Positions 1-64,000 of a stretch of DNA of 64,000 bases are shown here, piece by piece. The translations under genes and the position numbers were made by a program. The notes below the pieces were generated by a model. It saw only the letters and a list, made by a program, of their open reading frames with translations. It was not told the DNA's origin and did no database searches. How positions within the stretch are numbered: position 1 is the stretch's first letter; each line of letters begins with the position of its first letter. The stretch is from the NCBI GenBank assembly GCA_026129095.1, contig JAHCIT010000002.1, positions 310,001-374,000 of the forward strand. Direction: 5' to 3'. This stretch comes from Deltaproteobacteria bacterium. Its GTDB lineage: Bacteria > JAGRBM01 > JAHCIT01.

Positions 1-568
1 ACCTGGATGGCGCTTCGCCGCTCCCGATCACTCCGACGCGCCGGCCCTTCAGCGGATAGTCCGGATCCCACCGCGACGTATGCAGCAGCTTGCCACGGAA
101 CGAATTCAGGCCCTCAATATCGGGATACGACGGATCGGAAAGCCCGCCGGCGGCGGAAACCAGCACGCGGGCGCGGAACTCCCCGCCCCCGTCGGTGCGA
201 AGCGTCCACATGCCGCTCCCCTCATCATAAGTCGCGCCCGTCACGGGTGTGTTGAACCGCACATGGGGCCGGATGCCGTATTTCTCCGCGCAGCGGAGAA
301 TGTAGGCCTGGATTTCCCGCGAGCCCGAGTAGGCCTCCGACCAGCCGGGGTTGGGCTCGAACGAGTAGCAGTACAGGTGCGAGGGCACGTCACAGGCGCA
401 GCCGGGATAGGTGTTGTCCCGCCAGGTTCCGCCCACCTCGTCCGCCCGCTCGAAGATGGTGAAGTTCGTAAACCCCGCCTTCTTGAGACTGATCCCCATG
501 TTCAGCCCGGAAAAGCCGGAACCGACAATGGCCACAGGTATCCCGCTCCGGCCTGGTGTCTTGCCCAT
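1..568 (-). CDS. Baeyer-Villiger-type flavin monooxygenase, N-terminal part (runs off window)
   Basis: This gene is read on the minus strand from an ATG at 568 and is cut by the window edge after 189 codons. The start is fixed by a strong AGGAGG ribosome-binding site just upstream. The N-terminus has the FAD Rossmann motif VGSGFSG, then a GTWRDNTYPG segment. At residues 157-168 it has FRGKLLHTSRWD, which fits the type I Baeyer-Villiger fingerprint FxGxxxHxxxW(P/D). A second glycine motif (VIGSGE) near the truncation would bind NADPH. Enzymes of this family insert oxygen into ketones using FAD, NADPH and O2. It is divergent from the TetR gene at 763 and paralogous to the monooxygenase at 1428. 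The substrate cannot be told from sequence. Confidence 0.9.
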   Translation of the reverse strand, partial: MGKTPGRSGIPVAIVGSGFSGLNMGISLKKAGFTNFTIFERADEVGGTWRDNTYPGCACDVPSHLYCYSFEPNPGWSEAYSGSREIQAYILRCAEKYGIRPHVRFNTPVTGATYDEGSGMWTLRTDGGGEFRARVLVSAAGGLSDPSYPDIEGLNSFRGKLLHTSRWDPDYPLKGRRVGVIGSGEAPSR

Positions 569-737
569 GATACCCCTCCTAAAAATGCCCCGGAGCCGCC
601 TCGGCCCCCAGCACGCTATTGTTGACCGAAACTGCCGCCAAGGGAAAACAGCCGGTTTCAAGCGGGGGCGGACAAATGTCCGGCACACTTATTAGTTCAA
701 ATTATTCTTTTAATATCAGTATGTTATTCAATTTATA

Positions 738-766
738 TTGACAGCCTGACATTGGGAATGATATGT
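738..766 (+). promoter_or_regulatory. Candidate sigma70 promoter for the TetR gene
   Basis: A perfect TTGACA (-35) at 738-743 is followed 17 bases later by ATATGT (761-766), a poor -10. The stretch sits in an AT-rich island (roughly 688-765) unlike the surrounding GC-rich DNA. If this promoter is used, the transcript would start near 773, so the TetR protein would begin at the in-frame ATG at 775 on a nearly leaderless message. Confidence 0.4.
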
Positions 767-777
767 CATTCCGAATG
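750..777. promoter_or_regulatory. 28-bp palindromic operator candidate over the TetR start
   Basis: The two 12-base arms CATTGGGAATGA (750-761) and TCATTCCGAATG (766-777) are reverse complements except for one pair, separated by TATG. Such a near-perfect palindrome is the expected form of a TetR-family operator. It overlaps both the start codon region of the TetR gene and the candidate -10, so binding would block the gene's own expression. It could also act on the divergent monooxygenase gene. Confidence 0.65.
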
Positions 778-1392
778 ACGACGGATCCCGTCACCGACAC
801 GAAACTGGACCAGCGCCGCCGGGAGATCATCCAGGCGGCCTACAAGGTGTTTGCTGAAAAGGGATACCGCGACGCAGGCATTGCCGATATCGCCGCCGAA
901 CTGAAGCTCGGGCACGGGACCTTCTACCGCTACTTCAAGAACAAGCGCGACATCTTCCTGTCGGTCGTGATGCAGGTGGCCGAGCGGCTGGCGGCGGCCA
1001 TCGCCTCCGAGCCGCCGGACGCCTCGCGCACGCTGGCCGAATACCGGGCGCAGGTCCGCCGGTGGGGCCACAAGCTGCTCGAAGTGATCCAGAAGGATCC
1101 CCGGATTGCCCGCATCCTCCTCCACGAGGCGATGGCGGTGGACCAGGAGATGACCGAGGCGGTGAACCGGTCGTGGGACATCAGCGCGCAGATCACCGAG
1201 TCCTATCTCGTCAACGGCAAGAAGCGCGGTTATCTCCGCGCCGACCTCGACACGCGCATCACCAGCATGGCCCTGAACGCGATCATCTTCGAGGCGATGC
1301 GTCGCGGAGTGGGCCAGACAGGCAGCTCCGAACTGGTCGAGACGTGGATTGACGCCATCGAGAAGCTGATGTTCGACGGGATCAGGGCCTGA
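763..1392 (+). CDS. TetR/AcrR family transcriptional regulator
   Basis: The protein has 209 residues from the first ATG; an in-frame ATG at 775 would give 205 and fits the promoter better. Neither start has a clear ribosome-binding site. The N-terminal part (about residues 18-65) is a TetR DNA-binding domain with the usual pattern of a GYRDAGIADIA helix followed by LGHGTFYRYFKNKRDIF. The C-terminal helical half would be the ligand-binding and dimer domain. The gene lies between two Baeyer-Villiger-type monooxygenase genes, one divergent and one 35 bases downstream on the same strand. It is therefore a likely local repressor of them, with the palindrome at 750-777 as its site (inference). Confidence 0.9.
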   Translation: MSFRMTTDPVTDTKLDQRRREIIQAAYKVFAEKGYRDAGIADIAAELKLGHGTFYRYFKNKRDIFLSVVMQVAERLAAAIASEPPDASRTLAEYRAQVRRWGHKLLEVIQKDPRIARILLHEAMAVDQEMTEAVNRSWDISAQITESYLVNGKKRGYLRADLDTRITSMALNAIIFEAMRRGVGQTGSSELVETWIDAIEKLMFDGIRA

Positions 1393-1427
1393 AGCCGGAA
1401 CCAGCAGCATCAGGGAGAGGCAGCACC

Positions 1428-2969
1428 ATGAATATCTCGCCGGAGAGAGCCCACGAAAAACATCCGTCCAGGATTCCGCCCGCCGTGACCGATCACGAGG
1501 CCATCATCGTGGGCGCCGGCTTCGGCGGCATGGGCGCCGCCATCCAGCTGAACCGGATGGGGATCGACGACATCCTGATCCTGGACCGTGAAAACGGGGC
1601 CGGCGGGACGTGGCACGTGAATACCTATCCCGGCCTCGCCGTGGACATCGCCTCGACGACCTACTGCTATTCGTTCGAACCCAACCCGCACTGGTCGCGG
1701 GTCTATGCCCGCGGCGGCGAGCTGAAAAGCTATGCCAACCATGTCGCGGACAAATACAACCTGCGCCGGTTCATGCGCTTCGGCTCCAGCGTGGAGAAGG
1801 CTGTCTATAGCGAGAACGGCCGCTACTGGACCGTCCACACCGAAGGCCGGCCGCCGGTCACGGCCCGCATCCTCATTCTGGCCACCGGCTTCCTCGCGCA
1901 ACCCAAGATGCCCGACATTCCCGGCCTCGATTCGTTCGAGGGCAAGGTCATTCACACGGCCAGGTGGGACCACGGCTATGACCTTGCCGGCAAGCGGGCA
2001 GCGGTCATCGGCACCGGTGCCACGGCCGTCCAGCTTCTGCCGGAGATCGCCCCGAAGCTCGCCCAGATGGACGTCTACCAGCGGACACCGATCTGGGTGA
2101 CGCCGAAGTTCGACGCCGAGATACCGGAATCCGTGCAAAAGCTGTTTGAACGGCTCCCCCTGACCCAGCGGCTCGCCCGGTACTTCACCTCGTCTATCCT
2201 TGAAATGGTGATGGTCACCGGCGCCCTCCACTACCGGGAGTTCAGCTTCCTGACCGACTCGATGGAACGGGCCTGCAAGGCGCACATGGCCCGACAGATT
2301 CCCGATCCGGAGCTGCGGCGCAAGCTCACGCCCGGTTACAGTTTCGGCTGCAAGCGCCCGACCTTCTCGAACGACTACTATCCGACTTTCATGCGGAAGA
2401 ACGTGGAGCTCATCACCGACGGAATCGACCATATCGAGCCGGACGGTATCGTCAGCAGGGATGGCAGGAAGCGGAAGATCGACACGCTTATCCTCGCGAC
2501 CGGTTACAAGGTCTGGGAGAAAGGGAACTTCCCCGCCTTCGACGTGACCGGCCGGGACGGAGTGGAACTCGGTACCTGGTGGGACCAGAACGGCTACCAG
2601 TCGTACGAGGGAATCACGGTGAACGGGTTCCCGAATCTCTTCTACTTTGCCTGCCCGTTCGCCTTCACCGGTCTTTCCTACTTTTTCGCCATCGAGGCGC
2701 AGATGAAGCATGTCGCCCGCTGCCTGACGGAGATGCAGCGGCGGGGCGCCAGCGAGTTCGAGGTGAAAAGCGGCGCGCAGGAGAGGTTCGTGGCGCAGAT
2801 GAAACGGAACCTGAAGAGCACGGTATTCGTGAACGGGAGCTGCGCCTCGTCGAACAGCTACTACTTCAACCAGCACGGCGAATCGCCGCTGCTCCGCCCC
2901 ACCCCGACCGCCATGGGGATCTGGAGCGCGGGGCACTACCCCTTGAAGGACTACCGGTTCGAGGCCTAG
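1428..2969 (+). CDS. Baeyer-Villiger-type flavin monooxygenase
   Basis: The 513-residue protein is full length for a small class B flavin monooxygenase. It has the FAD motif GAGFGG (residues 29-34), GGTWHVNTYPG, and the fingerprint FEGKVIHTARWD (170-181) matching FxGxxxHxxxW(P/D). A second Rossmann motif GTGATAVQ begins near 195 for NADPH, and RTPIWV and an ATGYK motif follow. An SD-like GGGAGAGG precedes the ATG. It follows the TetR gene by 35 bases, so the two are probably cotranscribed. Known family members oxidise ketones to esters or lactones, or hydroxylate soft nucleophiles. Being next to a second copy and a RoxA-like dihaem protein suggests breakdown of a ketone-bearing, perhaps isoprenoid or steroid, compound (inference). 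Confidence 0.92.
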   Translation: MNISPERAHEKHPSRIPPAVTDHEAIIVGAGFGGMGAAIQLNRMGIDDILILDRENGAGGTWHVNTYPGLAVDIASTTYCYSFEPNPHWSRVYARGGELKSYANHVADKYNLRRFMRFGSSVEKAVYSENGRYWTVHTEGRPPVTARILILATGFLAQPKMPDIPGLDSFEGKVIHTARWDHGYDLAGKRAAVIGTGATAVQLLPEIAPKLAQMDVYQRTPIWVTPKFDAEIPESVQKLFERLPLTQRLARYFTSSILEMVMVTGALHYREFSFLTDSMERACKAHMARQIPDPELRRKLTPGYSFGCKRPTFSNDYYPTFMRKNVELITDGIDHIEPDGIVSRDGRKRKIDTLILATGYKVWEKGNFPAFDVTGRDGVELGTWWDQNGYQSYEGITVNGFPNLFYFACPFAFTGLSYFFAIEAQMKHVARCLTEMQRRGASEFEVKSGAQERFVAQMKRNLKSTVFVNGSCASSNSYYFNQHGESPLLRPTPTAMGIWSAGHYPLKDYRFEA

Positions 2970-3006
2970 GAACTCCGGCCGTACCTGTAAACGGCAGGCA
3001 ACCCCG

Positions 3007-3768
3007 TCACCCGTCCTCTCCCGGCCAGTTCCGGCTCTCCATGACGAGATCGCTGTCCGGCGCGGCCGGTGTACGCGGAGATGGGCTCTCCAGTATGGTG
3101 CGCTCCTTCAGCGCCCCGCCACCCCAGATGGAGAGTGCCGTGCGCACGGCCTCCTGCCGCGAGATGCCGAACCGTTCGCCGAAAGCGGGGTCGGCGGCCA
3201 GCATGACGAGCCGGTTCAGCAGGCGCAGGGAGACCATGGGATTTATGTCCTTGCGGAGCAGCGGGATGAAGTATGGCGCCGAATCGAGCTGCCGCTTGAT
3301 GATGAGCCCCTGAAAGCGGGCCCAGGCATCGGGATAGTCGCGGCGGAGATCCTCGAAGAAGACCGGGCTCACCGCGCTCATGCTCGCCGTCCAGGCATCC
3401 GACCAGCGGAGCAGCGTTTCCAGGGCGGACTTGCCGTCCTTTACCTTGTCCCATTCGAGCGCATTGATCGCCGCCAGCTCGTCGGCCCACCGGTCCACCA
3501 TCGTGTTCACGATCTCGTCCTTGGAGGCGAAATGCTTGTAGAGCGTCATGGCGCTCATGCGGAGCCGCGTGGCCAGCTCACCCATCACCACCGACCGGAT
3601 CCCCGACCGGCGCGCCCAGGCCGAAAAGGCGGCCAGTATCCTCTCGCGGACCGGATCGCCCGGCGCCGTATTGCCGCCAGCGGCTTCAGCCGGCCGGACA
3701 GGCGCCTTACGGGCGGAACCCCCCTCCGGCGAGGCCTTGTCGATCTCCCTTCTTCTGGCTCTGGACAT
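3007..3768 (-). CDS. TetR/AcrR family transcriptional regulator with long N-terminal tail
   Basis: The protein has 253 residues. The ATG at 3768 is well placed behind AAGGAG. About 38 residues of charged, Ala/Pro-rich tail precede the TetR DNA-binding domain, which is seen as RERILAAFSAWARRSG, VVMGELATRLRMSAMTLYKHFASKDEIV. The tail is longer than usual for the family. The gene is convergent with the monooxygenase at 1428 and divergent from the dihaem lipoprotein gene at 4000. The 210-bp space between them holds two inverted repeats, so it most likely controls itself and the cytochrome gene. Confidence 0.88.
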   Translation of the reverse strand: MSRARRREIDKASPEGGSARKAPVRPAEAAGGNTAPGDPVRERILAAFSAWARRSGIRSVVMGELATRLRMSAMTLYKHFASKDEIVNTMVDRWADELAAINALEWDKVKDGKSALETLLRWSDAWTASMSAVSPVFFEDLRRDYPDAWARFQGLIIKRQLDSAPYFIPLLRKDINPMVSLRLLNRLVMLAADPAFGERFGISRQEAVRTALSIWGGGALKERTILESPSPRTPAAPDSDLVMESRNWPGEDG

Positions 3769-3817
3769 GAGAACTCCTTAAGGAAACCGGCTGGGCGGGA
3801 TATAGGACGACTCCACA

Positions 3818-3834
3818 GGTAATGCAAAATTACC
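3818..3834. promoter_or_regulatory. Inverted repeat, candidate TetR operator
   Basis: GGTAAT and ATTACC are perfect 6-base arms separated by GCAAA. The repeat sits 50 bases upstream of the TetR start at 3768, where an autoregulatory operator would be expected. Confidence 0.4.
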
Positions 3835-3871
3835 AGCATTTCTCGATAGATATGAGAGTAATAAAATCTTC

Positions 3872-3902
3872 TTGACATTACTGTCGCCCCTATGGCAGTA
3901 AT
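3872..3902 (+). promoter_or_regulatory. TTGACA box overlapping an ATTACTG/CAGTAAT inverted repeat
   Basis: TTGACA lies at 3872-3877. It overlaps by one base a 26-base inverted repeat with perfect 7-base arms (ATTACTG 3877-3883 and CAGTAAT 3896-3902). No good -10 is found at 17-18 bases; AT-rich TATAAA at 3904 is too far for a standard promoter. The repeat shares the core TTAC/GTAA with the one at 3818, which suggests two sites for the same TetR protein in front of the dihaem lipoprotein gene. Confidence 0.35.
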
Positions 3903-3999
3903 TATAAATCCATTTTATTTCTCATCTTACCCGCCGGGGGAGGAAAGCCCCGGCCAAGCGCAAGAATAAAACAGGAATATGTTCTGGGAGGAGAATGTC

Positions 4000-6156
4000 G
4001 TGCTGAAAAAAACATTTATACCGGCGGCAGCCGGAGTCCTGGCGGTTATCTGGGTGCTGGCCAGCTGTGGTGACACCGCCAGCGTCACGATCGAAGGCAT
4101 CGAGGGCCAGGAAGACATCTACATGGAGGAGGCCAGCGATGCGATGGCCTACGACCCGACCGCGACCTCGTATTCCGGTACGGTTGCCTACTCCAATCCG
4201 AATGCGCTCCTGGGGAGCAAGCGGGGCGGTTCGCCCCTGTGGGACTGGTGCTACGGCAAGCCCGACAGCGCCATCCTGCCGCCTGATCCCCGCACGCAGG
4301 TCCAGCCCGGAGTGAGCGACGGCCGCGCTGTCCACTTCAACGCCTTCTGGAAGGACTGCCATGTGGACGAAGCCGCCGTTAAGGAGGCTGGCCACGCCAA
4401 GACCTGCGGCGAGCTCCGCCAGCGGTTCAACCGCGGCGACGAGCTGCTGCTCACGGGCGGAGCCAAGGTGGGCGCCCTGTTTTCCGGCGACAATCCCATG
4501 TCCCTGGAGGCCGGCTTCGGCATCGCGACCTTCACCGCCGCCCAGTTCAACAACGTCTGGAAGATCTGGGGCAGCCACCTCTGGCGCCCGGACAACTTCG
4601 ACCTCCTCGTGAGCGAACGTTACGGTTCGGGCTTCAAGACCGGCAGCAATCCGTACCCGAAGCCGGGCGAGGATCCCAACCGGACGAACGGCGGCACCGG
4701 CAAGCTGCCGGAGATGTTCACCCAGCTCCGCGATCCAAAAACCGGCAAATGGACCGGCCGCATCGGGATCACCTGTCACGCCTGCCACAGCGGTGTCGTT
4801 GGCAACACGCTCACCCACGGCGGCGGCAGCAGCCTGGCGGATCTCAACCTGTTCCTGCGCGACATGCTGCCGCTGGGCTATCTCGCCTCGTTCGCGGTGA
4901 TCGCCAACCTCAACCACACCCGCGGCACCAACAACGCGAGCGATATCAACCTCGCCTTCATCTTCCCCGACGAGAAGCTCCTCACACCGTCGGAGTTCTT
5001 CGGTGTCCTCACGTCGGGCACTTCCGCCGGCATGGACACTCCCGCCTGGTGGAACATGGGCCACCGCCCCGTGAAGTTCGCGGACGGCGTGTTCCCGATG
5101 GATGCCCCGCGCGTCGATATGGTGTTCTACACCCCCTTCTTCGGCCTGTTCGGCGGTCTCCTCGGTAAGATCAGCGAGGCAGGGCAGGACTGGATGCGGG
5201 CGAACGGTCCGCCGCTCAACACCTGGATCGAGAGCCTGAAGGCCCCGGTCTACCCGCTCGCCGTCAACAAGACGCTGGCCGAGCAGGGCGCCGTGCTGTT
5301 CCACACGCTCGACATGTGGGACCCCACACGGAAGAACCCGATTCCCCGCCCGCAGGGCAACGGCTCCTGCGCCGCGTGCCACGGGGCCTATTCACCGAAG
5401 TTCGTGAACGACCCCACGTTCCTCGTGAGCCCGGAGCTGGAAGGCATCGCCAGCTACATCGTTCCGCAGAACATCATCGGAACCAACCCGGTGCGGTGGC
5501 AGGTCAACAACGAGTCCGTGCAGAAGGCCGGAGCCAAGAACTTCTTCGGCTATCCGACGACCTACGGGACCGAGAACGACTGCGGCCCCCAGAACCAGAA
5601 GCGCCTGCGCGGCGACCGGGAACTGGGCTACCTCGCACCGCCGCTCTATGGCGTGTGGGCGACCGCCCCCTACTTCCACAACGGCTCGGTGCCGAACGTG
5701 TGGGAGGTGCTCAAGCCCGCCGACCGCAAGCCCATCTGGCGCCGCAAGTCCAAGCCCCAGCCCTCATGGAAGCTCGGCCAGCTGAAGAACGTCATCATGG
5801 GTTTCGACACCGACATCGCCCGCGCGTATGACCCGGTGAAGATGGGCTGGAAATACGACACCGTCGCCTGCAAGTGGCGAACCCTGCTGAACCCGTCGGT
5901 GACGCCGTACATCAACTGCGACCCGAACGACGAGTACAATGACCCGCTGTTCCAGATGATCCTGAACCCGCTGTTCTCGAACATCATTCTCGCCTGGAAC
6001 ATACTGTTCCCGCCGATTCTCAGCGATTCGCACATGGAAGATCGCAAGATCTTCAACACCCACCGCTACGGACAGGGCAACAAGGGCCACGAGTTCAACT
6101 CGGTGCTCACCGATGCCGAGCGGCTCGCCATCATCGAATACCTGAAGACACTGTAG
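4000..6156 (+). CDS. Dihaem c-type cytochrome lipoprotein, RoxA-like oxygenase/peroxidase superfamily
   Basis: I place the start at the GTG at 4000 because GGGAGGAG precedes it by six bases; an in-frame ATG at 3979 would put that motif inside the gene. The 718-residue protein begins with a lipoprotein signal ending in LASC. It has two CxxCH haem sites, CHACH (259-263) and CAACH (457-461), about 200 residues apart. It also has the APYFHNGSVPNVWEVL segment (about 557) typical of the MauG/dihaem peroxidase superfamily. Length and haem spacing fit rubber oxygenase RoxA, which cleaves polyisoprene to oxo-aldehydes, better than the much shorter cytochrome c peroxidases. Other members of this superfamily are uncharacterised, so substrate is open. 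It would sit in the periplasm or on the outer membrane. Confidence 0.75.
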   Translation: MLKKTFIPAAAGVLAVIWVLASCGDTASVTIEGIEGQEDIYMEEASDAMAYDPTATSYSGTVAYSNPNALLGSKRGGSPLWDWCYGKPDSAILPPDPRTQVQPGVSDGRAVHFNAFWKDCHVDEAAVKEAGHAKTCGELRQRFNRGDELLLTGGAKVGALFSGDNPMSLEAGFGIATFTAAQFNNVWKIWGSHLWRPDNFDLLVSERYGSGFKTGSNPYPKPGEDPNRTNGGTGKLPEMFTQLRDPKTGKWTGRIGITCHACHSGVVGNTLTHGGGSSLADLNLFLRDMLPLGYLASFAVIANLNHTRGTNNASDINLAFIFPDEKLLTPSEFFGVLTSGTSAGMDTPAWWNMGHRPVKFADGVFPMDAPRVDMVFYTPFFGLFGGLLGKISEAGQDWMRANGPPLNTWIESLKAPVYPLAVNKTLAEQGAVLFHTLDMWDPTRKNPIPRPQGNGSCAACHGAYSPKFVNDPTFLVSPELEGIASYIVPQNIIGTNPVRWQVNNESVQKAGAKNFFGYPTTYGTENDCGPQNQKRLRGDRELGYLAPPLYGVWATAPYFHNGSVPNVWEVLKPADRKPIWRRKSKPQPSWKLGQLKNVIMGFDTDIARAYDPVKMGWKYDTVACKWRTLLNPSVTPYINCDPNDEYNDPLFQMILNPLFSNIILAWNILFPPILSDSHMEDRKIFNTHRYGQGNKGHEFNSVLTDAERLAIIEYLKTL

Positions 6157-6176
6157 TCCAGGCGACACTCCGAAGG

Positions 6177-6208
6177 CCCCGGCCACCTGAAAGGGTGGCC
6201 GGGGTTTT
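6177..6208 (+). terminator. Intrinsic terminator
   Basis: CCCCGGCCACC (6177-6187) and GGTGGCCGGGG (6194-6204) form a perfect 11-pair stem with a six-base loop, followed by TTTT. It lies 20 bases after the stop of the dihaem lipoprotein gene. Confidence 0.9.
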
Positions 6209-6369
6209 CTCTTGCTGATCATGGCAGAAACGACGGGCGACTGCCCCGGCAACGCCTGGTTCCGTAAGCAGGTCAGGCCGGTCGTGGCTGGGGTTCTGCC
6301 AAAGCCTGCTCTTCCCTTGCGGCTTTCCAGACCGGACCGAACACCCTCCGCCGCGCAGTGCGCCTTCCG

Positions 6370-6981
6370 TCAACTTCCCTGTGCGATTTCACGGTCAACG
6401 TAGTAGCTGACGAGATAGGCGAGTCCCTCGCCGACCTGCTCGTAGGTCACCGGCGGGTTCTCGGAAGTGAGCTGGCGCAGGACAACGAAGATACCGGCAT
6501 TGACGAGAATGTAGGCCATCGTGGGGATGTTCCGGATCTTCATGTATTCGGGATGGTTGCTGAGGTACTGGACCAGAAGATCCATGAGCGCCTTGCTCAC
6601 CGGTTCGATACTGTCCAGCGGTTCGGCCCGGATGAGCTGCCGGGCGATCGACAGGTAACGTCCGTCGTTGCGGGTCAGGAACTGGCCGAACCGGGCGACC
6701 AGCAGCCGGATCGCCTCGCGGATCTCGAGTTTAACCACCTCGGGTGTCAGTTCCCGGATCAGCACCACCACGTCGTCCGAGAACTTCCGGTTCATGGCAA
6801 CGAAGATATCTTCCTTGTCGCGGAAATACTCATACAGCGAACCGACGCTGATACCCGCAACATCCGCTATCTGGCGGGTCGTCGTATCCGAAGGACCATG
6901 CCGGGCGACGCAGACAAAGCCTGCCTCGATAATGGCCTCAACAGTGGCCTTCGACCGTTTCTGAATGGGTTTACGTGGCAT
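6370..6981 (-). CDS. TetR/AcrR family transcriptional regulator
   Basis: The 203-residue protein starts MPRKPIQKRSKATVEAIIEA, a typical TetR opening, followed by the helix-turn-helix (TTRQIADVAGISVGSLYEYFRDKEDIF, read in two pieces, roughly residues 34-60). The rest is helical and has no recognisable ligand signature. It is divergent from the PF10118 hydrolase gene at 7079, with 97 bases between them that carry a palindrome. It probably represses itself and that gene. Confidence 0.9.
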   Translation of the reverse strand: MPRKPIQKRSKATVEAIIEAGFVCVARHGPSDTTTRQIADVAGISVGSLYEYFRDKEDIFVAMNRKFSDDVVVLIRELTPEVVKLEIREAIRLLVARFGQFLTRNDGRYLSIARQLIRAEPLDSIEPVSKALMDLLVQYLSNHPEYMKIRNIPTMAYILVNAGIFVVLRQLTSENPPVTYEQVGEGLAYLVSYYVDREIAQGS

Positions 6982-7000
6982 CTTCCAATCCGAATTGAAC

Positions 7001-7016
7001 CCGAACTATTGTTCGG
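7001..7016. promoter_or_regulatory. Palindromic operator candidate between TetR and PF10118 genes
   Basis: CCGAAC-TATT-GTTCGG is a perfect 16-base palindrome, 19 bases upstream of the TetR start at 6981. A second pairing, AATCCGAA (6987-6994) with TTCGGATT (7012-7019), overlaps it. Both the position and symmetry suit a TetR-family operator serving the divergent pair. Confidence 0.5.
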
Positions 7017-7078
7017 ATTAGCATAAAGACACTGATGCTCACAATCAACCCGAAACCAGCAAGGATTCAGCAGAAACC

Positions 7079-8005
7079 ATGAACACAAACGCATTGCGTG
7101 AAGCAATGGACGCCGAGGCCCGCAAGCTGAACGGAGCCAGGGCCGGTGTTCCCGTCCGTCATATGGATTTCGTCCACCCGGCAGAAAAGCCCCGCTTCTT
7201 CTTTTACGATCAGAACCCGCTGGCAACCTCGCTGTTTGCCGTCTTCTCGGCGATCTTTCCGCCGGGCGAGCGGTTTTTTGTCGAATCGGTCCGCCGGTTC
7301 CGGGACCAGCTCACGGATGAAACCCTCCGGGCGAAAGTCTCCGGTTTCATCGGGCAGGAGTCCATCCACGGACGCGAGCACGAACGGCTGAACGAATGGT
7401 TCGTGGCACACGGTTTCGACATGGCGATGCCAGACCGGATGATCCGGTTCAGCCTGGGACTGCTGGAGCGGCTCCCCGCCTCGCAACAGCTCGCCTGCAC
7501 GACTTTCATGGAGCATTTCACGGCCCACCTCGCCGAAGCCTGGCTGACCGACACGCGGTTCCGGACAGGCGCCGATCCCGAGATGCTGCGTCTCTGGAGC
7601 TGGCATGCCCTCGAGGAACTCGAACACAAGGAAGTGGCCTTCGACGTTCACCGCGAAGTGAGCCGTCACGAGCATCTGGAACGGGTGCTCGCAGGACCGC
7701 TGGTGATTGCCGCGCTGTTTCCCGGCATTGCATTCAGTCTCGTCTGGCTGGTGGTGAAACAGGGCGAGGCGTTCAGCATAAGGGAACATCTCCGGGGGCT
7801 CGGCGCCCTGCTGGGACGGAAAGGCTTTCTCACGAACATCCTGCCGAAGATGCCGGCCTTCATGAAAACGCGCTTTCATCCCGACGAGCACGACACCCGC
7901 GCCATTGAAAAGGAGTGGCGGGAAAGACTGTTCGGAGCGGGCGGCGAACTGAACGCAATGTTCCGGAACCGCGAGGCGGTGGAACGGGCGGCCGCGTCTG
8001 CCTGA
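7079..8005 (+). CDS. Predicted metal-dependent hydrolase, PF10118 family
   Basis: The 308-residue protein is full length for this uncharacterised family. Likely metal ligands are in GQESIHGREH, in MEHFTAHLAE and in ALEELEHKEVAFDV, an arrangement of E/H helices like ferritin-like di-metal proteins. A hydrophobic stretch near residues 205-225 could be membrane associated. The gene is divergent from a TetR gene and lies next to oxidative genes. I infer a role in the same catabolic or lipid-modifying context, but no substrate is known. Confidence 0.8.
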   Translation: MNTNALREAMDAEARKLNGARAGVPVRHMDFVHPAEKPRFFFYDQNPLATSLFAVFSAIFPPGERFFVESVRRFRDQLTDETLRAKVSGFIGQESIHGREHERLNEWFVAHGFDMAMPDRMIRFSLGLLERLPASQQLACTTFMEHFTAHLAEAWLTDTRFRTGADPEMLRLWSWHALEELEHKEVAFDVHREVSRHEHLERVLAGPLVIAALFPGIAFSLVWLVVKQGEAFSIREHLRGLGALLGRKGFLTNILPKMPAFMKTRFHPDEHDTRAIEKEWRERLFGAGGELNAMFRNREAVERAAASA

Positions 8006-8046
8006 ACAAGTCAGCTTCGCTTAAGGGCCAGCCGGGCAGAAAAGAG

Positions 8047-8074
8047 AAAACCCCTCCCAGCTGGGAGGGGTTTT
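8047..8074. terminator. Bidirectional intrinsic terminator
   Basis: AAAA, then CCCCTCCCAG joined directly to CTGGGAGGGG (8051-8070), then TTTT. The perfect 20-base palindrome flanked by A and T runs can stop transcription from both converging genes (7079 plus, 8103 minus). Confidence 0.9.
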
Positions 8075-8102
8075 CTGGTTGTCCGGCCAAACCGCTATGC
8101 GG

Positions 8103-8522
8103 TTACTGGTTGATGACCGGCGCAGGGCCTTCCGAAGCGGCCTTGAGCGCCGCCCGCAGGGCCTCTTCCAGCGTTGATCCCAGCCGTGCATGGCCGCGGA
8201 ACACGACCGCGACGGCCTTCATCTGGGTCGTGCGGTTCTGCTGCGAGCGGAGGAAGATCGGCTCCACATAGATCACCTCGTTGCCCACGATGAGCGACAT
8301 CGTATGACCGCGGATCACATCCGCGCCCATGCGGTTCCACCACGAAAGCTGGCGGCTGATATCCGGGTTCTGGTCGATGGCGGCGTCCGCCTGCTCGGGG
8401 CCCGGATAGAAGCGGCCCTTGGGCACCATCAGCATGGTGATCTTTCCGTAGTCGTCGCCGTCCTGGTAGGCGATGGGCAGGCCGCGAAGGTTCAGTGCCT
8501 TCTCGCCGGTGAACGGCATCAT
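8103..8522 (-). CDS. Detached C-terminal segment of a UPF0182 protein
   Basis: The 139-residue product starts MMPFTGEKALNLRGLPIAYQ and continues with NGDxYG-like, PKGRFYPGPEQADAAIDQ, ISRQLSWWNRMGADVIRG and a VEPIFL segment, ending in GSTLEEALRAAL. This series is what I recognise as the conserved end of UPF0182 (PF03699) proteins, normally part of the same chain as the large protein encoded just upstream. Here it begins five bases after that gene's TAA, in the -1 frame. Reading its frame upstream of the ATG gives EGAVSL, which resembles the family's usual lead-in, so the ancestral join seems to have been broken by a frameshift. It may be made by reinitiation, with GAGAAGG as a distant ribosome-binding site, or the gene may be damaged. 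Confidence 0.75.
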   Translation of the reverse strand: MMPFTGEKALNLRGLPIAYQDGDDYGKITMLMVPKGRFYPGPEQADAAIDQNPDISRQLSWWNRMGADVIRGHTMSLIVGNEVIYVEPIFLRSQQNRTTQMKAVAVVFRGHARLGSTLEEALRAALKAASEGPAPVINQ

Positions 8523-8527
8523 GAGGC

Positions 8528-11500
8528 TTACTGCACCTTCTCGGACGATTCGGGCAGCGTGCCGCCCGTCTCGAACAGGTAGTTGATCGGCTCGGCCGAG
8601 AAAGTGATCGCCTTGCCGTTGTCCATGACCGCTCCGAGCACCTCGTCGGCGTCGTCCATCATATCTTCCATGTTGAAGAAATACATCGGATCCCGCATCT
8701 GGTAGTAGATGTAGACGTCATCGAACTGCACGTGGAAGAACTGGACCGGGTAGGTCAGCTGCGACCGCACCGCGGCCGGCATCTCCTTCCCGTCGGTGAA
8801 CAGGCCAGGGTAGATCTTCGACCAGGTTTCGATCAGCGGCGAGTCCGATATCTTGTAGAACTTCACCTCGCCGCTGTAGGCGTCCACGGTCGCCTTCACC
8901 GAGTCCTCGATGTAGTTGGCCCAGCGGTGCGGCCGCGGGTAGCGGGTGCGCTCGTCGGACTTGTCGCCGAGGTCGCCCATCCAGCTGTTCGGGTAGGCAT
9001 TGCTCGTCGTCAAGCCGTTCAAGACCCACGTGATGCGGTCACCGTTGGCGAACGCATGGCCGTTCGTGTCGTAATAGAGGAACGGCGCGATCCGGTTCAG
9101 GCGCTCCACCGGAACCCGGTTGTAGTGGACGCGGGTCTCGCTGGTAATGAGGCCGCTGAACAGCACATCGAAGAACTGCCCGCTCTCCCAGCCGAAGGCG
9201 AGCCGCTTGACCAGCGAATCGATGTGGACACCGGTGCCGTCGCCCGGCGGCAGGATGAACTCGGCCCGGTCCTGTTCGGTCGGGTAGTCCAGTTCCTTCA
9301 TGTTCTTGACGTTCGTGTAGGCGATCGTGCCGGAACCCTCGCCATAGTAAACGCGGGGGTTCTCGACCTTGAGAACATCGTAAGCCGTCTGGACGGGGAT
9401 GTTCTTCGACACGTAGACCGGGTCGCCCTCAGGCGTGCTCTGCCCGGCCTTGCCCATCACCAGGCCATAGCCGTGGGTAAACAGCATGTACTGCTGCCCC
9501 CACCAGGCGAGCCAGGGCTGAGGCTCCACCAGCGGAACCTCGCGGATGGCGCTGAAGAACAACTGCTTCTCGCCGTCGATCGCGTAGCGGACCGAATCGA
9601 TGCCGAGGAAGTTGTAGTAGGCGCGCAGTTTCTGCTGCTGCCACAGGATTTCCTCGGTCGGCCCGTAGATGATCTTGTCGCCCTGGGTCTTGAGGATGCG
9701 GAGCGAGTGCTGCGGATCGAGCTGGGCTTCCAGATAGGAAGTGAAGCCCGGCCACAGCGGCGCATTGCGCACCGCCGGGCTGTTGAGGATCTCTTCAGCC
9801 GTGGGGATCGGGTCGCCGTGCCAGTTGGGGATGAACTCCTTCTGGGTGACCTTGTTCAGGTCGAACCCCTTGCGGGTCGCCTCGATGTGGTTCCCAAGGT
9901 GTCCGAGCTGGATAACCGGCTCGTTCGGGCGGACATAGATGTTGCCCTTGATGCCGACGAGGCCCTTGAAGCCGAAGTCAGCCAGGATGAGCAGGAACAC
10001 GAGGTTCCGCAGCTTGATCTGTCCCTCGCGCCAGCCCTCGGGCGGCTGCGCCTCTCCGGCAACACGGTTCAGGTTGTTCAGGTACATCACCACGGCCATG
10101 GTAATTCCGAGAATCACGAGCGTCGTGACGTAGATGTAGTTCAGGTTGGAGAGCAGCCCCTCGGTGTCGAGGTAGGTGGCGCCCTGCTTGATGACGTGCT
10201 TCTCGTTGGCCTTCAGGAGGATGTTGTAACGTGACAGCCATTCCCCGGCAGCGAGAATCACGCCCCAGATCGTCAGCGGAATGAGGACCGGACGGGTCGC
10301 CAGGCGGCCCGCCAGCTGCCAGAGCCGCGAAAGGCCGGTGCCGGAAAGCTGGCGGCCCTCGTTGGCCCACACCATGTAGGAGCAGCCGATCGCCGACAGG
10401 ACGCCCGCGGTCGTTCCGAACAGGAGCGCATACCAGATCGTCCAGTAGTTCGACAGCTCGTAGACGTAGAAGCCGAGATCGTTGCCGAACACCGGGTCGG
10501 CCTCGCCGAACGGCTTGCCGCCGAACAGCAGGAAGTCGCGGTACTCAAGGCACAGGAAGTAGGCGCCCACTGAACCGGCGATCAGGGCCAGGTTGATGAT
10601 GAACCGGCGCTGCCTTGCGGTGACGGGGTTCATGAACGCTGGCAGGGCGACCGAAACGGCCGTCATCAGGAAGCCGATGATAAAGAGCTTCGCGCCCATG
10701 CCGAAGTTGGTCCAGAAGACCGATTCGTGTCCGACCGCTTCCAGGAACCACTTGTCGAGCAGCACGATGCTCAACCGGTCAAGGAAGAACAGGCCGGTAA
10801 AGATCAGGCCATAGACCGAGAACCGCTCCCACAGGGCGAACGCGTGGGGAGCGCGCTCCAGCGGCACCTGCGGGAAATCGGCCGGTGCATCCTGCTCGAC
10901 CGACGCGCCAGGCTGGTCCTTGGGTTCGGCCTTGCCGTCGCTGCGGCGGAACGCCGCCAGGATCTCGGCCAGCGTCGTCTTGACCGAGCCTTCCCAGCCG
11001 TTCGTCACGAGGAAGTGGAAGTTGCCGGCCGAGAACAGCCGCACGCCCAGGTGCAGCATGGCGATGGTCATCGACTCGGGGAATCCCATGCCGCCCACGT
11101 ACATGGCGGCCGCCAGCGCCCACTCGCTCTGGCCGATACCGCCCGGCGTGAACCGGACGAGCCGTGCGATGTGGTAGGCGATGATCGCCATCAGGGTCGT
11201 GTTGTAGTCCGGCATGATGAACACATGGGTCGCCGTGAACCCCTGCGCAATGAAGTAGAGCGCGCCGTCCTGGAGCTCGAAGGCTGCCAGCGACAGGAAG
11301 CCCAGCCACACGGCCGTGATCGGCTGGCCCGCCACCAGGCGGATGCCCTGCCGGGCGCGGTCAAGGAAGTTCTTGACGCCGCCGGTGTCCTCGGTTTCGG
11401 GGTAGGTACGGCGCACAAGGCCGTAGGCCAGCCCAAGGATGAAGAGCGCCCAGAAGATCTGCGCGAACCACTCGCTCCAGCCGAAAATGGCCAGACCGAC

Positions 11501-12031
11501 GAAGCCGAACACCATGATCTCAAAGATGTCGAACAGGCCCTGGATGAACACCACGGACTTGGCGCGGTCCAGCGGGACGCCCTCGTCCTTCAGCGCGAGC
11601 GCGGCGGCCGTGTTGCCGAAGCCGAACGGGGCGACCTTGTTCCAGGACAGGCTGTAGCAGTAGGCGCGCAGGTTCTGGCCGAGGTTGGTCTTGAGACCCA
11701 GGAGCTTGGCGATCCCGTGGAACTGGAGCGCCTTGAACGCGAACACGAAGAAGAAGATGGCGACGACGAGCAGGATGATGTCCCAGCGGACCGGATCCTG
11801 CGACTGCAGGTAGTACTTGGGATCCGGAATGTAGGTGTATCCGGCGTTGCGGTCGTGGTACTGGATGATGCCCGCCTTGATCATCAGGTCGAGGAGCCGG
11901 GTGTTGGCGAGGAAGTTCCAGTATCCGCCGTGGTAGACCAGCGTACTGAGGAGCGCGATCATCGCCCCCAGGGACAGGACAAGTCCCGCCACATAGTTGC
12001 CAGTGCGTTCTTGGTTGCGTGGTTCGCTCAT
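8528..12031 (-). CDS. Fusion of a flippase-like (UPF0104/PF03706) domain and UPF0182 membrane domain
   Basis: The 1167-residue membrane protein has two parts. Residues 1 to about 350 form a multi-helix module with RFTPGGIGQSEWAL near 290-303, the PGGIGxxE hallmark of the lysylphosphatidylglycerol synthase TM/flippase-like family. A polar linker (about 355-395) follows. The remainder matches UPF0182 (COG1615): further helices, then GGKPFGEADPVFGNDLGFYV near 505-525 and a long soluble domain of the type seen in actinobacterial and cyanobacterial members. I do not know this fusion from described proteins. The UPF0182 part ends early, at LPESSEKVQ, and its last conserved block is encoded separately at 8103. 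AAGGAG lies 12 bases before the ATG. The function of UPF0182 is unknown. Confidence 0.8.
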   Translation of the reverse strand: MSEPRNQERTGNYVAGLVLSLGAMIALLSTLVYHGGYWNFLANTRLLDLMIKAGIIQYHDRNAGYTYIPDPKYYLQSQDPVRWDIILLVVAIFFFVFAFKALQFHGIAKLLGLKTNLGQNLRAYCYSLSWNKVAPFGFGNTAAALALKDEGVPLDRAKSVVFIQGLFDIFEIMVFGFVGLAIFGWSEWFAQIFWALFILGLAYGLVRRTYPETEDTGGVKNFLDRARQGIRLVAGQPITAVWLGFLSLAAFELQDGALYFIAQGFTATHVFIMPDYNTTLMAIIAYHIARLVRFTPGGIGQSEWALAAAMYVGGMGFPESMTIAMLHLGVRLFSAGNFHFLVTNGWEGSVKTTLAEILAAFRRSDGKAEPKDQPGASVEQDAPADFPQVPLERAPHAFALWERFSVYGLIFTGLFFLDRLSIVLLDKWFLEAVGHESVFWTNFGMGAKLFIIGFLMTAVSVALPAFMNPVTARQRRFIINLALIAGSVGAYFLCLEYRDFLLFGGKPFGEADPVFGNDLGFYVYELSNYWTIWYALLFGTTAGVLSAIGCSYMVWANEGRQLSGTGLSRLWQLAGRLATRPVLIPLTIWGVILAAGEWLSRYNILLKANEKHVIKQGATYLDTEGLLSNLNYIYVTTLVILGITMAVVMYLNNLNRVAGEAQPPEGWREGQIKLRNLVFLLILADFGFKGLVGIKGNIYVRPNEPVIQLGHLGNHIEATRKGFDLNKVTQKEFIPNWHGDPIPTAEEILNSPAVRNAPLWPGFTSYLEAQLDPQHSLRILKTQGDKIIYGPTEEILWQQQKLRAYYNFLGIDSVRYAIDGEKQLFFSAIREVPLVEPQPWLAWWGQQYMLFTHGYGLVMGKAGQSTPEGDPVYVSKNIPVQTAYDVLKVENPRVYYGEGSGTIAYTNVKNMKELDYPTEQDRAEFILPPGDGTGVHIDSLVKRLAFGWESGQFFDVLFSGLITSETRVHYNRVPVERLNRIAPFLYYDTNGHAFANGDRITWVLNGLTTSNAYPNSWMGDLGDKSDERTRYPRPHRWANYIEDSVKATVDAYSGEVKFYKISDSPLIETWSKIYPGLFTDGKEMPAAVRSQLTYPVQFFHVQFDDVYIYYQMRDPMYFFNMEDMMDDADEVLGAVMDNGKAITFSAEPINYLFETGGTLPESSEKVQ

Positions 12032-12415
12032 GGATCAGGTTGCTCCTTGAAGGTGGAACGGGATTGTCCCCATTTCTCCCCTGTTTTTTCATGTACGCAG
12101 ACGGCCCCGGTTTCCGCATAACGGAAATCTTGTGCCCTTCGGCACCCTTACCGGAACATGGCGTTTAGGTAATCCGCTTCCCTTGAATATCGGCCCCAGA
12201 CCGCCTGATAGGCACAACGCTTAACGGATTGCGGAACCGGCGGTCAAGCTGAAATTGTCAACAATTCTCTGGTTAGGCTTCGGTATATAAGATATACCCG
12301 CCCCCCAAACGGGGTCGCGGGGGGCCAAGATCCGGCACCGGCAATTGTCTGGACTCCTCCCCCTGAACCAATATTTCTAAGGAAGCTGGCTGAAGCCCAT
12401 ACCGTCCCTGAAAGC
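12032..12415. other. 384-bp divergent intergenic region
   Basis: This region separates the UPF0182 fusion gene (minus) from the ArsB-like gene (plus) and should hold promoters for both. I see a perfect 14-base palindrome AATTGTCAACAATT at 12253-12266, and an AT-rich TATATAAGATATA block at 12284-12296. A convincing -35 at standard spacing is not visible. No small gene could be supported. Confidence 0.4.
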
Positions 12416-13678
12416 ATGCGTGAACTGATAGCTTATTCGGCCATGGCGGCCACGGTGGGACTGACGGTCATCCGGCCCGCGATCACCCCCTCGTGGCGCG
12501 TGGGGCCCGCCACGGCCGCCGGGTTCGGCGCGCTCGTCATGCTCGCCGCCGGCGTCGTCGGCTGGCGGGATGTCGCCGCCTCCGGGGCGCTGCACTGGCG
12601 GCCATTCGTCACCATTGTCTCGATCATGACCGTGGCCGCCGTGGCCCGGGAAACCAGCGTCATGGACGCCCTCGCCCGCCGGATCTTCGCCTCGCCCGTT
12701 CAGACGGCCCACGGCCTTTTTGTCCGGGTGTTCCTCTTCAGCGCCCTCGTGTCGTCGATCCTGAACAACGACGCGATGGTGCTGCTGGTGACGCCGCTGG
12801 TGATTGCCCTTGTCCGGCAGCGGTTCCCCGGCCGCGAGGAACTGGCGGTCCCGTTCGCCTTCGCCGTCTTCCTGTCGATCGGCGTGGCGCCCTTTGTCGT
12901 CGCCAACCCCATGAACATGATCGTGGCGAGCTATGCCCACCTCAACTTCAACCAGTACGCCAGCTGGATGATCCCGGTGGCCGTGGCCGGATGGGCGGTC
13001 GTGCTTCCGCTGGCGGCCTGGTTTTTCCGGCGCGAACTGGCGGCAATGGCCCCGGAGGGCGGGGAGCCCCCCGCCTCCGAAACCGCCATGGACGGCTCCC
13101 AGAAGGCCATTGTCGCCCTGCTGCTGGCGATGGTCGCAGCCTACCCGGTCGTGGCGCTGATTGACGGCCCGAGCATCTGGCTCGTCGCCTTTGCGGGCGC
13201 CGCCGTCGCCCTCGCCCTGTCGGTGCGGTCGGCGGCCGGTGTCCGCCAGACGGTGATCTACAGCGTGGACTGGAACATTCTCGTGTTTCTCCTCAGCGTC
13301 TACGTGCTGGCGGTCGGCATGCGGAATGTGGGGCTCATTGATTTCATCGCCTCGTTCTATTCCACCATGAACCTCGCCGTCATCGGTGGCGTCTCGGCGC
13401 TGGGCTCGGCGCTGGTGAACAACCACCCGATGGCGATCATCAACCTGCTGGCGCTCGAGGCGGTCCCCGAAGCCGGCCGCCGGGAGATCCTCGCCGCGCT
13501 GGTGGGCGGCGACATCGGGCCCCGCCTGCTGCCCATCGGCTCGCTCGCCGGGCTCCTGTGGATCGAGAGCTGCCGCCGGTCGAAGGTGGCGATTCCGCTC
13601 CGGACGTTCATGGCCGTCGGGATTCTCGTCACCGTGCCCAGCATGGCCGTTTCGCTTTTGATTCTGTGGCTGCGCTGA
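12416..13678 (+). CDS. ArsB/NhaD-type ion transporter family membrane protein
   Basis: The 420-residue protein is strongly hydrophobic, with about 10-11 predicted membrane helices. Two repeat halves each carry the discontinuous-helix Asn signature of the ion transporter (ArsB/NhaD) superfamily: SILNNDAMVLLVTP in the first and SALVNNHPMAIINLLALE in the second. Family members export arsenite or antimonite, or exchange Na+ for H+. There is no arsR, arsC or arsA nearby, so the arsenite role is not supported by context. No good ribosome-binding site is seen for the ATG at 12416. A small nuclease-fold gene follows 71 bases later. Confidence 0.75.
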   Translation: MRELIAYSAMAATVGLTVIRPAITPSWRVGPATAAGFGALVMLAAGVVGWRDVAASGALHWRPFVTIVSIMTVAAVARETSVMDALARRIFASPVQTAHGLFVRVFLFSALVSSILNNDAMVLLVTPLVIALVRQRFPGREELAVPFAFAVFLSIGVAPFVVANPMNMIVASYAHLNFNQYASWMIPVAVAGWAVVLPLAAWFFRRELAAMAPEGGEPPASETAMDGSQKAIVALLLAMVAAYPVVALIDGPSIWLVAFAGAAVALALSVRSAAGVRQTVIYSVDWNILVFLLSVYVLAVGMRNVGLIDFIASFYSTMNLAVIGGVSALGSALVNNHPMAIINLLALEAVPEAGRREILAALVGGDIGPRLLPIGSLAGLLWIESCRRSKVAIPLRTFMAVGILVTVPSMAVSLLILWLR

Positions 13679-13749
13679 CCTACAAAAGCCCGCGACAAGC
13701 GATTGGTATTCCGCCTTTAGATTCCGACCCAACGGAGGATATTCGCCAA

Positions 13750-14277
13750 ATGAACCGGAAACCGGGACTGCACAGCCTGACTTTTCTGCTCGGTATTTTC
13801 CTGCTGGCCGCCCCGGCCGCCGCCCAGGAAACCTTCGAGGCCACCGTCGTCAAGGCCGTGTCGGGCGACGCCCTGGAGGTCCGGCGGGACAAGGCGAAGC
13901 AGACCGAAACCTACCACCTCGCCGGGGTGGACGCACCGGAACCGGGCCAGCCGTTCAGCAAGGAATCTGCTGATTTTCTTGGGAAAACGGCCACCGGAAA
14001 AAAGGTGAAGATCACCCCCCAGAAGGAAGAACAGCCGGGCCAGAAGGCGGCCCTCATCCTGCTGCCGGATGGCCGGAACCTCAGCCACCTCATGCTGGAG
14101 GAAGGACTCGTCTGGTGGTACCGGATGGCGCTCCCGCACGATCCGGTGCTGGACAAGACCGAGCACCAGACGCGGAAACTGAAAAAAGGCATCTGGAGCG
14201 ACCGGGACACCATGCCCCCCTGGGCCTGGCGGAGCCGCCTGGAAGAAACCGGCGGCGGGCCCATTAAGGACCGCTGA
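13750..14277 (+). CDS. Exported staphylococcal-nuclease-like (SNase/OB) domain protein
   Basis: The ATG at 13750 is preceded by GGAGG. The 175-residue product has a signal peptide cut near APAAAQ and a thermonuclease-like fold: FEATVVKAVSGDALEV, then YHLAGVDAPEP, and later GLVWWYR. Asp of SGD, Asp of GVDAP and the following Glu match positions that bind Ca or act as base in micrococcal nuclease. However, the two catalytic arginines appear replaced, R35 by His in YHLAG and R87 by Gln or Lys in PGQKAAL. It may thus be a non-catalytic binding protein. The alignment was made by eye. Confidence 0.75.
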   Translation: MNRKPGLHSLTFLLGIFLLAAPAAAQETFEATVVKAVSGDALEVRRDKAKQTETYHLAGVDAPEPGQPFSKESADFLGKTATGKKVKITPQKEEQPGQKAALILLPDGRNLSHLMLEEGLVWWYRMALPHDPVLDKTEHQTRKLKKGIWSDRDTMPPWAWRSRLEETGGGPIKDR

Positions 14278-14615
14278 AAACCACCTTCCCCTGATTTTGT
14301 TTGTTTTAAGATGCCCGGCAGCCAGGAAAACCGGGCAAAACAGCCGGTTTTAGCTGTCAAGCCATTAAAATTATTGGCTATTTTTGGTTTTCCGCTGATC
14401 CCCTGAATGGGCCCTGGGCTCCTTTTCGGGTAATGGAACCGGCCGGGATTTCCCCCAATCCCCAAGGAAAGTGCCAAAATCGGGCACATCCCGCCTTTTT
14501 CTCTTGAACCTGGCCGCCGAATCAGGCTAGCTTCCTTACTGCAAATTAAGGAACCACAACCTCCGGCCGAAAGCCATGGTGGCAAATGCCGGAGGGGGTC
14601 AGGGAGCACGGTAAC
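14278..14615. other. 338-bp intergenic region without a supported gene
   Basis: It lies between the SNase-like gene and the beta-helix gene. A GCCCGG...CCGGGC hairpin (about 14309-14336) lacks a T run. A weak AGCCA...TGGCT stem with ATTTTT follows at about 14361-14386 and might end the upstream transcript. GGGAG near 14602 is the ribosome-binding site of the downstream gene. Confidence 0.3.
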
Positions 14616-16625
14616 ATGAAGATCAATACTACTTTCGGCAAGATGCTAATTCTGTTCGCCTTCGCCATCGGCATGATGGCGATGCCTTCGGTGGCCAGCG
14701 CGGCGACCTTCACGGTCGACAGCAAGCTCGACACCTTCGACGACGACCCGGGCGACGGCATCTGCGACGACGGCGACGGCAACTGCACGCTGCGCGCAGC
14801 CATCGAGGAGGCCAACGCCAGCAGTGGCCGCGACGCGATCATCATCGGCGTCACCGGCACGATCGTTCTCTCGAACGGCAGCTTCAACTGCATCGTCGAG
14901 GGGCTCAAGATCATCGGCCCCGGCTCGGGCGTCCTGACGATTGACGTGGACGAAACCGACGATGGCCCCCTGTTCGGCTTCGACTCCGCCGGGGATCCCA
15001 GCGATCCGTGCGATGGCGATGACTCCGGTAATGGCGGCGCCCACGACTTCGTCCTGAAGGGCCTCACCATCGAGAACCTGGACGCGTGGCCGGCCGTTTA
15101 CGTCGCCAACACCGACTACCTCAACCTGATTGACCTCACGGTGACGAACAGCAATGTCGAAGAGGGCGCGACGGATGACTATGCGCTTGCCGCGTTCGTG
15201 GCGATTGACGGCAGTGCCGACCTCACTGATATCGTCATCACCGACAGCACCGGCACGACCGTCACGGACGGCAGCAACTGCCGTGCCGAGGGTTCGGGCA
15301 TCGCGGTGGCGGGTGAGGCCGGCACCGTGAACATGATGAACATCACCGTCACGGGACTGGAGCTGGATACCATCGGCGTCAACTGCGCCCAGGATACCGG
15401 CATGGCTGCCATCAGCGTGACCGGCGGCAACAAGAAGGTGACCATCACCAACGCGCTCATCGACTCCAACACCGTGACATGGCAGCACAACAACAGCTGG
15501 CGTGAGGTTGGCGGCCCGGGCATCGTGATCAACGGCGCCGACAAGGATGTGACGCTCGATAACGTCACTGTCACCAACAACACGTTCCTGGATGCCAATA
15601 CGGGTGGCAATAGCAGTGCAGAGGACCGCCACGGCGGCGCCGGTCTCTATATCGGCAGCGGATCGCCGACGGTATGGGTCCTGGATTCCTACATCGGCAG
15701 CAACGAATCCGAGATCAACGGCGGCGGCGTCCTGATCTCCGGCGGCTACACCACCTTCGTCAACACCACGATCGAGGGCAACAGCGCCGTGGGACACTAT
15801 GAAGACCAGTCGGATCCGGATATCGGCGGCGGCGGCGGCATCTTCATCACCGGTGCGCCGAAGCGCGTGGACATCATCCAGAGCACGATCCGGGACAACA
15901 CGACCGAGAACGACGGCGGCGGCATCCACATGCGCGGCGCGTCGAGCACCGAGCAGTACCTGAACATCCTCAACAGCTCGATCGCCAACAACTCGGCCGA
16001 AGGCAACGGCGGCGGCATCCACCGCTACGCCGGCACGGCGACGCTGATCCACACCACGGTTGACGGAAACTCGGCCGAGGGGATCGGCGGCGGCCTGAGC
16101 GACTACTATACCAACAGCGACACCCCGCCCGACGGCTGGCCCCGCGAAAGCCGCGGCATCTCCTACCTGGCGAACTCGATCCTGTCGGGCTCGTCCGACA
16201 GCGACACCTCCTCCGACTGCGTGGGCAACGTGAAGTCGTTCGGCGGCAGCGTGGTCGAGACGGCCGCGGAGCGGACCTGCAAGGACAGCCTGCAGGCCAG
16301 CGACCGCAAGAACGTCGCCGCGCAGGTGACGGGCCTCCAGCAGGGCGGCACGGGCCCGCAGGGCAACGCCGGCGAGATGGGTATCGGCCAGGTGCTGGCG
16401 ATCGCCGGCAACTCGCCCGCCGTGAACCTGGGCCTTGCCCAGTACTGCAACTTCTTCGACCAGCGGGGCGTCCTGCGCTCGCACAACGCCTGCGACGCGG
16501 GCGCGTTCCAGGCCGGTGGCGGCGGTGGCGGCGGCTGCGCCTCCTCCAGCGCCCCGGTGCTGTGGCTGCTCCTGGCGGCCATCGGCGGGGCGTGGGTGGT
16601 CCGGCGGCGCCGGGCGATCGCCTGA
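14616..16625 (+). CDS. Exported right-handed beta-helix surface protein with Gly-Cys C-terminal sorting tail
   Basis: I choose the ATG at 14616, nine bases after AGGGAG, rather than the ATG at 14586. The 669-residue protein has a signal peptide ending VASA. Next comes CTLRAAIEEAN, the CSLREAI-type motif that opens many bacterial parallel beta-helix adhesin-like proteins. The middle is a run of short Asn/Thr/Gly-rich beta-helix turns (NGGGVLISGGYTTFVNT and similar). The end is seven glycines, a Cys, then a hydrophobic helix and RRRRA. This matches the layout of MYXO-CTERM and GlyGly-CTERM sorting signals, implying processing and surface anchoring through the Cys region. Acidic residues dominate the first half. 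Function is probably adhesion or matrix binding (inference). Confidence 0.78.
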   Translation: MKINTTFGKMLILFAFAIGMMAMPSVASAATFTVDSKLDTFDDDPGDGICDDGDGNCTLRAAIEEANASSGRDAIIIGVTGTIVLSNGSFNCIVEGLKIIGPGSGVLTIDVDETDDGPLFGFDSAGDPSDPCDGDDSGNGGAHDFVLKGLTIENLDAWPAVYVANTDYLNLIDLTVTNSNVEEGATDDYALAAFVAIDGSADLTDIVITDSTGTTVTDGSNCRAEGSGIAVAGEAGTVNMMNITVTGLELDTIGVNCAQDTGMAAISVTGGNKKVTITNALIDSNTVTWQHNNSWREVGGPGIVINGADKDVTLDNVTVTNNTFLDANTGGNSSAEDRHGGAGLYIGSGSPTVWVLDSYIGSNESEINGGGVLISGGYTTFVNTTIEGNSAVGHYEDQSDPDIGGGGGIFITGAPKRVDIIQSTIRDNTTENDGGGIHMRGASSTEQYLNILNSSIANNSAEGNGGGIHRYAGTATLIHTTVDGNSAEGIGGGLSDYYTNSDTPPDGWPRESRGISYLANSILSGSSDSDTSSDCVGNVKSFGGSVVETAAERTCKDSLQASDRKNVAAQVTGLQQGGTGPQGNAGEMGIGQVLAIAGNSPAVNLGLAQYCNFFDQRGVLRSHNACDAGAFQAGGGGGGGCASSSAPVLWLLLAAIGGAWVVRRRRAIA

Positions 16626-16653
16626 GAGCCCTCTAGCTAACGCTCATCACGGG

Positions 16654-16684
16654 ACGGGCGCCTTTCCGAAGGCGCCCGTTCTCT
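16654..16684 (+). terminator. Intrinsic terminator
   Basis: ACGGGCGCCTT (16654-16664) pairs perfectly with AAGGCGCCCGT (16669-16679) around a TCCG loop, followed by TCTCTTTT. It ends the beta-helix gene. Confidence 0.9.
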
Positions 16685-16738
16685 TTTGCGGCCGGAGCGG
16701 ATAAATACCCGCCATAACCGTTCGGGAGGCTTTGGATC

Positions 16739-17731
16739 GTGGCGGAATCGAAAAGACCGGTCTGGATCGGCGCCCTGTTGCTCACGGCGGCACTGGGGAC
16801 GTTGCTGTATTTCCTGGCGGCCGAGGAGGAGCCCCTTCCGGCGCCGGCTCCAGAGCCGGTCCGCATCCTTCCCGGCTCGATGCTGGACCCCGACCGGGGC
16901 AAGGAGCCTCCGGTCGAGCCGCCACTGGAAAAGGGCGAGTTTTTCCATAACCCCGGCGACAAGAACACCTTCTACGGGAGCCCCCGCAACGACCACATGA
17001 CCGGCACCGACGGCGACGATTCGCTCGCCGGCGGCGACGGCGATGACCGGCTGGAGGGCGGCAAGGGAAACGACATGCTGAAGGGCGGCCGGGGGAACGA
17101 CTACCTGGACGGGGGCGAGGGCGACGACCACATCATCGGCAGCGACGGTGACGACCACATCGAGGGCGGCGAGGGCAACGATGTCGTCCGGGGCAGCGAA
17201 GGGAACGACACGATCAATGGCGGCCCCGGAGACGACGTGCTGAACGGCGGCGACGGCGACGACACGATCGACGGCGGCCCCGGCAATGACGAGCTGTACG
17301 GCGAGGAAGGCAACGACGTGCTGACCGGCGGCGAGGGGAAAGATATCCTGGATGGCGGGGACGGCGACGACATCCTCTCCGGCGGCCCCGGCAACGACAT
17401 CCTTTCCGGCGGTGACGGGAATGACCGGCTTCAGGGAGGCCCCGGCGCGGACGAACTGTTCGGTGCGGGCGGCGCGGACGTTTATATCTACGCGGCCGGG
17501 GACGAAGTGGGTGGCCCGGACCGGATCAAGAACTTCAATCCCAGGGAAGGGGACGTGCTGGACCTCGCCGGCGTCATCGCCGGGCGCGGACCGGCCCGCG
17601 AGGCCTTGCGGATGAACGGCTCCATGCTCCAGATCCGCGCCGGACAGGACGAGTGGATAGACCTCGTTGACCTCGGCCGGGGCAACCACATCCTGGACGA
17701 GCTGATCGACAGCGGCGCGATCCGGTACTGA
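16739..17731 (+). CDS. Membrane-anchored RTX (haemolysin-type Ca-binding) repeat protein
   Basis: The GTG at 16739 follows GGGAGG by nine bases. The 330-residue protein has a single hydrophobic helix near residues 8-26, a Pro-rich linker, and about 18 consecutive nonapeptide RTX repeats of the GGxGxDxUx type (about residues 80-245). A C-terminal domain with DRIKNFNPREGDVLDL follows, the usual cap of RTX proteins. Calcium would fold the repeats into a beta-roll. No enzymatic domain is present. RTX proteins are normally secreted by type I systems without an N-terminal signal, so an N-terminal anchor and the absence of nearby ABC-exporter genes are odd. It may be a calcium-dependent envelope structural protein. 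Confidence 0.85.
   Translation: MAESKRPVWIGALLLTAALGTLLYFLAAEEEPLPAPAPEPVRILPGSMLDPDRGKEPPVEPPLEKGEFFHNPGDKNTFYGSPRNDHMTGTDGDDSLAGGDGDDRLEGGKGNDMLKGGRGNDYLDGGEGDDHIIGSDGDDHIEGGEGNDVVRGSEGNDTINGGPGDDVLNGGDGDDTIDGGPGNDELYGEEGNDVLTGGEGKDILDGGDGDDILSGGPGNDILSGGDGNDRLQGGPGADELFGAGGADVYIYAAGDEVGGPDRIKNFNPREGDVLDLAGVIAGRGPAREALRMNGSMLQIRAGQDEWIDLVDLGRGNHILDELIDSGAIRY
16990..17480. repeat. 27-bp-period tandem repeat encoding RTX nonapeptides
   Basis: The DNA repeats a 27-base unit of the type GGCGGCGACGGCGACGAC with variation. The repeats code for the GGxGxDxUx motifs of the RTX protein and are not identical enough to suggest recent expansion. Confidence 0.75.
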
Positions 17732-17902
17732 GCGGCGGCATCGCCGCGGCTGTGTCACCATGGATGCCGTTTGGCGAATGCATGCCCTGAGCCGCTTTGC
17801 GGGCTACGAAGGGCATCCTTCGCCGGTACTCATACGGCGTCAACAACTGGCTGTGAGTGGTTTCCTGTATGGCCTGCCATCCGAAGCCCGCAGGGCCAAG
17901 GA

Positions 17903-17987
17903 TGGTGCGGATGGTGGGACTTGAACCCACACGCCGTTAGGCGCCACCCCCTCAAGATGGTGTGTCTGCCAATTCCACCACATCCGC
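17903..17987 (-). tRNA. tRNA-Leu (anticodon GAG)
   Basis: On the minus strand the acceptor arm GCGGATG (from 17987) pairs with CATCCGC (17913-17907), followed by A and an encoded CCA (17905-17903). The anticodon stem CCATC/GGTGG encloses the loop TTGAGGG, giving anticodon GAG (17953-17951). A long variable arm with CGCC/GGCG and the T-loop GTTCAAGTC confirm a class II leucine tRNA. It reads CTC and CTT codons. Confidence 0.95.
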
Positions 17988-18086
17988 ATGAGAACCGGGA
18001 GGCCGCATCCCAGGGGAAGGCCGGCCGTCCGGAGGAGTTCCTGTTATAGCCGCTCGCGCCCGCCTTTCAAGTGGGAAGGTCCGTGG

Positions 18087-18470
18087 CTACTGCGCCGCTT
18101 CTTCGGCAGCGGCGGGCTTTTCGCTGGCGGCTGGGTCAGCAGCGGGCGGCGTCGCGGCCGGGGCGCCGGCGGTTTTTTCCGCCGCCGTTGCTGCCTGGAC
18201 CTCGGCTGCCTTCTCGTCCTCGCCGCCGATTACGGAGCCGGTGGTACTCTTGATGAAATACGAAAGCGTGAAGCTCGTGATGAAGAACACCACGGCAAAA
18301 CCGGCCGTCAGCTTCTTCTTGAACGACTCACCGCCGCCCGCGCCCATGAGCGACGACGATCCGCCGCCGCCGAAGGCCGTGCCCATGTCCGCCGATCCGG
18401 TCTGGATCAGCACCAGGACCACGAGGCAGGCCGCCACAAGCCAGTGAATAACCGTCAGAAATGTTTCCAT
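18087..18470 (-). CDS. secG: Preprotein translocase subunit SecG
   Basis: The 127-residue protein has the SecG layout: helix 1 (VIHWLVAACLVVLVLIQ), the Gly/Ser-rich cytoplasmic loop with GTAFGGGGSSSLMG, and helix 2 (FAVVFFITSFTLSYF). An Ala/Pro/Glu-rich tail of about 45 residues extends beyond the core. SecG joins SecY and SecE in the inner-membrane protein channel. It lies 45 bases after tpiA on the same strand, the common gap-tpiA-secG order of many proteobacteria. Confidence 0.95.
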   Translation of the reverse strand: METFLTVIHWLVAACLVVLVLIQTGSADMGTAFGGGGSSSLMGAGGGESFKKKLTAGFAVVFFITSFTLSYFIKSTTGSVIGGEDEKAAEVQAATAAEKTAGAPAATPPAADPAASEKPAAAEEAAQ

Positions 18471-18515
18471 ATTCCCAATCCTGTTCCGGGCAGAGGGCTG
18501 CCGGGAGGGCGGAGC

Positions 18516-19265
18516 CTAGCCGCAACCCACGATGGCAGTAAAGTCCGAAGCCTTCAGGCTGGCGCCGCCGACCAGAAGCCCATCAACTTCCTTAATTCCC
18601 AGTATTTCCGCTGAGTTATCACGGCTCACGCTGCCGCCATAGAGAACCGGCACCGTTTCGGCTGGTTTTCCATAGCCCCGGACCACCTGCTGCCGGATGT
18701 GGCCGTGGGCGGCGGCGATCTGCTCGGCGGTGGCCGTCTGCCCGGTCCCGATGGCCCAGACGGGCTCGTAGGCGATCCAGCAGCGGCCCACCTGTTCGGG
18801 CGTCAAGTCGAGGAACGCCCCGCGGATCTGCTCGTCCAGAACGGTCACGGTCAGTCCCGCGCCGCGTTCAGTACCGGTTTCCCCCACGCAGACAAGCGGC
18901 ACAAGACCCGCCTCTAGCGCAGCGCTTATCTTGGCGTTGATGAGGGGGCTCCGCTCCTTCAGTTGCTGCCGCCGCTCGGAATGACCGATGACCGCGAACA
19001 CCCCGCCGGCGTCCCTGATCTGGGTGCAGGCAACCTGTCCGGTCGCGGCCCCCTCTGGCCGGTCGGAGCAGTCCTGCGCGCCCACGATCCACGGCGTGCC
19101 GGAAAGGGCGCGGGCCACCTGGGCCAGATGCAGGAAACCCGGCGCCACGCCGGCCGTGACGTCCGCCGGCGGCTTTGCCTTCGCCAGCGCACCGGCGATC
19201 TCCGCCGCCTGCGCAGCGGTGAAGTGCATCTTCCAGTTGCCGATGATGTGGCGGCGAATGGTCAC
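18516..19265 (-). CDS. tpiA: Triose-phosphate isomerase
   Basis: The 249-residue enzyme interconverts dihydroxyacetone phosphate and glyceraldehyde 3-phosphate. Active-site residues are in place: N10 and K12 in GNWKM, the His of VIGHSERR, the catalytic Glu in AYEPVWAIGTG, and the phosphate-binding YGGSV and GLLVGGASL loops. It overlaps the stop of gap by four bases (ATGA), so the two are translationally coupled. It is full length for the family. Confidence 0.98.
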   Translation of the reverse strand: MTIRRHIIGNWKMHFTAAQAAEIAGALAKAKPPADVTAGVAPGFLHLAQVARALSGTPWIVGAQDCSDRPEGAATGQVACTQIRDAGGVFAVIGHSERRQQLKERSPLINAKISAALEAGLVPLVCVGETGTERGAGLTVTVLDEQIRGAFLDLTPEQVGRCWIAYEPVWAIGTGQTATAEQIAAAHGHIRQQVVRGYGKPAETVPVLYGGSVSRDNSAEILGIKEVDGLLVGGASLKASDFTAIVGCG

Positions 19266-20272
19266 AGGCGCCCACCCACATACCGCGCCAGGTCCAGCAT
19301 CCGCGCCGAGTAGCCGGTTTCATTGTCGTACCAGCCGACCACTTTCACGAGGCCATCGCCCATGGTCTGCGTCAGCCGGGAATCGAAGATGCACGAGGCG
19401 GGATTGCCCGTGAAATCCACCGAGACGAGCGGCCGGTCCTCGTATTCCAGAACGCCCCTGAGAGAGCCCTCAGCCGCCTTCCGCATCGCCTCGTTCACGG
19501 CGTCGCGGTCCGCCTTGCGGCTGACCTGCACGGTGAGGTCCGTCAGCGAGACATCCGGTGTCGGCACCCGGACGGCATAGCCCGAAAGCCGCCCCTTCAG
19601 GTGCGGCAGCACCAGTCCCACCGCCTTGGCGGCGCCGGTCGTCGTGGGAATCATGCTGAGCGCGGCGCCCCGGGCCCGCCGGAGATCCTTCTTGTGCGGG
19701 GCGTCGTGGATGTTCTGGTCGTTGGTGTAGGAATGCACGGTCACCATCAGGCCGGCCGTGATGTCGAATGCGCTGTCCAGGACCATCGCCATCGGGGCGA
19801 GGCAGTTGGTCGTGCAGGAGGCGTTGGAGATCACAAGGTCGGTCTTCGGGTCGTACGTCTCGTGGTTGACCTTGTAGGCAAAGGTCCGGATTTCCGGCGA
19901 CTTGGGCGGCGCCGACAGGATCACGCGCCGGGCGCCGGCGTCCAGGTGCTTTTTTGCCAGTTCGGTCTTGAGGAGCCGGCCCGTGCACTCAAGGACGATA
20001 TCAACGCCCAGTTCCTTCCAGGGCAGCTTTTCCGGTTCCGGCACCGACGTGTAGCGGAACCGGCGGCCGCCCGCCACGATCTCTCCGCCCCCGGCCTTCA
20101 CCGGCGAGGCGAGCCGTCCGTGAATCGAATCGAACTCCAGAAGGTGCGCCATCTGCTCGATGGGCGCGAGATCGTTCACCGCGACGATCTCGATTCCGGC
20201 GGGATCGTTCATCCACAGCCGCGCCGCCACGCGCCCGATGCGCCCGAAACCGTTGATTGCCACCCGTGTCAT
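19262..20272 (-). CDS. gap: Glyceraldehyde-3-phosphate dehydrogenase
   Basis: The 336-residue enzyme converts glyceraldehyde 3-phosphate to 1,3-bisphosphoglycerate using NAD. It opens with the NAD-binding INGFGRIGR and carries the active-site SNASCTTNCLAPMA with the catalytic Cys at about residue 150. The WYDNETGYSARMLDL end is also characteristic. It is the first gene of a gap-tpiA-secG run. The usual middle gene, pgk for phosphoglycerate kinase, is missing from the run. Confidence 0.98.
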   Translation of the reverse strand: MTRVAINGFGRIGRVAARLWMNDPAGIEIVAVNDLAPIEQMAHLLEFDSIHGRLASPVKAGGGEIVAGGRRFRYTSVPEPEKLPWKELGVDIVLECTGRLLKTELAKKHLDAGARRVILSAPPKSPEIRTFAYKVNHETYDPKTDLVISNASCTTNCLAPMAMVLDSAFDITAGLMVTVHSYTNDQNIHDAPHKKDLRRARGAALSMIPTTTGAAKAVGLVLPHLKGRLSGYAVRVPTPDVSLTDLTVQVSRKADRDAVNEAMRKAAEGSLRGVLEYEDRPLVSVDFTGNPASCIFDSRLTQTMGDGLVKVVGWYDNETGYSARMLDLARYVGGRL

Positions 20273-20403
20273 CGCTGAAAACCACTCCCGGCGGCCCAGG
20301 GGCCGCCAGCCTCATCTTCGTCAACGAAATCATGTAATTCCGGCACCCCTGCCGGTCAATGACAGGCACCGGCGGCCGGACCAGCACTTTCATGCCGCAG
20401 AAA

Positions 20404-20442
20404 AGGCAAAACGCCCGTCCCGTGAGAGATTCGGGACGGGCG
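20404..20442 (-). terminator. Intrinsic terminator of the SCP2 gene
   Basis: CGCCCGTCCCG (20412-20422) pairs perfectly with CGGGACGGGCG (20432-20442). Read on the minus strand the stem is followed by TTTTGCCTTTT, a U-rich tail. It lies just after the stop of the SCP2 gene at 20470. Confidence 0.85.
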
Positions 20443-20469
20443 CCAGCCGGAAACCGCCTGTCCGGCGGA

Positions 20470-21057
20470 TCACATCGGGGCCAGGAGCATGCCGGCCGTC
20501 ATGGCGAGCGACATGTCGCCGCCCAGACGGATCTTGCCGGCCATGAACGCCTGCTGCGGAGGCATCCGCGTCTCGCGCATCTCGTTCAGCTCGGCCTCCG
20601 AGGTCTCGATCGTGCAGCGCGGGTTCACGAGGTCGGCCGGGCCCACGAAGCCGATGCCGATCAGCGCATCGCCCTCATCCGTGGCGATCTTGATCATCAT
20701 CGTGCCCGAAAGCTGCTGGCGGATCATATCCACCTTCGTCTGGTCGGGAACCATCTTGAGCATGTTCCCCACCTGGCCCGAGATGTCGCGGTCCAGTTCG
20801 CCGCCTGCCCGCTTCATTCCCATGTCGTAGGCCTGCCGGTTGGTCTTGACCGTCACAAGGGGGTCTTTCGCCCCGCCAGCCGAAATCCTGGGCTTGCCGC
20901 CTTCGGTCTTGATCGTCCACACGCCGCCGCCATCGCCCTCGATCGTCACTTCAAACTGGACGCCAAGGTCCGGGAAGGTGACGTCGCCGAGCTCGGCGAG
21001 CTTTTTGGGGATGAACTCCTCGATCAGCTGCTTGGGTGTCATGTCCGCATTTGCCAT
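20470..21057 (-). CDS. SCP2 sterol-binding domain protein
   Basis: The ATG at 21057 has AAGGAG eight bases upstream; longer readings lack a ribosome-binding site. The 195-residue protein shows the SCP2 pattern: VQFEVTIEGDGGGVWTIKTEGGKPRI, then ADPLVTV-like and a late helix-strand SGxMxIxG element. The C-terminal part (from about 125) is longer than a single SCP2 domain, with a GKIRLGGDMSLAM segment that is itself the SCP2 ending. Such proteins bind fatty acyl chains, sterols or hopanoids in the cytosol. It is transcribed alone. Confidence 0.85.
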   Translation of the reverse strand: MANADMTPKQLIEEFIPKKLAELGDVTFPDLGVQFEVTIEGDGGGVWTIKTEGGKPRISAGGAKDPLVTVKTNRQAYDMGMKRAGGELDRDISGQVGNMLKMVPDQTKVDMIRQQLSGTMMIKIATDEGDALIGIGFVGPADLVNPRCTIETSEAELNEMRETRMPPQQAFMAGKIRLGGDMSLAMTAGMLLAPM

Positions 21058-21251
21058 GATGTTTCTCCTTCCAGTGCTCCGCTCCGTCACGACCCCGCAT
21101 GCGGTTGCGGGGTTCCTGCAGAGGGGCTGTAACCTTCCATCGCCCGGTACTTCATATTTGGGCCTGACGTACGTAGCACCGGCCATTGCGAAGCGGCAAG
21201 CTCTGGCGGGGTTTGGCGAATCCTCCAAAAAAACATAGGTTTGGTGCAGTC

Positions 21252-22205
21252 ATGAACTACCTGTTCCGACTCCCGCTGCCCACGGTAATCGCAGCCGCGT
21301 CGTTTCTTGCCGCCTGCGAGGTGCCCCAGGTCCCCCGTCCGTCCAGCGAGACGTTCGTGACGATCGACGGCATCACGACCCGCTACCGCCACCGGGAGGG
21401 TCCGGCGCCCTGCCACCTGCTCTATCTTCACGGTTTTGCCGCTTCTGTGGAGACCTGGGACGCATTGATCGCCCGCCAGCCCGGCGGATGCACCGCCTGG
21501 GCCTTTGACCAGCCGGGCTTCGGCCTGTCGGACCGGCCAAGTCCGGCGCAGTATGCCTATGGACCCCAGGCTTTTGCCCGGCATGCGTCCAGGTTCATGG
21601 AGCAGATGGGTATCGGGCGGGCGTTCGTCGCGGGAAACTCCATGGGCGGGGCAGTTGCCATGATGCTGGCCCGGCTGTCGCCCGGAAAGGTGGAGGGGCT
21701 CATCCTGATCGATGCCAAATACACGGCCCTGAGCGTCCCCGGCCCGTTCTTTCTCCTGAACAGCACCGCCATGGCCGAACTGGCCTTCACGTTCATGACC
21801 CGGACCGCCATGCGGGCCGGGCTCCAGATGGCCTATCACGACAACCGGCTGGTGACGCCCGAACTGGTGACCCGGTACCACGAACCGCTCCAGTATGCGG
21901 GTTCGGTTCCAGCCTGGGGGGCCGCCTTCCGCGAACTGCAGCGGTGGTCGGCCAATTTCGCCCGCTATGAGGCACGCCAGATCACCCAGCCCACGACCAT
22001 CATCTGGGGCGAGGATGACCTCCTGCTGCCCCTGAACGACGGCTACCGGCTGAAATACGACATCCCCGGCAGCGATCTCATCGTGCTGGGCGAGTGCGGG
22101 CACGTTCCGCAGGAAGAGATGCCCGGCGAGACGGCCCGGATCATCGACGAGTTCATCCGCGCCCATACCGGCGTCAGGCCGGAACAGGACGGCAGCAGTC
22201 CATGA
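21252..22205 (+). CDS. Alpha/beta hydrolase lipoprotein
   Basis: I choose the ATG at 21252 because it gives a clean lipoprotein signal with lipobox FLAAC; a longer reading from 21186 buries it. The 317-residue protein has the HGFAAS oxyanion region, nucleophile Ser in GNSMGG, Asp in WGEDD and His in GECGHVPQEE, a complete catalytic triad. It is thus a periplasmic or outer-membrane-attached esterase or lipase-like enzyme of unknown substrate. Its stop overlaps the start of the next gene (ATGA), tying it to the epimerase and glycosyltransferase genes that follow. Confidence 0.88.
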   Translation: MNYLFRLPLPTVIAAASFLAACEVPQVPRPSSETFVTIDGITTRYRHREGPAPCHLLYLHGFAASVETWDALIARQPGGCTAWAFDQPGFGLSDRPSPAQYAYGPQAFARHASRFMEQMGIGRAFVAGNSMGGAVAMMLARLSPGKVEGLILIDAKYTALSVPGPFFLLNSTAMAELAFTFMTRTAMRAGLQMAYHDNRLVTPELVTRYHEPLQYAGSVPAWGAAFRELQRWSANFARYEARQITQPTTIIWGEDDLLLPLNDGYRLKYDIPGSDLIVLGECGHVPQEEMPGETARIIDEFIRAHTGVRPEQDGSSP

Positions 22206-23194
22206 AGATCCTGGTTACCGGCGCAACCGGATTCGTGGGCTCCCATGTGGCCCGCGCCCTGCTCCGGCTCGGCCACGAGGTGACGCTGTTTCACCGGAAG
22301 AGTTCAAAGCTGGACATCCTGGAAGGCGATGAGGCGCGCATGGGACACGCCATCGGCGATCTCGGCGACGCCGAAAGCTGCCTTGCGGCGGCCCGGGGGC
22401 AGGAGGCCGTGTTTCACGTGGCCGGGGACGTGGACCAGGGCGATGGCGACGTCGAGCGGCAGTACCGGATCAACGTGCAGGGGACGCGCAACATCTGCGA
22501 AGGGGCGCTCCAGCACAGGATCAGGCGGTTCGTGCATACCTCCAGCGTCTCGGCGATCGGCTACTCGCCGTACGGCGCCGAGTGTGACGAGACGACACCG
22601 TTCAACTTTGGACCGCTTGGACTCACCTACATGGAAACCAAGAACCAGGCCGAGTTCGTCGTGCAGGAATACGTCCGCCGGGGGCTCAACGCGGTGATCG
22701 TGAACCCCTCGACCCTGTACGGTCCCGGCGACCGCAAGTCGCTCATGGCCGAATCGGTCCGGGCGGCGGCGATGGGGCGGATGCCCGCCGTTCCGTCGGG
22801 CGGGATGAACTGGGTCTACGTGGACGACGTGACCAGCTGCCATCTGCTTGCCTTTGAAAAGGGACGCACGGGCGAGCGTTATATCGCTGCCGGGGAGAAC
22901 ATGGCCTTCCTTGAATTTGCCCGGCGCATTGCCCGGCTCAATGGCCGCCGGGGGCCGCTGGCGACCATTCCTCCAGTGGTATCCGTTGCCGGAGCGAGGG
23001 TTATTCGGGCCGCCTCATGGCTGACCCGCCGCCCGCCGCCATTTTCAGTGCCGTCGGCCCGCGTCTCGGCCGAGCGTTTGTACTATTCATCGCGCAAGGC
23101 GGTCAGTGAACTGGGATACCGGATCACGCCGTTCGATGAAGGAATGAAGCGTACGCTGGCCTGGATGCGCCATGCCGGATACCTGAAGGACTGA
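22202..23194 (+). CDS. NAD-dependent epimerase/dehydratase (extended SDR)
   Basis: The 330-residue protein opens with TGATGFVGSHVARAL, the Rossmann glycine motif of extended short-chain dehydrogenases. It has the catalytic Y143xxxK147 (YMETK) and TSSVSAIGYS with the active-site Ser. Relatives include dihydroflavonol-4-reductase-like and hopanoid-associated sugar epimerase (HpnA-like) proteins. The match of AGDVD in place of VAADYR argues against a firm HpnA call. It overlaps the upstream hydrolase gene by four bases, and a small unknown gene follows after six bases. Confidence 0.88.
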   Translation: MKILVTGATGFVGSHVARALLRLGHEVTLFHRKSSKLDILEGDEARMGHAIGDLGDAESCLAAARGQEAVFHVAGDVDQGDGDVERQYRINVQGTRNICEGALQHRIRRFVHTSSVSAIGYSPYGAECDETTPFNFGPLGLTYMETKNQAEFVVQEYVRRGLNAVIVNPSTLYGPGDRKSLMAESVRAAAMGRMPAVPSGGMNWVYVDDVTSCHLLAFEKGRTGERYIAAGENMAFLEFARRIARLNGRRGPLATIPPVVSVAGARVIRAASWLTRRPPPFSVPSARVSAERLYYSSRKAVSELGYRITPFDEGMKRTLAWMRHAGYLKD

Positions 23195-23200
23195 CTGATC

Positions 23201-23740
23201 ATGGCCGGTCCGGTTGCCGCGATCCTCACCGCCGATCTGGACGATCTGCGCGATGAGACCTGGAATGCCCTGCGGATGGCGGCGGCGTACCTTGTGCCCG
23301 GCGGAGCGGACATCGCACTGGCCCGGCTGGGAAGCAGGGGGCGGCTCGTCTCACTCCGGATCGTCCACCGGGGAAAGATCCGGACCTGCGTGGTCGAACT
23401 GACTGTCTACCCGGCCGGACAGCCCACCTGGGCAAGCTCCTGCCAGTTCCGCCTGCCGCTCTCGCGGGGCGCGGTGACGACGTTCAACTGGACGCGCCGG
23501 GGACGTGCGCTGTCGCTGCCCGAAACCGGCAGCCGGGCGGACGGCCAGTACCCCCTGTCGATGGCCCTTCCGGAGGAGGCTGGCGACGGGCTCGTTGCCC
23601 TGAAGGCGCGGATCGTCGAGCCCCGGAGCCGCCGTCCCCGCGTGCTCAAGATTTACCTTGAGCCAATGCTCGCCGACGAGCGGCCGCTCGTTGACGCCGG
23701 GGACGATCTCCCCGGCGAGGCAGCGGACGGCGATTCCTGA
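23201..23740 (+). CDS. Unknown 179-residue protein in glycosyltransferase cluster
   Basis: I do not recognise this protein. It has no signal peptide or membrane helix. The first third (ILTADLDDLRDETWNALRMAA) looks helical, the middle is a beta-rich stretch with regularly spaced basic residues, and the end is acidic. It begins six bases after the epimerase gene and shares one base with the next start (TGATG). It is therefore part of the operon and probably expressed with the GT4 enzyme. Codon use matches its neighbours, so I take it as a real cytoplasmic protein of unknown role. Confidence 0.7.
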   Translation: MAGPVAAILTADLDDLRDETWNALRMAAAYLVPGGADIALARLGSRGRLVSLRIVHRGKIRTCVVELTVYPAGQPTWASSCQFRLPLSRGAVTTFNWTRRGRALSLPETGSRADGQYPLSMALPEEAGDGLVALKARIVEPRSRRPRVLKIYLEPMLADERPLVDAGDDLPGEAADGDS

Positions 23741-25002
23741 TGCGTGTTCTCCATGTCATCCAGCGGTATCCGCCAGCCATCGGCGGCTCGGAACTCTGGG
23801 CCGCGCAGGTGGCCCGCCACCAGGTGAGCCAGGGCTGGAAGGCCACGGTCATGACGCTGGCCATCAACCTGGAGGACGAATACTGGGCACTGCCGGAACC
23901 CGCCGCCCGGAACATCGATCTCGGCCCGGCAGACGATGACCACGGCGTACGCGTGCTCCGCTATCCGCGCACGCTCCTCAATCCGTTCAAGATCAAGCGG
24001 TCCACGAATCCCGTGCTGAGCCGGCCCGGCCTTGATCCGGTGTTCGACCTTTTTTTCTCCGGGCCGCATTCGCTGGAACTTTACGGCGCGCTCCCGCTGG
24101 AGGCCGCCCGGCATGACGTCATTCATGTCCACGCATTCCCCTATCCGCACAACCGGGCCGGAATCTGGACCGCCCGGCTCCTGGGAAAGCCGGTTGTCTG
24201 CACTCCGCATTTTCACCCCGGGCTTCCCGGCTTCGAATCCGGCCGGACGCTCAGGCTGCTCAGGAGATGTGGCGCCGTGTTCTGCGTGAGCAGGTGGGAA
24301 CAGGACTACCTTGCGGGGAAGGGGCTCCTCCCGGCCAGGCTCGTCGTGACGGGCAACGGCATTGACCGGTCGGGATTCGACACTCCGCTCGATCCGCTGT
24401 TCCGGTACCGGCTTGAGCGGACCCACCAGATTCCGGCTGATGCGCCGCTGGCGGCGGTGATCAGCCGGAAAGTGCCGCAGAAGGGGATGGCCTTCCTGTT
24501 CGACATCGCCCGCGAAATCGTGCGGCGCGGGCTGCCGGTCAGGATCGCCGTCGCAGGGCCGCCGAGCGCCTGGTTCGACGACATCTGGCCCCGCCAGCCC
24601 GCCAGTGTCCGCTCGGTGATTGCCGACGTGGGGCCGCTGACCACCCGCGACAAGATACAGCTACTCAGGCACAGCCGGATGCTGCTGCTGCCCTCGCGTC
24701 ACGAGGCGTTCGGCATCGTGATGCTGGAGGCCTGGGCGGCCGGGATTCCGGTGGTGACGACCGATTCGGGTGCGTTGCCCTCGATCGTCAACGGCGGCGG
24801 GCTCACCGCCCCTTATGACAACAGTCCGGCGTTCGTGGACTGCATTGAGCGGTTTCTCAGAGACGAAACACTGGCAAGGGCGGCCGCCAGGGCCGGTGCA
24901 AACCAGATGGACACCACACACCGCTGGGACCGGATCGGCGACACGGTGATGGAAACGGTCGAACGGGTGGCGAAACCGGAAACGCAGAGCACTATTCGCT
25001 GA
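23740..25002 (+). CDS. GT4-family glycosyltransferase
   Basis: The 420-residue enzyme has a GT-B fold. The N-terminal domain opens MRVLHVIQRYPPAIGGSE with the Gly-Gly acceptor loop. The C-terminal domain carries the nucleotide-sugar motif HEAFGIVMLEAWAAGIPVV, the E-x7-E signature of family GT4, and a TDSGA segment. It would use a nucleotide-activated sugar at the cytoplasmic face of the membrane. It ends an operon with the lipoprotein hydrolase, epimerase and the unknown gene. Its last 11 bases overlap the convergent AMMECR1 gene. Confidence 0.92.
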   Translation: MRVLHVIQRYPPAIGGSELWAAQVARHQVSQGWKATVMTLAINLEDEYWALPEPAARNIDLGPADDDHGVRVLRYPRTLLNPFKIKRSTNPVLSRPGLDPVFDLFFSGPHSLELYGALPLEAARHDVIHVHAFPYPHNRAGIWTARLLGKPVVCTPHFHPGLPGFESGRTLRLLRRCGAVFCVSRWEQDYLAGKGLLPARLVVTGNGIDRSGFDTPLDPLFRYRLERTHQIPADAPLAAVISRKVPQKGMAFLFDIAREIVRRGLPVRIAVAGPPSAWFDDIWPRQPASVRSVIADVGPLTTRDKIQLLRHSRMLLLPSRHEAFGIVMLEAWAAGIPVVTTDSGALPSIVNGGGLTAPYDNSPAFVDCIERFLRDETLARAAARAGANQMDTTHRWDRIGDTVMETVERVAKPETQSTIR

Positions 25003-25549
25003 ATATCTGCGCCTCGAACCGCTCGAGCCTCGCCGACCGCCAGGCATCGCGGTGCAAACCAGCCTTCTCGCAGGTGGCTTCCAGAAAGCCGGTGGCGTCG
25101 AATCCCCATTCGACCGCCACCTGGGGGAGCAGCAGGCCCCTGTGCATTCCCTTTTCGACAATAAGCCCATCGCGGCCAATGACGATATCCTCCGGCCCTG
25201 ATACCGGAACGGGTTGGGTCAGTACCGACACCTCGACATGCAGGGAGGGAACCTCGGCGGCCCTGACCGGATCGAACCTTGGGTCCCTCAGGGCGGCCGA
25301 GAGAGCGCAGTCGGCGACTGTCTGATAGAGCGGGCGGCCGAAATCGAGCGTGCCGATGCAGCCGCGAAGATCGCCCGCTTTCGTGAGGGTCACGAAGGCT
25401 GCACCGGGCGCACGGAGCGCGGGTGTGAGGGCTTCCGCCACCGGCCGGTGTTCGGGCCTGCCAGTGATCCGGTGCTCGATCGCTGCCCGCGCAATCACGA
25501 GAAGCTCGCGGCCCTCCGAATCCGTCAGCTTCCGGACCTCCGGGCTCAT
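24992..25549 (-). CDS. AMMECR1-domain protein (AmmeMemoRadiSam system protein A-like)
   Basis: The ATG at 25549 gives 185 residues, the normal length for a single AMMECR1 domain; an open frame to 25675 would overlap RNase R. Hallmarks are LRGCIGTLD, LSAALRDPRFDP and HRGLLLPQVAVEWG. In many bacteria this protein is encoded with a Memo-like protein and a radical SAM enzyme; neither is in this window. It starts 11 bases after the RNase R stop, so it is cotranscribed with rnr. Its biochemical role is unknown. Confidence 0.9.
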   Translation of the reverse strand: MSPEVRKLTDSEGRELLVIARAAIEHRITGRPEHRPVAEALTPALRAPGAAFVTLTKAGDLRGCIGTLDFGRPLYQTVADCALSAALRDPRFDPVRAAEVPSLHVEVSVLTQPVPVSGPEDIVIGRDGLIVEKGMHRGLLLPQVAVEWGFDATGFLEATCEKAGLHRDAWRSARLERFEAQIFSE

Positions 25550-25560
25550 GCCTGCCGTCC

Positions 25561-27879
25561 TTACCGCCGCCGCCCCCGTCCGCCACGGGATGATTTCGGC
25601 GACGGGGGTTTCTTTGCCGTCGCACGGGTGTTCCGGAGCATCACGCCACCCACGCGCTTGTCGGTCCGCAGCCACCGGAACAGTATCCGCCGGCGGGCGA
25701 TGCTGGCATCGACCGCCTGCACATGCACACGGTCCCCGGCAGCGAAGGTCTTTCCGGTCCGCTGTCCGGCGAGCGCCGACCCGTCGGCGGTCAGCGTGTA
25801 GTGGTCGCCGTCTATCCCTTCGAGCGGCACCAGCCCCTCGGCCCCGAACTGGTCTATCGACACGTAAAAGCCGTGCCGGGCGACGCTCGTGACCGTGGCG
25901 TCGAATTCGCTGAACAGGTGCGTCTGCATGAACTCGGCCGTCTTGATGTCGTGCATGGCGCGCTCGGCCGTCATGGCAAGGCGCTCCCGCTCGGACGACT
26001 GGTTGCAGATCTCCTCCAGCCTGGGTTCCCGCGCACGGATGGCGCCGGTCTGGCCGCGCAGATAAGCCCGCAGCAGCCGGTGGACCTCAAGATCCGGATA
26101 GCGCCTTATGGGCGATGTAAAGTGCGTGTAGTTGCTGAAGGCAAGGCCGAAGTGGCCCTCGTTCCGGGGGGAATAACGCGCCTGCTTGAGCGAACGGAGG
26201 ATCAGCATGCTGGCGGCCCGTTCCACCGGCTTGCCCCGGAACTTCTCCACCGCTTTCTGGATGTCTTCGGGACGGACCTCGTCCTGGTAGTCCACCGATA
26301 CGCCAAACGGGGCCAGTTTTTCGTTGAGGTCGTCCACCTTCGCCGTATCGGGACGCTCATGGATCCGGTAGACGAACGGCAGCTCATTCTCCATAAACAG
26401 CTCGGCCGCCGCCCGGTTGGCGGCCAGCATGAACTCCTCGATGATCCGGTAGGCGAACAGGCGGGGCTTCAGCGTCATCCCCACGGCGCGTCCGGTGGCA
26501 TCGAAGTCGAACCTGAGCTCGGGGAGCTCCAGATCAATGGCTCCCTTCTTCATGCGCTCGTCGAGAAGCCTCGCCGCCAGTTCCTCCATCAGCTTCACGT
26601 TCGGCAGCAGGGCCTTGTGGCGCTCGACCGCCTCGATGCTCGTCCCGTCCAGAAGCTGCTGGACGAGCGTGTAGGTCATGCGCTCATGGTTGCGGATCAC
26701 CGACTCATAGAACTTCTTCGACACCGGCCGGCCGCTGGCATCGAATTCGATCTCGCAGGTGAGGGCCAGCCGGTCCACGCCGGGCTTGAGCGAGCACAGC
26801 TCGTTCGAAAGCGCCTCGGGCAACATTGGTATCACCCGGCCGGGGAGATAAATGCTGGTGGCGCGGAGGAGCGCCTCGTCATCCAGCGCCGTGCCTGGCC
26901 GGACGTAGTGCGAGACGTCGGCGATGGAAACCAGCAGGCGGTAGCCCCTGCCCGACCGCTCCACGAGAACCGCATCGTCGAAGTCCTTCGCATCCTCGCC
27001 GTCGATGGTGACGATCGGGAGCCCGCGCAGGTCGGTACGGCCCTGCTTGTCGGCATCCTTCACCTCCGCGCCGAACGATTCGGCCTCCCGCATGACGGCG
27101 GCCGGAAATGACTCCGGCAGCCGGAACTCGGAGACGATCCAGTCGAACTGGACCAAAGGGTCTTCGAGATCCCCGAGGACTTTCTTCAGGGTTCCCCGGG
27201 CCATCTCCTGGCCCCGGGACCGGACTCCGGCTTCAGGTTCGCTCACGGTAACGAGTACGATCTGGTTCACCGCCCTGCGGAGCAGCGGGTCATCCCCTTC
27301 CAGAAGGACCGGCGGAATCCGGTCGTCCAGCGGCTCGCAGATGAAGCGGCCCCGGCGCTCGGCAAGTGTTCCGGCGACAAACCGGCGAGCGCGTTCCTCG
27401 ATACCCACGATCCGGCCCACCCGGCGGCCCCCTGCACTCTCGCGGACCTCGACCCTCACCCGGTCGCCATGCATGGCTCCGCCGTGAAGCCCCTCCGGAA
27501 CGACCACATCCAGTCCGGTCGCCTTTCCGCCGCCCGGCTGGGCGACATAGCCGACGCCGGACCGGGTCTGTGAAAAGATGCCGGTCACGACGGCGCCGTC
27601 CCTGGCACCGGTGCCACGGGCAGGGGCGGAAGCCGGGCTTTTGGGCTTTCCCGTGCGGCCGGACGCCTGTTTGCCGCCATTTCCGGCGGCAGGCGGTTCT
27701 CCGGCGAACCGGTACCGCTTGCTCCCCACGCGGCGGGCCTCGCCCGCCCGGACGAGCTGTTCAAGCTGGTTCCTCAGCAAACGCTTGTCGAACCGTTTCA
27801 TACCCAAGGCGGCGGCCAGTTCGTCAATGCCGATGGCCGCCCCCTGACGCTTGAGTACTGCCAGAAGGCCCTGGGTCAT
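25561..27879 (-). CDS. rnr: Ribonuclease R
   Basis: I choose the ATG at 27879 because the open frame further upstream runs into the divergent GT2 gene. The 772-residue protein has an N-terminal winged helix, a basic linker, cold-shock domains, and the RNB catalytic domain with DGEDAKDFDDAV holding the metal-binding aspartates. Then comes HFTSPIRRYPDLEVHRLL and a C-terminal S1 domain with a basic tail ending RGGRGRRR. RNase R degrades structured RNA from the 3' end. AMMECR1 follows 11 bases after. No strong ribosome-binding site is visible. Confidence 0.95.
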   Translation of the reverse strand: MTQGLLAVLKRQGAAIGIDELAAALGMKRFDKRLLRNQLEQLVRAGEARRVGSKRYRFAGEPPAAGNGGKQASGRTGKPKSPASAPARGTGARDGAVVTGIFSQTRSGVGYVAQPGGGKATGLDVVVPEGLHGGAMHGDRVRVEVRESAGGRRVGRIVGIEERARRFVAGTLAERRGRFICEPLDDRIPPVLLEGDDPLLRRAVNQIVLVTVSEPEAGVRSRGQEMARGTLKKVLGDLEDPLVQFDWIVSEFRLPESFPAAVMREAESFGAEVKDADKQGRTDLRGLPIVTIDGEDAKDFDDAVLVERSGRGYRLLVSIADVSHYVRPGTALDDEALLRATSIYLPGRVIPMLPEALSNELCSLKPGVDRLALTCEIEFDASGRPVSKKFYESVIRNHERMTYTLVQQLLDGTSIEAVERHKALLPNVKLMEELAARLLDERMKKGAIDLELPELRFDFDATGRAVGMTLKPRLFAYRIIEEFMLAANRAAAELFMENELPFVYRIHERPDTAKVDDLNEKLAPFGVSVDYQDEVRPEDIQKAVEKFRGKPVERAASMLILRSLKQARYSPRNEGHFGLAFSNYTHFTSPIRRYPDLEVHRLLRAYLRGQTGAIRAREPRLEEICNQSSERERLAMTAERAMHDIKTAEFMQTHLFSEFDATVTSVARHGFYVSIDQFGAEGLVPLEGIDGDHYTLTADGSALAGQRTGKTFAAGDRVHVQAVDASIARRRILFRWLRTDKRVGGVMLRNTRATAKKPPSPKSSRGGRGRRR

Positions 27880-27955
27880 ATCCCGGTTTTTGCCGTTTTC
27901 CGCCAAAGTCTGCTGTCTCTCCGCCGTCCGCCCTGTGTTAACATGGTTGAACCCG

Positions 27956-28858
27956 ATGCCGAATTCCAGCCGCCATACCATCCCGGCCGAAAGTCTCACG
28001 ATCGTCATACCAGCCCGGGACGAGGCCCCGCATATCGGCCGCCTGGTGGCCGAAATCCGCGGCCGGTTTCCCGAAGCCGAGATCGTCGTGGTCGATGACG
28101 GCTCGGCCGACGAAACGGGCACACTCGCCGCCGGCGCCGGGGCCTCCGTGCTCCGGCACCCGTACCCCTTGGGCAACGGCGCGGCCGTGCGAAGGGGAAT
28201 CCGCGCATCGCGCCGGGAGTGGGTGCTGCTCATGGATGGAGACGGGCAGCACCGGCCGGACGAGATCGGGAGGCTTCTGGATGGCGCGGAGGAGTATGTG
28301 CTCACGGTCGGGGCGAGAAATTACCAGGGCCAGACGGCGCTCCGCGCGTTCGGGAACCGCATTTTCAACCTGCTGGCCACCTACGTGAGCGGTGTCCCCG
28401 TGCGTGACCTTACCAGCGGCATGCGTCTGTATCGCCGCCGGGCGGTCGCCACCCTCCTGCCCCTGTTTCCGAACGGGTTTTCCTCGCCCGCCACCGGAAC
28501 GCTGGGGATCCTGCGATCGGGACTGCCCGTCAGGTTCGTGCCGGTACAAACTGGCCCCGGCGAGCGTCCGTCCCATCTGAACCCGTGGGCCGAAGGCGTC
28601 CGCTTCCTCATGATCATCTTCCGGATCGCCACGCTCTATTCGCCGCTCAAGGTGTTCCTCCCGCTTGCCTCACTCCTGTTTTTCGGGGGCGGGCTGTACC
28701 TGGGCTGGAGCCTCATGCGTCACCAGACGTTCCCGCCAGCCGCGCTGTTCACGCTGACTTCTGCCGTGCTGATCCTGGGGCTTGGAATGCTGTCGGAGCA
28801 GATCAGCCAGCTGCGGTTCAGCCGGGCGCTGGAAACCGGCGACGAGGAGATCCGGTGA
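27956..28858 (+). CDS. GT2-family glycosyltransferase (dolichyl-phosphate mannosyltransferase-like)
   Basis: The ATG at 27956 begins MPNSSRHT and yields 300 residues. The GT-A domain shows TIVIPARDEAPHIG, VVVDDGSADET, and MDGDGQHRPDEI (the DxD-type metal site), followed by NRIFNLLATYVSG. Two membrane helices close the protein (about 235-255 and 262-282). This is the layout of polyprenyl-phosphate glycosyltransferases that make lipid-linked sugars for envelope assembly. The next gene starts on the TGATG overlap. A lipid-linked sugar could serve the GT-C protein at 33723, but that is inference. Confidence 0.9.
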   Translation: MPNSSRHTIPAESLTIVIPARDEAPHIGRLVAEIRGRFPEAEIVVVDDGSADETGTLAAGAGASVLRHPYPLGNGAAVRRGIRASRREWVLLMDGDGQHRPDEIGRLLDGAEEYVLTVGARNYQGQTALRAFGNRIFNLLATYVSGVPVRDLTSGMRLYRRRAVATLLPLFPNGFSSPATGTLGILRSGLPVRFVPVQTGPGERPSHLNPWAEGVRFLMIIFRIATLYSPLKVFLPLASLLFFGGGLYLGWSLMRHQTFPPAALFTLTSAVLILGLGMLSEQISQLRFSRALETGDEEIR

Positions 28859-29370
28859 TGGGCGATTCCAGGCCAGATCCCCTGACCGGAACGATCCCCC
28901 GCAGCGAGAAGATGCGGGGCCCCGTGGGGCTGGCCGCGGGCGGGATAAAGCGGGTGCTCCACATGCTCACCCGCGAGCTGCCCCTGCCCCCGACCACGCG
29001 GGCTGCGCTTCACCGTCTGAGAGGGGTGAAGGTGGGAAAAAATGTCTTCATCGGCGCCGAGGTGTTCATCGACGACGCCGAACCGGAAGCGGTGGCCATC
29101 GAGGACGATGTGGTCATCCTGGTCCGCTCGACACTGCTTGGGCACGCCTACTACCCGTACCGGTTCCGGCCGTGGATCGAGGAAGCCAGGAACCGCCGGG
29201 GAATCGTGATCCGGAAGGGAGCCTATCTTGGCGCCTGCGTCACGGTCCTCCCCGGTGTCGAGATCGGCGAGGGCGCGATGGTCGCCGCCGGGTCGGTCGT
29301 CACGCAGGACGTTCCATCACGTACCCTCGTTGCCGGTGTCCCGGCCCGTGTGATACGCGAACTCGCGTGA
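28858..29370 (+). CDS. Hexapeptide-repeat acyltransferase (CatB/LacA-like)
   Basis: The 170-residue protein has the left-handed beta-helix hexapeptide pattern (VGKNVFIGAEVFIDD, then GIVIRKGAYLGACVTVLPGV). The usual end is also present: GAMVAAGSVVTQDVPSRTLVAGVPARVI. A His in LLGHAYYP occupies the place of the catalytic His region. It would transfer an acetyl or acyl group to a sugar hydroxyl or amine. It shares TGATG with the GT2 gene and GTGA with the next gene, so all three are one transcription unit for building an acylated glycoconjugate (inference). Confidence 0.88.
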   Translation: MGDSRPDPLTGTIPRSEKMRGPVGLAAGGIKRVLHMLTRELPLPPTTRAALHRLRGVKVGKNVFIGAEVFIDDAEPEAVAIEDDVVILVRSTLLGHAYYPYRFRPWIEEARNRRGIVIRKGAYLGACVTVLPGVEIGEGAMVAAGSVVTQDVPSRTLVAGVPARVIRELA

Positions 29371-29927
29371 ACGAGCCGCACCATTCAGCACCCCACAATC
29401 CCCGGACGACCCTGAGAAATCCCTGGCTTCTCATGCCCCTTGTCCTGCTGGTGGCAGCCGTCATCGGCTTCCGCCTTACCGTCAGCCGCGAAAAAACCGT
29501 CGGCTTCATGTACAAGCCGGTCAACCCGGCCATCTTCGCCCATGTGGAAGTCCCCGCGACCGGCCTGTCCGGAACCTGGTACGATACGCGGCGGTGGCTG
29601 GGCACAGGCGATGAAGGCCGTCATACCTTCTGGTCCAAGGCGCACCGGTATCATCTGTTCTTCAGCCGGACCAGCGAAACAGTGGAGCAGTGGATCAAGC
29701 GGACCGACGAAACCCGCGAGCTGTTCCGCAGCGGAAAGGACGTCGGGCTTCCGCACGACAATCCCTGCATTCTTTCCGCCGCCGCCATCCAGGCACGCCC
29801 CCGTCCGAAGGTGGACGGCATCATGGCAAACCTGTTCATCCGGGGCGGCGTGGAGATCGAGGTGAGCGGCAATCTCGGTCCGCCGGAACTTGCCGAACTG
29901 GTCAGCTCCATCCGCTGCGGCGAATAG
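29367..29927 (+). CDS. Unknown membrane-anchored protein in glycosyltransferase operon
   Basis: The GTG at 29367 overlaps the previous stop (GTGA). The 186-residue protein has one hydrophobic helix at about residues 21-39 (LLMPLVLLVAAVIGFRL), then a soluble domain with no motif I recognise, containing two late Cys (one in NPCIL, one in SIRCGE) that could form a disulfide. It is probably a periplasmic domain tethered to the inner membrane. Tight coupling to the GT2 and acyltransferase genes suggests an assembly or export role. It ends three bases before the convergent rRNA methyltransferase gene. Confidence 0.75.
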   Translation: MNEPHHSAPHNPRTTLRNPWLLMPLVLLVAAVIGFRLTVSREKTVGFMYKPVNPAIFAHVEVPATGLSGTWYDTRRWLGTGDEGRHTFWSKAHRYHLFFSRTSETVEQWIKRTDETRELFRSGKDVGLPHDNPCILSAAAIQARPRPKVDGIMANLFIRGGVEIEVSGNLGPPELAELVSSIRCGE

Positions 29928-29930
29928 AGG

Positions 29931-31145
29931 TCAGTTCCGCTCCAGCACCGTGACCGACTCGATGTGGGCGGTCATCGGGAACTGGTCGAACAGCCCGCAC
30001 GAAACGATCCGGTACGAACCGGTTTCCAGCACCGGCCTCAGGTCACGCGCCAGCGTTGCCGGGTGGCAGGACACATAACCGATCCGCTCCGGCTTCAGGT
30101 GGCTGACGAACGCCGGCAACGCTTCGCAGCCATCCCACGGCGGGTCCAGCACCAGAAGGCCCGCGGGCCCGGTCCGGGGCGCAAGGTCTGCCGACACCGC
30201 AGCCGGAAATACCTTCACGTTCAGCAGATGCAGCCGCTGGAGGTTATCCTTCAGCTGGGCGAGAGCGGCCGCGTCGGTTTCCACCGCATCCACCCAGGCG
30301 GCTTTTCTGGCCAGTCCCGCCGTGAAGGTGCCGATACCGGCAAACAGTTCGACCACACGGGTCTTGCGGTCCTTCACCAGCCCGTCAATGCGGGAGGCGA
30401 TCTCGCGGGCAACGGCCGGATTGGCCTGCGAGAATGCGAGCGGCGACAGTCCGATTTCCAGATCCGAAGCCGTACGGAACCGGACCGGCTCGGCGGGACG
30501 CCGTATCCACCGGGTTCCTCCGCGGCGGTCCTCGAAAATGGCCTCCACGTCGCCGGTACCCCGGTCACCGGCCAGCAGAACCAGCTCGCCCGGTTCGGGC
30601 TCGATGAGGTGCCGGTCGCGGATCTCCCGCAGCAGACGGTTCACGGCGGGAGCAGCCACGGGACAGGAGTCTATTTCGAGAAGCTGCCGGGAATGGCGCC
30701 TGCGGAGCCCGATGAGTGGCCGCCCCCCTGCCCGCACGACGCCGAGCCGGAGCCGGTGACGATAGCCGAGCGGTTCCGGAGAGCGGTGAAATTCCACTTC
30801 CGGGAGATGACCGCCAATTCCATGCTGCTGGAATGCGCGCCGGAACAGATCCAGCTTGACCCGGACCTGCGCCGCAACAGACAGGAACTGGAAGTCGCAT
30901 CCGCCACAGGCATCTGCATGAGGGCACGGCGGCTCCACGCGGTCCGGACCCGGCACGGCCACAGCGGCAATCTCCGCCTCCAGGTGGCTCTTTCGTTCAT
31001 CCGTGATGCGGACACTGAGCCGGTCCCCCGGCGTTCCATTGGGCACATGGACCGTACGGCCATCGGCCAGGCGGCCAAATGCCTCGCCGGAGTGGAGCAT
31101 CCCCTCGATGACGAGTTCGACCGGTCCGTCAGGTTCCGCCATCAT
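29931..31145 (-). CDS. RlmD/TrmA-family RNA (uracil-5-)-methyltransferase
   Basis: The start at 31145 (MMAEP) overlaps the previous stop by four bases (ATGA). The 404-residue protein has an N-terminal TRAM domain and a 4Fe-4S site CPHADACGGC with a later Cys in DSCPVA. Its SAM-binding motif is LFAGIGTFTAGLARKA, it has a DPPWDG motif, and the catalytic Cys is in SCHPATLARD. Family members methylate uracil-5 in 23S rRNA (RlmD U1939, RlmC U747) or tRNA (TrmA). The Fe-S cluster favours RlmD/RlmC over TrmA. It is the last gene of the minus-strand operon 33610-29931. Confidence 0.88.
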   Translation of the reverse strand: MMAEPDGPVELVIEGMLHSGEAFGRLADGRTVHVPNGTPGDRLSVRITDERKSHLEAEIAAVAVPGPDRVEPPCPHADACGGCDFQFLSVAAQVRVKLDLFRRAFQQHGIGGHLPEVEFHRSPEPLGYRHRLRLGVVRAGGRPLIGLRRRHSRQLLEIDSCPVAAPAVNRLLREIRDRHLIEPEPGELVLLAGDRGTGDVEAIFEDRRGGTRWIRRPAEPVRFRTASDLEIGLSPLAFSQANPAVAREIASRIDGLVKDRKTRVVELFAGIGTFTAGLARKAAWVDAVETDAAALAQLKDNLQRLHLLNVKVFPAAVSADLAPRTGPAGLLVLDPPWDGCEALPAFVSHLKPERIGYVSCHPATLARDLRPVLETGSYRIVSCGLFDQFPMTAHIESVTVLERN

Positions 31146-31822
31146 TTCGGCACCGGCCACGCCTCGCCGGGCCGGGCGAACTTCATCAGCGCCCAGCCGC
31201 GCTTCACCGCTTCGCGGAACAGGAACGGATCGGCGTTCACCGCAACGGGGTGCCCCACCGCCTCCAGCGCGGTGATATCGGAAAGCGAATCGCTGTAGAA
31301 AAACGACGAGAGCAGGTTGATCCCTTCCTCCCGGGCAAACTGTTCCATCTGGCTCCGCTTGCCGTCGCCATAACACATGGGCGGAATGATCCGCCCGGTG
31401 AACCGGCCGTCCGCGCCCACTTCCAGCCGCGTGCAGAGATAGCCGTCCAGTTCCAGCCACCGGCAAACGGGTGCGCAGACGTAAGGTGTCGATGCCGACA
31501 GCAGGTAGATTTTATCGCCCCGGCGGCGGTGCCAGCGGACCTGCTCCATCGCATCGGCCGATATCCGGGGGCGAACATAGTCATCGAACCACTGGTCACA
31601 CTCGTCGATGAACTCCTGCTCGACGTGTCCCCTGACCATCTGGAGGGCCCGGGCGGCGGTCTTTTCAGGATCCAGCAGCGCCAGCTTGTGCAGAACCAGG
31701 GTGTAGGCAGTCAGCGCCAGGTCGGCCGCCGAAAAGCGGCCCGATTCGAACATGGCCTTGGCCCACAGGCGGCCGGAATTATCGCACAGGAGCGTGTCGT
31801 CGAGATCAAAGAATGCGGCCAT
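31142..31822 (-). CDS. HAD-IB family phosphatase (SerB-like)
   Basis: The ATG at 31822 gives 226 residues starting MAAFFDLDDTLL, with the nucleophile D6 and acid D8 of the haloacid dehalogenase superfamily. A Ser in LLSASTPYV and Lys in GDGKRSQ follow, and YSDSLSDITALEAVG provides motif IV. This is the pattern of the HAD-IB group, including phosphoserine phosphatase-like and acyl-phosphatase-like enzymes. The substrate is unclear. The stop overlaps the methyltransferase start. Confidence 0.88.
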   Translation of the reverse strand: MAAFFDLDDTLLCDNSGRLWAKAMFESGRFSAADLALTAYTLVLHKLALLDPEKTAARALQMVRGHVEQEFIDECDQWFDDYVRPRISADAMEQVRWHRRRGDKIYLLSASTPYVCAPVCRWLELDGYLCTRLEVGADGRFTGRIIPPMCYGDGKRSQMEQFAREEGINLLSSFFYSDSLSDITALEAVGHPVAVNADPFLFREAVKRGWALMKFARPGEAWPVPK

Positions 31823-31856
31823 GAACGGTAGTCCTGCTTCCTCTCCGGGCCTGTTG

Positions 31857-32732
31857 TTATCCCGAACCGTCCGGTCTCTCAAGCGGCGGAACAGTGACAT
31901 CGAAACGGTCCAGTTCCGGCTTCCAGGCAGCGGGGACCGGCGCGTGGGCCAGCACCGGCCGGCCCTCCCATTCAAATCTGATCCAGCAGGCGTGCAGCAG
32001 CAGCCGGGCCGCCTTCACGCCGCCACCGGCCGTATCCCCGGCGACCGGCGAGCCTTCACTGGCAAGATGCCGCCGTATCTGCCGCGTCCGGCCGGTTTCC
32101 AGTTCCAGAACCAGCGCCGCCGCCCGGGGGGACCGCGAAAGGACACGGGCATGTGTCACGGCGGGACGGCCATCAAGCGGCATTTCGACTGTCTTCAGGC
32201 TCCAGGCGGGCGGCGGCGAGACAACTCCCACATAATACCGCCGGATTTCGTGACTGCCGAACATCCGGTTGAGGACAGCCTGTGCCTTCTGGTGACGGGC
32301 CACCACCAGAAGGCCGCTGGTGGCGGCGTCAAGGCGATGGGTAATGAGACCGCCACCCGGAATCCCCTTTTCCAGCCAGCCGGATACGGTGCCGGAGACG
32401 CCGGAACGTGTCGGCTCCACCGGCATTCCCGCCGGCTTGTCCAGAATGATGAAATCTCCTGTTTCCAGAACCACTGCTGGCGTCTCGCTCACCACCGGAG
32501 CCAGCTCGTAGCAGACGATTTCCTGACTGGCCCGAACCGCTCGCGAGCAGATCCGGACACGGACGCGGTCCACGAAAACAGAGCCCGCCTCAGCCAGCTT
32601 GCGGGCCCGGCCACGGCTCAGGCCCGGCACTGCAGCGGCCAGCGCCCGGTCCAGCCGCTCGCCATCGAGCGATTCCGGCACCCGGAACCGGGCGAGAGGT
32701 TCACGGGTGGTAAAATCCCCGGATCCGCTCAC
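31857..32732 (-). CDS. RluA-family RNA pseudouridine synthase
   Basis: The 291-residue protein has an N-terminal S4 RNA-binding domain (LDGERLDRALAAAVPGLSRG) and the pseudouridine synthase domain. Its catalytic Asp is in HRLDAATSGLLVVA. GRTRQIRRHLASEGSPVAGD is also characteristic. It converts uridines in rRNA or tRNA to pseudouridine; the exact site cannot be told. It starts inside the last codons of the upstream lipoprotein gene (four-base overlap), and the HAD-IB gene follows 34 bases later. Pairing with an rRNA methyltransferase in one operon suggests ribosomal RNA as target. Confidence 0.93.
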   Translation of the reverse strand: MSGSGDFTTREPLARFRVPESLDGERLDRALAAAVPGLSRGRARKLAEAGSVFVDRVRVRICSRAVRASQEIVCYELAPVVSETPAVVLETGDFIILDKPAGMPVEPTRSGVSGTVSGWLEKGIPGGGLITHRLDAATSGLLVVARHQKAQAVLNRMFGSHEIRRYYVGVVSPPPAWSLKTVEMPLDGRPAVTHARVLSRSPRAAALVLELETGRTRQIRRHLASEGSPVAGDTAGGGVKAARLLLHACWIRFEWEGRPVLAHAPVPAAWKPELDRFDVTVPPLERPDGSG

Positions 32733-33610
32733 GGAGTTACGTCGCAGGCAAGGAAGGGCAACGTGGCAACGAGACCCGGCGCAGGAAGCTGGTCCGGGTC
32801 GGACGAGTCGAACACGATGAAAAAGTTGTTGTCACCCGACTGGCCCGCGGTAAAACCGGCGGCGGCCAGTTCGCCGGAATCGAAAGTAATCGTGAAATCG
32901 CCGGTAGACCCATTGAACGAAAAGGGGGCGGCCGTTCCCGGCGGATTCGCGGGATCTATGGGTGCCGCCAGATCAGCCTCATCGACGCGGTACAGCGTGG
33001 CGTTGCCGGCAATCTCCGACGGTGTTCCGAACGAACCCGTGATACCGGTAGTGGCATTGAAGGCGCAGGCGGTGTCTATCACGCCTCCGTCACGGGCCGC
33101 ATAAACGGGCGAGGTGAACCGGACTCCGTTGCGGACGGCGAGGGTAACGCGCCCTTCAGACGGAACCGGCACTCCGTCAGGTCCGACGGGGGAAAACTCG
33201 TTCGTGGCACTGAAGGTGAACACGTTGTCCGCCTCGGGCTCCATCGGCGAAAGGGCGTGCCGCAGGGGATCGGCGAGCACCAGATCAAACGCGCCGCCCG
33301 CCCCGACCACCAGCGGATAGGCTCCGGCGAGGGGAAGCGTCCCGATTCCATTTACCAGCCGGTAACTGACGATATTGTTGTCAACGCCGTTCAGCACCCG
33401 TCCCTGGATGAACAGGAGCGGCTGGGCACCGTTATTGGTCGTAATGGTGGCCCGGGCGTCGCCCTGCCGGATACCATCGTCGCCATCATCAAAGGGGGAA
33501 ATGAACTGGAAAAGCGGCTCCCGGCTGCCCCCTCCCCCGCCACAGGCATTGACAGCCAGCAGTCCCGCCGCCAGCAAAACGCGCCTTGTCGATGAAAACC
33601 ACCCGGCCAT
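32729..33610 (-). CDS. Putative lipoprotein of unknown function
   Basis: The 293-residue protein has a lipoprotein signal with lipobox VNAC followed by GGGGGS, a flexible tether. The rest is rich in Gly, Ala, Asp and Phe with alternating beta-type stretches and contains two later Cys (one in DTACAF, one in LACDVTP). I recognise no catalytic motif. It may be a beta-sandwich surface lipoprotein. It is first in an operon with RNA-modifying enzymes, a pairing that does not explain its role. Confidence 0.7.
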   Translation of the reverse strand: MAGWFSSTRRVLLAAGLLAVNACGGGGGSREPLFQFISPFDDGDDGIRQGDARATITTNNGAQPLLFIQGRVLNGVDNNIVSYRLVNGIGTLPLAGAYPLVVGAGGAFDLVLADPLRHALSPMEPEADNVFTFSATNEFSPVGPDGVPVPSEGRVTLAVRNGVRFTSPVYAARDGGVIDTACAFNATTGITGSFGTPSEIAGNATLYRVDEADLAAPIDPANPPGTAAPFSFNGSTGDFTITFDSGELAAAGFTAGQSGDNNFFIVFDSSDPDQLPAPGLVATLPFLACDVTP

Positions 33611-33722
33611 CCTGCCGGGCGTTGTAGGGCCGTGTCCGGCAAAAGGTCAACAGGGGCCGCCATTGGCGTGATACGCGGCATGGATTTGCGGCGGCCAAGC
33701 CCGTAGAATCCCCTCTCCATCC

Positions 33723-35849
33723 GTGGATACAGCGCCAGACCATACGCCTCCGGCCCCCAGGGCCCGGCTCACCCGGTTCGAGTGGCTGGGGCTCGTTGCC
33801 GCCCCGATCGCAATATTCTCGATCATGGTTTCCGTTGCCATGCTGCCGGCCGTATTCGGCGGGTTCCACTTCGATGACGCCTCGCTCATCACGGAAAACC
33901 CCCATCTCGTGAAAGAGCAGTACCTCTCCCAGTATTCCCAGCAGAACTGGTTCCGGTGGCGGCTGTACCAGTCGTTCAAGAACGACATCCGGCTTGCCGG
34001 TGGCAGTATCTCGGCCGAACTGATGCACGCCATGAATATCATCAACCACATCCAGACGGCGGTCGTCTGGGCCCTGCTGATCGGATGGGTACTGGTCCGG
34101 CTGGGACGGTCAGCGAGGGAACAGGCATTCGTCACGGCGGTATCAACCGGCATCTTCCTGGTGCATCCGATCATGAGCGAGCCGGTGGCCTACGTCGCCG
34201 GACGGGCCGATGTGCTCTCCGCCCTGTTCATGCTGACTGGAGTTCTGCTTTACTGCATCACTTTCATCACCGATGCGTCGAAACCAAAGGGTCTTGTTCT
34301 CGCGTTCGTGACGTACGGCCTTTCGATGCTGATGCTCGTCTGGGCGATCTTCACCAAGGAGTCGGCGATCATCTTCCCGGTTCTGGTCCTCGGCGTCTGG
34401 TTGCTGGCGTTCGAGAAGGCCCCGCAGAGCTTCCAGAAGATCAAATGGGGACTCGGGCTGCCCGTGCTGCTGGGGATCGGCCTGGTCGTGGCCCGGGCGG
34501 TCGTGTTCGGAACACCCGGAAACCCCGACACCGACCGGCCAGTGGACGAGACCCTGGCGACAAACGCCTGGGCCGTCATCAATTATATCTGGCTGTGGTT
34601 TGTCCCCTACGGACAGTCCCTGGACCACGACTTCACCCCGGTGGAGAGCCTCTTCACCATCCGGTTTGCCATTGCACTGACCGTTATCATTTCGCTGATG
34701 CGCCTGGCCTGGCGCTGGCGGCGGGAAGAACCCCTCTACACCTTCGGACTGTTCCTGTTTTTCCTGGGACTGGCGCCCACGACCAGCATCATTCCGATCA
34801 CCGACCTGTTCGTCGAGCGGCGGATGTACGTCCCCTCGATGGGGCTTTCCCTTATCGCAGCCGTGTTTGTCTACCGGCGCATCCGCGAAGCCCGCCGGAG
34901 CGGCAATCCACGGCAGCTCCGGCGGTGGCAGCTCGCCGTTCCAGCGGTCATTGTCCTGCTGACCCTGTTTTCCCTGCGGATGGGATTCATCTGGAGTTCC
35001 GACGTATCCGTCTGGAAAAATGCGGCGAACCGGGCGCAATTCAAGCCCCGGCCCTGGCGAAACCTCGGCACCGCGTATCTTGAGGCCGGCGATCCCCATT
35101 CCGCAGTCACCGCCTTCTCCCGGCTCTTTGAGCTCGATCCAAAGAACGTGCCCGGATTCGTCAACGCGGCCGAGGCCCTCAGGCAGATGAACCAGTTTGA
35201 CAACGCCTGGGACATCCTGAACCGGAACGTGCTCCTGCTGCAGCCCAACAGTGTCGAGGCCCGGATGAATCTTGCCATGATCGCCGAGCAGCGCGGCCAG
35301 CCGGAGCGGGCCCGTGCCATGCTGGAGGACGCGCTCGTCCACAACCCCGATTTCGTCCCGGCCATCGTCCGGATGGGGACGCTGGCCTATGCCGAGGGAG
35401 ATTCGCACTTGGCCCGCGAACACTTCGAGCGGGCCCTGCGGCTGTCACCCAATGAAATCGTCGCCCACCGCTACCTTGCACTTATCTACTCACACGACCA
35501 GGTCGATCTGAAACGCGCCCGGGAGCATGTGGAGCAGCTGGCCCACCTGTCTGCCGGAGATCCCGCCATCCGCAGGGAACTGGCGGCCCTGATGATCCAG
35601 ACCGGAGATCTGGCCGGGGGTTTCCGGATTTTCCAGGAGCTCGCCGAGGCAGATCCGGACGATGCCACATCCATGCTGGCACTCTCCCAGCTTCATGCCC
35701 GCCAGCAGAACTACATGGCCGCCTGCGCGTGGGCCATCAGGGCCGCACGGGTAGACCAGCTTGCCGCCGAGGAGTACCTGTCCTTCTGCCTCGTTCCGAC
35801 TGCCCGGCAGGGAACCCAGGACAGGGACGGCGGCATGCCGCCGGGCTGA
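33723..35849 (+). CDS. GT-C membrane glycosyltransferase-like protein with C-terminal TPR repeats (TMTC-like)
   Basis: The 708-residue protein starts at a GTG at 33723 with no obvious ribosome-binding site. It has about ten membrane helices. The first periplasmic loop carries FHFDDASL with D51 and D52, and a later HPIMSEPVAYVAGRADVLSA motif resembles the HP..EAVAYV.GRAD signature of eukaryotic TMTC O-mannosyltransferases and bacterial relatives. The C-terminal third (about 430-690) is a run of TPR repeats, for example ARAMLEDALVHNPDFVPAIV. Such enzymes use polyprenyl-phosphate sugars to glycosylate proteins outside the membrane. The GT2 enzyme at 27956 could supply the donor (inference). It is convergent with, and four bases from, the gene at 35854. 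Confidence 0.78.
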   Translation: MDTAPDHTPPAPRARLTRFEWLGLVAAPIAIFSIMVSVAMLPAVFGGFHFDDASLITENPHLVKEQYLSQYSQQNWFRWRLYQSFKNDIRLAGGSISAELMHAMNIINHIQTAVVWALLIGWVLVRLGRSAREQAFVTAVSTGIFLVHPIMSEPVAYVAGRADVLSALFMLTGVLLYCITFITDASKPKGLVLAFVTYGLSMLMLVWAIFTKESAIIFPVLVLGVWLLAFEKAPQSFQKIKWGLGLPVLLGIGLVVARAVVFGTPGNPDTDRPVDETLATNAWAVINYIWLWFVPYGQSLDHDFTPVESLFTIRFAIALTVIISLMRLAWRWRREEPLYTFGLFLFFLGLAPTTSIIPITDLFVERRMYVPSMGLSLIAAVFVYRRIREARRSGNPRQLRRWQLAVPAVIVLLTLFSLRMGFIWSSDVSVWKNAANRAQFKPRPWRNLGTAYLEAGDPHSAVTAFSRLFELDPKNVPGFVNAAEALRQMNQFDNAWDILNRNVLLLQPNSVEARMNLAMIAEQRGQPERARAMLEDALVHNPDFVPAIVRMGTLAYAEGDSHLAREHFERALRLSPNEIVAHRYLALIYSHDQVDLKRAREHVEQLAHLSAGDPAIRRELAALMIQTGDLAGGFRIFQELAEADPDDATSMLALSQLHARQQNYMAACAWAIRAARVDQLAAEEYLSFCLVPTARQGTQDRDGGMPPG

Positions 35850-35853
35850 CGCC

Positions 35854-37107
35854 CTACCACCGGATATCAGCAATGACCGGATCGTGATCGGACGCCTTGC
35901 GTCCGCCGGGACGGAACCGTTCAAGAACGAGCGGCGCGAGGGCCCCGGAGGCCGGCTCCGGACCGGCCGGCGACAGGTTGCGGCCGGAAAACCAGTCCAC
36001 CTTCAACGGCGCCTTTCCGTTCCACGGTGCCAGCCTCCAGCGGAGCAGCTTCACGCCAATCAGGCCCACCTGGTCGCGGACGATATTGGCGGCTTCGGGG
36101 TCATCCACATCGTACAGGCTCGTGCTCTGCGCCAGATTGTTGAACTCCCGCCATGCGAATCCGTTCCGGACGGCCGTCTCGAAGATCTCGCGGTCATAGA
36201 TTTCATACGGGGTCATGTAGCTCGGCACTGCATGGGCAAACCCGCCGCGCAGGAACTTTTTCAGCAGGTTCCATGCCAGATGGAGCGGCGACTGGAGATC
36301 ATAGGTGCTGGTATTCCAGTCGCCGCCCACGATCACCGGTTTTCCGGCGCGGACCCCGTTGAGCCTTGAGAGCAGGTCATCCAGCTGGCGGGCCCTCCGC
36401 GCCGGCGAAGCCATCGAGTCCAGATGGACGGCGCCCACGGTCAGCGGACCGTGCGGGGTTCCAATGTCAGCCCAGAGAGCCTTCTTTACTCCGAACCGTT
36501 TTTCTGAGCTTCTGAACTTGTCCTTGGTCTCGTGGAGCGGAAGGTTTTCGGCGCACAGAACGGGGAAATGGGTGAGGATTGCATTGCCATGAAGGCCGAG
36601 GCTGTTTTCCTCGTCCGGCAGGTTGCCCCTTGCACCAATCACCGTCCCGTCCTTTCCCAGCATCAGGGTGTCACGGGGGTTTCCCCGGTCGAGGCAGAGG
36701 TAGTGATTTCCAAAGACGTAGTGCATCCCCATCCGCTCGGCGGCCAGACGGGCGATATTCCTCTGCCCGGAGCGGGCCATCCCGATATCAGCTTCGTTCA
36801 GTATTAAAACGTCAGCCGACTGCAGCAGTTCGTGGCCAAGGCCGCCGAAAACCGCCTCCAAACGCTTGCCTCTTTCGATATTCCACGCGGCCACCCGGAC
36901 GAAAGGCCGCGAAGGCCGCCTCACCGGCTCGGGGTTCAGCCAGTATTCAATTCCATCCGCCACGCGCTCCAGCTCCAGGCCATGTGCCTTCCACAACCCG
37001 CTGGCGAGCAGGGCCTTCCTGGTCCTGAACTTACGGATTTCAGGCACCACTGGCTGGAGCCGGTGGTCCAGGTCGAATGGCTCTTTCAGCGGAATGATTC
37101 CGGGCAA
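35854..37107 (-). CDS. Endonuclease/exonuclease/phosphatase family protein
   Basis: The 417-residue protein has the DNase I-like motifs in order: VAAWNIERGKR with the metal-binding Asn, LNEADIGMARSGQRN with the Glu, GAVHLDS, GGDWNTST with Asp and Asn, and the terminal ASDHDPVIAD with the catalytic Asp-His. Members cleave phosphodiesters in nucleic acids, or phosphate from inositol or sphingolipids. No signal peptide is evident, so it is likely cytoplasmic. It lies 12 bases downstream of the M20 peptidase gene and may be cotranscribed. The substrate is unknown. Confidence 0.85.
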   Translation of the reverse strand: MPGIIPLKEPFDLDHRLQPVVPEIRKFRTRKALLASGLWKAHGLELERVADGIEYWLNPEPVRRPSRPFVRVAAWNIERGKRLEAVFGGLGHELLQSADVLILNEADIGMARSGQRNIARLAAERMGMHYVFGNHYLCLDRGNPRDTLMLGKDGTVIGARGNLPDEENSLGLHGNAILTHFPVLCAENLPLHETKDKFRSSEKRFGVKKALWADIGTPHGPLTVGAVHLDSMASPARRARQLDDLLSRLNGVRAGKPVIVGGDWNTSTYDLQSPLHLAWNLLKKFLRGGFAHAVPSYMTPYEIYDREIFETAVRNGFAWREFNNLAQSTSLYDVDDPEAANIVRDQVGLIGVKLLRWRLAPWNGKAPLKVDWFSGRNLSPAGPEPASGALAPLVLERFRPGGRKASDHDPVIADIRW

Positions 37108-37119
37108 GGCGGCGATCTT

Positions 37120-38466
37120 TCAGCTGTCGGCGAGGAAACCGGCCACCAGGTCATAGAGCACCCTCGTGCCCCAGCCGAGCCCTTCCACCGGGATGCGCTC
37201 GTCATGTCCGTGGTAGAGCCGGGAGAAAACGAGCCCCGGCGGCATCCGGACCGGCGTGAAGCCGTAGCACTTGATTCCAAGCCGGTTGTAGCAGAAGGCA
37301 TCGGTAAAACCGGTGATCATGTAGGGCACCGGCAGGGCCCCGGGATCGGCGCGCTTCAGTGTGCTGACGATCGCATTGTACAGCGCAGTGCCCTGCGGGA
37401 ACACGTCACCCGGAGCGTACTTGAGCACCTCGATCTCGTAGTCATCGCCAATCACCGACTTGATCTCGGCAATGAGGTCATCAGCCGTCTGGCCGGGGAT
37501 GAGCCGGCCATCGAGATCAATCGATGCATGCGACGGAATCACGTTGATCTTCTTGCCGCCCTCGTAGATCGTCGGCGCGACGGTGTTGCGCAGCATTGCC
37601 CCCAGCGCCGCCGCCTGCCACGGATCCTGCCGGCCCACGATATTGAGGACCGCCCCGCCCAGTCTGCGGTTCAGTAGCTGAGGCAGCACGGCACTGCCCG
37701 GAAACTTCGTGAAGTCAGCCACCGTCCGGATGAAGTTCTCCACCACAGGGGTGTTGTGCTGCGGAAGCCGGACCGCCCCCAGTTTCGCCACGGCCGCGGC
37801 GAGCTTCACCGTTGCCATGTGGGAATGGGGCATGGAGCCATGCCCCGGCTCGCCCCGGGCGTGAAGGCGCATCCAGCAGATGCCCTTTTCGGACACCTGA
37901 ATCGGGTAGATGGTCCCCCGGTCCAGATGCATCGTGAAACCGCCCACCTCGGTGATGCAGTATTCGGCATCGATCTTCTCCGGATGCTTCTGCACCAGGA
38001 AGTCCGAGCCCAGCTCGGAACCGGCCTCCTCGTCGGCAACGCAGACAAGCTTCAGGTCGCGCCCGATCCTCACCCCCTCGCGCTTGAGGAGCAGCATCAC
38101 CATGAGCTGCATGGCAGCCATGTTTTTCATGTCGATGGCGCCGCGGCCCCAGATGAACCCGTCGTGGATTTCGCCACCAAACGGATCGTGGGTCCACATC
38201 TCCGGGTCCACCGCCACAACATCGAGATGGGCCGACAGCATCAGCGGCTTTCCGTGCCGGCCGGTGCCGGGGAGCGTGGCAACGAGATTCGCCCGTTCCG
38301 GCGCCGATTCGATGATTTCCGGCCGGATTCCCTCTGATTCCAGCACACTGGCCACATAGCGGGCAGCGGCCAGCTCGTTGCCGGGCGGGTTCACCGTATT
38401 GATCCGGATGAGATTCCGGAGGTGCTCCACCACTTCGTCCTGCGCCCTGTTCCAGTCTATCGCCAT
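37120..38466 (-). CDS. M20-family metallopeptidase
   Basis: The 448-residue protein has the M20 zinc-site pattern: SAHLDVV, GRGAIDMKNM, ADEEAGSELG with the catalytic Glu pair, and a C-terminal His in YHGHDERI. A dimerisation domain lies between (starting near EPGHGSMPHSHMATVKLA). Members remove residues from short peptides or hydrolyse N-acyl amino acids (ArgE, DapE, carboxypeptidase G2 types). No signal peptide is seen. It is divergent from the aldehyde dehydrogenase gene with 105 bases between. Confidence 0.92.
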   Translation of the reverse strand: MAIDWNRAQDEVVEHLRNLIRINTVNPPGNELAAARYVASVLESEGIRPEIIESAPERANLVATLPGTGRHGKPLMLSAHLDVVAVDPEMWTHDPFGGEIHDGFIWGRGAIDMKNMAAMQLMVMLLLKREGVRIGRDLKLVCVADEEAGSELGSDFLVQKHPEKIDAEYCITEVGGFTMHLDRGTIYPIQVSEKGICWMRLHARGEPGHGSMPHSHMATVKLAAAVAKLGAVRLPQHNTPVVENFIRTVADFTKFPGSAVLPQLLNRRLGGAVLNIVGRQDPWQAAALGAMLRNTVAPTIYEGGKKINVIPSHASIDLDGRLIPGQTADDLIAEIKSVIGDDYEIEVLKYAPGDVFPQGTALYNAIVSTLKRADPGALPVPYMITGFTDAFCYNRLGIKCYGFTPVRMPPGLVFSRLYHGHDERIPVEGLGWGTRVLYDLVAGFLADS

Positions 38467-38571
38467 AGGCGGGAAAGCCTACCACCGGGGCCGCTGGCCC
38501 GCCAGCCGGATGCGGGTTACCCTCTTCCCGGTTTCACGGAACAACCACAAGTCAGCAGAGGGCGGAGAGTC

Positions 38572-40170
38572 ATGGGTGCATCCAGGGAGATACTTGCCGA
38601 GGCAAAGCAGCGCGGGAAACTGCGGTCAGTCGATCCGGCCACCCTCGAAACCATCGCCGAACTGGACATCGCCACCGGCGCGCAGGTGGGTGAAGCCGTA
38701 GGCCGCGCCCGCGAAGCCGCCGCCACATGGAGTGCGACGACATTCGCCCAGCGGGCCCGGCACCTGAAAAACGTACAGGCCTGGGTAGTGGCCCACATGG
38801 ACGAGATCGCCGAGACGATCTCCAGGGAAAACGGCAAGCCGCTGGTCGAGGCGATTTCGGCCGACGTGATGCCGTTCGTGGATCTTGTCAGCTGGCTGCT
38901 CAGCGATGCCGCCGAGATACTCCGGCCCGAGGAAATTGCCCTCGACTGGAAGTGGACCGGACGGCTTTCCTACATCGAGTGGCAGCCCCGTGGTGTCATC
39001 GGGATCATCGCGCCGTGGAATTTTCCGTTCAATATACCGGCTGGCCAGACGGCGATGGCCCTGATGGCAGGCAACACCGTCGTCCTGAAGCCGTCGGAAT
39101 ACACGCCCGTCACCGGCGAATGGGTGGCCCGCGCCTTCAACGAGGCCGGACTCCCCAGGGACGTGGTTCAGGCCATGTCGGGCGATGGCAGCACCGGAGC
39201 CGCGCTGGTCGAAGCGGGCGTGAATCTCATCTGCTTCACAGGATCAGTCCCGACCGGCAAGAAGATCATGGCAGCGGCAGCCGGCCGGCTGACTCCCGTC
39301 TGTCTCGAACTCGGCGGCAAGGCACCGATGATCGTTTGCAGGGATGCCAACATCGAGGTTGCATCGAGTGCGGCCGTCTGGGGAGCGTTCACCAATTCCG
39401 GACAGGTCTGCGCATCGGTGGAACGGCTCTACATACACGAAAGCATCTACCAGCCGTTTCTGGACAAGGTGGTCGAGAAAACGAAACAGCTCCGGCAGGG
39501 GCCGTCACTTCCGGCCCAGGACAATGACGTGGGCCCCATGTGCACGCTGGAGGGACTGGAACGGGCCGAGCGGCAGGTGCGTGACGCACGGGAAATGGGT
39601 GCGGAGATCCTCACGGGGGGCCAGCGCCATCCAGAGCACAAGGGGTGGTTTTTCCAGCCGACGGTACTCGCCAGCGTCGATCACCGGTTCGAGTGTGTTA
39701 GTGCCGAAACCTTCGGTCCGTTATTGCCCGTCATGAAGTTTCATGACGAGGAGGAGGTGGTCCGTCTCGCCAACGACTCAACCGTCGGTCTCACGGCCAG
39801 CATCTGGTCGAAAGATCTCGACAGGGCGCGGATGCTCGCTTCGCGCATCGAGGCGGGCACGGTAATGGTCAATGCCAACGTCTATACCTATGCGGTTCCC
39901 CAGACCCCCTGGGGCGGACCCAAGGAGTCCGGCATCGGCCGCACCCACGGGGCACTCGGTCTCAAGGAGATGTGCGAGCCACATCACATCCATGTGAACC
40001 GGACGCACTTCCTGAAGGAACCGTTCTGGTTCCGCTACTCCCCCCAGCACGCCGGACTGTTCAAGAGTGCGGTCCGGATGCTGTGGGGTTCCGGGCTGGG
40101 TGCCCGACTGAAGGCTCTCGAAGGCCTTCTGGGTGGTATCCGGAAGCTTCCGCCCGGAAACCAGATCTGA
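38572..40170 (+). CDS. NAD(P)-dependent aldehyde dehydrogenase
   Basis: The ATG at 38572 follows GGAG and gives 532 residues; an open frame from 38422 has no translation signal. Motifs are complete: PWNFPFNIP, LKPSEYTP, FTGSVPTGKKI, the catalytic Glu in CLELGGKAP, and the catalytic Cys280 in NSGQVCASVER. A late PQTPWGGPKESGIGR is also present. The length exceeds the usual 480-500 because of a C-terminal extension of about 40 residues after KEMCEPHHI. It oxidises an aldehyde to an acid. The Rrf2-type regulator follows. Confidence 0.93.
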   Translation: MGASREILAEAKQRGKLRSVDPATLETIAELDIATGAQVGEAVGRAREAAATWSATTFAQRARHLKNVQAWVVAHMDEIAETISRENGKPLVEAISADVMPFVDLVSWLLSDAAEILRPEEIALDWKWTGRLSYIEWQPRGVIGIIAPWNFPFNIPAGQTAMALMAGNTVVLKPSEYTPVTGEWVARAFNEAGLPRDVVQAMSGDGSTGAALVEAGVNLICFTGSVPTGKKIMAAAAGRLTPVCLELGGKAPMIVCRDANIEVASSAAVWGAFTNSGQVCASVERLYIHESIYQPFLDKVVEKTKQLRQGPSLPAQDNDVGPMCTLEGLERAERQVRDAREMGAEILTGGQRHPEHKGWFFQPTVLASVDHRFECVSAETFGPLLPVMKFHDEEEVVRLANDSTVGLTASIWSKDLDRARMLASRIEAGTVMVNANVYTYAVPQTPWGGPKESGIGRTHGALGLKEMCEPHHIHVNRTHFLKEPFWFRYSPQHAGLFKSAVRMLWGSGLGARLKALEGLLGGIRKLPPGNQI

Positions 40171-40375
40171 CAGTTGTCATATGGGCCGCGGAATAATCGC
40201 CATCCACTGACCGAGGTCAGTTTCCGCGTCCCGGAACCGCTCTACCGTGGACTCCAGAGACCGGGCTGAACTTGGTCATGTGGAGGACACGGAAATGGGA
40301 ACCGGTTTTCAGGCAGGAATACTGCACCCCCAGCTCCCGGATCCTTCCAGCATCACGGGCCCGCGGAGAGCGATT

Positions 40376-40807
40376 GTGAGACTGACCCGACACGGCGAAT
40401 ACGCCATTCGAGCTACCCTGTACCTGGCGAGTCTACCGGCCGGAAAGCTCGCCTCGATCACCGAGATTGCCTCCAAAGAGCACATTCCGCGGAACTTCCT
40501 GGCAAAAATCCTCAAGGATCTGCAGCGAGCCGGGATTCTCAAGTCATTTCCCGGTGCGGCGGGCGGTTACCGGCTCGCCCGAGATACCGGCAGCATCACT
40601 TTCAGGATGATTATCGAAGCAGGGCAGGGTGCAGGCGACGATGGGGATGATGATAACGGGCATGCCGACGCCCGCCCCATGACCCTGTCGATATTCAGCC
40701 GCTGGAGCGAGGCAAACGAGGCCTTCAACCGCATCCTTGAAAACACGCGGCTGTCAGACCTTCCCCCCTGGATCCCGCCTTCCGGAGGGGATGAAGCAAA
40801 GCACTGA
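40376..40807 (+). CDS. Rrf2-family transcriptional regulator lacking Fe-S cysteines
   Basis: I choose the GTG at 40376, six bases after GGAGAG, because it gives the classic Rrf2 opening MRLTRHGEYAIRATLYLA. The 143-residue protein has the winged helix (ITEIASKEHIPRNFLAKILKDLQRAGIL) and wing (FPGAAGGYRLAR). Where IscR, NsrR and RsrR carry three cysteines for a 2Fe-2S cluster, this protein has an acidic AGDDGDDDNGHADARP loop and no Cys at all. It therefore cannot sense redox through a cluster in the usual way. It may regulate the aldehyde dehydrogenase gene upstream. Confidence 0.88.
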   Translation: MRLTRHGEYAIRATLYLASLPAGKLASITEIASKEHIPRNFLAKILKDLQRAGILKSFPGAAGGYRLARDTGSITFRMIIEAGQGAGDDGDDDNGHADARPMTLSIFSRWSEANEAFNRILENTRLSDLPPWIPPSGGDEAKH

Positions 40808-40824
40808 AAAGCGGACTGCCCCTG

Positions 40825-42162
40825 CTAGTTGCGCGAAAGCACCGGTTCGTCCGCCTTCAGCGCGGAAGTCTGGATATTCACAGGCGCGTTGAATGCACGG
40901 TAGAATCCGCTGCCGCCTCCCTCGGGAAAACCCGGAAGGGCGATTGCCAGTCCCCGGACGATGTATTTGCGGGCCTTCAGGTTTTCCCAGCCGAGGAACT
41001 GGTATCCTAGTTCCGGCAGGCCGCCGGGAACCCGTTCAGGCGGACGGGTGGATATCTCCGAATCGATGAACAGCGCCGACGACTGGCCGCGCATCTCAGG
41101 ATCAACCTCCACCACGCCGATCAGGTTGAGCCCAAGCCCGTTGGCCATGTACCAGGGTTCGCTGCCCATCGAGAGCGAGCGGTCGCTGTCCAGCATCTTC
41201 CCGTCAACCACAGTACCCTTCGGAACCTGCTGCGTTGAAACGGTCAGCCCTTTCAGGCTCTGGAAGTCCATCGTGACCGTCATGTCCATGGAGGCGGTGA
41301 ACATCGCCGCCATCTTGGGAAAGTCATAGAGGCCCGTCACGACCAGCATCCGGTCGTAGTGCAGGCAGGTAATGGCGGCTTCGATCGGGAAGCCTGGAAC
41401 CGGGGTTGCGACCGTCCTCAGCTCCCGGATAACCCGTACGGGACCGGCACGGACCCCGAGCAGCCGTGCCTCGATGTCGTTTTCGGTCACCGTCAGTGTC
41501 AGCAGGTTGCCGATGGTCTTCGCCTGGAAGCGGAACTTGAGCCGGTCCAGGATATTCTCGGTCTCGCGCCCCCGGAGATCACGGGTTTTCATCTCGTTCA
41601 GGATTGCCGGATGCGCCGAGTCCCACGCCAGCGTGAGCGAACTGCTGGTGATCCGGTCCGCTGCCGGTTCATACCTGACCATAAATTCGTCCGGCGCAAG
41701 ACCCCGCTCGGCGATCAGGAAATACATAACGGCCGGTGCGTCCAGATAGTGCACCCGGGTTTCTGACCGGATCACTGTTCCCCGGACCGATGACAGCAGC
41801 GCGGCGGGACAGTCCGTGCCCCAGTCGCGAAGCATCGTCACGATCTCGTCATTTTCATCAATGATCCCGGGACTGTCGTCCCGTGCGATACCGGACCCGA
41901 AGTTCGGCACATACCGGCCAGCCGCATTGATCTCGTCTACCTGGAACGTGAGCGGCGTCAGCCTGCCCGCCTCGTTGCACCTGAATGCGGATAACTGGGT
42001 GACCGAGATCCCCAGGAGCGGCTTCAGGGCCGCGCCATTCAGGACGGCCGGAATGACTGACAGGTTGTTTTCCTGCCGGCGGGCGTGCGCCTCGCCGGCA
42101 ACCGCCAGCATCAGTGCGAGCACCAGAAGCCGTATTCCCCCGCTCCCCATCATCTCCCGCAT
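40825..42162 (-). CDS. Exported protein of unknown function
   Basis: The start at 42162 gives a normal signal peptide (MREMMGSGGIRLLVLALMLA, cut near AHA) behind GGGAGGG; a longer open frame to 42261 would cross the promoter. The 445-residue mature-type protein is beta-rich and without membrane helices. It contains TFQVDEINAAGRYV and DENDEIVTMLRDWG, a pattern I have seen in exported proteins of unknown function in deltaproteobacteria-like genomes but cannot name. Two Cys in the first 130 residues and one in AAITCLHYD may form disulfides. Likely periplasmic. It is divergent from panE. Confidence 0.72.
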   Translation of the reverse strand: MREMMGSGGIRLLVLALMLAVAGEAHARRQENNLSVIPAVLNGAALKPLLGISVTQLSAFRCNEAGRLTPLTFQVDEINAAGRYVPNFGSGIARDDSPGIIDENDEIVTMLRDWGTDCPAALLSSVRGTVIRSETRVHYLDAPAVMYFLIAERGLAPDEFMVRYEPAADRITSSSLTLAWDSAHPAILNEMKTRDLRGRETENILDRLKFRFQAKTIGNLLTLTVTENDIEARLLGVRAGPVRVIRELRTVATPVPGFPIEAAITCLHYDRMLVVTGLYDFPKMAAMFTASMDMTVTMDFQSLKGLTVSTQQVPKGTVVDGKMLDSDRSLSMGSEPWYMANGLGLNLIGVVEVDPEMRGQSSALFIDSEISTRPPERVPGGLPELGYQFLGWENLKARKYIVRGLAIALPGFPEGGGSGFYRAFNAPVNIQTSALKADEPVLSRN

Positions 42163-42195
42163 TGTCCCTGCCCTCCCCAAAATGACACCCGCATC

Positions 42196-42225
42196 ACTAT
42201 CCTGCACAAGACAGGAGCCTGTCAA
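42196..42225 (-). promoter_or_regulatory. Sigma70-type promoter of the exported unknown protein
   Basis: On the minus strand TTGACA (42225-42220) and GATAGT (42201-42196, four of six matches to TATAAT) are 18 bases apart. The ATG of the gene is at 42162, a sensible leader length. Confidence 0.55.
42210..42223. promoter_or_regulatory. Palindrome overlapping the -35 box
   Basis: GACAGG-AG-CCTGTC is a perfect 14-base palindrome covering most of the -35 hexamer and the start of the spacer. A repressor bound here would block this promoter. Confidence 0.4.
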
Positions 42226-42309
42226 TAAGAATAGTAATGTCTTAATTTGTTTATTATCCATGCCGGTCTTTGCTGGCCCCCGTCCACCAGAGACGGTAGA
42301 TATCCGCCC

Positions 42310-43251
42310 ATGAAAATCACCGTGGTTGGATCAGGCGGAGTGGGCGGATACTACGGCGGGCGGCTGGCACTCGCCGGTGCAGACGTGACTTTCGTCGCCC
42401 GTGGCGCACACAAGGCAGCCATCAATGCCGGCGGCCTCCAGCTCGAACTCACTGGCGAAAACCGGACCGAGACAGTGCGCTCCCCGGCGCGGGAACTTTC
42501 CGAGCTTGCCGGACCACTCGACCTCGTTCTCTACTGCATCAAGACGACCCAGGATGCGGAGCTGCTTCCGGCGCTTGCCTCGCTCTGCGGTCCCACGACC
42601 TGGATACTCCCGCTGCAGAACGGGGTCGAGGCGGAGGAAAAGCTGAAGAAAGTCTGTCCCGGGGCGCAGATCCTTGGCGGTACCTGTTACGTGAGCGCCC
42701 TGCTGGAAGGCCCCGGCAAGGTCCGCCACTACGGGTCGGGGCTTGTGACGGCGGGCGACATCGGGATGTCGGGCAGCGGGACAGCCGGGAAGCTGGAAGC
42801 GATCCGGGATCTGTTCAACCGGGCAAAGATACCAACCAGCATTTCGGCCAATATCCGGCTGGACAAGTGGCGAAAGCTCGTCTGGAACGCGGGACTGAAT
42901 CCCCTGACGGCGCTCACCAACCTGCTGGCCACCGACGTCATCACCAATCCCGACACACGCCAGCTCGCCCGCGACGGCATGATCGAATGCATCCGCGTGG
43001 CGCAGGCCCTCGATCTCCCGCTCACGGATGCGGATGCCGACCGGCACCTCGCTGGCACGGCAACGATCAAGACGGTGCCGACATCCATGCTCTCGGACCG
43101 GCGCGCCGGCAAGCCCGTGGAGATCGACGCCATTTCAGGCCCGATCATCAGGAACGGCGAAAAGCATTCGATCTCCACGCCAGTGGCCCGGATGTACCTG
43201 ACCCTGCTGTCCGGCTATAACCGCTCGCTGGAGTCCGCCGGCAAACCGTAG
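42310..43251 (+). CDS. panE: 2-dehydropantoate 2-reductase (ketopantoate reductase family)
   Basis: The ATG at 42310 begins MKITVVGSGGVGGYYGGRLA, with the NADP-binding glycine motif. The 313-residue protein has LPLQNGVEAEEKL, the catalytic Lys in DKWRKLVWNAGLNPLTAL, and the conserved late Glu in KPVEIDAISG. It reduces ketopantoate to pantoate in coenzyme A synthesis. Family members sometimes act on other 2-oxoacids, so the symbol is likely but not certain. It is full length and stands alone, divergent from the exported unknown gene. Confidence 0.9.
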   Translation: MKITVVGSGGVGGYYGGRLALAGADVTFVARGAHKAAINAGGLQLELTGENRTETVRSPARELSELAGPLDLVLYCIKTTQDAELLPALASLCGPTTWILPLQNGVEAEEKLKKVCPGAQILGGTCYVSALLEGPGKVRHYGSGLVTAGDIGMSGSGTAGKLEAIRDLFNRAKIPTSISANIRLDKWRKLVWNAGLNPLTALTNLLATDVITNPDTRQLARDGMIECIRVAQALDLPLTDADADRHLAGTATIKTVPTSMLSDRRAGKPVEIDAISGPIIRNGEKHSISTPVARMYLTLLSGYNRSLESAGKP

Positions 43252-43294
43252 CCAGAGGCCGGACGCAACAGGCCGGGCTATCGATGGAAGCCCG

Positions 43295-43720
43295 TCAGTG
43301 CGGTTCCGGAGCGGAACCTCCCGGAAACACGGCGATCTTCTTGACGATCTTTTCGAGCAGCTTCAGGCAGTCTTCATCGGCATCCACGAAATGAACACCC
43401 ATGCCGGATCCGCCGGGCCCGGTCGTTTCATCACCGGTAGAAGTCCAGACAACTTCCCCCAGCACCTTCACGTGCTGGGCCTTCTGGCCCTCTGACAACT
43501 CGGGCGGCAGCCGGAACACCAGCTCCAGCTTGGTGCCAACGGCAAGCGGATGGGAGGTTTCCAGGAATATCCCAGACGAGGAAAAATCGCGGCCGTATTC
43601 CAGAAGGAAATCGTCGGCCTCGCCGCTCATCTGCCCCACCGGCCGGTGCCGGATGGGAAACGACAGCCGGTGGCGCTTGGCGCGCCGCCTCTCAACGAAC
43701 ATGGTCAGACGATCCGCCAT
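43295..43720 (-). CDS. PilZ-domain c-di-GMP-binding protein
   Basis: The 141-residue protein is a single PilZ domain. The RxxxR motif is in RRRAKRHRLSF and the second motif is DFSSSGIFLET, fitting D/NxSxxG. Later strands give ELVFRLPPE and GMGVHFVDAD. Such single-domain proteins bind cyclic di-GMP and act on motility, polysaccharide or other targets. The gene is convergent with panE and divergent from the WD40-like gene at 43869. The window holds no GGDEF or EAL gene. Confidence 0.88.
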   Translation of the reverse strand: MADRLTMFVERRRAKRHRLSFPIRHRPVGQMSGEADDFLLEYGRDFSSSGIFLETSHPLAVGTKLELVFRLPPELSEGQKAQHVKVLGEVVWTSTGDETTGPGGSGMGVHFVDADEDCLKLLEKIVKKIAVFPGGSAPEPH

Positions 43721-43868
43721 CCGGCTCCTCGGTCAATGCTCCAACGGTCCCTGAGTCCAAGCCTTACGAGCCCATCGGGCGAGGTCAACCCCGGCGTCCA
43801 TTTCCGGACGAACTCCTGTTCGGTAAATGACCGGATGCGAACCCCTCTGGCTTTCGCTACGCTTGGGA

Positions 43869-44909
43869 ATGATGCAAAGACCGTTCGTTGTTTGTACGTC
43901 GCTTCTTTTGTTCATGTCCGCTGCCCGTGCAGCGGCTTCTCCACTGGAAACAGCACAGGTGCTCCGGCATCACACCGGCGCCATCCAGGAACTGATCCTC
44001 GACGAAACAGGCTCACGGATTGTTTCATCCGACTCGGCCGGATGGGTGGCTTACTGGGACACGGGCGCAAACGAGCCGCTCTGGTCGCAGAAGGCGATGG
44101 GAGTCCGGCTGACCGGCATTTCGGCCAGCGCGGATCTTGGCGAGCTTGTGGCTGGCGGCTGCGCCGAGGAGGCGGCCTTCGAGCCCTCACGCTGGCAGAT
44201 CATCCGGTGGAAGATGCCCGGCGGCGACCGCCTGTCTGTGCTGGACGGATTCGCGCAGTCATTCGACCGGCTGGTGGTATCGTCCGGCCTCAGGCATGCC
44301 GCCCTGGTGGCATGCGGCCAACGGACCGGAAGCGAGTGCCTGCAACCCGATATCACCCTGCTTCAGCCACCCACCTGGCGGCCGCATGGCCAGCCGGCTG
44401 GACCACGCGAGCGGATCACGGAGCTCAGGTTCTCGCCATCCGGAAACATTCTGCTCGCCGCCGGCTGTGATGCCGTCAATCATGATCGCACCTGCTCAAG
44501 CCCGGTGATCCGGCTGATCGAGAGTTCCACGGGAGAGGAACAGACTGCCCTGAAACCCGCTGCGATCGTAAATGCGGCGGCCTTCACGGCAGACGGCAGC
44601 CAGTTCTTCACAGCGGCCAGTGACGGGAGCGTCGAGCTATGGGACATCGCAACCCGGAAAAGCCTGCGCCGGTTTCAGGGCGGCCGGGCGGCCGCAACAG
44701 CGGCGGCTGTTTCCCCCGACGGGAAACAGCTCGCCTGGGGAACCTATGACGGAGGGCTGTGGACCTGGAAGCCCGATACGGGAAAAGCACCCATCCGGAC
44801 GGAAATCCGCACGGGTCCAATCCATGCGCTCGCATTTTCAGGGGATGCGACGAAACTTGCTGCCGGGGGCGCCGACCGGCTGATCCGGATTTACCGCGTC
44901 ACACCCTGA
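43869..44909 (+). CDS. Exported WD40-like beta-propeller protein
   Basis: I choose the ATG at 43869 (MMQRPFVV), which gives a clear signal peptide ending SAARAAA; a longer reading from 43827 adds residues ahead of it. The 346-residue protein has several WD40-type blades, the best being AAFTADGSQFFTAASDGSVELWD and AFSGDATKLAAGGADRLIRIY (each read in part). A loop with paired Cys (GCAEEA, ACGQRTGSECL) suggests disulfides in the periplasm. It likely mediates protein interactions. It is convergent with purN, seven bases apart. Confidence 0.8.
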   Translation: MMQRPFVVCTSLLLFMSAARAAASPLETAQVLRHHTGAIQELILDETGSRIVSSDSAGWVAYWDTGANEPLWSQKAMGVRLTGISASADLGELVAGGCAEEAAFEPSRWQIIRWKMPGGDRLSVLDGFAQSFDRLVVSSGLRHAALVACGQRTGSECLQPDITLLQPPTWRPHGQPAGPRERITELRFSPSGNILLAAGCDAVNHDRTCSSPVIRLIESSTGEEQTALKPAAIVNAAAFTADGSQFFTAASDGSVELWDIATRKSLRRFQGGRAAATAAAVSPDGKQLAWGTYDGGLWTWKPDTGKAPIRTEIRTGPIHALAFSGDATKLAAGGADRLIRIYRVTP

Positions 44910-44916
44910 GAACCGT

Positions 44917-45546
44917 TCAGGCCCGCTGCGGTGTGAGTATCTTCACCCGGCGTCCGTCGATCACAAGCCGTTTCTGGGCAAAAAGCCGGACGGCTTCCGG
45001 ATAAATCCGGTACTCTTCCTCATGAACGCGGGTAGCCAGCGATTCAGGGGTATCGTCGTCGTAGACGGGCACTGTCGCCTGGAGAATGATCGGTCCAGTG
45101 TCGACGCCTTCATCAACGAAGTGAACCGTGCAGCCCGAATAGCGGACCCCGTAATCGATCACCTGCTCATGGATCCGTATGCCCGGAAAAGCCGGCAGCA
45201 GGGACGGATGGATGTTGATGATCCGGCGGGCGTACGCACGCAGGAACACGGGCGAGAGTACGCGCATGAACCCGGCGAGACAGATGAGGTCGGGCTGGTA
45301 TTTGTCCAGCCGGGAGAGCAGTTCCTGGTCGTAGGCCTCCCGCGTGGGAAATGCCTTGTGCTCGGCGATCTCGACCGGAATGCCGACACGCCGGGCCCGT
45401 TCGATGACAAATGCCTGGGGATTGTTCGTGACCAGACAGACGATCTGAACGCCGATTTCCTTCAGGACGCTTGAATCCTGGATCGCCTGGAAATTGGACC
45501 CATAGCCGCTAGCCATGATGGCCACCTTCAGTTTTCCCTCTAGCAT
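44917..45546 (-). CDS. purN: Phosphoribosylglycinamide formyltransferase
   Basis: The ATG at 45546 overlaps the purM stop (ATGCTAG) and gives 209 residues. It starts VAIMASGYGSNFQAI, the GAR-binding loop. The catalytic Asn-His-Asp set is in IINIHPSLLPAFPG and VHFVDEGVDTGPII. It adds the formyl group from 10-formyltetrahydrofolate to GAR in purine synthesis. It is coupled to purM, which makes the following intermediate, the common purM-purN order. Confidence 0.96.
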   Translation of the reverse strand: MLEGKLKVAIMASGYGSNFQAIQDSSVLKEIGVQIVCLVTNNPQAFVIERARRVGIPVEIAEHKAFPTREAYDQELLSRLDKYQPDLICLAGFMRVLSPVFLRAYARRIINIHPSLLPAFPGIRIHEQVIDYGVRYSGCTVHFVDEGVDTGPIILQATVPVYDDDTPESLATRVHEEEYRIYPEAVRLFAQKRLVIDGRRVKILTPQRA

Positions 45547-46583
45547 AGGATGAAATCCTCTTTCCCGCGGGGCCGCCGCTCCACCGTCCCGATGATCCAT
45601 GCCCGTTCCCGGCGGCCCCGGAGCGACCGGACCAGGGCGCTTCCCTGCCCTTTTCTTACCACAAGGCAGTAGCCCACGCCGCAGTTGAACGTGGCCAGCA
45701 TTTCCGCATCGTCGATGTCCCCGGCATTCTGCAACACCTGGAAAACCGGCGGCAACGACCACGAGCTGCGGTCAATCACGGGCCTCACGGAAGCGGGGAA
45801 CTGGCGCGGCAGGTTCCCAGGCAGTCCGCCTCCGGTGATGTGCGCCATGCCACGGATGTCAAAGCGGGAGAGCAGCGGCAGCACCGTCTTCACGTAAATG
45901 CGCGTCGGCTCGATCAGTGCTTCACCGAGAGGCCGCCGGAGCGGAGCATACGTCCGGCGCAGGTCGAGTTTCCGGTCGGCGACGATCCGGCGGACCAGCG
46001 AGTATCCGTTTGAATGGACACCTGAGGAAGCGAGGGCGATAATCTCGTCCCCCGGCCGGATCCGCTGGCCGGTTACAAGCCTTTTGCGCTCGGCCACGCC
46101 GACCACAAAGCCAGCGAGGTCGTACTCCCCCGGTTTGTAAAAACCCGGCATCTCGGCGGTTTCACCGCCGAGGAGGGTGCATTGCCCCTCAAGGCAGCCC
46201 CGTGCAATGCCAGAAATAACCTGCTCGGCCGTGCCGACATCCAGTTTTCCGGTGGCGAAATAGTCGAGGAAAAACAGCGGGCGGGCACCCTGCACCAGCA
46301 CATCGTTCACGCACATCGCCACCAGATCGATTCCAACCGAGCCATGCCGCTTCAGATCGAAAGCCAGCCTGAGCTTGGTGCCAACACCATCGGTGCCCGA
46401 GACGAGCACCGGCTCGCGGTACCCCTTCGGCAGCCGGAACAGTCCGCCAAATCCCCCGAGCCCGCCCATCGTTCCGGCGATGCGGGTCCGGCGGGCCAGC
46501 GGCGCGATGCGGTCTACAAGCCGGTCCCCGGCCTCGACATCCACGCCAGCCGCCCGGTACGTCAGCTTTGTCCTGGAAGTCAC
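45540..46583 (-). CDS. purM: Phosphoribosylformylglycinamidine cyclo-ligase
   Basis: I place the start at the GTG at 46583 (VTSRTKLTYRAAGVDVEAGD) because GGAAAGG precedes it and it aligns with known PurM starts; another GTG at 46649 would add 22 unlikely residues. The 347-residue AIR synthase has VSGTDGVGTKLRLAF, DLVAMCVNDVLVQGA, LLGGETAEMPG and ALASSGVHSNGYSLVR, all standard. It closes the imidazole ring using ATP. It is 68 bases downstream of the large TSP3 lipoprotein gene on the same strand. Confidence 0.96.
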   Translation of the reverse strand: MTSRTKLTYRAAGVDVEAGDRLVDRIAPLARRTRIAGTMGGLGGFGGLFRLPKGYREPVLVSGTDGVGTKLRLAFDLKRHGSVGIDLVAMCVNDVLVQGARPLFFLDYFATGKLDVGTAEQVISGIARGCLEGQCTLLGGETAEMPGFYKPGEYDLAGFVVGVAERKRLVTGQRIRPGDEIIALASSGVHSNGYSLVRRIVADRKLDLRRTYAPLRRPLGEALIEPTRIYVKTVLPLLSRFDIRGMAHITGGGLPGNLPRQFPASVRPVIDRSSWSLPPVFQVLQNAGDIDDAEMLATFNCGVGYCLVVRKGQGSALVRSLRGRRERAWIIGTVERRPRGKEDFILC

Positions 46584-46651
46584 GGAATCAACGGCCTTTC
46601 CGGAGGACGGGACTACCTTACCCGTCCGGCGGCGGTCAATCGAAAACACCC

Positions 46652-49600
46652 TTACGGCGTACAGGCAGAAACCTTGCAGGTCTCGCCAAAGAAGGCCTCG
46701 CAGGCGCTCCCGATGCCGTTGCCATCGGAATCGATCTGGTCCGGGTTGGCCGTGCAGGGGCAGTTGTCCGCCGAATCGATGATCCCGTCGCAGTCGGAAT
46801 CAGGCACGTTCGGATCGGTCTGGAAGCCGCCAGGCCTCAGGCCGAAATTCTCGATAACATCAGGCACGCCGTCGCCGTCGGTATCGGCCGGATCGATCAC
46901 CGGAAGCGCGCAGGGCCCCGGCCCCGGTTCACATTTGCAGCCATCAACACTGTCCAGAATGCCGTCCTGGTCGGCGTCATCTAGGAAGGGATTCGGAGCA
47001 TAGTAGAGCGGACAGATATCCAGATAGTCGATGACGCCGTCCCCATCAGTATCCTGAAGCGCCGGGCTGGAAGGATACGGGCGCGACAGCGAGGGCGGAT
47101 CCATCGGCCGCGGCTGGATCTCCTGGTTGTCGGTAAGCCCGTCCAGATCGAAATCGCGGGAAGTGAGCGGAAGCAGCGTGAATGCCGGATCACAGGCATC
47201 ACCAACGCCATCCCAGTCCGAGTCGGCCTGATTCAGGTTCGGAATCGTGGGGCAGTTGTCGATATCGTCCGGCCAGCTGTCGCCGTCGGTATCTTCCAGC
47301 AGCGGATCAGTACGGAAAACAATACCAGCCACATTCCATCCGCGCAGCTCGTCTCCATCGGATATCCCGTCCCCGTCCGTGTCGGCGAGCATCGGATTGA
47401 GCATTGTGGGCGGTGCGGGAAGCGGCGGGTCCGGATTCGTCGGGTCGAAACGGGCTATCTGGTAGGAGCGTGTGCAGGGGATCCGGAGCGCCGGGCACAT
47501 GCGCCCGGCGCGGGCCTCGCCCACACAGACGGGCGGCAGCAGCCCACGGCAGGCCTCGTGCTCTGGAGTGCAGTTCCCCGGATCATTGAAACAGATATCC
47601 TCGGCCGTGTCGGCAAAGGCGAACACCTGCTGGAAGAAAATAAACCGGAGGTCATTCACGTCGCTGAAGCTGCCGTTGTGGTCCACGTCGATAGCCACTT
47701 CATTCGCGTCCGGCAGCCCGTCACCGTCGGTGTCGGATCGTGTAGGCGAAGTGCCATAGGGCACCGGCGCCGTTGGGAGACAGTCGGGTTGTCCCGCACC
47801 ACCGCACTCCTCGATCACGTCAATCAGGCCGTCGCCGTCGGAATCCGGAAGCCCTGAATTGCCTCCGTACGGGCTCTGGTCCGACCCGTCCAGAATGCCG
47901 TCGCCGTCGGTATCGGGATCCAGCAGCGGGTATGTGCGCTCGCCCGAAAAAGGGACAACGACCTGCGGAATCAAGCAGCCCGGATCGACAAACACGCGGC
48001 AACCGGCGAACTGGCTGAGCCGGTCCCATTCGGCACCGTCGGTTTCTCCATCCAGGTCCGAATCGGGAGCAAAAGGGTGCGTTCCCAGTTTGCAGACCGG
48101 AACAGGGGCCGCACAGGCATTGTTTAGCTCAACCCTGAGTTCCTCGGCAGTGACCGGCGTTCCGGCAGACAGCAGAGCCTGAACCAGCGGAGGGAACCCT
48201 TCCAGCACATCCGGAATACCGTCGTTGTCGTCGTCAGGATCCGCGTTGTCGCCGATGCCGTCCAGATCGTTGTCGAACGCCTCCAGTGGATCGTACGGAA
48301 ACCGGTCCTGCTCGTTCGGCACGCCGTCGCCGTCGATATCCGGATCGTCGCGGTTCGGGATACCGTCGCCATCAAAATCGGCATCCGGGTGCAGAAGCCC
48401 GCACTGGTTCAACGGGTCGGACGGGCAGGGATCGGCATTGTCACCGATGCCGTCACCGTCGGTGTCGATCGTCTCGCCTGGATCGTTGGGAAACCGGTCG
48501 CCGGACAACGGGCAGTCCGGTATCACCCGCGGATCGCCGTTCGGCCGGATGTTCGGGCAGCCGTCGTTGTCCCAGTCGTCATCGATCGAATCGGGAACGA
48601 GGTCACAGCGGCCAAGGGCGCTCGGGCAGTAGAAGTCAGGCCGCTCGGGGAGCGCACGGTCGATATCGACAGGATCGGAAATGCCGTCCCGGACGAAATC
48701 CCGGTCCAGTTCGTTCGGAATGCCGTCACCATCGATATCCGGATCGTCGCGGTTCGGTGTTCCATCACCATCGAGATCACCCAGCGGGAGCAGGTCATCG
48801 CAGATTGTCGCCGGATTGATAACAAGCGCCGTGCCGTCAATCCCGGTCGAGATTTCCACAAAACCGGAACTGGAAGGATCGTTGGCCGGATTAACACCCA
48901 GGTCATCCACCATGCCGTCCTGGTTGCCGTCAATGGGACACCGGACAATCAGGGAATCATCGAACCGGAGCAGAATGACCGGCCGGGTATCAGGATCCGG
49001 GTCCTCCGCATCAGGAATGCAGGGAGTGAGGCCCACGGCCTTGCCGCCGGGACCGTCATCGTTGCAGTCGGCGTTGTCGCCCACTCCGTCGCCGTCGGTG
49101 TCACTCCACTCGGTCTTGTCACGCGGAAAGGCGTCCAGAAAATCCGGCACACCATCGTTATCAATGTCCGCTTCGAGTATATCGGGTATCCCGTTTTCAT
49201 TCGTGTCGGCCATCTGGAACGAGATGTCGAGCTCGTCACCGATCAGGTTGCCGATCTCCATCTGCCCGGAAAGCGCCGCACTGTCCGGGGCGGATGCTGT
49301 AATCGGGAAGAAATCACTTTTCTGTGTCGGGTCGAACTGGAACAGGAACATGTTGTTCCCGGCCAGCCTGGAAACGAACGAATCGGTGAGCCGCTGGTCC
49401 AGTTCCGTGACGTCTATGACCCGGTTACCCCTGAAGACCGGATAATTATCCCGCCGGGCATCGATACGCTGGAGTTTCTGCACCAGCGCGGCGTTGATCA
49501 GCGGCCCGTCAAGGATGTCGGCCACGCCGTCATTGTCATCGTCAGGGTCGGCATTGTCGCCAATACCGTCTCCATCGTTGTCGTACCATTCGTTCGGATC

Positions 49601-49771
49601 GAACGGGAAGGCATCAAAGGCATTCGGCACCCCGTCACCGTCGCTGTCCAGGAGCGAAACCCGCGAATTGCAGCCTGCGGCAAGAATGGCGCAGGCCAGC
49701 GCCGCCATCAGTAAGCGCACTCGCAAGACAGCACGAAACAGCCGTGCATCCGGTGTCGGAACCCAGCGCAT
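46652..49771 (-). CDS. Large thrombospondin type 3 repeat lipoprotein
   Basis: The start is uncertain: ATG 49771 is used here (1039 residues); a TTG at 49828 with GGAG upstream is possible. A lipoprotein signal ends in LAAGC. Nearly the whole rest is thrombospondin type 3 calcium-binding repeats of the DxDxDGxxD kind (DSDGDGVPNAFDAFPFDP, DTDGDGIGDNADPCP), many with Asn-Glu or Pro-rich spacers, and scattered Cys pairs. Folded with Ca these form an elongated stalk. The product should sit on the cell surface, like OmpA-linked or adhesin TSP3 proteins, but no OmpA or other domain is seen. It directly precedes purM, probably by chance. Confidence 0.85.
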   Translation of the reverse strand: MRWVPTPDARLFRAVLRVRLLMAALACAILAAGCNSRVSLLDSDGDGVPNAFDAFPFDPNEWYDNDGDGIGDNADPDDDNDGVADILDGPLINAALVQKLQRIDARRDNYPVFRGNRVIDVTELDQRLTDSFVSRLAGNNMFLFQFDPTQKSDFFPITASAPDSAALSGQMEIGNLIGDELDISFQMADTNENGIPDILEADIDNDGVPDFLDAFPRDKTEWSDTDGDGVGDNADCNDDGPGGKAVGLTPCIPDAEDPDPDTRPVILLRFDDSLIVRCPIDGNQDGMVDDLGVNPANDPSSSGFVEISTGIDGTALVINPATICDDLLPLGDLDGDGTPNRDDPDIDGDGIPNELDRDFVRDGISDPVDIDRALPERPDFYCPSALGRCDLVPDSIDDDWDNDGCPNIRPNGDPRVIPDCPLSGDRFPNDPGETIDTDGDGIGDNADPCPSDPLNQCGLLHPDADFDGDGIPNRDDPDIDGDGVPNEQDRFPYDPLEAFDNDLDGIGDNADPDDDNDGIPDVLEGFPPLVQALLSAGTPVTAEELRVELNNACAAPVPVCKLGTHPFAPDSDLDGETDGAEWDRLSQFAGCRVFVDPGCLIPQVVVPFSGERTYPLLDPDTDGDGILDGSDQSPYGGNSGLPDSDGDGLIDVIEECGGAGQPDCLPTAPVPYGTSPTRSDTDGDGLPDANEVAIDVDHNGSFSDVNDLRFIFFQQVFAFADTAEDICFNDPGNCTPEHEACRGLLPPVCVGEARAGRMCPALRIPCTRSYQIARFDPTNPDPPLPAPPTMLNPMLADTDGDGISDGDELRGWNVAGIVFRTDPLLEDTDGDSWPDDIDNCPTIPNLNQADSDWDGVGDACDPAFTLLPLTSRDFDLDGLTDNQEIQPRPMDPPSLSRPYPSSPALQDTDGDGVIDYLDICPLYYAPNPFLDDADQDGILDSVDGCKCEPGPGPCALPVIDPADTDGDGVPDVIENFGLRPGGFQTDPNVPDSDCDGIIDSADNCPCTANPDQIDSDGNGIGSACEAFFGETCKVSACTP
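46850..49670. repeat. Imperfect repeats coding TSP3 motifs
   Basis: On the plus strand the segment is full of near-repeats such as CCGTCGCCGTCGG, CCATCGATATCCGGATCGTC and GCATTGTCGCC, spaced irregularly. They are the coding repeats of the thrombospondin type 3 protein on the minus strand. Confidence 0.7.
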
Positions 49772-49944
49772 GAGATGCAGTAAATCTATGAAATTGCTGG
49801 ATAAAGCGCAACCAAACCTGTGTATCAACGGACCAAAACTCCGGTAAAACTTTGTGAGGCGGTCCCGATCTGGAAAACAGGGGGATACCGGTCAAAAAGA
49901 GCGCTTCCATGATCCGGACTGTGCGTTTACAATCCATTGGAATT

Positions 49945-51063
49945 ATGAAGCTTTTCCGATCTCCTGGGGGTGCTCGCCGCACCGGCATTCCTTCCACTGT
50001 TCTGGTCACACTGTGCGCATGTGCAGCCATTTGTGCCCCGGCGGCCCTCCAGCTCCATGCCAATGAGCCCGAAAACGCCCCGGAAAAGGGCACAAGAATA
50101 GTCTCATTCGATAAAAACGGGGATAAACGGCCGGACAAGTGGGCGGTCTTTGTAGACGGCATCGTGACCGAGATCGCCTATGACCGCAATCACGACGGCA
50201 AGCCGGACTTCTGGGAATACCTGAACCCCAATGGCCGCATGGCCCGGACCGAGGCGGACAACAACCATGACGGCAAGCCGGACCTCGTTGTTTTCTATTC
50301 CAACGGGCATCTCTCCTTCAAAATCATCGATGACGATTTCGACAGCGTGCCGGACCGGGTGGTCTATTTCGACGGCGACGAACGCACCGGACTCAGCTCC
50401 GAGGAGTTCACTCACCTGAAGCAGAACCCCGAAGCAGCGCTGGACCCCGCAACCCGGCCTGCCAGGCGCGCTTCCGCTCCACGGGCATCCGGCATCCGCA
50501 AGCCAAAACCGGTCATTGCCCGGCCGGGGATATCCCCGGCTGCTGTGCCTTCCGAAGCAGAAGACCCCGCATTCTTCCCTCTGGGCCCCGATTTTCTCAT
50601 ACGGGTGCCGGTCCCGGGTGGGGCGGCCGCGCTGTCTGAAAACCGGACCTGGATGGTCGAGCGCGAGCCCCGGCTGTTCCGCTGGCCGGACGACGGGACC
50701 GGATTTGAACTCCAGAATACCCCGACACAAGGAGCGATCCGGATCCGCTACCAGAACCGGGATGACCCGGGAAGCCAGGTCACGCACGATGGGCTCGAGC
50801 GCCGGCTGGATTCCTATGCGCGGCGGGCATTCGGCCGGCTGCTTCATGTGAACGAGAGCGGCCGGCAGATCCTGACGGCCCTCGGCCCCGGCCGGCTCGG
50901 TGTCTACACAGTCAAATACCAGCGGCAGTCCTACCGGGTATCGCTGTGCGCGGTGGCGGCAAAGGAACACTGGATATTCTTCCTGGCAGCAGCGCCACGG
51001 GACACCCACACGGCCCTCGAAAGCGCCCTGCTGGAGATGTTACAGGGCATCCGGATCGGCTAG
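49945..51063 (+). CDS. Exported Asp-rich repeat protein
   Basis: I choose the ATG at 49945 (MKLFRSPGG), which gives a signal peptide ending near LHA; an upstream ATG at 49909 cannot be excluded. The 372-residue protein has three DxNxDGxPD repeats close to the start (FDKNGDKRPDKW, YDRNHDGKPDFW, NNHDGKPDLVVF), calcium-binding loops like those of EF-hand or FG-GAP proteins. A Pro/Ala-rich linker follows, then a globular C-terminal domain of about 170 residues (from about 205) with no motif known to me. Probably periplasmic. The zinc-ribbon gene follows after 21 bases. Confidence 0.75.
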   Translation: MKLFRSPGGARRTGIPSTVLVTLCACAAICAPAALQLHANEPENAPEKGTRIVSFDKNGDKRPDKWAVFVDGIVTEIAYDRNHDGKPDFWEYLNPNGRMARTEADNNHDGKPDLVVFYSNGHLSFKIIDDDFDSVPDRVVYFDGDERTGLSSEEFTHLKQNPEAALDPATRPARRASAPRASGIRKPKPVIARPGISPAAVPSEAEDPAFFPLGPDFLIRVPVPGGAAALSENRTWMVEREPRLFRWPDDGTGFELQNTPTQGAIRIRYQNRDDPGSQVTHDGLERRLDSYARRAFGRLLHVNESGRQILTALGPGRLGVYTVKYQRQSYRVSLCAVAAKEHWIFFLAAAPRDTHTALESALLEMLQGIRIG

Positions 51064-51084
51064 CGTGGCGGGACAGGGATCGGC

Positions 51085-51600
51085 ATGGCGGACAGGCAAC
51101 CGGATGACAACGATGAGACCGTGATCGGTGGCGACATTGATCTGGACGCACTTGTCGCGGAAATCGACAGCCGGCGACCAGACGCTGCACCGGCATCCGG
51201 CGGAGCCAGTGACGATCTGGAGATGGTCGAGATGGATACAGCTTCGGACCTCGAGATGGTCGAACTGGATGCGGAGCCAGAACCGCCAGTACCGGCGCCT
51301 GCCCCGGCAGCTCCGCTTCCCGACTGGCTTGGAGACGATCTGCCAGTCAAACCCGTGCAGGCCGATACGGCCATCGCAGTCAATCTGGCAGATGGCGGAG
51401 AGGAACCGGAGCTGGACCTTCGCCACGAGTTCCAGCGGGAAACCGCGCCCGATCCGTCGTTCGTCATTGATGACGATGTGGACGAGATTCCGAAAGTTAT
51501 ATGCGGCAAGTGCGGAACCCGCAACGAGGTCACGCGCCGCACATGCCGGAACTGCGGCGACCGGCTGAAGATTCCGGAAGAATACCAGCAGGCCGAGTAG
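51085..51600 (+). CDS. Acidic protein with C-terminal zinc ribbon
   Basis: The 171-residue protein is a long acidic, Ala/Pro-rich low-complexity chain with two repeats of [16 protein letters not shown] near residues 44-61. It ends in a zinc ribbon: [20 protein letters not shown], with C-x2-C and C-x2-C ligands. No membrane helix is present. It sits 19 bases ahead of the methyl-accepting protein gene and likely is cotranscribed with it, so it may be a cytoplasmic partner of that receptor. I know no described protein of this form. Confidence 0.75.
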
Positions 51601-51619
51601 ACCGGCAGGACAGGGATTC

Positions 51620-54436
51620 ATGAAGGGCCTCAAGACCGCAGCGGAACTGAAACAGGAGTGGCAACGCCAGCTCCGCTGGGTAGCGCCGTTTTTCGTCCGC
51701 ACCAACGAGGCGGTTTCACTGCCCTTGCGGGCTTGGGGCCTGTGCGTCATGGCGGCCACAATCGCCGTCGGATTCCTGTACCTTCTCGTATACCTGTCGG
51801 TTTCCGAGCGGTTTGATGTCTACCTGAGCACCATCAACCGGACCGGCCTGTACGGCATGGGCGCCTTTTCGGCCATCACCACGACACTGCTCCTGCTTGT
51901 CGTCAACTACCAGTGGCTGCTCCGCCACAATACACGGCTCACAGAACTGGTCCGGCGCCGCCAGACGCCATCAACCGAGCTGGTTCACCAGGCGATCGAC
52001 GAACTGTCCCGGTTCCCCATTACCGAAACCCTGATTTCCCTCTTTGTCTGGTTTTTTGCCGCCGGCCTCTGGTACCTGGGCTTCAGCCACTTCGCGGAAC
52101 TCCCGGCGCCGCTTGTCCGGTTCATCGCCATCGGAGTCGCGTGCGAGGGCCTGCTCCTCGCCCCTTACCAGTATTTCTTCTTCCGGATGATGGTCGCCTA
52201 CGACTACGACAAGATATCCGGCCTGCTGGATGAGCCGTATTACCCCGAAAAGATCCGGCTGGTTACGATGCAGCGCAAGATCGCCGGATCCATCCTTGTC
52301 CTGCTGGTGGCATCACTGGTCGCGTTCTTCTTCACTACCCGGTACCTGAGCATCTGGAACCTCCAGGGCCGAACCGTGGAAGTCGGCCGCGACCTCCTGA
52401 CGGCATCGGCATTCAGTGTCTCGGGCACGCTGGGCGAATCCGGACTGTTTGCCGGAATGGACTATGACACGTTCCGCATTGACGAGGCCCGCCGGCTCAT
52501 TGACACGATGGACCGGGCCACCAACCAGCCGCTGTTTCTCGTCGACCGGAACGGCAGCTTCCTGTTCGGCGATCCACGGCGCCTTCCGCGCGGCCTCAGC
52601 CAGAAAATGACGGCCGTGCTCAAGGCGGACGAAAACCTCGAAACCCGGCCCGGCGACTGGATCGAGGACCGCCAGACGCTCGACATGCTCGTCGCCGTCC
52701 GTGTCCGCGACCTCAAAACGGACAACTGGACCGGTCATTATGTGGTCACTTTTTACCTGTTCGATGATATTGAGCGAAGCCTCGACCGGACAGCCTGGAT
52801 AGCGCTGTTCGTCATCGTAGTCATGGTCATCGTGGGACTGCAGGTGTCGCTGCTTGGCGCAACCGATTTCACGACGCCGGTGGGCCGGATGAATGACATC
52901 GCCGCAAGCGTTGCCGACGGCGATCTCACCCGCGAGCTTCAGGTGCTCTCCGAAGACGAGATCGGCAGCCTGGGCAAGAGCTTCTCCAGCATGCTGGGCA
53001 CTATCCAGCACACGCTCCGGCGTGTCGGGCGTTCGGCCGACGAGGTTGACCAGGTGATCGGCCAGATCAGCGCAGTCGCCGACCGGGTCTCAAAGGGCGG
53101 GTCGAGCCAGATCGTCAGTGTCCGGGAAGCCTCGCAGCACCTGGACCTGCTCCACAACTCGATCCGGTCGATCGGCGAGAACGTGTCGGTACTCAACGAA
53201 TCGGCCGAGGAAAGCTCCAGCTCGGTCAGCCAGATGTCCCTCCAGGTGACGACCATCAACCAGAACGTCGTGAAACTTTCCGAGTCGGTCGAGGAAACGA
53301 GCACCGCCATCGAGGAGATGCTCAGGTCCATCGAACAGGTCGGCGGGTCGGTAGGACGCCTGAAGGGTATCTCGTCCGATTCGACCAATGCGCTGGAAAA
53401 ACTGAACGGCCTTATCTCCAAGGTGGAAGCAAATGCCAAGTCCACGGATGAACTGGCCCGCCAGACAGCCCGCCATGCCAGGACCGGCACCAAGTCGGTA
53501 GACGACATGATCGCCGGCATCGAGACGATCCGCACATCCTTTACGCAGATGCAGCACGTCATCGAGTCGCTGCACGAATCGGCAAGCGACATCGGCAACA
53601 TTCTGGGCGTCATCCGCGACATCGCCGACCGGACGAACCTGCTCTCCCTGAACGCCTCGATCATCGCCGCCCAGGCCGGCGAGCACGGCAAGGGCTTCTC
53701 CGTAGTGGCAAACGAAATCCTGTCGCTCGCTAACTCGACGGCAACCAATACCCGCGACATCGAGCGGCGGATCGAAACCCTCCAGAGCGAGTCGCAGAAG
53801 GCGATCAAGGCGGTCGAACAGGGTTCAGAGGCTATCGGCCGGGGCCTGTCGCTTTCGCATGACGCAGGTGCCGCGCTCAAGGAGATCGCCGCCTCGGCCG
53901 AGCAGTCGGCGGCCATGGTCAAGCTGATCGTCACCACCACCAACGAGCAGTCGGCCGAGGCCAGCAACGTGAGCCGGGCGTTCGACGAAGTGGCCGCGAT
54001 GGTGAGCCAGATTTCACGCGCCACGCAGGAGCAGACGCACGGAACCGGCCGGATATCGAACGCCACGGTCGAGATGCGCGATGTGGCTTCTGCCGTGTCG
54101 GCCCTGCTCGGCGAGCACCGGCACCATTCGGCCCAGATCGTCGGCGCGATGAAAAACATCACCGAGATGATCCACTACATCAGCGAGGCACAGAACCAGG
54201 AAACCGCCACCTGCGATGAAGTCCAGAAACTCGTGACCGAAATCGTCCGGGTGTCGGAAATCTATGCCGGCGAAGCCAGCACGCTGAATGAGTCCATCCT
54301 GACACTCCAGAAACTGTCCAATACCCTGCGCGAGGAACTCAGCCGGTTCGTCCTGAGTCCTGGCGGAAATGGTGCGGCAGCTCCGGCGTCAGGCCCCGGC
54401 GAGCCGCCCCGCCCCGGAACCCCGGCCATTCACTAG
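51620..54436 (+). CDS. Methyl-accepting chemotaxis-type receptor with six-helix membrane domain
   Basis: The 938-residue protein has about five membrane helices in its first 260 residues, a periplasmic or extracellular segment of about 130, a last helix ([17 protein letters not shown], near 395), then HAMP and a long coiled-coil MCP signalling domain. The hairpin tip reads [21 protein letters not shown] (near 672-692), where the standard form has NAAIEAARAGE. The Glu and Arg that touch CheA and CheW partners are thus Ile/Ala-type and Gln. No che genes lie in the window. It may signal to a distinct partner. The zinc-ribbon gene is just upstream. Confidence 0.9.
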
Positions 54437-54561
54437 CAGACGCCGCTTTCCCCCTCTTTATTACCCGGCCCGATACAGTTAGGTTTCAGCCTCGTGTTTC
54501 TGCGGGCCGCCGGCCAGTAACTGGCGGCCGCCCCATCAAAAAACGCTCCGGGGGACCAACC

Positions 54562-55713
54562 ATGAGCAAGCGAAAACTGGCTCTGCCGCTCATTTGCACA
54601 GGCCTGGTGCTGGCCTTCCAGCCGGGTTGCCAGAAAGGCGGCCAGCAAGAACCGGCGACGATCCGGATCGGCGAATATGCCTCGCTGACCGGAGCCACAG
54701 CGACCTTCGGGATCTCCTCCAGCCGGGGCAGCCGGATGGCCACCGAGGAGTGGAACGCCCGGGGCGGTCTCCTGGGCAAGAAGATCGAGCTCATCACCCT
54801 GGATAACCAGTCCAAGCCCGAAGAGGCCCGTCTCACTGCGCTCCGGCTCATTAACGAAAGCAAGGTCATTGCCCTGCTCGGAGAGGTGGCCTCATCCCGT
54901 TCCCTCGCCGTGGCCCCCGAGGCCCAGCGTTACCGGGTGCCGATGGTCTCGCCCGCTTCCACCAACCCTGCCGTGACCGAAACCGGGGACTACGTTTTCC
55001 GCGCCTGCTTCATCGATCCCTTCCAGGGATCGGCTATGGCCAAGTTCGCCTACGAGGATCTCGGCCTGCGGAAAGCGGCCGTGCTGTTCGATGTCCGCAA
55101 CGACTACTCCGTCGGGCTGAAGACGTTTTTCATGCAGAAGTTCAGGGAACTGGGCGGCCAGATCGTCATTGAAACGAGTTATGCCGAGAAGGATATCGAG
55201 TTCCGTGCGCAGCTCACCCAGATCCGCGAAGCAAAGCCCGAATTCGTATTCCTGCCAGGCTACTACAACGAGGTGGGCCTGATTGCGCGGCAGGCGAGAG
55301 AACTCGGCCTCACCGTTCCGATGCTTGGCGGCGACGGGTGGGATTCAACCAAGACGGTGGAAATCGGCGGCGAGGCGGTTGAGGGCTTCTATTTTTCCAA
55401 CCACTACGCTTCCGACGATCCCAGCCCCGCCATCCAGGAGTTCATCTCCCGGTTCAAGGTAAAATACGGCGAGGTCCCTGATGCCATGGCCGTGCTGGGC
55501 TATGACGCTGCCGGAATGCTCTACAGCGCCATCGAGCGGAGCGGCTCCACCGATCCGGCGAAAATCCGCGACGCACTGGCCGCGACGAGGGATTACCCCG
55601 GTATCTCGGGCGTCATCTCGATGGATGAGAAGCGGAATGCGCGCAAGCCGCTCATCGTTCTCCAGATCAGGGGCGGAAAATTCGTCTACCATAAATCGGT
55701 CAGTCCGGACTGA
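54562..55713 (+). CDS. Branched-chain amino acid ABC transporter substrate-binding lipoprotein
   Basis: The 383-residue protein is a LivJ-like type I periplasmic binding protein. It has a lipoprotein signal with FQPGC, then IRIGEYASLTGATATFG, the usual first strand, WNARGGLLGKKIEL, and VSPASTNPAVT for ligand contact. A Gram-negative binding protein of this class is usually soluble, so the lipid anchor is notable but seen elsewhere. It starts the five-gene liv operon. Ligand may be an amino acid or another small carboxylate; the sequence does not fix it. Confidence 0.93.
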   Translation: MSKRKLALPLICTGLVLAFQPGCQKGGQQEPATIRIGEYASLTGATATFGISSSRGSRMATEEWNARGGLLGKKIELITLDNQSKPEEARLTALRLINESKVIALLGEVASSRSLAVAPEAQRYRVPMVSPASTNPAVTETGDYVFRACFIDPFQGSAMAKFAYEDLGLRKAAVLFDVRNDYSVGLKTFFMQKFRELGGQIVIETSYAEKDIEFRAQLTQIREAKPEFVFLPGYYNEVGLIARQARELGLTVPMLGGDGWDSTKTVEIGGEAVEGFYFSNHYASDDPSPAIQEFISRFKVKYGEVPDAMAVLGYDAAGMLYSAIERSGSTDPAKIRDALAATRDYPGISGVISMDEKRNARKPLIVLQIRGGKFVYHKSVSPD

Positions 55714-55730
55714 TTCTCCGGCGGGGGCGA

Positions 55731-56639
55731 ATGGAACTTTTTCTTCAGCAGCTCGTCAACGGCCTCGCATGGGGAAGCATCTATGTCCTGCTCGCGCTGG
55801 GCTACACGATGGTCTACGGCGTACTGAAGCTGATCAATTTCGCCCACGGCGAGGTATTCATGGCCGGCGCCATGACGGCCTTTTACGTGCATGCCTCACG
55901 GCCTGAACTGATGGCGGCCTGGTCACCCTTCACGGTCATGGCCGTCCTGTTTCTTGCCTCTGCCCTTGTCTGCGCGCTGCTGGCGCTTCTTATCGAACGG
56001 ATCGCCTACCGGCCCCTCCGCTCGGCTCCCCGGCTCTCGGCCCTGATCACCGCCATCGGTGTCTCGCTGCTGCTCCAGAACGCCGGCCAGATGGTGTTCG
56101 GTGCGAACCCCAAGGTGTTTCCCACGATGATCGAATCGAGGCCGCTCCTGACGATGGGAACTGTCGTCGTTTCGAATCTGCAGGCCATCGTCATCCTCAC
56201 CGGCCTCATTCTGGTCGCGGCACTGGAGCTGTTCATCCACCGGACCCGCCTCGGGCGGGCCATCCGGGCCACCTCGTTCAACCCGAAGGCCGCAAGCCTC
56301 ATGGGAATAGACGTGGACCGGGTGATCGCCGCGACCTTCGTGATCGGGGCGGTGATGGCCGCCGCCGCCAGCATCCTCTATGGAATGTTCCTGCCGAAGA
56401 TCGATCCGCTCATGGGGCTCATGCCCGGCCTGAAGAGCTTCGTGGCGGCCGTTCTGGGCGGAATCGGGTCGCTCCCCGGCGCGGCACTGGGCGGCCTCAT
56501 CATGGGGCTGGCCGAGACTTTCGTCACTGGTTACATATCGTCCAATCTGCGCGACGCCATCGCGTTCGTGCTTCTGATATTCATACTGATTTACCGGCCG
56601 GGCGGAATCCTTGGAAACGAACAGCCTGAAAAGGTTTGA
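55731..56639 (+). CDS. livH: Branched-chain amino acid ABC transporter permease LivH
   Basis: The 302-residue inner-membrane protein has about eight helices and the LivH landmarks: NGLAWGSIYVLLALGYTMVYG at the start and LIERIAYRPLR. FRPRxxGxxxRA is seen as RTRLGRAIRAT, and the EAA-like coupling region appears as LKSFVAAVLGGIGSLPGAAL. It forms the channel with LivM. It starts 18 bases after the binding-protein gene. Confidence 0.94.
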   Translation: MELFLQQLVNGLAWGSIYVLLALGYTMVYGVLKLINFAHGEVFMAGAMTAFYVHASRPELMAAWSPFTVMAVLFLASALVCALLALLIERIAYRPLRSAPRLSALITAIGVSLLLQNAGQMVFGANPKVFPTMIESRPLLTMGTVVVSNLQAIVILTGLILVAALELFIHRTRLGRAIRATSFNPKAASLMGIDVDRVIAATFVIGAVMAAAASILYGMFLPKIDPLMGLMPGLKSFVAAVLGGIGSLPGAALGGLIMGLAETFVTGYISSNLRDAIAFVLLIFILIYRPGGILGNEQPEKV

Positions 56640-57639
56640 TCCGGCGAGCGGGCTCGCCCTGGCAGTCCTGCTGGCGGCGCTGTTTGCCGCCGACCGCTAT
56701 CTGCTGGACGGGCTCTCGCCCTATGTCCGGCTTCTCATTGTCACGTCGGCGATCAATGCACTCTTGGCGGCATCACTGAACCTGGTCAATGGCGTCACCG
56801 GACTGTTTTCCATCGGACACGCAGGTTTCATGGCCTGCGGCGCATTCCTTACCGCCGGCACTCTCGCCCATTTCGGCCGGGACGGTGTGCTGCCTGTACT
56901 GTGGGATATGGCGGGAGGACTCGGGGCGACGCTCGTGTACACGGGTATTCTCGCCGCCGGAGGCCTGCTCGCCGTGGTGGCCAGCCTCATCGTCGGCGTA
57001 CCGACCTTGAGGCTCCGGGGTGACTACCTCGCCATTGCCACCCTGGGCTTTGGGGAGATCATCCGGGTTCTGATCGTCAACACCGAGAAGCTCGGCGGTG
57101 CGCGCGGGCTGTCGGTACCAGTCCGGTACCTGGTGGACGACCGTCTGTTTCCGGTGCTGTCGGTGACGATTCTCGGTATCATATTCCTCTACCGGCTGGT
57201 CCATTCGAACCGTGGACTTTCGTACTTCACGGTCCGCGAGGATGAAGTGGCCGCCCGAAGCATCGGCATTTCCACCACCCGGACGCGGATCGAGGCATTC
57301 GTGATTGGAAGCTTCTTCGCCGGTGTCGCTGGCGCCATGATGGGTTTTACCCAGACGCTGGTGCATCCCGACTCGTTCCAGTTCCTGAGAAGCATCGAGA
57401 TCGTCGTGATGGTCGTACTGGGAGGCCTCGGATCCTTTACCGGCGCCGTTTCGGCCGCCGTGCTGCTGACGCTTCTTCTGGAGGGCCTCCGGAGCACTCC
57501 ACTCCAGGCTCCGGAGTGGCGGCTCATCATCTACGCCCTCTTGCTCATCGTTATGATGCTGTTCCGGCCGCAGGGGCTTCTGGGACGATGGGAAATCACC
57601 AGCTGGTGGCGCAGCCGCAGGCAGGGAGGCGCTTCATGA
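56611..57639 (+). CDS. livM: Branched-chain amino acid ABC transporter permease LivM
   Basis: The 342-residue protein starts at a TTG at 56611 inside the end of livH (29-base overlap), with GGCGGAA upstream; no better start was found. It has helices throughout, GDYLAIATLGFGEI, and AARSIGISTTRTRIEAFVIGSFFAGVAGAM, typical of LivM permeases. Its stop overlaps the livG start (ATGA). Confidence 0.93.
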   Translation: METNSLKRFDPASGLALAVLLAALFAADRYLLDGLSPYVRLLIVTSAINALLAASLNLVNGVTGLFSIGHAGFMACGAFLTAGTLAHFGRDGVLPVLWDMAGGLGATLVYTGILAAGGLLAVVASLIVGVPTLRLRGDYLAIATLGFGEIIRVLIVNTEKLGGARGLSVPVRYLVDDRLFPVLSVTILGIIFLYRLVHSNRGLSYFTVREDEVAARSIGISTTRTRIEAFVIGSFFAGVAGAMMGFTQTLVHPDSFQFLRSIEIVVMVVLGGLGSFTGAVSAAVLLTLLLEGLRSTPLQAPEWRLIIYALLLIVMMLFRPQGLLGRWEITSWWRSRRQGGAS

Positions 57640-58451
57640 GCCTGCTGGAGCTGTCGGGTGCCGGGATCCGGTTCGGCGGCATCCGGGCCGTCTCGTCCCT
57701 CGACCTTGCCGTTGAAACCGATTCACTGGCCGCCCTGATCGGACCCAATGGCGCCGGAAAAACGACAGCCTTCAACCTCATCACCGGCATTTACGAGCCA
57801 ACCGAGGGCGGCATCCGCTTCGACGCCAAACCGCTCAAGGGACTGGATCCTTCCGCACGCGCACGGCTCGGCATCGCCCGCACGTTCCAGAACATACGCC
57901 TGTTTCGTGATCTCAGCGTGCTGGACAACATCCGCGCCGCGTATGTTCCGGCTCTGGGGTACGGGCTACTGGGGGCCATCCGGCGTGGCCGCCATTTCCA
58001 CGCCGAGGAAGGCGAGTTCCGCAAACGGGCGGAACTGGTGCTGGAGGAAACCGGCCTCGCACCGTGGGCACATTCCGCCGCCGGGAGTTTGCCCTATGGC
58101 CAGCAGCGACGGCTCGAGCTGGCCAGGGCTCTGGCGACCGGTCCAAGACTTCTTCTGCTCGATGAACCGGCCGCCGGCATGAACCCGGCTGAAAAGCAGG
58201 AACTGGCGGCCCTGATCCGGAGGCTCAAGGAGCGCCACAGGCTGACCATCCTGCTCATCGAGCACGACATGCGGTTCGTCATGGGGCTTTCTGAGCATAT
58301 TACGGTCATGGATCATGGCATCAGGATTGCCGATGGCACTCCGGACGATATCCGCGCCAATCCCAAGGTGATCGAGGCTTACCTTGGACCGGACGTGCCG
58401 CCCGCGGAAATGACCGAGGCCCGGCGGGAACTGGGAGAGAAGAGCCTGTGA
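57636..58451 (+). CDS. livG: Branched-chain amino acid ABC transporter ATPase LivG
   Basis: The ATG at 57636 follows GGGAGG and overlaps the livM stop. The 271-residue ATPase has Walker A GPNGAGKTT, the LivG-specific FQNIRLF, ABC signature LPYGQQRRLELARAL, and Walker B LLLLDEPAAGMNP with the usual late GTPDDIRANPKVIEAYLG. It pairs with LivF to drive transport. Confidence 0.95.
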   Translation: MSLLELSGAGIRFGGIRAVSSLDLAVETDSLAALIGPNGAGKTTAFNLITGIYEPTEGGIRFDAKPLKGLDPSARARLGIARTFQNIRLFRDLSVLDNIRAAYVPALGYGLLGAIRRGRHFHAEEGEFRKRAELVLEETGLAPWAHSAAGSLPYGQQRRLELARALATGPRLLLLDEPAAGMNPAEKQELAALIRRLKERHRLTILLIEHDMRFVMGLSEHITVMDHGIRIADGTPDDIRANPKVIEAYLGPDVPPAEMTEARRELGEKSL

Positions 58452-59152
58452 GCCTGCTGGAGATCAGCGGACTTCATGTTTCGTACGGCGCCATCCGGGC
58501 GATCCGGGGAGTGGATTTTTCAGTCGAAGAAGGGTCGATCGTCACCCTGATCGGCGCCAACGGTGCAGGGAAAACGACCCTGCTCTCCGCCATCGCCGGC
58601 CTGCTTAAACCCTCTTCCGGATCAGTCCGGTTCGCGGGTGAGGAGATCACCGGACTCAAGGCACATCAGGCTGTCTCCAGAGGCCTGTCGCTCGTGCCGG
58701 AAGGCCGGGCCATCTTCGCAAACCTCACGGTGCAGGAAAACCTCCAGCTTGGCGCCTACCTGCGGAAGGACGGCATCGCGGACGATATCGGACGGATGCT
58801 CACGCTTTTTCCCGTGCTGAATGAACGGTACAGGCAGAATGCCGGCACGCTTTCGGGCGGCGAGCAGCAGATGCTTGCCATCGCCCGGGCGCTGATGGCC
58901 CGGCCGCGACTGCTGCTGCTGGATGAGCCTTCACTGGGACTTGCGCCGCTCGTCGTTCGGACAATCTTTGAAACGATCCGGGAGATCAGCCGAAGCGGCA
59001 CCACTGTTCTGCTGGTGGAACAGAATGCCCGGATGGCGCTCGAAACCGCCTCGCACGCCCATGTGCTCGAAACAGGGGAGATCGTCCTTTCCGGACCGAG
59101 CAGCGAGCTGGCCTCAAGTGCCCGGGTAAAGGCAGCCTATCTCGGTGACTGA
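58448..59152 (+). CDS. livF: Branched-chain amino acid ABC transporter ATPase LivF
   Basis: The GTG at 58448 overlaps the livG stop (GTGA). The 234-residue protein has Walker A GANGAGKTT, signature LSGGEQQMLAIARAL, and Walker B LLLLDEPSLGLAP, all as in LivF. It closes the liv operon and its end lies three bases from the convergent peptidase gene. Confidence 0.95.
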   Translation: MSLLEISGLHVSYGAIRAIRGVDFSVEEGSIVTLIGANGAGKTTLLSAIAGLLKPSSGSVRFAGEEITGLKAHQAVSRGLSLVPEGRAIFANLTVQENLQLGAYLRKDGIADDIGRMLTLFPVLNERYRQNAGTLSGGEQQMLAIARALMARPRLLLLDEPSLGLAPLVVRTIFETIREISRSGTTVLLVEQNARMALETASHAHVLETGEIVLSGPSSELASSARVKAAYLGD

Positions 59153-59155
59153 GGG

Positions 59156-60598
59156 TTATTCGCTGCCTGCGATGCCCAAATCATGCGGGCAGCGTTTTTC
59201 GAATACCGACTTTCTGCGGGCGAGAACCTTTCCCGCCGCTTTTTCCGCCTCGACCGGCTCGACGGTTTCGAGATAGGCGCGAAACTCCGCCGCGAGATCA
59301 GTCCATGACCCTTCCGGCGGCGGCGCGCCTGGACCGAGACGCCAGAGACGCTCCAGGGTGCCAGGCCCCCTGGACTCGAGCAGCCACTCCACGAACGCCC
59401 CGGCCACCGGATAGGCAGCGGCTGCGCTCTCCCGCCAGAAACCCGCAAACTGGAGAAATTGCTCCAGATCCAGTTGCGGCCGGTTTTCCACAATAACCCG
59501 CGAAAGCGCCGGAAGCCGGTACCCGGCAGGCGGCACAAGCGCCACAGCGGTTCCCTCCAGCAGCGCGATATTCCACGGAAGTCCCAGCACCGGGCCCCAT
59601 CCGGCCGTCACCAGATGAACCAGCTCATGTTCCAGAAGCCGTTCGCCCCGCAGGCCGGCAAGCGACTTTGGCTCTAGGTAGGCCGTGCCGAGCCAGGGTT
59701 TTGTATAGGTCGTCTGGCGGGCGCCGGTGTAGCGGTACCGTTCATCCGCTGACGGGAAGACGAAAAGCTCCACCTGCGGAGCGGTTTCAATCCCGAGCCG
59801 GGGGAGAATATGCCTCATCGCTTCGTCCACGAGACCGGTGATTCGCTCCTGCTCCGGTGTAGAAACCTGCGGATGGAAATAGATCGCCGCCGACTTCGTT
59901 CGCGCTACGGGGGCAAATTCTGTCCTGAGCCGGGCATGGGTAACCCTCGTCCCCGTGAACGGCGCCAGAAGGAACAGCGAGAAGCCCGCCATGGCGGCCA
60001 TGCCGGCAGCCCGTGGCTTTCCGAGTCCGGCCATCCAGAGCGCGAGCCCGGCCAGAAATCCCTCCAGACGGCCCCAGAACAGCGGAGGAATCACATCCAC
60101 CTGTTCGTCGTAAATGGATCCGGGCCACATCCCGAACAGTGGATGGTGGAACCGGACCGGGGCATCCCTGTACAACGTCCAGAGGACATAACTGGAGGCA
60201 GCCGCCACGAGTGACAGCACAAGAAATACGCGCCACTTCACACGTTGCCACCGGCGGGAAAAAAGTCCCGCCCCGGATCCGCATATCGCGGCAGGGACAA
60301 CATGGAGAAAGTAGAAGAGGAATCCCGGCGGCTGGCTGCAGGGCTGCACGGTCCACTGCTCAACCTGCGCCGGAATCAGCGGCACAAGGGCAAAGGCAGA
60401 AGTCCACCAGGCCAGCGGGCGGACGGGAACTCCGGCGGCCATCCCGGCGCCAGCCGAAAAACCAAACACCAGCACTGCAGACAGGATCGCCAGCTCATAG
60501 TGAAAGGCATTGGCAAGCGGGAACTTCCAGACGAGAACTGCAGAAATCAAAAGCAGCGCCGCAGCGGCGAAAAAGAGGCAGCGGGAGGATCTGGTCAT
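59156..60598 (-). CDS. Membrane protein with peptidase-MA-like zinc protease domain
   Basis: The ATG at 60598 gives 480 residues; a longer frame overlaps dut. The first 265 residues hold about seven hydrophobic helices. A soluble domain follows, with H324ELVH328 and, 20 residues on, E348 in LLEGTA. This HExxH...E layout is that of gluzincin zinc proteases of the peptidase MA (PF13485) type. The enzyme would face the periplasm or extracellular side. Such a large membrane module in front of this domain is not one I know. It follows dut by 19 bases on the same strand. Confidence 0.75.
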   Translation of the reverse strand: MTRSSRCLFFAAAALLLISAVLVWKFPLANAFHYELAILSAVLVFGFSAGAGMAAGVPVRPLAWWTSAFALVPLIPAQVEQWTVQPCSQPPGFLFYFLHVVPAAICGSGAGLFSRRWQRVKWRVFLVLSLVAAASSYVLWTLYRDAPVRFHHPLFGMWPGSIYDEQVDVIPPLFWGRLEGFLAGLALWMAGLGKPRAAGMAAMAGFSLFLLAPFTGTRVTHARLRTEFAPVARTKSAAIYFHPQVSTPEQERITGLVDEAMRHILPRLGIETAPQVELFVFPSADERYRYTGARQTTYTKPWLGTAYLEPKSLAGLRGERLLEHELVHLVTAGWGPVLGLPWNIALLEGTAVALVPPAGYRLPALSRVIVENRPQLDLEQFLQFAGFWRESAAAAYPVAGAFVEWLLESRGPGTLERLWRLGPGAPPPEGSWTDLAAEFRAYLETVEPVEAEKAAGKVLARRKSVFEKRCPHDLGIAGSE

Positions 60599-60617
60599 CA
60601 GGCACCATCCCGCCCCG

Positions 60618-61103
60618 TCACCCCTTCGGTCTGGCGCGGGGACGGGATGCTTTCCGCTTCGTGGCCGTCCCGGTCGAACCGAATCCGCCGTGACCGCGCC
60701 GGGTAGCATCCAGCTCGTCCGTTTCCCGGAAACGGGCCTGCGCGACCGGGGCCACCACCATCTGTGCGATACGCATGCCAGGTTCTATCGTGAACGGTTC
60801 CTGTCCCAGGTTGGCGAGAATCACTTTCAGCTCGCCCCGGTAATCGGCATCGATAGTCCCGGGCGAATTGAGACAGGTAATACCGTTCTTGATGGCCAGT
60901 CCGGACCTGGGCCGGACCTGGGCCTCGTACCCGCGAGGAAGTGCGATGGCGAGCCCCGTGGGAACCAGGGCGCGCCGCCCCGGTTCCAGCACGAGCGGGT
61001 TGTCCAGATCAGCGGCGAGGTCGGCGCCGGCCGCGTCCGGAGTGGAATAGACCGGAAGAGCAGCCGTCGGCCGGAGCCGCTTAACGGCGACCGCGACCGC
61101 CAC
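60618..61103 (-). CDS. dut: Deoxyuridine 5'-triphosphate nucleotidohydrolase
   Basis: The likely start is the GTG at 61103, giving 161 residues and overlapping the end of pnp by 23 bases; longer readings would lie wholly inside pnp. All five trimeric dUTPase motifs are visible: [44 protein letters not shown] and [10 protein letters not shown]. It converts dUTP to dUMP, keeping uracil out of DNA. A basic tail of about 15 residues follows motif V. It is downstream of pnp in the same run. Confidence 0.93.
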
Positions 61104-63360
61104 GGTCCCTGCCACCACCGCCGTAAGAACCGCGGCCACCCCTGTCGCCACGTCCACCGCGGTCACCACGCCGCTCACCGCCGCCCTGCCGGTCCTCCTC
61201 GCTCACGCCTTCATAGAGATCATCAGGCGGGGGCGGAGCCGGCTTCGTATAGTCAACGGTAGTAGGATCGAGGTGGGCCACTTCCTTGTGAGAGAGGCGC
61301 ACCTTGCCCGTTCCGGCTTCGACATCGAGAACCTTGACGAGGATTTCATCGCCTTCCTGCACCACGTCCTCGACTCGCTCGACCCGGTTCTTGGCAAGAT
61401 GGGAAATATGCACGAGTCCATCCTTGCCGGGGAGGATCTCGACGAATGCGCCGAAATCGGTCACCCGTCTCACCTTGCCCATGTACAGGTATCCGATTTC
61501 CGCCTCGCGGGTGAGATCTCGGATCATCTGGATCGCGGCGTCGGTCTTGGCCTGGTCGGTGGAGGCGATGTCGATGCGGCCGGAATCGTCGATATTGATG
61601 GTCGCTCCCGAGCGCGCAGTGATCTCCCGGATCACCTTTCCGCCCGGCCCGATCACGTCCCGGATCCGGTCCGACGGGATATGAATCGAGGTGATGCGCG
61701 GCGCATATTTCGACAGTTCCGAGCGCGGCTTGTCTATCGCGGCAGCCATCTTTTCCAGGATGTGGAGCCGGCCCCTGCGGGCCTGCTCCAGCGCCTCGCG
61801 CATGATGTCCGTGGTAATACCCGTGACCTTGAGGTCCATCTGGAGCGCCGTGATACCCTTGGTCGTGCCACCCACCTTGAAATCCATGTCTCCCAGATGA
61901 TCTTCGTCACCGAGAATATCCGAGAGAATGGCATAACGCTTCGTGGCGGTGTCCATGATGAGTCCCATGGCGATTCCCGCTACCGGCGCCTTGAGCGGAA
62001 CACCCGCGTCCATCATCGACAGCGTGCCGCCGCAGATGGTCGCCATGGATGACGATCCGTTCGATTCGGTAACCTCCGACACCACCCGGACGATGTAGGG
62101 AAACTCCTCGTACGTTGGCATGACAGATTCCAGCGAACGTTCCGCCAGGGCACCGTGGCCGATTTCCCGGCGGCCGGGGGCAAGGCGGAAGCTCGTTTCA
62201 CCCACCGAATAGGGCGGAAAGTTGTAGTGCAGGAGAAAACGCTTGCGGAACATGCCGTCGTACTGGTCAATCCGCTGTTCGTCCATTTCGGTGCCGAGCG
62301 TGGCCGTGACGATGGCCTGCGTCTCGCCGCGGGTGAACAGCGCCGATCCGTGCACGCGCGGCAGCCAGCCGACTTCGCAGGTGATATCCCGGATGTTCTC
62401 CAGGCCGCGGCCGTCGATACGGACCTTGTCGTTCAGGATGGAGGCCCGCATGAGGTCGCTCTTGAGATTTTCAAGCTCCCCGCTGATCAGGGCACCATGC
62501 TTCTCGAGTTCTTCCTCGGTGAACAGCGCCTTCAGGCCCTTCTTCGCCTCGTCCAGCGCGGCGTAACGGTCCTGCTTGTCGCGGATGGCGAACGCCTTCC
62601 TCACCGGCTCCGTGGCGTAATCGCGTACTTTCCTGACGAGCGCGGCGTCCGGGGCCGGGGCGTCGAACGTGCGCTTGGCGATGCCAATCTCTTTCGCCAG
62701 CTTTTCCTGCATGTCGAGCACCGGCAGCAGCGCCTTGTGGCCGAACTCAATGGCGCGGATCATGTCTTCCTCGGACACTTCCTTTGCGCCTGCCTCGACC
62801 ATCACCACGGCTTCACGCGAAGCGGCAAGGAAGATGTCGATGTCGGACTCCGCCTTCTGCTGCACAGTCGGGTTGATGATGTACTGGCCCGCGACACGCC
62901 CTACCCGGCATCCTCCGATTGGCCCGTGAAATGGGGCATCCGACACCATGAGCGCCGCCGAGGCGCCGATCATGGCCGCACCGGCAGCCTCGTTGTCCGG
63001 ATCCACCGACAGCACGGTCGGCATGAGCTGGGTATCAAAGTGATAGCCTTCGGGGAACAGCGGCCGGATGGGCCGGTCGATGAGCCGCGAGATCAGGGTT
63101 TCACGGTCAGTGGGCCGGGCCTCCCGCTTGAAGTAGCCGCCGGGAATGCGCCCGCCTGCGTAGAACTTCTCGGTGTAGTTGACGGTGAGAGGGAAGAAGT
63201 CGGTGCCCTCCTTCGCCGTGGTGAGCGAGACGGCGGGCACAAGGACCACGGTCTCGCCATAGCGGATAATGACGGCCCCGGATGCCTGTTTGGCAACCCA
63301 GCCGGTTTCGATGGAGAGCGGACGGCCGCCCAGATCGACGGAAACGGTTTTCTTGTTCAT
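61081..63360 (-). CDS. pnp: Polyribonucleotide nucleotidyltransferase (PNPase)
   Basis: The 759-residue enzyme has two RNase PH-like domains (the second with the catalytic [18 protein letters not shown]), then a KH domain ([14 protein letters not shown], near 560) and an S1 domain ([18 protein letters not shown], near 630). It degrades RNA 3' to 5' using phosphate. After the S1 domain an unusual tail of about 45 residues is rich in Arg-Gly and Gly-Gly-Arg ([14 protein letters not shown] and similar), like RNA-binding RGG boxes. It follows rpsO as usual. Confidence 0.97.
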
Positions 63361-63429
63361 GGGTAAATTACGCTTTATTTCCCTTTCGTTTTTGTTGCTG
63401 CCTCTGTTTCAACTCTTTTCAAACACCGA

Positions 63430-63457
63430 GACCCCGGGCCCAAACGGAGCCGGGGTC
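63430..63457 (-). promoter_or_regulatory. rpsO-pnp intergenic hairpin
   Basis: GACCCCGG and CCGGGGTC form an 8-pair stem around a 12-base loop between rpsO and pnp. No T run follows on the minus strand, so it is not a clear terminator. In Escherichia coli this gap carries an attenuating hairpin and an RNase III site, and this may be the analogue (inference). Confidence 0.4.
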
Positions 63458-63506
63458 ACAGGATGCGCACGGAGCGGATGGCCGCGCGCCAGCGGCCCCG
63501 CTCTTC

Positions 63507-63776
63507 CTACTTGCGCAGGTCGAGCGAGCCGATGAGCTTCTTGTACCGTTCGAAGTCGGTGCGCTTCAGGTAGTCCAGGAGCCGCCGCCGCTGGCCGACC
63601 AGTTTCAGGAGTCCGCGCCGGCTGCTGTGGTCCTTCTTGTGAGCCTCGAAGTGCGACTGGAGACTGTTGATCCGCTCGGTCAGGAGCGCGACCTGCACTT
63701 CCGCCGAACCGGTGTCGGTGCCGTGCTTGCGGTACTTACCAATGACTTCTGTTTTCTGGGTCTTTTCGAGCGACAC
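63507..63776 (-). CDS. rpsO: 30S ribosomal protein S15
   Basis: The 89-residue protein is full length for S15, with [18 protein letters not shown], the conserved [25 protein letters not shown], and a final LGLR-like LIGSLDLRK. It binds the 16S rRNA central domain during 30S assembly. It precedes pnp on the minus strand, the near-universal bacterial order. Confidence 0.98.
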
Positions 63777-64000
63777 TGCTGTCTGCCCTCCGAAACGGCA
63801 GCCTCGTCAACGGGCGCCGCGTTTAGGGGCCAACCGGCCGAGGGAAGGCCAGTGGTCCAGATTTTAGCTGCGCGCGGTGTTAGTCCGCCGTGCCGGGGAA
63901 GTAAAGATAGCCGGTAACAAAGGAATTCAGATGGAAACCAGCAGTGCCTGTTTCCTCATGAATTACAGATAGTTACTTTCCGAGCGCCCTATCCTCTTCT
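63777..64000. other. Upstream region of rpsO, no gene seen
   Basis: This 224-base edge should hold the rpsO promoter or the end of a further upstream gene beyond the window. No open frame with homology, no clear -35/-10 pair and no hairpin could be supported. The last 100 bases are more AT-rich. Confidence 0.3.

Follow-up and report, generated by a model that had tools for sequence, protein, structure and literature searches.

The proteins of family UPF0182 (Pfam PF03699; NCBIfam NF000825 and NF002707) are single chains, in which predicted transmembrane helices are followed by a large soluble domain that runs to the C-terminal end. In the available portion of PMC7231039 the function of UPF0182 is called unknown, and the homologue treated there is described as having six transmembrane regions and a signal peptide. 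Neither a split of UPF0182 nor a pairing with the LPG_synthase_TM family (PF03706; flippase-like TIGR00374) is mentioned in the available portions of PMC7231039, PMC3582634 and PMC10433963.

The locus described here lies in a window of 64,000 nucleotides, the whole stretch of DNA that was analysed. Its product resembles UPF0182 in the predicted order of transmembrane helices and large soluble domain, as hydropathy gives seven segments at residues 406–694 of the window protein followed by 615 residues without any. Seven helices are likewise predicted before the soluble part in five relatives. Furthermore, the two open reading frames of the locus, ORF A and ORF B, jointly span most of the Pfam model together with a conserved tail beyond it. 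The gene differs from the family in being written in two frames, and its branch carries or adjoins an LPG_synthase_TM domain. Its scores are far under the cut-offs of NF000825 and NF002707, as are those of the unbroken gene of the relative G001. The LPG_synthase_TM part matches its own family above the Pfam cut-off, but it differs from it in being fused to UPF0182, and the match to TIGR00374 stays under the cut-off of that model. A gene caller would annotate two proteins at this locus, where the family has one.

All features of the locus are on the reverse strand. ORF A (positions 8528–12031) encodes 1167 amino acids, in which an LPG_synthase_TM domain precedes most of UPF0182 in one chain, and ends in LPESSEKVQ followed by TAA. 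The LPG_synthase_TM domain at its N-terminus, absent from the original prediction, is matched at 11042–11800 (residues 78–330) with 76.2 bits against a curated cut-off of 33.4 bits. UPF0182 is matched in ORF A with 387.9 bits, the membrane part (model positions 6–352) at 9752–10810 and the soluble part (model positions 356–679) at 8654–9661. ORF B (8103–8522) encodes 139 amino acids, which match model positions 706–770 with 46.8 bits and continue into a conserved tail that the model does not include; both scores exceed the curated PF03699 cut-off of 27 bits. The 139 residues are thus the normal end of UPF0182, as originally proposed.

The stop codon of ORF A occupies 8530–8528 and is followed by GCCTC and then by the ATG at 8522 that opens ORF B, in the -1 frame relative to ORF A. 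This agrees with the original description of a start codon five bases past the stop. Extended upstream of its ATG, the frame of ORF B reads EGAVSLMMPFTG, which bears out the earlier remark that this frame resembles the ancestral junction. The GC3 signal is in the phase of ORF A in the 90-nt block 8630–8541 and in the phase of ORF B in the block 8540–8451; this flip, together with the 71% identity of ORF B to the protein of G001, puts the relation between the two frames far beyond chance. No homopolymer of more than three nucleotides was found within 8500–8560.

A set of 15 close relatives was assembled for the junction, consisting of G001, the nearest relative among the genomes compared and a member of the same order, and 14 named loci found by scanning contigs with a two-sequence alignment; a contig scan with a single protein had returned two pattern matches and no relative. 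The 14 loci come from metagenome-assembled genomes (MAGs) labelled as Planctomycetota, Chloroflexi, Acidobacteria, Wenzhouxiangella, Gammaproteobacteria, Thiohalocapsa, Saprospiraceae, Caldilineaceae and Deltaproteobacteria, and from Thiohalocapsa halophila DSM 6210. Among the genomes compared, G001 is the only other one from the phylum and class of the window organism. In their best segments the close relatives are 40–67% identical to the window protein (G001, 50%), and ORF B is 71% identical to G001 over the matched stretch and 65% over the whole aligned tail. The junction is read through in one frame in all 14 named loci, and in 15/15 when G001 is included, whose protein is encoded by one open frame of 1341 codons.

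The alignment also locates the change. The spacing Q-[FY]-x5-[FY]-T-P-E is kept in all 15 close relatives, with 18 nt between the Q codon and [FY]TPE. In the window the Q codon is retained at 8531–8533 and the TTC ACC of FT starts from 8513, leaving an interval of 17 nt (8514–8530) that contains the TAA. The reading frame is broken at the place expected for the aromatic codon, and the F or Y found next to Q in 15/15 relatives is missing. In agreement with the original prediction, the alignment with these relatives supports a single ancestral chain, broken by a net change of one nucleotide near 8528. At the level of sequence comparison, homology is unbroken across both frames and the shift is placed at this position.

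Both frames remain typical of the family. The UPF0182 part of ORF A keeps 148 of 159 invariant residues (columns with at least nine other sequences). In columns with at least 14 other sequences, the last 224 residues of ORF A keep 66 of 69 and ORF B keeps 41 of 42. As ORF B is undecayed, the break is either very recent or not real. A decayed pseudogene was considered as well and is unsupported by this degree of retention.

The wider survey gave UPF0182 matches in 51 of the 290 genomes searched. In 48 of these 51, not counting the genome of the window, the match crosses model positions 679–706 in one piece, and in the window genome it comes in two. In G103, one of the remaining two, the match runs no further than position 447, close to the end of its contig; in G252, the other, it is weak and below the cut-off. 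A distant set of 33 loci, the 30 best of the 290-genome search and three others, was examined by tblastn with ORFs A and B. In all 32 that were testable the sequence is continuous from the ORF A match to the ORF B match across the junction, and 30 of the 32 are without any stop in the translated stretch. The stops in the other two lie away from the junction, in L037 where the membrane part meets the soluble part and in L054 upstream of the gene start. L011 gave no ORF B match in this search and so stands outside the 32, although in a separate comparison both of its matches fall within a single open frame, identical for the two in length and reading phase. G062, G203 and G267 each have an additional, divergent UPF0182-like place that stops short of the C-terminal end and is outside these counts. 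Taken together, 47 of 47 testable loci (48 examined) are continuous at the junction; the comparison with related genomes, named earlier both as a check and as one half of a refutation, found the frame uninterrupted at this place in every one, in relatives that are not close.

The gene in the window is a broken member of UPF0182, because a TAA (8528–8530) and a change of frame stand between its transmembrane part and its C-terminal end while all 47 testable relatives are continuous. No second UPF0182 copy was found in its own genome, which is 96.65% complete; all three UPF0182 matches belong to this locus. Two single breaks at other places were seen in the relatives. L037 (genome G169) has a TAA within UPF0182 at the membrane/soluble border, in a frame that is otherwise intact. 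L029, from the Chloroflexi MAG AL-N1, has an in-frame stop at codon 152, counted from position 6001, in the LPG_synthase_TM part of a fused gene.

An accidental frameshift of net one nucleotide, either a recent real mutation or an error in the consensus, is very probably the explanation. The ancestral state would have been one gene for a membrane protein, with the LPG_synthase_TM domain followed by UPF0182. One frameshift of net one nucleotide at the codon after the conserved glutamine, about 140 codons before the gene end, would have broken it. Translation of the sequence as written would go no further than the TAA, leaving a product without the final strands and helix of the predicted extracytoplasmic domain. 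The locus resembles other single-nucleotide frameshifts in assemblies in its net change of one base, its undecayed downstream frame and the lack of a counterpart in relatives. It differs from them in having a chance ATG five bases past the new stop. The accident indicated by these data is a private one, unshared by the testable relatives. Of the three causes raised in the original prediction, frameshift mutation and sequencing error are retained; a true split gene is disfavoured, as 47/47 testable relatives are continuous.

For the two forms of this accident the consequences are opposite. That the mutation is real and arose very recently in the population sampled is given an even chance. In that case the only copy of UPF0182 seen in the genome has probably lost its function, a loss that we infer from the position of the break. 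An error of consensus or assembly, with one base wrong in the record and the gene of the organism intact, would entail no functional loss, and we consider it a serious candidate, at somewhat below an even chance. It is favoured by the undecayed state of ORF B, which fits a recent mutation equally well, and by the record being an assembly of 23 contigs from a phylum with two genomes only among those compared. The single breaks that other genomes show in genes of this family, the in-frame stop in the LPG_synthase_TM part of L029 and the TAA of G169, also speak for it. The missing homopolymer speaks against it, as do 30 other genes of the window, mainly close neighbours on the same strand. In a Pfam scan none of the 30 formed a pair matching consecutive parts of one family, with 4/30 lacking any Pfam match. 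A generally noisy assembly is disfavoured by the same scan of these window genes. The absence of a homopolymer longer than three nucleotides and the lack of an apparent break in the 30 genes together give a slight lean towards a real mutation, 30 genes being few.

A functional split gene, in which termination and re-initiation at the TAA-5 nt-ATG yield two separate chains from ORFs A and B that then assemble, is very unlikely. The closeness of stop and start is what coupled re-initiation would use, and an AGAAGG at 8536–8541, 13 nt before the ATG, forms a duplex of -6.1 kcal/mol. The 13 predicted gene starts span -1.7 to -10.3 kcal/mol, and 11% of the 141 internal ATGs used as controls have a duplex at least as strong as that of this weak Shine-Dalgarno-like sequence. 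Re-initiation at the ATG at 8522 is therefore possible, and it is not specially signalled. ORF B is intact and conserved, and since the close relatives are 40–67% identical, a split confined to a species or genus would be compatible with the comparison. Against a functional split, however, none of the 47 testable relatives is split at this place (0/15 close and 0/32 distant, none of them of the same genus), and the lost aromatic residue is one that all the close relatives keep.

The predicted structure bears on the same question. The model of the relative L025 has a mean pLDDT of 62 and a pTM of 0.64, and the residue at the cut corresponds to its Q786, in a predicted strand (785–790) within a block of mean pLDDT 84. 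The cut thus falls inside a predicted beta strand and away from a domain border, which argues against two independent chains. Loop charges in five relatives show a positive-inside bias that places the N-terminus on the inner side of the membrane and the tail on the outer side, the bias being weak in the UPF0182 part of the window protein. The tail is therefore predicted to lie outside the membrane, yet ORF B is without a hydrophobic segment at the hydropathy threshold used. The claim of a true split gene thus fares poorly against the uninterrupted relatives, the position of the cut and the missing hydrophobic segment of ORF B. A two-chain UPF0182 restricted to this lineage, in which ORF A and a separately started 15-kDa ORF B product rejoin and so complete a beta-rich outside domain, is most improbable. 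If the split were nevertheless true, it would mean that a conserved membrane protein, as yet uncharacterised, is naturally cut within a beta strand. Sequence searches of the PDB for a relative gave one match at chance level (E 0.87) and, in a second search, none at E 0.1. Foldseek returned no match at E 0.001 or better, which says little given the mediocre L025 model.

Either programmed -1 frameshifting at the ribosome or slippage during transcription could in principle produce the complete chain without any change to the gene, as one -1 step joins the frames of ORF A and ORF B; this we regard as hardly credible. The last 120 nt of ORF A contain no strict X-XXY-YYZ heptamer, the only one in slippery phase lying about 2.3 kb upstream. 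The site likewise lacks a homopolymer of more than three nucleotides, and the change of frame is absent in the 47 testable relatives. Programmed frameshifting was rejected as a candidate because a strict slippery heptamer is missing near the ORF A stop.

The association with LPG_synthase_TM extends beyond the window. The domain is fused before UPF0182 in six sequences, namely that of the window and those of G001 (L005), L022, L023, L024 and L029. It is encoded separately, just after UPF0182, in six loci (L025, L026, L027, L030, L031 and L035), of which L031 belongs to Thiohalocapsa halophila DSM 6210. In these six pairs the first possible LPG_synthase_TM start lies -110 to +3 nt from the UPF0182 stop. 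In L028, L032, L033 and L034 the contig ends upstream, and the downstream DNA (about 1.2 kb in L028) is without an LPG_synthase_TM match. The fusion in six sequences, together with the tightly packed pair in reverse order in six loci, suggests that UPF0182 and LPG_synthase_TM work together at the membrane. Judging from the family name of the partner, this pairing would provide a functional lead for UPF0182, towards the handling of lipids or of the envelope.

Follow-up and report, generated by a model that had tools for sequence, protein, structure and literature searches.

The window analyzed here, a 64,000-nucleotide stretch of DNA, encodes a protein in which a flippase-like PF03706/UPF0104 module is fused to a UPF0182 membrane module, and this linkage is the constant feature of a rare UPF0182 subfamily. 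The subfamily comprises 18 gene copies in 17 genomes from several bacterial phyla; 17 of the copies are linked with this flippase-like partner (11 as fusions and 6 as near-touching genes), and one is interrupted by a contig end (G407). The fusion, its recurrence, and the coupling of the two modules are well supported. Because the modules are always fused or touching in this branch of UPF0182, they are suggested to form one membrane machine. UPF0182 is widespread, yet searches of the literature and the PDB found neither a biochemical or functional study of the family nor a structure of it. A branch whose members are invariably linked to a domain that has a relative of known, lipid-bound structure provides a testable start.

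The fusion open reading frame (ORF) occupies 8528..12031 on the minus strand, starts with ATG, and encodes 1167 residues. In profile searches with each half scanned alone, residues 1 to 394 (10850..12031) matched PF03706 with an E value of 4.1e-22 (79.5 bits; cutoff, 33.4), the match spanning residues 78 to 330, and residues 395 to 1167 matched the UPF0182 profile, PF03699, with an E value of 2e-116 (390.4 bits; cutoff, 27). Both halves therefore match their own families far above the cutoffs, as the preliminary description had proposed, and the motifs that it named, T295-P-G-G-I-G-Q-S-E303 and FGEADPVFGNDLGFYV, were confirmed. The N-terminal module fell under the cutoff of TIGR00374, a narrower model than PF03706 (31.3 versus 43.2 bits), and a profile search of the fusion protein found no match to DUF2156, the aminoacyl-phosphatidylglycerol synthase of MprF. 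The N-terminal helices are not a standard part of UPF0182, as ordinary members (∼900 to 1000 aa) lack the module. A linker (residues 346 to 396; 10844..10996), predicted to be cytoplasmic and modeled with low confidence at residues ∼364 to 384, leads into the UPF0182 seven-helix membrane domain (residues 397 to 699; 9935..10843; PF03699 profile positions 6 to 352), which is followed by a large domain (residues 700 to 1167; 8531..9934; profile positions 356 to 679) predicted to lie outside the cytoplasmic membrane; all of these features are on the minus strand. The window genome (G000) carries one UPF0182 gene and, besides the fusion, one PF03706 gene.

The C-terminal piece of UPF0182 (profile positions 706 to 770), on which the preliminary description is silent, lies outside the fusion ORF, which covers profile positions 6 to 679. 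It is encoded in another frame, 5 bases past the TAA stop codon, by a downstream ORF of 139 aa (8103..8522, minus strand; PF03699 positions 709 to 770, 3.4e-11). At the junction (KVQ-TAA-gcctc-ATG; 8522..8531, minus strand), the frame is one base off that of the relatives. Relatives with an intact 3' end carry the C-terminal UPF0182 domain within the same ORF, and in the nearest relative (G001) the complete profile is covered by a single uninterrupted protein of 1340 aa. The downstream ORF shares 66% identity with the C-terminal end of the G1187 fusion, and its codon score favors coding. Because the frames differ by one base, the split may have arisen by a recent frameshift or by misassembly, or two separate genes may truly exist here.

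A scan of genome contigs yielded 14 loci from Planctomycetota, Chloroflexi, Acidobacteria, Gammaproteobacteria, Saprospiraceae, and Deltaproteobacteria (taxa taken from record titles). The 18 copies combine these loci with whole-genome searches of the same genomes, the nearest relative, and an additional genome, G1187, found in the phylum of G409. The fused copies are those of G000, G001, G397 (two copies), G398, G399, G403, G404, G408, G409, and G1187; the gene is divided between two contigs in G403, G408, and G409, one of which holds the fused start in each case. The adjacent pairs (G400, G401, G402, G405, G406, and G410) are spaced by a few bases or overlap briefly and always run from UPF0182 to PF03706, opposite to the order within the fusion. 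Cultured Thiohalocapsa halophila DSM 6210 carries such a pair, which makes experimental tests practical. Of the genomes searched, 1 of 400 from Chloroflexota and 2 of 210 from the T. halophila order carry a subfamily member, as do 2 of 284 from the G409 phylum and 1 of 294 from the G397 phylum. No fusion was found on plasmids: 34 plasmid records gave partial matches only, and in the ten listed the alignment is confined to UPF0182.

Several minor features of these loci were recorded. The matched parts of two fused genes, L039 (G404:C31) and G409:C925, contain one in-frame stop codon each (TAA and TGA, respectively), possibly through sequencing errors or decay. A small gene precedes the UPF0182 gene at three loci (L035:7682-8128, L036:9409-9825, and L037:1318-1770); the L035 and L036 copies have no Pfam match, and the L036 and L037 copies have no NCBIfam match. 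Near L033, L034, L035, L039, L041, and L043 lie genes for large secreted proteins with FG-GAP, He_PIG, beta-helix, or other repeats, from families too varied to be counted as partners.

Fused and adjacent forms share common descent. The flippase-like domains of both forms fall into a single clade that excludes the 20 other PF03706 proteins in the tree (support, 100/99), and within this clade the ten fused domains group together (85/86). The UPF0182 parts are likewise separated from ordinary UPF0182 as a single clade (100/100), in which the adjacent forms group at 98/99; monophyly of the fused forms was not rejected (p-AU, 0.54). One ordinary sequence (L075), with an absurdly long branch in a quick UPF0182 tree and probably a spurious ORF, was left out of the careful tree. 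A single switch between the fused and adjacent states fits both trees; the root is placed differently in the two rooted trees, which are compatible with fusion first or fission first.

Ordinary UPF0182 proteins provided the comparison. UPF0182 scored above the cutoff in 65 of 389 diverse genomes. With the window genome and its nearest relative set aside, none of the remaining 63 had a UPF0182 gene adjoining PF03706, the closest pair on one contig lying ∼9 kb apart, and UPF0182 was rejected as a general PF03706 partner. Among 100 loci from UPF0182 searches, a PF03706 gene of the linked clade occurred within 1.5 kb at two (L127 and L128), both subfamily members, and an ArsB-like gene (see below) occurred at L127 only. 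A shared operon partner for ordinary UPF0182 was also rejected: no Pfam family appeared more than three times among 97 neighbors, and no lipid gene recurred. Since ordinary UPF0182 never adjoins PF03706 and has no recurrent neighbor, the clue toward lipids is limited to the subfamily and does not extend to the family. The preliminary description had read the fusion as a sign that the two modules act together and as a clue that UPF0182 handles lipids or lipid-linked substrates. The former idea is strongly supported by the 17 of 17 determinable copies that are fused or adjacent and by the agreement of both gene trees on a single fused/adjacent split; the latter, taken for UPF0182 in general, is not supported. 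The survey that it suggested, for the same fusion or for adjacent UPF0104 genes, was positive in the rare subfamily (17 of 18 copies) and negative in ordinary UPF0182.

The subfamily and the rest of the family (PF03699; PRK00068, PRK02509, and PRK12438) have the same order of seven-helix, large outer, and C-terminal domains, and they have ∼60 residues in common. The subfamily is nonetheless a divergent clade (∼390 bits, versus up to ∼1000 for ordinary members) that is always linked to PF03706 and has an acidic cluster of its own, and in the window copy the C-terminal domain is split off. Four genomes (G398, G406, G408, and G409) carry an ordinary, unlinked UPF0182 gene alongside the linked form. 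Family members include Rv0064 and Rv3193c of M. tuberculosis. Ordinary UPF0182 genes were also seen on plasmids of Haloferax, Paraburkholderia, Bradyrhizobium, and Rhodococcus (e.g., NZ_CP039140.1).

An AlphaFold model of the fusion (mean confidence, 64) placed most membrane parts at 75 to 94 and long stretches of the outer domain below 50, too low to define how the two modules meet. The modeled helices follow the order TM1, TM2-3a-3b-4, TM5, and TM6-7a-7b-8, succeeded by the seven UPF0182 helices; the N-terminal order is that of Subdomain 1 of MprF, a PF03706 protein with published lipid-bound structures (PMC8131360). The top four PDB fold matches were all MprF, with a probability of 1.00 and low whole-model TM-scores (0.16 to 0.17 by query), and no PDB chain matched the UPF0182 or PF03706 clade profile by sequence. 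Within the PGGIGQSE motif (residues 296 to 303; 11123..11146, minus strand), P296, G297, G298, G300, Q301, and E303 are invariant in 15 sequences. The gate of RtMprF is formed by Glu280 and Arg304 (PMC8131360). Judged by motif, E303 is the candidate equivalent of Glu280, and, judged by motif spacing, R331 (11039..11041, minus strand) is the candidate equivalent of Arg304 that would form the gate salt bridge with E303; Arg occupies this position in 14 of the 15 sequences and is replaced in L033. A loop between TM1 and TM2 (residues 34 to 83; 11783..11932, minus strand; consensus WN.LANTRLL.LLI.GGI..YHD...GFI.GVP.LKYY..SQDPV.W) is characteristic of the subfamily and is kept in fused and adjacent partners, with W38, R45, L47, I51, G54, Y58, D60, G64, and P80 invariant in the 15 sequences.

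The fusion and MprF (PDB 9j8q, 7duw, and 6lvf) thus share the fold of Subdomain 1 and the PGGIG..E motif, with R331 of the fusion as the candidate for the gate arginine, and in each a flippase module is joined to a second functional part. Unlike MprF, the fusion matches neither Subdomain 2 nor the DUF2156/GNAT synthase and has instead the UPF0182 seven-helix and large outer domains; because these replace Subdomain 2 and the synthase, the second part would face the outside, whereas that of MprF faces the cytoplasm. Other PF03706/UPF0104 fusions (COG0392), such as AglD, also join PF03706 to a partner acting on a presumed lipid-linked cargo (PMC5898192), but AglD has a glycosyltransferase as the partner and its PF03706 domain is C-terminal, while here the partner is UPF0182 and PF03706 is N-terminal. 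GpgF, a UPF0104 protein and predicted flippase, is encoded with enzymes for its presumed lipid in the gpgSDF operon (PMC12713373); it differs from the fusion in standing alone, with no link to UPF0182.

The seven long UPF0182 helices were modeled mostly at confidences of 80 to 94. The separate model made for a complete UPF0182 protein was weak (mean confidence, 59), with the outer domain again poorly defined, and gave no significant PDB fold match. Polar residues that the outer domain has in common with ordinary UPF0182 include R830, E831, H853, D915, R972, R977, D988, K1046, E1122, and D1123. The subfamily-specific acidic cluster of the outer domain (H1100, D1104, D1105, D1126, D1127, D1129, and E1130; 8642..8734, minus strand), including the histidine, is invariant in all 14 subfamily sequences compared and is not conserved in ordinary UPF0182. 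With TM3a-3b and TM7a-7b treated as re-entrant, as MprF implies, the flippase-like module is predicted to start and end inside, the linker to lie inside, and the UPF0182 domain to end outside. Loops grouped in this way have ∼24 Lys/Arg residues in 172 inside positions and 11 in 157 positions of short outside loops; with those hairpins counted as crossings, the numbers are 18 and 17. As the UPF0182 domain is predicted to end outside, joining the genes in operon order (UPF0182-flippase) would put the start of the flippase on the wrong side; judging from the loop charges, the observed flippase-UPF0182 order would preserve both topologies.

Upstream of the fusion, on the plus strand, lies a candidate third partner, a divergent ArsB/CitMHS-like transporter of 420 aa (12416..13678; PF02040, 3.5e-34). 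Such a gene adjoins the linked pair in eight genomes (G000, G001 with two copies, G400, G401, G402, G404, G406, and G409). In G402 it is cut by contig ends: a piece encoding the last 45 residues adjoins the PF03706 gene, and a second contig carries the remainder. These adjacent genes are the only strong PF02040 matches in the eight genomes; in the other genomes, PF02040 matches are weak or absent. By phmmer, the window protein matches ArsB (PDB 10tp) over nearly its whole length (4.5e-35), but it misses the curated ArsB cutoffs (146.4 versus 415 bits for TIGR00935 and 176 versus 457 bits for PRK15445), and the three ArsB-like proteins scanned scored 144 to 240 bits against subfamily cutoffs of 415 to 760. 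Because these scores are so far below the ArsB subfamily cutoffs, the neighbor is taken as an ArsB relative and not as an assured arsenite pump.

Tentatively, and at a little under an even chance, we propose that the two modules act together as a single unit of the inner membrane: the flippase-like part would carry a lipid outward, and the outer domain of UPF0182 would receive or process it. By analogy to MprF, from which the idea of a lipid substrate is drawn, the N-terminal module with its Subdomain 1 fold would most likely take the lipid from the inner leaflet, and the head group would pass through the putative E303/R331 gate. The UPF0182 seven-helix module would take the position of the second flippase subdomain of MprF, and on the outside its large domain would receive, bind, or chemically process the lipid or the lipid head group. 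In the roughly half of genomes that have it, the ArsB-like secondary transporter would probably supply or remove an ion or small anion for the same process. A lipid cargo is reasonable to infer for the linked subfamily; as a suggestion for UPF0182 as a whole it is weak. A more elaborate version, in which the flippase module, UPF0182 with its acidic outer site, and the ArsB-like transporter form a three-part system that would carry a lipid to the outside, alter the head group there, exchange the small ion released or needed, and have spread horizontally among distant bacteria, is fairly improbable; if real, such a membrane system would be previously undescribed, and its acidic outer site would be new.

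The flippase-like module could instead be a mere membrane scaffold or regulator of UPF0182, with the pair cooperating and no lipid being moved. The fusion does lack MprF Subdomain 2, which shapes the outer cavity in MprF (PMC8131360), the candidate gate arginine is replaced in one member, and lipid transport is unproven for many PF03706 proteins, GpgF among them (PMC12713373). However, the subfamily retains the core fold and the PGGIG..E motif and, apart from that one member, the arginine, and since such motifs need not survive in a scaffold, we consider this explanation unlikely. The strong ArsB-like genes found only beside the pair in eight genomes, together with the invariant histidine of an acidic cluster that could bind metal, might point to a unit whose cargo is a small ion or anion instead of a lipid and to which the ArsB-like gene belongs as a related partner. 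This seems quite unlikely, as the ArsB-like gene is missing in about half of the pair-bearing genomes and the N-terminal module is folded like a lipid flippase and not like a known ion carrier.

Two further explanations carry still less weight. A role for UPF0182 in polyamine metabolism draws on its presence in a spermidine gene cluster of Leptospirillum, a context said to recur in many organisms (PMC7231039); the absence of any recurrent family among the 97 neighbors of ordinary UPF0182, and of polyamine gene families among the scanned neighbors of the linked pair, makes it very unlikely. That the fusion is a chance joining or an assembly artifact with no function is hardly credible: the subfamily is rare, most of its members come from metagenome-assembled genomes, and the window copy is split near its 3' end, but the fusion recurs in 11 copies across several phyla with mostly uninterrupted frames, and a cultured bacterium carries the adjacent pair.

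Three other genes of the window, all on the plus strand, were noted apart from the proposed inner-membrane lipid unit. The gene at 3979-6156 encodes a RoxB rubber dioxygenase (NCBIfam equivalog model, 1055.8 bits; cutoff, 900). The CSLREA, choice-of-anchor Q, and MYXO-CTERM sorting domains of a secreted protein encoded at 14586-16625 give a hint that the window genome has a system for protein sorting like that of Myxococcota. At 16739-17731, a protein with calcium-binding-type repeats is encoded, for which matches to RTX/serralysin repeat regions were well under the cutoffs; similar repeats occur near the fusion in G1187 (L169:4599-4940).
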